Source: Desulfobacterales bacterium | Lineage (GTDB): Bacteria > Desulfobacterota > Desulfobacteria > Desulfobacterales > Desulfobacteraceae | Direction of reading: 5' to 3' | Length of the DNA: 19,759 bases | NCBI GenBank assembly: GCA_022361535.1 | Contig: JAKSAU010000845.1 | Location: 1 to 19,759 of the forward strand | Shown here: positions 1-19,759 of the stretch, one piece after another | Numbering within the stretch: position 1 is the first letter of the stretch | Layout of the letters: every line of letters begins with the position of its first letter | Program-made: the position numbers and the translations under genes | The notes under the pieces: model-generated | What the model was told of the DNA's origin: nothing | What the model saw: only the letters and a program-made list of their open reading frames with translations | Database searches by the model: none

Positions 1-293
1 AGGCCGGTACATACTTCCAAAGATTTGAGCACTCCGGATATCACAGGACATGAGACGTGGGGGATGGTTTTAAAAGATACGTCAAGGACACGGGAATTGA
101 GTTCACCAGTGGCTTTGTCTTTGAACAACTCGGTCATAACATTCAACTCTTCTCCCCCAAGGATTTCGTCCACTTTTTTCCAGTTGGGGCACTGGGTGTC
201 CAGTTGAAAGCAGGCCTTATAGCCTCCCTTATCTTGTGCGTTTACTGTTGTCATAAATCCGCAGATACCCGCAGAAATTTCAACTGTGGTCAT
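1..293 (-). CDS. DUF6951-like small conserved protein (partial, C-terminus off the left edge)
   Basis: This frame is open from ATG 293 (minus strand) to the window edge, giving 97 codons without a stop. An AAAGGA ribosome binding site sits about 8 bases upstream. A nearer upstream ATG (298) is ruled out because it meets a stop after two codons. The protein begins MTTVEISAGICGF, carries a CPNW segment near residue 37, and a CPVISGVLKSLEVCTG segment near the edge. This pattern of an N-terminal GICGF, a mid CP motif and a late CPV...K..EV motif matches my memory of the DUF6951 family found in methanogens and sulfate reducers; I cannot search to confirm it. The conserved cysteines suggest metal or cofactor binding, but no function is established. 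It lies 31 bases after the methyltransferase gene, so it is probably the last visible gene of the riboswitch-controlled operon, which may continue beyond the window. Confidence 0.72.
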   Translation of the reverse strand, partial: MTTVEISAGICGFMTTVNAQDKGGYKACFQLDTQCPNWKKVDEILGGEELNVMTELFKDKATGELNSRVLDVSFKTIPHVSCPVISGVLKSLEVCTG

Positions 294-324
294 GACATAT
301 ATCCTTTATAGATTAATGAACCGT

Positions 325-1200
325 CTATTGATCCAACTTCTGGCGTACCGTATTGATGTCCTCTGGAGTGGTGCCGCAGCAGCCGCCGAGAACCTCTACA
401 CCCAACGCTTTTATCTTCATCAGGTTGTCTGAAAAGAATTGGGGGGATTCCGGATATGTTACGCTTTGATCCGGGCCTGTTTGCGGCAGGCCTGCATTTG
501 GCTGGATAATTATTGGAACGTCAACAGCATTCCTTATCTCGCCTGCAAGCGAAATCATTGTGTCGCTTCCCATGGCACAGTTGGCTCCTACCATGTCAGC
601 CCCTTCATCAACAAGGGCTTTCATACTCTGTTCAGGTGCGTTGCCAAAGATGGTGAAAAACCCTTTAGGGGTCTCTTTAAAGGTCATCGTGCAGGCAACA
701 GGAAGGTCTGTTACCGAGCGGATGGCCTTAATGGCCGTGCATGCAATATTAAGATCAAATATAGTCTCAATAATAAATATATCCGGGCTTTCTTCGGCAA
801 GTATGCTTGCCTGGCTTGTAAAGCAGTCCAGGGCTTCTTCCTTGGATAATGTTCCCATGGGGGAAAGCATTTCACCGGGATCTCCCATGTCAGCGGCAAT
901 GAACTGACCTTTGCCGCAAGCCTTGCGCGCCAGTTTTATCCCAGCCCTGTTGATATCTTCCATGTCTTGCTGGGCTTTCATTTTCGCTAATTTTATGGCA
1001 GACGCACCGAAAGTATTTGCCGTGGCTATATCTGCGCCGGCATCATAATAGTCCTGGTGTATTCCTTGAATATCATCTGGGCGGGTCAGGTTCCATGCTT
1101 CAGGGGCTTCTCCGCCCTCAAGGCCTTTGGCAATGAGTATGGAGCCCATGGCCCCGTCGAAAAGCAGTCCTTTTGTTTTTATCGTATCAAGAATGTCCAT
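325..1200 (-). CDS. homocysteine S-methyltransferase-family protein (stand-alone MetH N-terminal/BHMT domain)
   Basis: The 291-aa protein is a single homocysteine-binding TIM-barrel domain like the first domain of cobalamin-dependent methionine synthase and betaine-homocysteine methyltransferase. Visible motifs are FDGAMGS (14-20), TANTFGAS (60-67), GANCAMGS (205-212) and GGCCGTTPED (272-281); Cys208, Cys274 and Cys275 are the three expected zinc ligands that activate the thiol. It lacks the pterin, B12 and SAM-reactivation domains of full MetH, so it would need a separate corrinoid protein or another methyl donor. The start has an AAGGAG site nine bases upstream. It lies about 100 bases downstream of the dehydrogenase-CobT fusion and inside the B12-riboswitch operon, which favours a corrinoid-linked methyl transfer, to homocysteine or to another thiol; the true acceptor cannot be read from sequence. 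Confidence 0.9.
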   Translation of the reverse strand: MDILDTIKTKGLLFDGAMGSILIAKGLEGGEAPEAWNLTRPDDIQGIHQDYYDAGADIATANTFGASAIKLAKMKAQQDMEDINRAGIKLARKACGKGQFIAADMGDPGEMLSPMGTLSKEEALDCFTSQASILAEESPDIFIIETIFDLNIACTAIKAIRSVTDLPVACTMTFKETPKGFFTIFGNAPEQSMKALVDEGADMVGANCAMGSDTMISLAGEIRNAVDVPIIIQPNAGLPQTGPDQSVTYPESPQFFSDNLMKIKALGVEVLGGCCGTTPEDINTVRQKLDQ

Positions 1201-1299
1201 TGTATTGGTCTCCTTGGAGGGGGTTATATATCAAGGTGATATGCTAACGGGGTTTGACCGGTTTTGCAACAGGTAAGTCAGGCCAATGTGCTTTGAGTT

Positions 1300-3450
1300 T
1301 CATGTACTGGGAGACCGGGATATTTTGGCCTCATCAAAAGATGCCATTTCACTCATTAGCTTGCAGGCCGTTTCGGCAAGATCTATGGCCAGGGCCGCGC
1401 CTGTGCCTTCTCCTAACCGCATGGATAAATCAACCACAGGCTCCAGGCCCATATGGGCCAGTGCTGCTGCCTGGGCTTTCTCCACGGATTGATGGCCGGC
1501 AATAAGATAACCCTGGATATCAGGATTGATAAGATAGGCCACAAGCCCTGCAGCCGTTGAGATAACCCCGTCCAGAACTACAGCACATCCTTTCGAGGCT
1601 GCCGCAAGCGTGGCGCCTGCAATTCCCGCCAATTCAAAACCGCCTATAGTACGCAAAATTTCCAATCCGTTTTTCGGGTCCGGCTGGTGGAAGTTGAGTA
1701 CCCGTTCAATCACCTCAGTCTTGTGGGAAAGTCCTTTGTCATCCACACCAGTACCGCGTCCTGTGGCTTGGGCAGGCGTAATACCCGTGATCGCAGAGAT
1801 AATGGCTGATGCTGAGGTCGTATTGCCGATACCCATTTCACCAAGACCTATGATTTGAACAGGGGATTGGTTTGATGGTGAACCAGAAAAAGATAAAAAG
1901 GCTTTCATCCCGTTTTCTACTGCCTGGATCACTTGGTCTGATGTCATGGCAGGTTCTATCGCCATGTTACGGGTACCAGGGGCAACTTTGGCCCGGATCA
2001 GGTTGGGGTGGGCCAAAAACTCTTTTTCTACGCCCATGTCCACAACCTTCATTTCAATATTATGGTGGCGGCAAAGGACATTTATGGCAGCTCCACCATT
2101 AAGGAAGTTGTCCACCATTTGGCCTGTCACTTCTTTAGGAAAAGCTGATACCCCTTCTTCTGTAATGCCGTGATCCCCAGCAAAAACCAACAGTGCTTTT
2201 TTTTCAATTTTGGGGGTTAGGGTACCTAATACCCTGCACATTTTTACGGCAAGAGGCTCAAGTTTGCCCAAAGCGCCCAGGGGTTTGCTTTTATCATCCA
2301 TTTTGGCCCGGGCGATGGATGCGATGGTTTTGTCCGGTGGCGAGATTGCTGCAAGGATTTCCATGCATAACGCGCTTTTTGATAGGGAAGACCCGTAAGC
2401 TTTCTTCCTGGTTGATTCTTTTGCCATGGGCGTGGACGGCTGCGCTGGTTGAAATTGAGGCATGTCAGATATATTCTTGCCTGAAAAATCCAGGATGTAT
2501 TTCAAATCCCGGCCTGCCAGTACACGGGAAAGAAGAACAGGCGCTTTTTCAGGGGATACGGTCTTTTCAATTAAACGGGTCAGGGAAGGTCCATGGGAAA
2601 GTAAAAAAGGAATTGCCCGTTCCATATCCGATTTTTTCATCCCATAGGCACCACTGATACTTGCCTCTTTATAGTGAATCAGGTTGACCAGGTTGGTTTC
2701 CAGGGTTTCATTTTTTGTGATGCCGGAAAAAAAGGAAATGTGTCCGCCTTTGTCCACCTTGGCAATGGCCTGGCAAAAGGCAATATAATCCGGGCAGGCG
2801 TTGATAACCAAGTCAAACAAGCTTTCATGTGTTTCCTTGACGCACTCTAGTTGCTCTGCCTCAAGGATGGGCATGATTTTTTTAAGTTTAGCTTCGTCTT
2901 TTTCAAGGATCAGCGCGTTGAGTCCCAGGTGGTTCGCATATAGGGCTGTTATCAGTCCCATGGTGCCCCCGCCGTATATGAGCAGCCGTTTGCCTGTTTC
3001 AAGTGGAAGCTTGTCAAACGCATTGATTACACACCCTAAAGGTTCGGCAAAGCATGCAATACCAGCGTCCAGGTGATCCGGAATCGGAATAAGGCTTTCA
3101 GCAGGGATCAGGGCCTTGCTGGCAAATCCTCCGTCATCATGGAATCCTGTGATCCTCATATCATCACAAAGGTTTTCCTTCCCGGACCGGCAGTATTGAC
3201 AGTCGCCGCAGCTTTTTCCAGGCCAGACAATATACCTTTTGCCATTGGCGTCCTGCACAGCCATTTCATGACCGGGTACCCGGGGAAATACAAGATCCCG
3301 GTGGCCCTGTTCCCACATTTTGGCATCGGTTCGACAGATGGCACAAGCCAAAACATCCACCACAATATTGCTGCCACCCGGGTCAGGCTCAAGTGCCGGC
3401 TGATCCAACACTTCGATCTGCCTTAACCCTTTAAGGACCATCTGAATCAT
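1300..3450 (-). CDS. fusion: zinc-dependent alcohol/polyol dehydrogenase domain + CobT-type nicotinate-nucleotide:base phosphoribosyltransferase
   Basis: One 716-aa frame carries two complete enzymes. Residues 1-325 are a medium-chain dehydrogenase: catalytic zinc Cys36, His61-Glu62 and Glu136 (FAEPLG), structural zinc cysteines 81, 84, 87 and 95, and the GGGTMG nucleotide-binding turn at 160-165, nearest to sorbitol/threonine dehydrogenases. A Pro/Ser/Lys-rich linker (about 326-360) joins it to a full-length CobT domain (about 361-700): KPLGALGKLE (389-398), AGDHGI (424-429), GLGEMGIGNTT (535-545), GRGTGVDDKG (564-573), DGVIST (627-632) and LGEGTGAA, with Glu681 as the expected catalytic base. 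CobT makes alpha-ribazole phosphate, the lower-ligand precursor of cobamides, from nicotinate mononucleotide and a base. The start ATG overlaps the preceding stop (ATGA), so translation is coupled to the 67-aa gene. The dehydrogenase substrate is unknown. No frameshift or stop breaks the junction. Confidence 0.93.
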   Translation of the reverse strand: MIQMVLKGLRQIEVLDQPALEPDPGGSNIVVDVLACAICRTDAKMWEQGHRDLVFPRVPGHEMAVQDANGKRYIVWPGKSCGDCQYCRSGKENLCDDMRITGFHDDGGFASKALIPAESLIPIPDHLDAGIACFAEPLGCVINAFDKLPLETGKRLLIYGGGTMGLITALYANHLGLNALILEKDEAKLKKIMPILEAEQLECVKETHESLFDLVINACPDYIAFCQAIAKVDKGGHISFFSGITKNETLETNLVNLIHYKEASISGAYGMKKSDMERAIPFLLSHGPSLTRLIEKTVSPEKAPVLLSRVLAGRDLKYILDFSGKNISDMPQFQPAQPSTPMAKESTRKKAYGSSLSKSALCMEILAAISPPDKTIASIARAKMDDKSKPLGALGKLEPLAVKMCRVLGTLTPKIEKKALLVFAGDHGITEEGVSAFPKEVTGQMVDNFLNGGAAINVLCRHHNIEMKVVDMGVEKEFLAHPNLIRAKVAPGTRNMAIEPAMTSDQVIQAVENGMKAFLSFSGSPSNQSPVQIIGLGEMGIGNTTSASAIISAITGITPAQATGRGTGVDDKGLSHKTEVIERVLNFHQPDPKNGLEILRTIGGFELAGIAGATLAAASKGCAVVLDGVISTAAGLVAYLINPDIQGYLIAGHQSVEKAQAAALAHMGLEPVVDLSMRLGEGTGAALAIDLAETACKLMSEMASFDEAKISRSPST

Positions 3451-3650
3451 TGTAAATCCTCTTCTGTGAGAATCAGTTTTTTGACGTGAACTTGGCTGAG
3501 ACCTTCAGCTTTGGCATCCCTTGCATATACATTAACCTGATCCAGTTGATCCATGGGATAAACAGATGCTTTATCCAGGTTGACCACAAGAAAGGCTCCG
3601 TCTTTTATCCGCAGGTACCTTTTCCCGGTTTTGATGATTAACAGCTCCAT
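3447..3650 (-). CDS. small conserved-looking protein of unknown function (67 aa)
   Basis: I do not recognise this 67-aa protein. It starts at ATG 3650 behind an AAAGGAT site and its stop overlaps the start of the dehydrogenase-CobT fusion by the ATGA arrangement, which argues for real, coupled translation. The sequence is MELLIIKTGKRYLRIKDG followed by a mixed alternation of hydrophobic and charged residues (FLVVNLDKASVYP, then VHVKKLILTEEDLQ), suggesting a compact mainly beta fold. There is no signal peptide, membrane segment or cysteine. Position and coupling suggest an accessory subunit or a factor acting with the dehydrogenase-CobT protein, but that is inference from context only. Confidence 0.8.
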   Translation of the reverse strand: MELLIIKTGKRYLRIKDGAFLVVNLDKASVYPMDQLDQVNVYARDAKAEGLSQVHVKKLILTEEDLQ

Positions 3651-3709
3651 GGATTATCCTTTTTCTTTTTGCACTGTTGGTATCTTGTGCATTGCCATTT
3701 CCTTGCGAC

Positions 3710-4816
3710 TTATACCAGCGCATGGAGTCTTTTCAGTCCTTTTTCCGAGTTGGTATTCTGGGCAGCAACCCATTTTTCAAGGGTGTTAAAGGCAGTTTGT
3801 TTTTCAAGGAGCACAGCGGCCTTTTGGATACCCTGTTCCAGGGTGTTGGATTTTCCGGCTGCTAGAAAAATGAGACCAGCATTAAGGAGGATTGCATCTT
3901 TTCTTGGACCGTTTTCCTTGTTTGCCATAAGGCCTGCAAAACGGACTGTTTCGTTTTCAAGGTCAGCTTCCGGTTTCAGTGCGTCAGCAGAGGGGGCTGC
4001 AAGCCCCAATGCTTTAGGATTAATGGTGAATTCTTTGATATCTCTTTTTCCTGTGGTGAGATCGGTCTTGATTTGTGCACAATGGGTGGTACCGCACACC
4101 GATGCTTCATCCATGCCAAGACCATTGGTGCCTTCAACTTCTCCGTGAAGAACGATGGCACTGTGGTAGCCGATTTCCCGCATTACCCGTGCCACAGGCA
4201 TGATCATTTCCTTGGCATAAACACCACGGACACCAATGGCTGGCAGGGCCGGATTAGCAAGGGAGGCCGCGATGTTCAGGGTAGAACCGAAAAAAATCTG
4301 GGAAAGGATTCGTCCCAGGGCATTTGGGTGGATATGTGGGCTCATACCGTTGAACAGGCCAAGGCCGCATGTATTTATACTCTCGGCAACAGTCTGGGCC
4401 GTGCATTCGACATCCACACCCAAAGCTTCCGCCATATCTACTGTGCCGCAGACAGAAGTGATGGCACGAGCCCCGTGGCGGGCCATGGGCACATCCCCGG
4501 CTGCTGCAATGATAGATGCTGCAGTGCTGATATTAAAGGTTTTAAAGGTGTCCATGCCTGTACCGGAGTTTTCTGCAACAGCTAAGTCGATATTGACCTT
4601 TGTGGTGTCAAGTTCATAAATGGCTTCCCAGGCACCGGCAACTTCTTCGGCAGTCTCGCCTTTGGCGGTGAGGGCGGATAAAAATGCTCCCTGCTGCAGA
4701 TCTGTGGTGTCGTTGTTCAGGACGGTTGAAAATGCATGATATGCTTCGTCGCGGGTCAAGCTTTCTTTATTGATCAGGCGGGTTATCAACGCACCAAAGG
4801 CTTTGTTTTTTTCCAC
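3710..4816 (-). CDS. TrpD-like phosphoribosyltransferase paralogue (glycosyltransferase family 3 fold), first gene of the B12-riboswitch operon
   Basis: The 368-aa protein (GTG start) follows the anthranilate phosphoribosyltransferase fold throughout: an alpha-helical N-terminal domain with LTRDEA and QQGAFLSAL, the phosphoribosyl-pyrophosphate loop SGTGMDTFKTFNIST (about 84-98), HGARAITSVCGTVD (114-127), a DEAS acidic pair for metal (about 236-239), and RKDAILLNAG near the C-terminus (305-314). Two signatures differ from true TrpD: GTGGD is GTGMD, and the segment normally reading RRELG..T.FNLLGPL.NP is ILSQIFFGSTLNIAASLANP (about 170-189), removing an arginine involved in anthranilate binding. 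No trp genes are nearby. GTG 4816 is preferred over ATG 4849 because an AGGAG site lies ten bases before the GTG and inside the longer frame. Placement directly after a cobalamin riboswitch and upstream of a CobT domain suggests a base other than anthranilate; this is inference. Confidence 0.85.
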   Translation of the reverse strand: MEKNKAFGALITRLINKESLTRDEAYHAFSTVLNNDTTDLQQGAFLSALTAKGETAEEVAGAWEAIYELDTTKVNIDLAVAENSGTGMDTFKTFNISTAASIIAAAGDVPMARHGARAITSVCGTVDMAEALGVDVECTAQTVAESINTCGLGLFNGMSPHIHPNALGRILSQIFFGSTLNIAASLANPALPAIGVRGVYAKEMIMPVARVMREIGYHSAIVLHGEVEGTNGLGMDEASVCGTTHCAQIKTDLTTGKRDIKEFTINPKALGLAAPSADALKPEADLENETVRFAGLMANKENGPRKDAILLNAGLIFLAAGKSNTLEQGIQKAAVLLEKQTAFNTLEKWVAAQNTNSEKGLKRLHALV

Positions 4817-4879
4817 TGCAATATATCTCCTCTTGAAATAGCAATTCAACAGGATCGATTCCAGCGGGTATCCTTTGGT

Positions 4880-5090
4880 TCATTGTGTCCAGGCAGGCTT
4901 TCCGGCTGACGGATCATTCCTTGGTCTGCGCCTTCCCCTTTGTCCTTTCCAATTCTCATCAGGCCGGGCCAAAGAGTGGCGATGTGCAGGCTTAAGTCCC
5001 CAATCACGGCATTGGCTGGTATGCAACGGAGTTTCACCGTTTTTCCTATTACCCCTTTCCTGGTGTTTCCAGATCCGGGCACCTTGACAG
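4880..5090 (-). promoter_or_regulatory. cobalamin (AdoCbl-class) riboswitch
   Basis: Read on the minus strand, the leader shows the family's conserved blocks in order: AAGGTGCC (5079-5086), the GGAAAAACGGTGAAACTCCG core block (about 5028-5047), GCCACT (about 4975-4980), GGGGAAGGCGCAGACC (about 4923-4938), and a B12 box reading GTCAGCCGGAAAGCCTGCC at about 4892-4910. It starts just after a strong minus-strand promoter and ends about 65 bases before the GTG start of the TrpD-like gene. No GC hairpin plus U-run follows the aptamer, so control of translation initiation is more likely than transcription termination, though the sequestering helix was not resolved. It should repress the downstream operon when cobalamin is plentiful. 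Confidence 0.93.
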
Positions 5091-5100
5091 CGTGACAGGC

Positions 5101-5130
5101 AATATAAAGGATAAGTTGTTGAATTGTCAA
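5101..5130 (-). promoter_or_regulatory. sigma70-type promoter for the riboswitch operon
   Basis: On the minus strand TTGACA (5125-5130) is separated by 18 bases from TATATT (5101-5106). Transcription would begin near 5094, immediately before the first conserved block of the riboswitch, which agrees with its role. Confidence 0.82.
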
Positions 5131-5187
5131 TACTAAAGCATGGGTGCTAAGGCAAGGGTCGGGCAAGCCAGTCTTTGGATTTTTCTC

Positions 5188-5216
5188 TTGACAAAACCAA
5201 TAACAAGATCTATTTA
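5188..5216 (+). promoter_or_regulatory. sigma70-type promoter for tetR-qmoC-like operon
   Basis: TTGACA (5188-5193) and TATTTA (5211-5216) are spaced by 17 bases on the plus strand. The last base of the -10 is the first base of the 16-bp palindrome, so a repressor bound there would block polymerase. It diverges from the riboswitch promoter about 60 bases away. Confidence 0.75.
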
Positions 5217-5231
5217 GTGAACATGTTCACT
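5216..5231. promoter_or_regulatory. probable TetR-family operator (perfect 16-bp palindrome)
   Basis: AGTGAACATGTTCACT is a perfect inverted repeat with no spacer, overlapping the -10 and transcription start region of the adjacent TetR gene and lying 31 bases before its start codon. Size and symmetry are typical of TetR-family operators, and autorepression is the simplest reading. Confidence 0.75.
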
Positions 5232-5262
5232 GATTGGTATGTGTTATTTTAAAAGGAGAAAT

Positions 5263-5868
5263 ATGGATCAGCCAAAAGGAAACAGGCGCCAGGTACAAAA
5301 AGCAGAAACAAGGGCTGTCATCCTTGAAAGTGCAAGACATTTTTTTGCAACCAAAGAGTATGACAAAGTGACCATAAGAGCAGTTGCAGCCCATGCAGGA
5401 ATCGGCTTAGGCACTATTTACAAGCATTTCCCAAACAAGCTGTCTATGCTGGCTGCTGCCTTTTTTGATGATTTGAAATTCATATATCAGGATGCCATTG
5501 ACACGGTACCTGACAATGTGTCTTTCAAGCAACAGTTTGTCCATATTTCAAAACGGTATTTTTCCTTCTATACATCTCATTCCACCCTTTCCAGGGCATA
5601 TTTGAGCCGCTTGTTCTTTTATGAGCGTGAATCCCTGGATCAGATCAATGCCTATGATGATGCCTATGCAAATAAAATTACCGAATTGATCCAAGCTGCC
5701 CAGGACAGGGGTGAAATCAGCAAAGAAAAAGACAGCCAGGTTCTGGCTCTGTCTGTCATGTCCAACTACTTTTTTGTCCTTGCCAATTTCTTTTTAAGGG
5801 ATCATCAAGCAGATCCTGACCAATTGGCCGGCATGCTTGAGATGCTCATTGACCAAACTCTATATTGA
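5263..5868 (+). CDS. TetR/AcrR-family transcriptional regulator
   Basis: This 201-aa protein has the standard TetR architecture: an N-terminal three-helix DNA-binding domain with TIRAVAAHAGIGLGTIYKHFPNK at about residues 37-59 (helix-turn-helix with the family's GTIY.HF signature), followed by an all-helical ligand-binding domain with no strong similarity I can name. ATG 5263 is chosen over the in-frame ATG 5239 because an AAGGAG site (5253-5258) immediately precedes it. A perfect palindrome over its promoter suggests autorepression. It is 30 bases upstream of, and co-directional with, the qmoC-like gene, so that gene is the likely regulated partner. The effector is unknown; possibilities for anaerobes include acyl-CoA thioesters or hydrophobic compounds, but nothing in the sequence decides this. 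Confidence 0.93.
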   Translation: MDQPKGNRRQVQKAETRAVILESARHFFATKEYDKVTIRAVAAHAGIGLGTIYKHFPNKLSMLAAAFFDDLKFIYQDAIDTVPDNVSFKQQFVHISKRYFSFYTSHSTLSRAYLSRLFFYERESLDQINAYDDAYANKITELIQAAQDRGEISKEKDSQVLALSVMSNYFFVLANFFLRDHQADPDQLAGMLEMLIDQTLY

Positions 5869-5898
5869 TCCAGACCTTTTATTGAAAAGGAGATTGTG

Positions 5899-7032
5899 AT
5901 GACTGATTCTGCATTTATTGAACCTGATCTTGATTTTATTTCCCAGCTTAAATCCGGGGCCGGGCCAAACCTGAAAAAATGCTACCAATGTGCCACCTGT
6001 TCAGTTGTATGCAGCTTATCCCACGACGATAACCCCTTTCCAAGAAAAGAAATGATCCATGCGGCTTGGGGGTTAAAGGAAAGGCTTGTTGCTAACCCGG
6101 ACATCTGGCTGTGCTATAACTGTGGAGACTGCTCCCAATATTGTCCGAGAGATGCCCGGCCAGGTGATGTGCTGGGAACGCTCAGAACCATGGCCATCCG
6201 CAAATATTCAAAGCCTGCCATTTTTCACAAACTTGTGGGAGATATTAAGATGCTGCCGCTTTTGTTTATTATTCCTGCGGTCATCATTCTGGGGCTGGGG
6301 CTCGCGACCGGCTTGATGAATCCCGTGCCTGGTGACGGTCCCATTGTTTTTGCCAATTTTTTTCCGGTCCCATTGATTGAGATGATTTTTCTGCCGCTGT
6401 CTGCGGCCGTGGGATTGGTTTTTTTGTTTGGCATCCGGCGCTTTATTAAAGATATGCAGGCTACTTATTCGGCTTTAGGCAAGCCTGTTCCTGAAACGCT
6501 AGATATAAAAGAGTTTCTTATCACCATGGTGAAAAGGTTGCCTGAAATCATCCGCCACCAAAGGTTTTCAACCTGCTCGGAAAATAAGGGGCGCAAAGTA
6601 TCCCACATGATGGTCTCTTTTTCTTTTGTCAGCCTGGCGTTTGTGGCAGGTGCCTTTGTCTTTGCCCTTTATGTGCTCAACAGCCATGGACCGTATTCCC
6701 AGCTTAATCCGGTCAAGATCCTGGCAAATGTGTCGGGTATTGCTCTGATTGCAGGCAGCCTGATTTTGATCCGGGAACGCAAGAATGCAGAGAAGCAGGC
6801 CAGCAGTTATTTTGATTGGTATCTTTTAGGACTGGCATTGTTTTTAGGAATCACAGGCATGCTGACCCAGTGGCTCAGGCTTTTGGATATCCCCTGGGCA
6901 GCATATTCAATGTATTTTATCCACTTATTGTTTGCCTTTAACATGATGGCGTTCCTGCCTTATACCAAGTTGGCCCACCTGGTGTACAGGACGGTTGCCC
7001 AAGGGTATTACCACTACGTCAACAAAGACTGA
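5899..7032 (+). CDS. QmoC/HdrC-like membrane iron-sulfur cytochrome b subunit (orphan)
   Basis: The 377-aa protein combines a cytoplasmic double [4Fe-4S] ferredoxin domain and a membrane cytochrome b domain. The cluster ligands are CYQCATCSVVC (Cys28, 31, 34, 38) and CYNCGDCSQYC (Cys72, 75, 78, 82). About six hydrophobic segments follow (near 118-138, 160-180, 237-258, 275-291, 308-326, 336-354), with His219, His236, His342 and His360 as candidate haem ligands. This layout matches QmoC, the quinone-interacting subunit that passes electrons to APS reductase in sulfate reducers, and the NarI/HdrE-type family. In a normal qmo operon qmoA and qmoB lie immediately upstream; here there is only a TetR regulator, so the soluble partner is unknown. 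ATG 5899 follows AAGGAG by six bases; a GTG one codon earlier is also possible. Confidence 0.85.
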   Translation: MTDSAFIEPDLDFISQLKSGAGPNLKKCYQCATCSVVCSLSHDDNPFPRKEMIHAAWGLKERLVANPDIWLCYNCGDCSQYCPRDARPGDVLGTLRTMAIRKYSKPAIFHKLVGDIKMLPLLFIIPAVIILGLGLATGLMNPVPGDGPIVFANFFPVPLIEMIFLPLSAAVGLVFLFGIRRFIKDMQATYSALGKPVPETLDIKEFLITMVKRLPEIIRHQRFSTCSENKGRKVSHMMVSFSFVSLAFVAGAFVFALYVLNSHGPYSQLNPVKILANVSGIALIAGSLILIRERKNAEKQASSYFDWYLLGLALFLGITGMLTQWLRLLDIPWAAYSMYFIHLLFAFNMMAFLPYTKLAHLVYRTVAQGYYHYVNKD

Positions 7033-7040
7033 TTGATTTT

Positions 7041-7064
7041 GGGGCGGTTATCCCCGGCCGCCCC
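7041..7064. terminator. GC hairpin between convergent genes (weak terminator candidate)
   Basis: GGGGCGG (7041-7047) pairs with CCGCCCC (7058-7064) around a ten-base loop, just after the stop of the qmoC-like gene and overlapping the end of the rhomboid gene. There is no T-run on the 3' side in either direction, so termination by this hairpin alone is doubtful. Confidence 0.35.
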
Positions 7065-7593
7065 GGAAGAAACCGTAGGCTGCACCCATAAACCCGCCTG
7101 CCAGATGGCTGAACTGGGATACCTGGTCAATTTTAAGGATGGCTGCGACTTCAGATCCGATGAATATGACAGCAACCAGGATAAAGGTTAAAGGGATCTC
7201 TTTTGCCCTGAAATTGGAAAAGGAACTGAGCAAAATCATCATAAAGGCAAGGCCGCTTCCCCCGATCAAAGTGGTAGAGAAAACTGCAGCATTGACAAGA
7301 GCCGTGGTTGCGGCCGTCACAACCATCATTTCAAGCAGCTTCCAGGATCGGTATTTTTCTTCAAGCAAAGGGCCGACTAAAAGAATTATCATGAGATTAC
7401 CCATAAGGTGTTGCCAGTTTGCATGGGCCAGGACGTGGGTTACAAGGCGCAGGTAAAACTGTGGCTGGGAAAAAGAAAGATAGCTTGGCGAGGACAGGCT
7501 CAACCCTAAGGTTTTGCTTACAGGCAGCATCAGGCATACAATGGCTAAAATGGCGTAGGTCAGGATAACAGGGGCATTATATCTAATTTTCAT
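7048..7593 (-). CDS. rhomboid-family intramembrane serine protease
   Basis: The 181-aa protein is a compact six-helix rhomboid. Catalytic features are visible: HANWQHLMGN (His57, His62, Asn66) in the second helix, GGSG with nucleophile Ser113, and FSHLAGG with His163 as the catalytic histidine. There is no extra domain beyond the core. Members cleave single-pass membrane proteins within the lipid bilayer; the substrate here is unknown. ATG 7593 has an AAAGGAT site about seven bases upstream and a good promoter at 7624-7652. It converges with the qmoC-like gene with 15 bases between stops, and diverges from the HD-domain gene. Confidence 0.9.
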   Translation of the reverse strand: MKIRYNAPVILTYAILAIVCLMLPVSKTLGLSLSSPSYLSFSQPQFYLRLVTHVLAHANWQHLMGNLMIILLVGPLLEEKYRSWKLLEMMVVTAATTALVNAAVFSTTLIGGSGLAFMMILLSSFSNFRAKEIPLTFILVAVIFIGSEVAAILKIDQVSQFSHLAGGFMGAAYGFFRGGRG

Positions 7594-7623
7594 GGCAGAT
7601 CCTTTAGCTTATCAGTTTGAGCG

Positions 7624-7652
7624 GTTATACCTGCAACCTGTAACTGGGTCAA
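7624..7652 (-). promoter_or_regulatory. sigma70-type promoter for the rhomboid gene
   Basis: On the minus strand TTGACC (7647-7652) and TATAAC (7624-7629) are separated by 17 bases and lie 31 bases before the rhomboid start codon. Confidence 0.7.
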
Positions 7653-7687
7653 GTTTGAACCACAGGGCGATTGTAAATGCAGACACC

Positions 7688-7767
7688 GGCTCGTTTATCC
7701 TAAGAAACGACTGATGAATTTTTTTCAAAAAATGCGCCTGATGCCTTTTTCTTAGGATAAGCGAGCC
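7688..7767. repeat. long near-perfect inverted repeat in a divergent intergenic region
   Basis: The 20-base arms 7688-7707 (GGCTCGTTTATCCTAAGAAA) and 7748-7767 are complementary at 19 of 20 positions around a 40-base AT-rich loop. The 283-base gap 7594-7876 otherwise holds only the two divergent promoters and no supported gene. The element could be a small non-autonomous repeat, a structured RNA or a regulator site; it is not placed to terminate either gene. Confidence 0.7.
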
Positions 7768-7804
7768 TTCTTGCAAGTGGTAGATCAGTTTGCCATTCGC
7801 TAAC

Positions 7805-7833
7805 TTGACAGTTGGTGACACCGGGGCTAGACT
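7805..7833 (+). promoter_or_regulatory. sigma70-type promoter for the HD-domain gene
   Basis: TTGACA (7805-7810) and TAGACT (7828-7833) are spaced by 17 bases, 43 bases before the HD-domain start codon. Confidence 0.6.
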
Positions 7834-7876
7834 CAATGGTGAAAAGTCCAAATAGAAGCCATGGAAGAGATGCTGC

Positions 7877-8668
7877 ATGACTGAAGATGATCTGATACGT
7901 GTTCAAGACAGGTTTTACACCTATACCAATGTGTTTGTAGAGAAGGCAGCCGACCCTTATCCATATATCTTGAAACAGGAACACACAATGAGGGTGTGTG
8001 ATAATATCCGCATGCTTAGCCGGTCCCTTAACCTCTCTTCGAATACTATGCGTCTTGCTGTGGCCGCAGCCATGGTACATGATATGGGGCGGTTCCCCCA
8101 GTTTGACACCTTTGGTACTTTTTCCGATGGCCAATCAAAAAATCATGGTTCGCTTGGAGCAAAGGTTTTGGTCCGTCATGACATTTTAAAAGGTATTCCC
8201 AAAACAGAGAAACAGCTGATATTAAGGGCAGTGGTTCTTCACAACCGTCCAAGACTGCCATTGGGGCTTGAAAGTGACTTAGATCTGATCGCACGGCTGC
8301 TCAGGGATGCAGATAAGATAGATATTTATGGTGTCATGAAAGACCATTATCAAAGTGTTGAGTCAGGAAATGGTTTTATCACCCATGATCTATCAGATGA
8401 CGGCAGAGTTTCTCATGATCTTGTTATGCATCTTTTAAACAAACAGCGTCTTGATTTTAACAGGGTCATCACTTTAAATGACATGAAGGTATTTCAGCTC
8501 GGTATGGTGTTTGACTTGAATTTTCCGGCCACGGCAAAAGCTGTCAAGGATCTTGGTATCATCCCGGCCATTGTCTTTTCTATGCCTGCTGATTCTTTGC
8601 TTGACGAATTGTCACGAACTATTGAATCATATCTTATGAAACTGTCTGCAGACTTGGCGGATAATTAG
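7877..8668 (+). CDS. HD-domain metal-dependent phosphohydrolase
   Basis: This 263-aa protein has the HD-superfamily metal site in order: His36 (QEHTMRV), His68-Asp69 (MVHDMGRF), further histidines at 90 (NHG) and 122 (LHN), and Asp144 (RDADKIDI). The order H...HD...H...D is that of HD phosphohydrolases acting on nucleotides or cyclic nucleotides. No sensor, GGDEF or RelA/SpoT synthetase domain is attached and it lacks the GYP motif of HD-GYP phosphodiesterases, so its substrate is open. The start ATG has a modest GAAGAG site and its own promoter. The stop overlaps the stop of the convergent EamA transporter by four bases, with no terminator between them, so the 3' ends of the two transcripts probably overlap. 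Confidence 0.87.
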   Translation: MTEDDLIRVQDRFYTYTNVFVEKAADPYPYILKQEHTMRVCDNIRMLSRSLNLSSNTMRLAVAAAMVHDMGRFPQFDTFGTFSDGQSKNHGSLGAKVLVRHDILKGIPKTEKQLILRAVVLHNRPRLPLGLESDLDLIARLLRDADKIDIYGVMKDHYQSVESGNGFITHDLSDDGRVSHDLVMHLLNKQRLDFNRVITLNDMKVFQLGMVFDLNFPATAKAVKDLGIIPAIVFSMPADSLLDELSRTIESYLMKLSADLADN

Positions 8669-9549
8669 TTGATGATTGCAAGATAGGCGCCTGTTACAGC
8701 AAGGCAGATGGCTATAATTTTTTGACCTGTCATTTTTTCTTTGAGCCATAGCCAAGCCAGGATAAATATAAAGATGGTGCACATCTGGTTGAGAACGGCT
8801 GCTCTGGATGCTGTCGTGTATTTCATACCTGCTACCCAGAAGAGCAGGGCAATGTAGTTGCCGCATACAGATGCCGGAAACGCTGTGACCCAGGCTTTCG
8901 AAAATTTGATCTCTTCCATGAACTGCCGCCGCTTGGGGTGACAGGCAACAATGGCGGCCAATGAAATGCATCCTGCCACAACCCTGACCAAGGTGGCCCA
9001 AAATACATTGCTATGATCCAAAACATCCTTGGCTATGACAATCCCCAGGGCCAGGAAAACCATGGCCAGTACACCTGCAAAAATTCCACCTGCAATGGTA
9101 TCTGTCTTTTTGTTTTTTGACTTCAGGGGTTTTGAAGGGATTGAACCTACCAATATAGCAGACATTACAAGGATGCTGCCGAAAACTCCCCATGGCCCCA
9201 TACGCTCTCCTAAAAGAATAAAAGAAAAGAACAGGACACAAGGCAGGTATAGGCATTCAACAACAGCAACCATGCTGGCTCCCAACCGGTTTAGAGCTGT
9301 AAAAAAGCAGACATCAGCCAAGGTGATTCCTAAAAACCCAGACAAGGACAAAACCCACCAGGTCCGGGCATCCACATCCGGAAAAATGGGGATATCAAGT
9401 ACAATCATGGTTATACTGATCAAAACCATGGCTACAATACTTTTATAGATATTCAGGGTGATAGGAGAGAAGGTGTCACCTGCTTTTTTGAACAGGATAA
9501 CAGCAACAGCCCAGAAAAAAGCGGAACTCAGCGCAAAAACAGATCCCAT
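8665..9549 (-). CDS. EamA/DMT-family transporter
   Basis: The 294-aa protein has ten hydrophobic segments arranged as two EamA repeats of five helices; it opens with MGSVFALSSAFFWAVAVILF and ends with a helix LAVTGAYLAIIN. The family exports or exchanges amino acids, nucleotide-sugars and other metabolites across the inner membrane; the substrate cannot be read from sequence. A Lys-rich loop (KPLKSKNKK, about 138-146) separates the halves. Start ATG 9549 has an AGGA site nine bases upstream. It lies 24 bases downstream of the MaoC-like gene, so the two are likely co-transcribed. Confidence 0.88.
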   Translation of the reverse strand: MGSVFALSSAFFWAVAVILFKKAGDTFSPITLNIYKSIVAMVLISITMIVLDIPIFPDVDARTWWVLSLSGFLGITLADVCFFTALNRLGASMVAVVECLYLPCVLFFSFILLGERMGPWGVFGSILVMSAILVGSIPSKPLKSKNKKTDTIAGGIFAGVLAMVFLALGIVIAKDVLDHSNVFWATLVRVVAGCISLAAIVACHPKRRQFMEEIKFSKAWVTAFPASVCGNYIALLFWVAGMKYTTASRAAVLNQMCTIFIFILAWLWLKEKMTGQKIIAICLAVTGAYLAIIN

Positions 9550-9573
9550 ATTATTAATTCCTATAGCCGCAGA

Positions 9574-10539
9574 TTAAGCAGGTGTCTTTAAATACCGGTA
9601 CGTGCCTTTCAAGTGGGGTACTCCCGTATCCTTGTCCCGAAGCTCAAATGCCGCCTCTGTGCCAGTGAACTCATATCCCAGGGTAATGGTCGCAGGCATG
9701 AAAATCGGCAGTTTGAGTGCACCTTCCATGCCGGACAGCTCTGGAAATCCTGCTGCTTTTTCAAGGCTGGCACCAGCCCTTGCAAGACTCCACATACCAT
9801 GGGCAATGGCCTGTTTGAAACCAATGAATTTTGCAGTCCATCCATAAAGATGGTGAGGATTATAGTCTCGGGAAACAGCTGCATACTTTCTCCCTGTGTT
9901 CTCCGGCACCTGGATGGTTTCCATGATGGGAAGGGGTGTATCCGGTTCCCTTTGCTTTTTTTCTTTTTTCTGTTTGGTTTTGGCCCGGGTAAAATAGGTG
10001 GCAATACCCTGCCAGATCAGGTCTGTTTCATCCGGATCTGATTTTATATCTGATCCTGAACCCCGGCTGCCTGCAGGTACGGCTTCCATGAGAACCCGGG
10101 TGTGAATTCCTTTTTCAGTTTGGGTCATATCCAGAAGCCGGCAGAAAAGATCCAAAGGCTGGTCCGGCGACAACGGCTGCTTAAGTTCATATGACTGTCC
10201 GACCTGGATAAGGCCCATGGGGCTTATGGGAAAAAAAGAAGAGCCAATGAACTTAGACACCACACCGATGAACAGAATTTGGATAAAAGGAGCAGGGACA
10301 GTTTGCTCTCCGGTCTTATATCCGCATACTTGTTTGAATGTTTCAAGTTTATCGCTGTCAATGGTTACTCCCGGATAAACCACGCATTTGTTTTCCAAAG
10401 TAGTGCCAGGCACAAGAGTGGTGGGCCGGACCATAGACAGACAGATCAACTTGGCAAACAGGCTTGGGACGCCGGGCAGTTTATCCATGAAAATAACATC
10501 TGTAGGGCCGGAAGGGGCAAAGATGGCATCCTGAGTCAT
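9574..10539 (-). CDS. MaoC-type (R)-specific hydratase/hot-dog fold protein
   Basis: The C-terminal half of this 321-aa protein is a MaoC-like hydratase 2 domain: YAAVSRDYNPHH (219-230), where Asp225 and His230 match the catalytic Asp and His of the S.D.NP.H signature, followed by AIAHGMW (244-250). The N-terminal half (about 30-185) looks like a second, degenerate hot-dog domain without the signature, giving a double hot-dog enzyme; a charged Lys-rich linker (187-198) joins them. Members hydrate trans-2-enoyl-CoA to (R)-3-hydroxyacyl-CoA in fatty-acid or polyester metabolism. ATG 10539 has an AGGA site. Its promoter lies at 10572-10599 and the EamA transporter follows in the same operon. Substrate chain length is unknown. 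Confidence 0.85.
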   Translation of the reverse strand: MTQDAIFAPSGPTDVIFMDKLPGVPSLFAKLICLSMVRPTTLVPGTTLENKCVVYPGVTIDSDKLETFKQVCGYKTGEQTVPAPFIQILFIGVVSKFIGSSFFPISPMGLIQVGQSYELKQPLSPDQPLDLFCRLLDMTQTEKGIHTRVLMEAVPAGSRGSGSDIKSDPDETDLIWQGIATYFTRAKTKQKKEKKQREPDTPLPIMETIQVPENTGRKYAAVSRDYNPHHLYGWTAKFIGFKQAIAHGMWSLARAGASLEKAAGFPELSGMEGALKLPIFMPATITLGYEFTGTEAAFELRDKDTGVPHLKGTYRYLKTPA

Positions 10540-10571
10540 AAGCTAATCCTGTAATAATAGAGAAAAATGAC

Positions 10572-10599
10572 ATCCTAACATGTTTGATGGTGGTGTCAA
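10572..10599 (-). promoter_or_regulatory. candidate promoter for the MaoC-EamA operon
   Basis: On the minus strand TTGACA (10594-10599) lies 16 bases from TAGGAT (10572-10577), which also has a TG one base upstream as in extended -10 elements. It is 33 bases before the MaoC start codon. Confidence 0.5.
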
Positions 10600-10600
10600 T

Positions 10601-10630
10601 ATAGACGCGTATGGAATAGACGCGTATGGA
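10601..10630. repeat. tandem duplication of a 15-bp unit
   Basis: ATAGACGCGTATGGA occurs twice head to tail with no mismatch, just upstream of the MaoC promoter and between two minus-strand genes. It probably arose by replication slippage; a regulatory role is possible because of its position just upstream of the -35. Confidence 0.9.
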
Positions 10631-10687
10631 ATCGAAACTGGCGTTATCTGCTTGCCAGTCGAACAGTCTTTGTTCAATTATAAAGCA

Positions 10688-12634
10688 CTACAAGGGAGGT
10701 CTGCTTCTTTTTCTAAAACGGTCGAGTATCTCCTGCTGCCAGTCTTCAGCATAACCGTCTGCCTCGGGCACATGGCTGTTGTGTTGGGTATGGGCGAAGT
10801 TGATCCGGATAAAATCTCTGAACCGCTTGGCTATAATTGCCTGGATTCTATGGTCGAGCCGTGAATACATGGCATCGTCAATTTCATTAAAGTCAAAGAA
10901 GATTGCCAGGTGGTTGATAAGGCTCTGGTCAATCATGTCCTCGGGCTCGCAGATGACCATGTTTACAAGGTCTACAATACCGGTACGGATGATTTTTTTC
11001 ATCGAAGCTAACTGCTCATCAGTCCAGAAAATCCGGTTCCTGTCCATAGAAAGTTCACACCGGTCTTCACCGATAAGATTTATCCGGCCGATAATGTTCT
11101 GCCGGGCCCCTTCAGGTAAAAGATTGTCAGTCTGGGTAACAAAGATGCCGTCCTGGAAAATAGAGATTCCTCCCCTGGCGTAATCCAGTCCGTAAAGGGT
11201 ATCTGTTGCTTTTTTTGCCTTTAAAAAAAGATGGCCCTCAGCATCTTTGAATTTAAGCGGTGCCACAAAATCCCTGCCGGTCCGGTTTGTTATCTCATAA
11301 GGGAAGGTCTCTTTGCCGATGATGCTGGTCCGGGCTTGGTGATCGGTGAGAGTGACCGGAATGGAGAGAAAGCGTAAATTATTTTTCAGGTAACAGACAT
11401 AATCCATATTGCGTGAAAAGCTTATGTTGGAAGGGCTAAGGAAAAGGATCACTTCAGTGCCGTTTTCCATGGGCTCCTGAGAAATTTTGACATCAAAATA
11501 ATCTTCAAGTGTATGAATGGTTATGATCATGCCGGGGCCGTTGTTTTTCCGGGTCCGGATTTCAACCTGATCCGCTGCCAGGAAGCTGGATAAGAATCCG
11601 ATGCCGAACTTGGAGATGAAATGGCAGTCCATCCTGCTTTTATGAAGGGTCTTAAGGTCCCCCGACTGATAAAAGGAGATACCCACTTTTAAGAAGTACT
11701 TTTCAATCCACTGCCGGTCCATGCCGATGCCGTTATCTTTAAACCGGATGGTTTTATACTCGGGATCAAATTGAATGGCGATTTCAGGGTTGTGGTCCGG
11801 CTCAAAGATTCTTTTCAGATTACAGGCATCCACAGCATTTTGAACCAGTTCCCTTAAAAATACCCTTTGGTCTGAGTAGAGTCGGTTGCCGGTAAGCAGT
11901 TTCAGGGCTGCCATGGAATCCACTGAAAATTTCATATCCATTGGTGTGTATCCCTGGGCTGCGATCTCAAAGATAATATCGGAATAAAGAAACCTCGGAC
12001 TGACCTTTGTGTTGGCCTGGTGAAGCATTTTTTGAACCCTGGTTTCATGATGTTTGAGCACCTGGTGGACACTTGGGCGGGAGCAGGTGATTCTCAGTCG
12101 GATGGTGCCTGGCAAAAAGGGGTGGGGGCCTGCTGTTGAAAGACCAAAACAGGTTAAAAACTCATCAAAGGATATCTGTTCTGTTTCGACCAGGTTTTGT
12201 AAAACGGTCTGTGCTGTAGTGGGATGAGTAAGATCCAGAGCAAGCGCCAGACAGATGCTTTCTTTGATTAAAGGCAGGTTGATGGACTGTCCATTGTACT
12301 GGAGCGGCTCGTTGATGTGTTCTTTTTCAGGGTTGCGAACCGCACTGAAGATGGCTGTGAGAATCCTTATCTGGTCTCTATCAGTAGTCCAGGCTTGTAA
12401 CTGCTGCGCCATTTTTTCGGGGCTGCTTTCTTCTGACATGAAGCTGCCTGCACTGAGAAAATATATGTTCCAGGGGGTAAGGCCCAGGATCTGCTGCTGC
12501 TCATCATCCAGGAGAAAATCGGACAAGATGCCAATGATCCGGTCTGCCCGGTGTTTCGAATCTTTAAATATATTTGCCAGCGCATTTAACTGCTGCTTTT
12601 GGTCATCCGTGAGATGATCTGAAAGATGTGTCAC
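10688..12634 (-). CDS. Hsp90-like GHKL ATPase with an unassigned N-terminal region
   Basis: The 648-aa protein carries a Bergerat ATP-binding fold of Hsp90 type at about residues 245-400: LYSDQRVFLRELVQNAVDAC (N-box with Glu262 and Asn266), DNGIGM (300-305), SKFGIGF (341-347, lid glycine motif) and NGTEV (391-395). The spelling of the first motif is strikingly like HtpG. Downstream residues (400-560) resemble the Hsp90 middle domain. Unlike HtpG, where the ATPase is at the very N-terminus, here about 235 residues precede it; they include LALALDLTHPTT (129-140), reminiscent of a helix in HD-associated domains, but lack a visible metal site. GTG 12634 follows AGGAGG by four bases. It has its own promoter and no co-directional partner. 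It may be a chaperone-like or stress/defence ATPase; the role is not known. Confidence 0.82.
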   Translation of the reverse strand: MTHLSDHLTDDQKQQLNALANIFKDSKHRADRIIGILSDFLLDDEQQQILGLTPWNIYFLSAGSFMSEESSPEKMAQQLQAWTTDRDQIRILTAIFSAVRNPEKEHINEPLQYNGQSINLPLIKESICLALALDLTHPTTAQTVLQNLVETEQISFDEFLTCFGLSTAGPHPFLPGTIRLRITCSRPSVHQVLKHHETRVQKMLHQANTKVSPRFLYSDIIFEIAAQGYTPMDMKFSVDSMAALKLLTGNRLYSDQRVFLRELVQNAVDACNLKRIFEPDHNPEIAIQFDPEYKTIRFKDNGIGMDRQWIEKYFLKVGISFYQSGDLKTLHKSRMDCHFISKFGIGFLSSFLAADQVEIRTRKNNGPGMIITIHTLEDYFDVKISQEPMENGTEVILFLSPSNISFSRNMDYVCYLKNNLRFLSIPVTLTDHQARTSIIGKETFPYEITNRTGRDFVAPLKFKDAEGHLFLKAKKATDTLYGLDYARGGISIFQDGIFVTQTDNLLPEGARQNIIGRINLIGEDRCELSMDRNRIFWTDEQLASMKKIIRTGIVDLVNMVICEPEDMIDQSLINHLAIFFDFNEIDDAMYSRLDHRIQAIIAKRFRDFIRINFAHTQHNSHVPEADGYAEDWQQEILDRFRKRSRPPL

Positions 12635-12688
12635 TCAGCCTCCTGAAAAGGATAATAATTGGTTATACCACCATGTGGCACAAAAGGC

Positions 12689-12718
12689 ATTTTATGAGAG
12701 AAGTTATGTCCTTGTCAA
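12689..12718 (-). promoter_or_regulatory. sigma70-type promoter for the Hsp90-like gene
   Basis: On the minus strand TTGACA (12713-12718) and TAAAAT (12689-12694) are separated by 18 bases and lie 54 bases before the GTG start. Confidence 0.72.
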
Positions 12719-13390
12719 GCAATGCTATTGCAGCATCGCAAACCTGTGAGGTCAGATGCTGATATGCTCTATGACCCAGAGGGACTTCAAGTCTGAGTAT
12801 AAAGCCCTAAAGGTTTTTAAAACCCACCACAGACCTTCCTTTTTTTAAGCTGACCTTGTCCGGCAAGGAATGGGTGGCAGATTGTCTGCAGCACCTTTGG
12901 GGCAAAATAGTAAAGGCGTCAACTTTGAAGAAGTGAATAATAGCAAAACGATACAGATCGGGATATCGATGGAGAAACACCGACAAACGAAAGCCTTAAG
13001 GTGCTCAGTGAGGTTTCATTAGGTTTCCGAAAAACCTGATTTGAATTGAAACGATAACGTGAAGCTGCAACGCACTCATCAAATCCGGAAAGCCAATAAA
13101 AATAAGCGCTTATTTATATTCACCCTTAAAAACAATGTTTTTTTAAAATATAAACGTTTTTAGTTGACCCTGTTCGGTAATGGGTATAAGAGCATTGTCG
13201 AATTGCAAAAATGACAAGGGATTTTTAAGATTTACGAAATTTACAATCCATCAAGTGATTAAAATATTGTAAGCTGCCCCATAAAAATGTTATTTTACTT
13301 CTTAATTCATAACCAGTTACACCCAAATACAAGACCTGTAAATCTATTACGATACTCACCCCTCAACTACGCGATGCGTAAGGAGACCTC
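12719..13390. other. gene-free region upstream of the glutamate dehydrogenases
   Basis: I find no gene with codon-like composition and a ribosome binding site in this 670-base stretch. It holds a perfect 16-bp palindrome (13100-13115), imperfect direct repeats of about 24 bases (12842-12866 and 13157-13180), and a short hairpin AGGTTT-CCGAA-AAACCT near 13019-13035 without a T-run. A weak promoter-like pair, TTGACC (13164-13169) and TATAAG (13185-13190), has only a 15-base spacer. A 42-codon open stretch (about 12811-12936) has no start signal. The downstream half is distinctly AT-rich, as expected for a promoter region serving the plus-strand dehydrogenases. Confidence 0.6.
13100..13115. promoter_or_regulatory. 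perfect 16-bp palindrome, possible operator
   Basis: AAATAAGCGCTTATTT is a perfect inverted repeat with no spacer about 275 bases before the NAD-glutamate dehydrogenase start. There is no T-run, so it is more likely a protein-binding site than a terminator. Confidence 0.45.
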
Positions 13391-16300
13391 ATGGAGATCC
13401 AAACCGACGGACCTGTTTCGGCAGGGACCTATATTATCAACCAGGCCAAGCGCGTTAATCTGAACCCCAGCCTTTTGTATGAAGCGGTAATTGACCTTTC
13501 CTCAGAAGGATTGATCACCGCCAACTGTATCAACCGTGCAGCCGGTATTCTTCTCAACGATCTTGGACTGCCCCACTATTTTTTCGAAACCATCACTAAA
13601 GATTCCCTTAAAAACATTCTGGCTTCAATTGCCAAAAGTTTGAAGATTCAAGGAGAAAAGGTGGAGCTTTCTTCCTGGGTGGCGGATATTGACTTTGACC
13701 TTAACCAGGGCCGCCAGGTCCAGCGGGTTAGAATCGCAACCAAGGAAACCCGGGATGCAGTTGAGGCCCTCTTGGATAACCAGTTGGTTGGTCATCGCAG
13801 AGAGTATTACTATAACCCTGAAAAAGAGTATTACACCTATATGTTCCGCCCGGAAACCGTTGCGGATTTCAATACGGACCGGTTTTCAGGCTCCCGCTTT
13901 CTTTTTGGGCTGGATCAAAACTACATCCAGACCCCACGGTTGACCCGCAACAGGTATGAACAATTTTTGGAAACCATTTCCAATTCCGTGACCCCATTAA
14001 TTGAGGTGTTTAACCTGTCTGATATCGGCGAGATCCGGTTCATGTTCAACTCGGATTTTGCCCGTCCCCAGCTTGCAGTACTTCGTCAGCTGTTTGCAGA
14101 CCACGGCCTGGTTATCACCCGGGCATACTGGGAGCCATATTCAACTGAAGCAAAGGTCCCCTCATCCATCTGCTCGCTTTATGTACAAGGGGAGTTGGCC
14201 AGGTCCAAAGAGCAGGCGTTGATAGATGACCTTAGGTCTTTTTTAAGTTTTGCCGTATCTGATGTGACACGGTTGTATATAAACGGTCAGCTTGATTTTA
14301 AAGAAATGCTGTTTGCAGGAAATGCCATTGATTTCACCCATATGTTTATCTACAGGGAACGGGGCAACCAGAGTGACAGGGACATCATGGAAAGCCTGGA
14401 AAATGCTGACCACAAAGCGGCTTTTGCTTCAAGGATTCATGAGTCCAATAAGTTTACCTATGTGTCCCGGACCATCATGGAAACAGCCTGTGAACATCCT
14501 GACCTGCTCAAATTTCTGTTCCGGCTTTTCGACCTGAAGTTCAACCCGGCAGGACCTGGTGAGTTGACTGCTGCTGATCTTGAAAAAGAATGGGACTCCT
14601 TTGAACGGATGCTGGCTGTCCGGTTTATGGATTTTCCTCTTGGCCAGGACATCTTTTCCTTTATGTTTAAATTCATTCCCGGAACGTTAAAGACCAATTT
14701 TTATAAATCGGAGAAACGGTCCTTTGCATTTAGGATGGACCAGCAGATTCTTGATCCTCTGGTATTCGAGCAATTCGTTTTTGGTATTTTCTTTGCCAAT
14801 GGCCACTATGCCTGTGGTACCCACTTGCGGGCGGATGATATTGCCCGCGGCGGTTTGAGGATGATCCGGGTTACTCCGGGCAACCATGCTGCAGAGCTGG
14901 ACAATGCCGTATTGCTCAATTATGCTCTGGGTCCCAAAGCACAGCGTCTCAAACACAAGGATATTTGTGAGAGCGGCTCCAAAGGCGTTGTGGTACCCCA
15001 TGCCCTGTATGCCTCTTATGGTATGGAAGCATTGTACGATTATACAGAAGGCATCATGGATTTGATGCTGCCTGATGCCAGTGTCAAGGATCATTATGGG
15101 AAACCTGAAATGGTATTCTTCGGACCGGACGAAGGAACTGCCCCGCTGATGGATGCGGTGGCTTTCAGGGCCAAAGAAAGAGGATATGCACACTGGCGCA
15201 CCATTACCACAGGTAAAAGTTTTGGTATCCCCCATGATACTTACGGAATTCTGGACAACGGGGATATTTTCGGACTGTCTGCCCATGATGCAAAAACCAC
15301 TGAGCTTGCCGTCAATGGTGAGTCAAAGGCTGTCACTGCAGATATGGACGAGATCTGGAATCAGATCGGCGGACGGGTAGACATCAGCGGTATGACCACC
15401 ACATCAGTCATGGGTGCATTCAGGACCTTGATCGATCATTATGGTGTTAAAGAAGAAGATCTCAACCTGATGATGACAGGAGGCCCCGACGGAGACCTGG
15501 GAGCCAATGAAATCCAGTGTTACAAAGGCAAGGTCTGCCTGATCATTGACGGCGGTTCCATTCTTTTTGACCCGGACGGGCTGGACAAAGAAGCATTGAT
15601 GAAGATCGGGTTTATGCGTCACACAGCGCCACGGGTTAACTCTTTGGGGTTCCCGGTAGAAAAGCTTGGTAAAAACGGCTTCCAGGTGCCGCTTAAAGGA
15701 AAAAATATCACGCTTCCCGACGGCACTTTGGTGGAGGACGGGGCTGTCTTTCACAGGAATTTCATTACAGATCCGGCCAACCGTAAATATATTGAGCAGG
15801 CCAATATCCAGGCATTTATACCTTGCGGCGGATTTAAAGATACCATCAACCATGGAAACGTCCGGGCCTTTACCGGCCTGTTCCAGGAACTGCGTTTCAT
15901 TGTCGAAGGTGCCAATGTCTTTTTCGATGATGCAGCAAGGCGGTATATTGCTTCATCAACGCAGATCAAACAGATCAAGGACAGTTCTGCCAACAAGGGC
16001 GGTGTGTTCTCGTCTGCCGTGGCAGAGGTGCTGACTGCCTTCTTGTTTGAGAACGATTATGAGCAGCGGCTTTTGGAAGACGTGGATACACGGTGGGCTT
16101 TGATTCGGGATATCATGAATTTGGTTTCAACCTATGCAGCAGCTGAGACCAAGATGCTTATCAAAATTCACGAAGCTGATCCTGAAGTACCGCTCTTTAT
16201 ATTGTCTGAAAAAACCAGCGAACAGATTTTTGCCTTCCAGGGTATTGTTGCCGATCACCTGGATGAGGTGACAGGAAATGAAAACCTGTTATGGGAAGTT

Positions 16301-16522
16301 TTGAAAACCTATATACCGGAAGTTTTGGTAAATAATTTGGGTAGAGAAGCGATTTTAAAAATAATGAATGCAGAAAAGTTATCTGCTTACAGGGATGCCA
16401 TCATTACCAAGAAAATGGCTTCCCTGGCATTCTATGAACATGGTACGGACTGGGACGCCTATGCCCAAAAGGCTGCTTCGGATTTTACCGGGGCCATGTC
16501 TGCCTTGTTCAATGTCAATTAA
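13391..16522 (+). CDS. large NAD-dependent glutamate dehydrogenase (about 115-kDa class)
   Basis: The 1043-aa protein oxidises glutamate to 2-oxoglutarate and ammonium with NAD. The catalytic half shows ADDIARGGLRMIRV (about 480), GSKGVVVP (about 526), FFGPDEGTAPLMDAVAFRA (about 576), GKSFGIPHDTYG (about 610), the nucleotide-binding TGGPDGDLGANEI (about 694) and EGANVFF (about 838). The first roughly 430 residues are an N-terminal extension of the large GDH classes with probable regulatory function. At 1043 residues it fits the roughly 115-kDa class rather than the 180-kDa (about 1600-residue) class. ATG 13391 follows AGGAG (13381-13385) by five bases. It stands first in a two-gene GDH cluster, 103 bases before gdhA, behind a long AT-rich leader. 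The NAD preference and catabolic direction come from family knowledge. Confidence 0.93.
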   Translation: MEIQTDGPVSAGTYIINQAKRVNLNPSLLYEAVIDLSSEGLITANCINRAAGILLNDLGLPHYFFETITKDSLKNILASIAKSLKIQGEKVELSSWVADIDFDLNQGRQVQRVRIATKETRDAVEALLDNQLVGHRREYYYNPEKEYYTYMFRPETVADFNTDRFSGSRFLFGLDQNYIQTPRLTRNRYEQFLETISNSVTPLIEVFNLSDIGEIRFMFNSDFARPQLAVLRQLFADHGLVITRAYWEPYSTEAKVPSSICSLYVQGELARSKEQALIDDLRSFLSFAVSDVTRLYINGQLDFKEMLFAGNAIDFTHMFIYRERGNQSDRDIMESLENADHKAAFASRIHESNKFTYVSRTIMETACEHPDLLKFLFRLFDLKFNPAGPGELTAADLEKEWDSFERMLAVRFMDFPLGQDIFSFMFKFIPGTLKTNFYKSEKRSFAFRMDQQILDPLVFEQFVFGIFFANGHYACGTHLRADDIARGGLRMIRVTPGNHAAELDNAVLLNYALGPKAQRLKHKDICESGSKGVVVPHALYASYGMEALYDYTEGIMDLMLPDASVKDHYGKPEMVFFGPDEGTAPLMDAVAFRAKERGYAHWRTITTGKSFGIPHDTYGILDNGDIFGLSAHDAKTTELAVNGESKAVTADMDEIWNQIGGRVDISGMTTTSVMGAFRTLIDHYGVKEEDLNLMMTGGPDGDLGANEIQCYKGKVCLIIDGGSILFDPDGLDKEALMKIGFMRHTAPRVNSLGFPVEKLGKNGFQVPLKGKNITLPDGTLVEDGAVFHRNFITDPANRKYIEQANIQAFIPCGGFKDTINHGNVRAFTGLFQELRFIVEGANVFFDDAARRYIASSTQIKQIKDSSANKGGVFSSAVAEVLTAFLFENDYEQRLLEDVDTRWALIRDIMNLVSTYAAAETKMLIKIHEADPEVPLFILSEKTSEQIFAFQGIVADHLDEVTGNENLLWEVLKTYIPEVLVNNLGREAILKIMNAEKLSAYRDAIITKKMASLAFYEHGTDWDAYAQKAASDFTGAMSALFNVN

Positions 16523-16544
16523 TTGAAACAACCATACAATGAAT

Positions 16545-16569
16545 GCCGCCCCGTGGGCTATGGGGCGGC
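16545..16569 (+). terminator. strong GC hairpin between the two GDH genes (attenuator or processing site)
   Basis: GCCGCCCC (16545-16552) pairs with GGGGCGGC (16562-16569) around a nine-base loop, 23 bases after the NAD-GDH stop. The 3' side reads TGTTCATAAAC, not a U-run, so full termination is unlikely; partial termination or protection of the upstream mRNA is more plausible. No separate promoter is obvious for gdhA. Confidence 0.5.
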
Positions 16570-16625
16570 TGTTCATAAACAATTGGGGTAGTCCTTATCT
16601 TTTAACAGGAAAGAGGAGTAGAAAA

Positions 16626-17975
16626 ATGGGTACAATTATGGACATTGTTAATGCAAGAGATCCCTATGAAAAGGAATTCCACCAGGCGGTCCACGAGGTG
16701 GTGGAATCTGTAAAGCCTGTTCTGGATAAAAATCCGGAATACCGCCATGCCGGGATCATGGAGCGGATCGTTGAGCCCGAACGGGTGATCCAGTTCAGGG
16801 TACCCTGGGTGGATGATCAGGGTAAGGTCCAGGTCAACCGCGGATTCAGAATTGAAATGAATTCCGCCATCGGTCCTTATAAAGGGGGCCTTCGGTTCCA
16901 TCCTTCGGTAAACCTCTCCATCCTCAAATTCCTGGCGTTTGAACAGGTATTTAAAAATGCTTTGACCACTTTGCCCATCGGCGGTGGAAAAGGCGGATCT
17001 GATTTTGATCCAAAAGGAAAATCTGATTTTGAAGTCATGCGGTTTTGCCAGAGTTTTATGGCCGAGCTTTTCCGCCACATTGGCCAGGATACGGACGTAC
17101 CGGCAGGAGATATCGGGGTTGGCGGCCGTGAGATCGGGTATCTTTTTGGTATGTATAAAAAACTGAGAAATGAATTTACAGGTGTGTTAACAGGCAAAAG
17201 CCTGAACTGGGGCGGCAGCCTTATCCGGCCTGAAGCAACCGGCTACGGTGCTGTTTTCTTTGCCGATGAAATGCTGGCAACCAAGAATGAGAGCCTAAAA
17301 GATAAAGTGTGTTTGGTTTCAGGTTCGGGCAACGTCGCCCAATATACAACAGAGAAAATCAACCAGTTGGGCGGCAAGGTGGTTACGCTGTCCGACTCCA
17401 CCGGCTATATCTATGATGAAGAAGGTATTGACGGAGACAAACTGCAATGGGTTATGTACCTGAAAAATGTTAAGCGCGGGCGGATCAAGGAGTATGCAGA
17501 TAAGTACTCAACAGCCGTATATACTGCCCTTGACGGCTCAGAAGATCACAACCCGCTATGGAACCATAAGGCCCACTGCGCATTCCCGTCTGCCACCCAG
17601 AACGAGATTAATGAGAAAGATGCACAGAACCTGGTGAATAATGGCGTCTATGTGATCAGTGAAGGCGCCAATATGCCTACCACACCTGACGGCATCGAGG
17701 TTTTCCTGGAAAACAAGATACTCTATGCACCGGGCAAGGCAGCCAATGCCGGCGGAGTAGCTGTATCAGGACTTGAAATGTCTCAGAACTCAATGCGGAT
17801 CAAATGGACCAGGGAAGAAGTGGAAGCCAAACTCAAAGGTATCATGCAAAGCATTCACAGTGCATGCATAGAAGCTTCAGAAGAATACGGCACCCCTGGC
17901 AATTATGTAAATGGTGCCAATATTGCCGGATTTGTCAAAGTTGCGGATGCCATGATGGATCAGGGTATTGTATAG
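16626..17975 (+). CDS. gdhA: hexameric glutamate dehydrogenase, GdhA type (probably NADP-dependent)
   Basis: The 449-aa protein has the length of the small hexameric GDH family and its signatures: GPYKGGLRFHPSVN (about 83-96), PIGGGKGGSDFDPKGKSD (about 117-134, catalytic lysine), PAGDIGVGGREIG (about 159-171, catalytic aspartate), GSGNVAQ (about 234-240) and EGANMPTTPD (about 346-355). The residues after the second strand of the Rossmann fold (TLSDSTGYIYDEEGID) resemble NADP-dependent enterobacterial GdhA, so reductive amination of 2-oxoglutarate for ammonium assimilation is likely. ATG 16626 is preferred over the in-frame ATG 16539 because GAGGAG (16613-16618) precedes it by seven bases and the extra 29 residues overlap a GC hairpin and resemble no GDH N-terminus. 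It is followed by a bidirectional terminator. Confidence 0.95.
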   Translation: MGTIMDIVNARDPYEKEFHQAVHEVVESVKPVLDKNPEYRHAGIMERIVEPERVIQFRVPWVDDQGKVQVNRGFRIEMNSAIGPYKGGLRFHPSVNLSILKFLAFEQVFKNALTTLPIGGGKGGSDFDPKGKSDFEVMRFCQSFMAELFRHIGQDTDVPAGDIGVGGREIGYLFGMYKKLRNEFTGVLTGKSLNWGGSLIRPEATGYGAVFFADEMLATKNESLKDKVCLVSGSGNVAQYTTEKINQLGGKVVTLSDSTGYIYDEEGIDGDKLQWVMYLKNVKRGRIKEYADKYSTAVYTALDGSEDHNPLWNHKAHCAFPSATQNEINEKDAQNLVNNGVYVISEGANMPTTPDGIEVFLENKILYAPGKAANAGGVAVSGLEMSQNSMRIKWTREEVEAKLKGIMQSIHSACIEASEEYGTPGNYVNGANIAGFVKVADAMMDQGIV

Positions 17976-18040
17976 ATTGTACTTTTTATTGATAGCAAAA
18001 GCTGGATATCCACAAATTAGGATATCTGCTGACTGAATAT

Positions 18041-18077
18041 AATAAGGCTGCCCACTATTCTGGTGGGCAGCCTTATT
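18041..18077. terminator. bidirectional rho-independent terminator
   Basis: AATAAGGCTGCCCAC (18041-18055) pairs perfectly over 15 bases with 18063-18077 around a seven-base loop. The AT ends of the stem provide a short U-run in each direction. It sits between the convergent gdhA and MBL-fold hydrolase genes. A smaller inverted repeat GATATCC/GGATATC (18005-18026) lies just before it. Confidence 0.88.
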
Positions 18078-18094
18078 CGTTTAAACAACTTTTT

Positions 18095-18982
18095 CTATAG
18101 GTTCAGGTGATATCTGTCGTCATAGAAAGTCACCCTGTTTTCTGTCATCAGCTTTTCAAGATGCTTTTTCATATGTGCTTTTTCGCCAAACTCAAAAAAA
18201 TGCTTGGGTTCCCTTGGTTTCCTGTAAATTATACAGGCTGCAACAATCTGCTCGAAGGTTTTGGGTTCAGCCAGAACGTCCAAAAGCTTTTCTTCCCGGA
18301 TACGAATCACATCCAGATAATTATCCCATAGCGGGCCGGGAGGACTCTCAAATATGCCTGTTTCATGCGACGTCACCCAGACCTTGGCTTGTATTTTTTT
18401 AAGTTTGTTTACAGAATCAATGGTCTGCTGGATGTTTGAACCAGGATCCCCATACCATGGACCGAACTTTGTCAGGTCATAGTCTCCTAAAAAGAGAAGC
18501 CCTGGTTCGTCAAATAGAAATGCCGTGTGGCCTGGTGTATGTCCTGGGGTATGTATGATTTTTACCCTGGTGCTGCGCAAATTCTGCCATGTGCCGTCTT
18601 CCAGAAACCCGTCAGGTTTTCTGGGGGTAAAATGAAACACGTCTTTAAGTAATGGCCGCCATTCTTTTTTGTAGGTGTCTTCAAGTCCGTAGGCTTCAAG
18701 GAATAGCTCTATATCGGACAACTGCTCTGCATCCTGTTCCATCATGAATAGGGGAAGATCGTCAAACAGGTCCAGATGCATGAAATGATCTTCGTGCCAG
18801 TGACTGAGCCAGACCTGCCGGACATTGTTATTACGCCTCAATTCTTTTAGCCGGCTCCGGTTTGACGAAGGGTCGATTAATACGCCTGCATCCTGTATAT
18901 ACAGAGAGTGGCAACATGGATATTTCCCCTCATTTTCTCCGGGGATGACCCATACCGGGCCGAAGTGTTTTTCCTGTAACAT
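18095..18982 (-). CDS. metallo-beta-lactamase-fold hydrolase
   Basis: This 295-aa protein has the MBL metal-binding set: HWHEDH (61-66), HTPGHTPGH with His148, GDYD with Asp167, and SHETG with His206. Residues after about 225 form a helical C-terminal part with Lys/Arg-rich segments, seen in many MBL-fold esterases and thioesterases of unknown substrate. There is no signal peptide, so it is cytoplasmic. ATG 18982 is preferred to a TTG eight codons earlier (19006) because a GAGG site precedes the ATG by five bases and the ATG lies seven bases after the stop of the upstream gene, avoiding an overlap. It is the last gene of a three-gene minus-strand set. Glyoxalase II-like or lactonase activities are possible but unsupported. 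Confidence 0.88.
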   Translation of the reverse strand: MLQEKHFGPVWVIPGENEGKYPCCHSLYIQDAGVLIDPSSNRSRLKELRRNNNVRQVWLSHWHEDHFMHLDLFDDLPLFMMEQDAEQLSDIELFLEAYGLEDTYKKEWRPLLKDVFHFTPRKPDGFLEDGTWQNLRSTRVKIIHTPGHTPGHTAFLFDEPGLLFLGDYDLTKFGPWYGDPGSNIQQTIDSVNKLKKIQAKVWVTSHETGIFESPPGPLWDNYLDVIRIREEKLLDVLAEPKTFEQIVAACIIYRKPREPKHFFEFGEKAHMKKHLEKLMTENRVTFYDDRYHLNL

Positions 18983-18989
18983 CAATGCC

Positions 18990-19400
18990 TCATTTGAAAT
19001 CGTCAAGATAGTCGGAGATCATTTCCATTTCGTTGGGCCGGATTTGCCGCCACGAAAATGCAAATAATGGCTTACCATGCAGTTTCCGATCCGGGTTAAG
19101 GTGGGCAACCCGGATTTGATCCCTTACTTCAACCCATAAGGTTTTATTGATGTCCAGATCATAAGCCTCTGACATTTTTTCGGCAAAATTATGGATATAG
19201 TTTTTTAAGGAGGTATTAACAAACTTTTTTGTTTTAATGCCTTTTACAATGACGGCGATTGGAAAAAGGTATTTAATGCCGCCGCTGTCATCGCCCAGTT
19301 TCACGATCTTGACCCGGTAGGCGCCGGGCCACCAGGCAATGGGGGGCTTTCCGTCATGGCTTTTTCCATCCCATTCATAAGTAAAATCGTGAAGTATCAT
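18990..19400 (-). CDS. conserved-looking protein of unknown function (136 aa)
   Basis: I do not recognise this protein. ATG 19400 has a clear AAGGAGGT site just upstream. It is soluble, without signal peptide or membrane helix, rich in aromatic and basic residues, with segments such as FTYEWDGKSHDG at the start, AWWPGAYRVKIVKLGDD (22-38) and FAFSWRQIRPNEME (113-126). The alternating hydrophobic pattern in the first half suggests a beta-rich domain, followed by a helix (SLKNYIHNFAEKMSEAYDL). It lies seven bases before the MBL-fold gene and nine bases after the gene at the window edge, so the three are likely translated from one mRNA. Confidence 0.75.
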   Translation of the reverse strand: MILHDFTYEWDGKSHDGKPPIAWWPGAYRVKIVKLGDDSGGIKYLFPIAVIVKGIKTKKFVNTSLKNYIHNFAEKMSEAYDLDINKTLWVEVRDQIRVAHLNPDRKLHGKPLFAFSWRQIRPNEMEMISDYLDDFK

Positions 19401-19409
19401 AACACCTCC

Positions 19410-19759
19410 TTAAAAGGAAATCTTTTTGGCTGCCCTGCGGCAGGCTAGGGCGAAATCTTCCGGAAAACACCCGCTGATCCATCGCAACTGTGCCTCTGAA
19501 AATGTACCTGGCGCATAGGGCAATCTTGGAATAAACGAATACATAATATGCTGCCCGTTGTCAGGTCGGTTGAACCGGCCGGAGAATTCAATGCTTGTGA
19601 CCATTTTAGCGCCCAGAATATCAAGGGTTTGAAGGGCAATAAGCATGGCACGATCCAGGCTTTGGCGGGTGGGCGTGTCCGCTGCCAGGATATGGGGACA
19701 GACAGTTTTGGTCATCAACTGAAGCTCCCATTCACTGACCTGGGCCTTGGGCACAAAGA
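19410..19759 (-). CDS. protein of unknown function (5' end at or beyond the right edge)
   Basis: This frame is open from the window edge to its stop at 19410. A GTG at 19754 could be the start (114 aa), but the frame is still open upstream and the ribosome binding site would fall outside the window, so the true N-terminus is undetermined. The visible part contains QSLDRAMLIALQTLDILGAKMVTSIEFSG, then GQHIMYSFIPRLPYAPGTFSE and a C-terminus ending ACRRAAKKISF. I recognise no family. Only nine bases separate it from the next gene, whose ribosome binding site lies in the gap, so co-transcription is very likely. Confidence 0.6.
   Translation of the reverse strand, partial: FVPKAQVSEWELQLMTKTVCPHILAADTPTRQSLDRAMLIALQTLDILGAKMVTSIEFSGRFNRPDNGQHIMYSFIPRLPYAPGTFSEAQLRWISGCFPEDFALACRRAAKKISF

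Follow-up and report, generated by a model that had tools for sequence, protein, structure and literature searches.

Three genes behind a cobalamin riboswitch, here called unit A, probably form a B12-repressed module, not described before, for the supply and activation of the lower ligand of cobamides. The genes lie in a 19,759-nucleotide stretch of Desulfobacterales DNA (the window) and encode a TrpD-like phosphoribosyltransferase, a 67-amino-acid protein (p67) and a dehydrogenase::CobT fusion. Gene content, the position of the riboswitch, conservation of the dehydrogenase (ADH) and TrpD-like pair, paralogy to TrpD and the fusion to CobT are observed directly; the reactions are what we infer from them. 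A role in lower-ligand metabolism had been proposed in the original prediction. This part of the proposal is well supported because the ADH-TrpD pair is conserved, a cobalamin riboswitch lies directly upstream of it at 41 of the 54 loci scanned (window included) and genes of cobamide assembly are found among its neighbors.

All features of the locus are on the minus strand. The element TTGACA-18-TATATT (5101..5130) resembles a sigma-70 promoter in 11 of 12 consensus bases and was the top of six matches in a promoter scan of positions 1-5400. Shuffled sequence yields 6.2 matches on average, so the scan alone proves nothing; the element is read as a promoter because it abuts the start of the riboswitch. 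The cobalamin riboswitch aptamer (RF00174, 4875..5101) is complete (model positions 1-189) and scores 68.3 bits (E 2.9e-15), above the gathering score of 31.5. The genes for the TrpD-like protein (3710..4816), p67 (3447..3650) and the fusion (3450-1300, 716 amino acids) follow, the last two overlapping by 4 bp. After a spacing of 99 bp comes unit B, composed of a homocysteine-methyltransferase domain and a DUF6951 protein and mostly seen apart from unit A. The five genes originally described as one unit are thus all present behind the riboswitch, but they fall into two units, and tight packing holds only for the first three. A Pfam scan of the 17 window proteins found no corrin-ring enzyme, in agreement with the earlier statement that classical corrin-ring genes are missing.

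The TrpD-like protein has 368 amino acids and carries a GTGMD and RHGAR signature. The open reading frame list places its start at TTG 4849, which is possible; GTG 4816 is preferred because AGGAG precedes it. The protein scores 222.1 bits against the TrpD model TIGR01245 (cut-off 199.05). In a Foldseek search its best match was 1kgz (TM 0.79/0.90), and the best 50 matches listed were all AnPRT. The fold and the PRPP motifs are common to both groups, whereas the canonical KHGN is replaced by [RK]HG[AS], GTGGD by GTGMD and an arginine column by leucine in the TrpD-like family. The Asn of KHGNR and the Arg about 10 residues before FN, which we take to be anthranilate-binding residues, are Ala/Ser and Leu in 19/19 family rows and are retained in all seven canonical TrpD rows of the same alignment. 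PDB titles of the variants N138A and R193L hint at such roles. In a tree computed without rows L139 and L131, the family splits from canonical TrpD as a group of its own (support 100/100). Row L131 is a 39% variant with a GTGAD motif and no ADH.

Related genomes hold a separate candidate for tryptophan synthesis. Among 148 genomes, the seven with a TrpD-like match above 340 bits each contain another match that scores as canonical TrpDs do (219-232 bits), and the five of these further copies that were read all carry KHGNR. At locus L129, a trp operon with its own TrpD adjoins the pair. These observations argue against the TrpD-like protein being the tryptophan-pathway enzyme of its genome. Judged by its residues, it is a TrpD paralogue that has kept the PRPP site and lost two presumed anthranilate-binding residues. 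Two other identities were considered and rejected. The protein is not BzaD, a radical-SAM-type methyltransferase. Nor does it stand in for CobT in archaea: PF02277 is absent from the four pair genomes tested (4/4), yet TIGR00303, the model for archaeal CobT, matches in 7/7.

The second gene product, p67, belongs to no Pfam family, is modeled as beta-beta-beta-beta-alpha-beta and has 203 relatives at E 0.001. In the fusion, the ADH half (2416..3450) is a zinc-type medium-chain dehydrogenase (ADH_N 53.9 bits). It shares the ADH_N fold, the catalytic-type Cys, GHE and the four-Cys motif with L-threonine 3-dehydrogenase and other zinc medium-chain dehydrogenases, but its 86.9 bits fall far below the TIGR00692 cut-off for L-threonine 3-dehydrogenase (458.35), and it reaches the cut-off of none of the dehydrogenase models listed. 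The other half (1300..2361) is a CobT, the NaMN:base phosphoribosyltransferase (PF02277 420.7 bits; TIGR03160 422.5 bits, cut-off 319.3). The LGEGxGA glutamate is conserved (rlgegtgaal, compared with rlgegigasm in ArsA and lgegtgavl in Thermus) and presumably corresponds to E317 of the Salmonella enzyme. One account of CobT describes E317 as the general base (PMC9561151). In the PDB, the fused CobT matches ArsA, of the ArsAB system for phenolyl cobamides, and Thermus CobT practically equally well (241.2 and 239.7 bits), with ArsA nominally first. The tandem CobT arrangement of ArsAB is not seen: the window proteins contain one PF02277 domain, and a further CobT directly behind the fusion is present in L043 alone among the mapped loci.

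ADH and CobT are joined in one frame at 31/80 loci, and 19 fused CobT domains form one clade (SH-aLRT 97). Of 25 fusion genomes, many of them MAGs, 18 encode another CobT besides the fused one, and nine of nine non-fusion relatives have one CobT. The fused CobT is the sole one found in the remaining 7/25, so the notion of a second, private CobT is not general. The architecture of the fusion suggests that the base is handed over inside one protein.

The core of unit A, the ADH and TrpD-like pair, is wider than originally supposed. The two genes are adjacent on the same strand, at most 979 bp apart, at 77 of 80 loci; at the other three, the contig stops no more than 133 bp from the TrpD match. 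The pair is present in Desulfobacterota, Bacillota, Nitrospirota, one Spirochaetes MAG and archaea. It also occurs in culturable, named species, among them Desulfospira joergensenii, Trichlorobacter thiogenes, Alkalibacter mobilis and probably Desulforapulum autotrophicum. It is rare: 7/148 Desulfobacterota (one a divergent variant), 11/398 Bacillota (including a partial copy and another containing a stop) and 4/118 in the archaeal phylum. CobT was found in 48 of 53 pair genomes, four of the five misses being archaea with an archaeal CobT, and CobS in 29 of 30. Within Bacillota, 10/11 genomes with the pair have CobT, against 200/387 of the others (one-sided Fisher p 0.009). BluB was ruled out, since none of 36 genomes had a match above the cut-off and 35 had weak matches of the nitroreductase type.

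The neighbors of the pair in the annotated loci include BzaA/B-type proteins, CobT, CobS, CobU, CbiZ and a BtuF-like protein. One order is riboswitch-ADH-TrpD-BzaA/BzaB-type-CobT-ECF S component-AIRS-like (L145). The ThiC paralogues of this locus are nearest to BzaA/BzaB and score 631 and 582 bits, below the BzaB cut-off of 700. Simpler orders are ADH-TrpD-CobT-CobS (L129) and ADH-TrpD-CobT (L130). Elsewhere the pair lies amid CbiG, CbiJ, CobO and CobQ (L043), with CbiD and HemB (L072), beside CobU (L063), or in the order ADH-TrpD-CbiZ with a BtuF-like gene and, nearby, a CobQ-aminotransferase fusion whose CobD part was named by eye (L058). The pair was rejected as a substitute for CobD, CbiJ or CobU because these occur near or beside it in L058, L043 and L063, respectively. 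Besides TrpD, ADH/CobT and p67, no neighbor cluster recurs in more than 11/80 loci, and no cobamide gene was recognized adjoining the archaeal pairs.

Among the closest known systems are the anaerobic benzimidazole operons bzaF-cobT and bzaAB-cobT(-bzaCDE), with which unit A has the cobalamin riboswitch, CobT, anaerobic hosts and lower-ligand supply in common. In L145, the pair lies on one strand behind one riboswitch with bzaA/bzaB-type genes and cobT, and several fusion genomes also have a riboswitch-bzaF-type-cobT operon. The window differs in having a dehydrogenase and a PRPP-transferase family member in place of a ThiC-type gene, and a CobT fused to the dehydrogenase; no BzaF or BzaA plus BzaB was found among its 17 proteins. 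Pair genomes differ in their number of ThiC-like genes, G690 having three (alongside bzaA/bzaB-type genes and a BzaD) and the one-contig G589 none; the pair therefore does not go with one particular ligand. A role as an essential bza step was rejected, as several pair genomes have one ThiC-like gene or none.

Under the proposed function, scarcity of corrinoid would allow the riboswitch to permit expression of the operon. The TrpD-like enzyme would use PRPP to phosphoribosylate an aromatic or heterocyclic nitrogen compound other than anthranilate. The zinc-type dehydrogenase would carry out a redox step before or after this reaction, and p67 may be an accessory subunit. The two enzymes would together yield a base, or its precursor, that differs from 5-hydroxybenzimidazole, which BzaF makes, or lies beyond it. 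From the base and NaMN, the fused CobT would then form an alpha-ribotide for attachment to the corrin ring by CobS. Several points count against this function: no known lower ligand can be reached on paper from a dehydrogenase together with a PRPP transferase, the pair is rare, glutamate replaces the GHE histidine in some ADH members, and the riboswitch is missing at 13/54 loci. The same holds for the limited recurrence of other neighbors, the lack of recognized cobamide genes beside the archaeal pairs, the L145 ThiC paralogues scoring under the BzaB cut-off, the uneven numbers of ThiC-like genes and the genomes in which the fused CobT is the only one found.

A more specific form of the proposal is possible but doubtful. 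Here the TrpD-family PRPP transferase, the zinc dehydrogenase and the small subunit would make or refashion the base for the fused CobT in an oxygen-independent pathway without a ThiC-type start. Such a pathway would run beside bzaF-cobT in several genomes, with corrinoid supply setting the choice of cobamide. Ligands for which no genes are known might come from it, for example 5-methylbenzimidazole, which is reportedly found in Desulfobacterium autotrophicum. The genome of this species appears to have both modules (L153, L154). Whether an organism can use a cobamide depends on the lower ligand. Comparative predictions of lower ligands, as described in one such study, rely on bluB, bza, arsAB and salvage genes (PMC6461909). 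They would miss a conserved riboswitch-controlled pair of bacteria and archaea whose proteins are named anthranilate phosphoribosyltransferase and CobT or dehydrogenase in the databases consulted.

Other explanations fit parts of these data. The pair could serve salvage or remodeling of foreign corrinoids or ribosides, with external bases freed or converted rather than synthesized de novo. CbiZ, a corrinoid-remodeling amidohydrolase, and the BtuF-like gene in L058 are in line with this, and the ECF S component and AIRS-like protein of L145 resemble the CblT/CblS salvage pair, CblS having an AIRS fold. However, de novo corrin genes surround the pair in L043 and L072 and bzaA/bzaB-type genes adjoin it in L145, which makes salvage unlikely. 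It is also rather improbable that the pair supplies CobT with its ribosyl donor. In this view, the nicotinate released by CobT would be turned back with PRPP into NaMN or a different beta-ribotide donor by the TrpD-like enzyme, and ADH would be a redox accessory. The links to CobT by fusion and operon, and a lost anthranilate site beside a kept PRPP site, would suit this reaction. Yet it leaves the constant partner, the dehydrogenase, without a job, and CobT does not need the pair, as the 200 pair-less Bacillota that have it indicate. We consider very improbable a B12-sparing bypass in which the pair replaces a B12-dependent enzyme during B12 shortage, comparable to MetE or class III ribonucleotide reductase. 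The riboswitch would suit a bypass, and several Bacillota have two- or three-gene operons in which other cobamide genes were not recognized; the CobT fusion, the operons shared with cobamide-assembly genes and the near confinement of the pair to genomes with CobT and CobS oppose it. The supply and activation of a lower ligand is the preferred function of unit A.

The original prediction had joined both units in one five-gene pathway, in which the lower ligand is coupled to methylation of a thiol. Unit B consists of a stand-alone homocysteine S-methyltransferase domain (325..1200, minus strand; S-methyl_trans 210 bits) and a DUF6951 protein (3..293, minus strand; PF22263 80.3 bits) that is open at the window edge, with 97 amino acids seen. 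The PDB relatives of the methyltransferase are mostly methionine synthases, but it represents the first domain of MetH alone, without the folate and corrinoid domains, and scores 146.3 against a TIGR02082 cut-off of 1010.85. The suggested check of gene order found the window's order in two other genomes, G330 (L102, L121) and G327 (L155, where about 1.5 kb separate the fusion from the methyltransferase), so the order is not unique. The coupling itself is not supported and is now very unlikely. Methyltransferase and DUF6951 are absent from the flanks searched at 80 TrpD-like loci, and in G001, G002, G004, G005, G013, G180, G357, G362 and G363 the methyltransferase is on a different contig from the fusion or hundreds of kb away. 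The two unit B genes are paired at 11/20 methyltransferase loci, ten of which have no fusion within about 1.5 kb; in one of these ten, L105 in G327, it lies just beyond. In L125, the methyltransferase-DUF6951 pair occurs with TetR and QmoC and without unit A.

The five minus-strand genes of the window fall into two units. The original prediction had joined a cobalamin riboswitch and all five genes into one module for making, activating or swapping a cobamide lower ligand and coupling it to thiol methyl transfer. The riboswitch was confirmed by Rfam (RF00174, complete aptamer, 68.3 bits), and a sigma-70-like match (11/12 bases) lies upstream, its end meeting the aptamer start. There follow, on the minus strand, a TrpD-like gene, a gene for a 67-aa protein (p67), a 716-aa fusion of a zinc-type dehydrogenase to CobT (ADH::CobT), a stand-alone homocysteine methyltransferase domain protein and a DUF6951 protein that reaches past the window edge. 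The gaps are 58 bp from the aptamer to the GTG at 4816, 59 bp (TrpD-like to p67), -4 bp (p67 to fusion), 99 bp (fusion to methyltransferase) and 31 bp (methyltransferase to DUF6951).

The single five-gene unit was not upheld, the methyltransferase and DUF6951 genes being mostly apart from the TrpD-like and fusion genes. Neither was found in the flanks, often short, of 80 TrpD-like loci (the best 80 of 123 relatives found). In nine other fusion genomes, all with a methyltransferase relative (G001, G002, G004, G005, G013, G180, G357, G362 and G363), methyltransferase and fusion are on separate contigs or distant from each other. The complete gene order does recur, in G330 (L121/L102; p67 is P0275) and in G327 (L155), there with about 1.5 kb separating fusion from methyltransferase, on a contig that stops within the TrpD-like gene. 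In the family of G002 (Desulfospira), methyltransferase matches were found in 45 of 86 genomes: 32 hold a stand-alone relative (47-67% identity), and 13 only a 34-35% match within a long MetH-like ORF. DUF6951 adjoins the methyltransferase in 11 of 20 loci fetched with about 1.5 kb on each side (L101-L120). The stand-alone methyltransferase (window 325-1200) and DUF6951 (3-293) thus form a recurring pair in their own right; no paper on DUF6951 was found in the literature searched.

The conserved core of the other unit is the dehydrogenase and the TrpD-like protein. Their genes are same-strand neighbours with no more than 979 bp between them in 77/80 loci; in the remaining three, the TrpD match lies 133 bp or less from a contig end. 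The leading gene is TrpD in 46 loci and ADH in 31. The pair occurs, among others, in Desulfobacterota, in Desulfosporosinus, Alkalibacter and other Bacillota, in Nitrospirota, in a Spirochaetes MAG and in archaea, of which three bear the title Methanomassiliicoccus or Methanomassiliicoccales. For p67, 203 relatives were found, and p67-like proteins, some recognised by eye, also lie 3' of the pair in several Bacillota. Few of the sampled genomes, which take in their own centre genomes, have the TrpD-like protein. It exceeds 340 bits in 7 of 148 Desulfobacterota, including G053 with a 39% variant lacking the signature and ADH; G171, outside the seven, has an unassigned 288-bit match. It was found in 11 of 398 Bacillota (partial in G596, with a stop in G698) and in 4 of 118 genomes from the archaeal phylum. 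A 39% variant with GTGAD and no ADH (L131:6333-7448) adjoins a 737-aa protein whose N-terminal part resembles molybdopterin oxidoreductase, and perhaps represents another TrpD-derived family. According to a figure legend in PMC8620254, genes labelled trpD and DH (a dehydrogenase) are listed alongside cbiZ and corrin genes for a Chlorobium from Antarctica; this may be the same pair in Chlorobiota.

The TrpD-like protein scores 222 against a trpD cut-off of 199. Its predicted fold resembles anthranilate phosphoribosyltransferase (AnPRT; pLDDT 93.1), and the 50 structure matches listed are AnPRT. In a tree, 26 family members split from seven canonical TrpDs with 100/100 support. The PRPP motifs GTGxD, N-x-S-[ST], [KR]HG and DE are retained (RHA in L047). 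In the alignment, the canonical KHGN has become [RK]HG[AS], an arginine in 7/7 canonical rows is leucine in 19/19 family rows, and near that column the family has two residues fewer and an extra FNG-x-S. By our alignment, the altered positions would correspond to N138 and R193 of AnPRT. By entry titles, the PDB holds the AnPRT variants N138A and R193L. The acceptor side is rebuilt; with the PRPP motifs kept, the natural reading of the sequence is a PRPP transferase with a different acceptor. The dehydrogenase retains a catalytic-type cysteine, GHE and a four-cysteine motif in 7/7 aligned rows (of 22 sequences intended); L058, L072, L078 and L080 have glutamate in place of the GHE histidine. 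None of the dehydrogenase models listed reaches its cut-off.

Riboswitch control was examined with Rfam at 54 bacterial loci, each with a TrpD-like gene and counting the window and variant L131. At 41, the pair's first gene is directly preceded, at a distance of up to about 320 bp, by a cobalamin riboswitch (by batch 1/1, 4/6, 8/12, 7/7, 7/10, 6/10 and 8/8). None was found directly upstream at L035, L036, L023, L024 and L031 (less than 300 bp of upstream sequence), or at L043, L066, L067, L075, L128 and L131; L070 has one 3' of the pair, and L072 an AdoCbl riboswitch about 7 kb upstream.

The ADH::CobT fusion is a single open frame in 31/80 loci. Among proteins of suitable length, the dehydrogenase part has 463 relatives, and of the 120 listed, 118 carry PF02277 (CobT). 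In a tree, 19 fused CobT domains group together in a single clade (SH-aLRT 97), separate from 11 unfused ones, two of which are very long branches. Second, highly divergent CobT homologues lie near the fusion in L128 (11974-13074) and directly 3' of it in L043 (13340-14356), with end branches of 4.5 and 4.9; that of L043 is a possible ArsB-like partner. Of 53 genomes, 20 encode a CobT within a frame longer than 700 aa. Thirteen of these have a further CobT match (fragments only in two), and none was found in G004, G006, G010, G072, G123, G178 and G184. In a separate set, two CobTs are present in 5/5 fusion genomes and a single CobT in 9/9 non-fusion relatives. Six fusion genomes (G001, G002, G003, G005, G009 and G013) have a further CobT, or one of several, no more than about 360 bp from a ThiC-like gene. 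The four such ThiC paralogues fetched (L082, L083, L085 and L087) form their own clade, and a cobalamin riboswitch precedes these and that of L154; in L083, the riboswitch of the ordinary ThiC is of the TPP type. The separate clade and cobalamin riboswitch led us to take the CobT-linked paralogue for BzaF; these paralogues gave no match to any BzaF-named model, and their NCBIfam scores are those of ThiC. We infer that G362 is Desulforapulum autotrophicum HRM2; this strain would then carry the two modules, both with a riboswitch of their own upstream (L153, L154).

Cobamide genes also adjoin the pair in chosen loci whose neighbours were annotated; across all 80, each neighbour cluster other than TrpD, ADH/CobT and p67 occurs in at most 11. 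In L145, a riboswitch, ADH, TrpD-like, two ThiC paralogues, CobT, an ECF substrate-specific component and an AIRS-like protein lie on one strand. The ThiC paralogues are closest to BzaA and BzaB (582 and 631 bits, below the BzaB cut-off of 700). The last two proteins resemble CblT and CblS, of which CblS has an AIRS fold. L130 holds ADH, TrpD-like and CobT; L129 adds CobS and adjoins genes named by eye as a trp operon that includes a TrpD of its own. L063 has riboswitch-ADH-TrpD and a second riboswitch-CobU-CobT. L043 runs CbiG, CbiJ, CobO, TrpD-like, p67, ADH::CobT, second CobT and CobQ; it is titled Salinivirgaceae, yet its genes group with Desulfobacterota, so the record may be misbinned. 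In L072, CbiD and HemB lie upstream of the pair and a tetrapyrrole methylase downstream. Of 53 pair genomes, a total that includes G053, 48 have CobT (PF02277). Four of the five misses are archaea, which carry archaeal CobT (7/7 archaea tested), and the fifth, G190, also lacks CobS, which 29/30 pair genomes have. In Bacillota, CobT occurs in 10/11 pair genomes vs 200/387 others (one-sided Fisher p 0.009, or 0.026 after dropping two genomes known beforehand, both uncorrected for kinship). BluB was above its cut-off in 0/36 genomes, with weak sub-cut-off matches in 35, and ThiC-like matches range from none to three per genome.

The linked genes point to the lower-ligand step, and the pair probably serves the supply or preparation of a lower ligand. 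Beside the observed arrangement, riboswitch, paralogy, fusion to CobT and company of cobamide assembly genes, a course can be proposed in which B12 would repress the unit, the TrpD-like enzyme would use PRPP on a non-anthranilate acceptor, ADH would perform a redox step with p67 as a possible subunit, and the product would be handed to CobT. Counting against this are the rarity of the pair, the lack of a single matching ligand, the missing riboswitch at 13/54 loci and the fused CobT being the only CobT in 7/25 fusion genomes.

Of the two main rivals, one has the pair supply CobT's ribosyl donor (NaMN), and the other has it salvage or remodel foreign corrinoids or ribosides. CblT and CblS act in alpha-ribazole uptake and phosphorylation, according to PMC6461909. 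In L058, another of the annotated loci with cobamide genes beside the pair, ADH and TrpD-like are followed by CbiZ (8-bp overlap, Pfam-confirmed), a receptor, a Peripla_BP_2 protein and a permease, the receptor and permease named by eye BtuB and BtuC, with a divergent CobQ-aminotransferase fusion. This Geobacteraceae arrangement resembles an operon for taking up and remodelling corrinoids. In a search that reached few subscription journals, no paper was found assigning a role to the lower-ligand candidate pair. L058, L060, L066 and L070 have a CbiZ gene, apparently encoding a signal peptide, that overlaps the gene for the TrpD-like protein, and a BtuF-like gene lies beside the by-eye BtuB/BtuC-like genes of L058.

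Divergent from the riboswitch-led genes of the window lie a TetR-type regulator (5239-5868, plus strand) and a QmoC-like membrane Fe-S protein (5896-7032, plus strand; NF038018, 443.8 bits). TetR, QmoC and methyltransferase-DUF6951 occur together in L125, without the TrpD-like, p67 and fusion genes. Window 13391-17975 holds a tandem of two distinct glutamate dehydrogenase-family genes (1043 aa and 478 aa).
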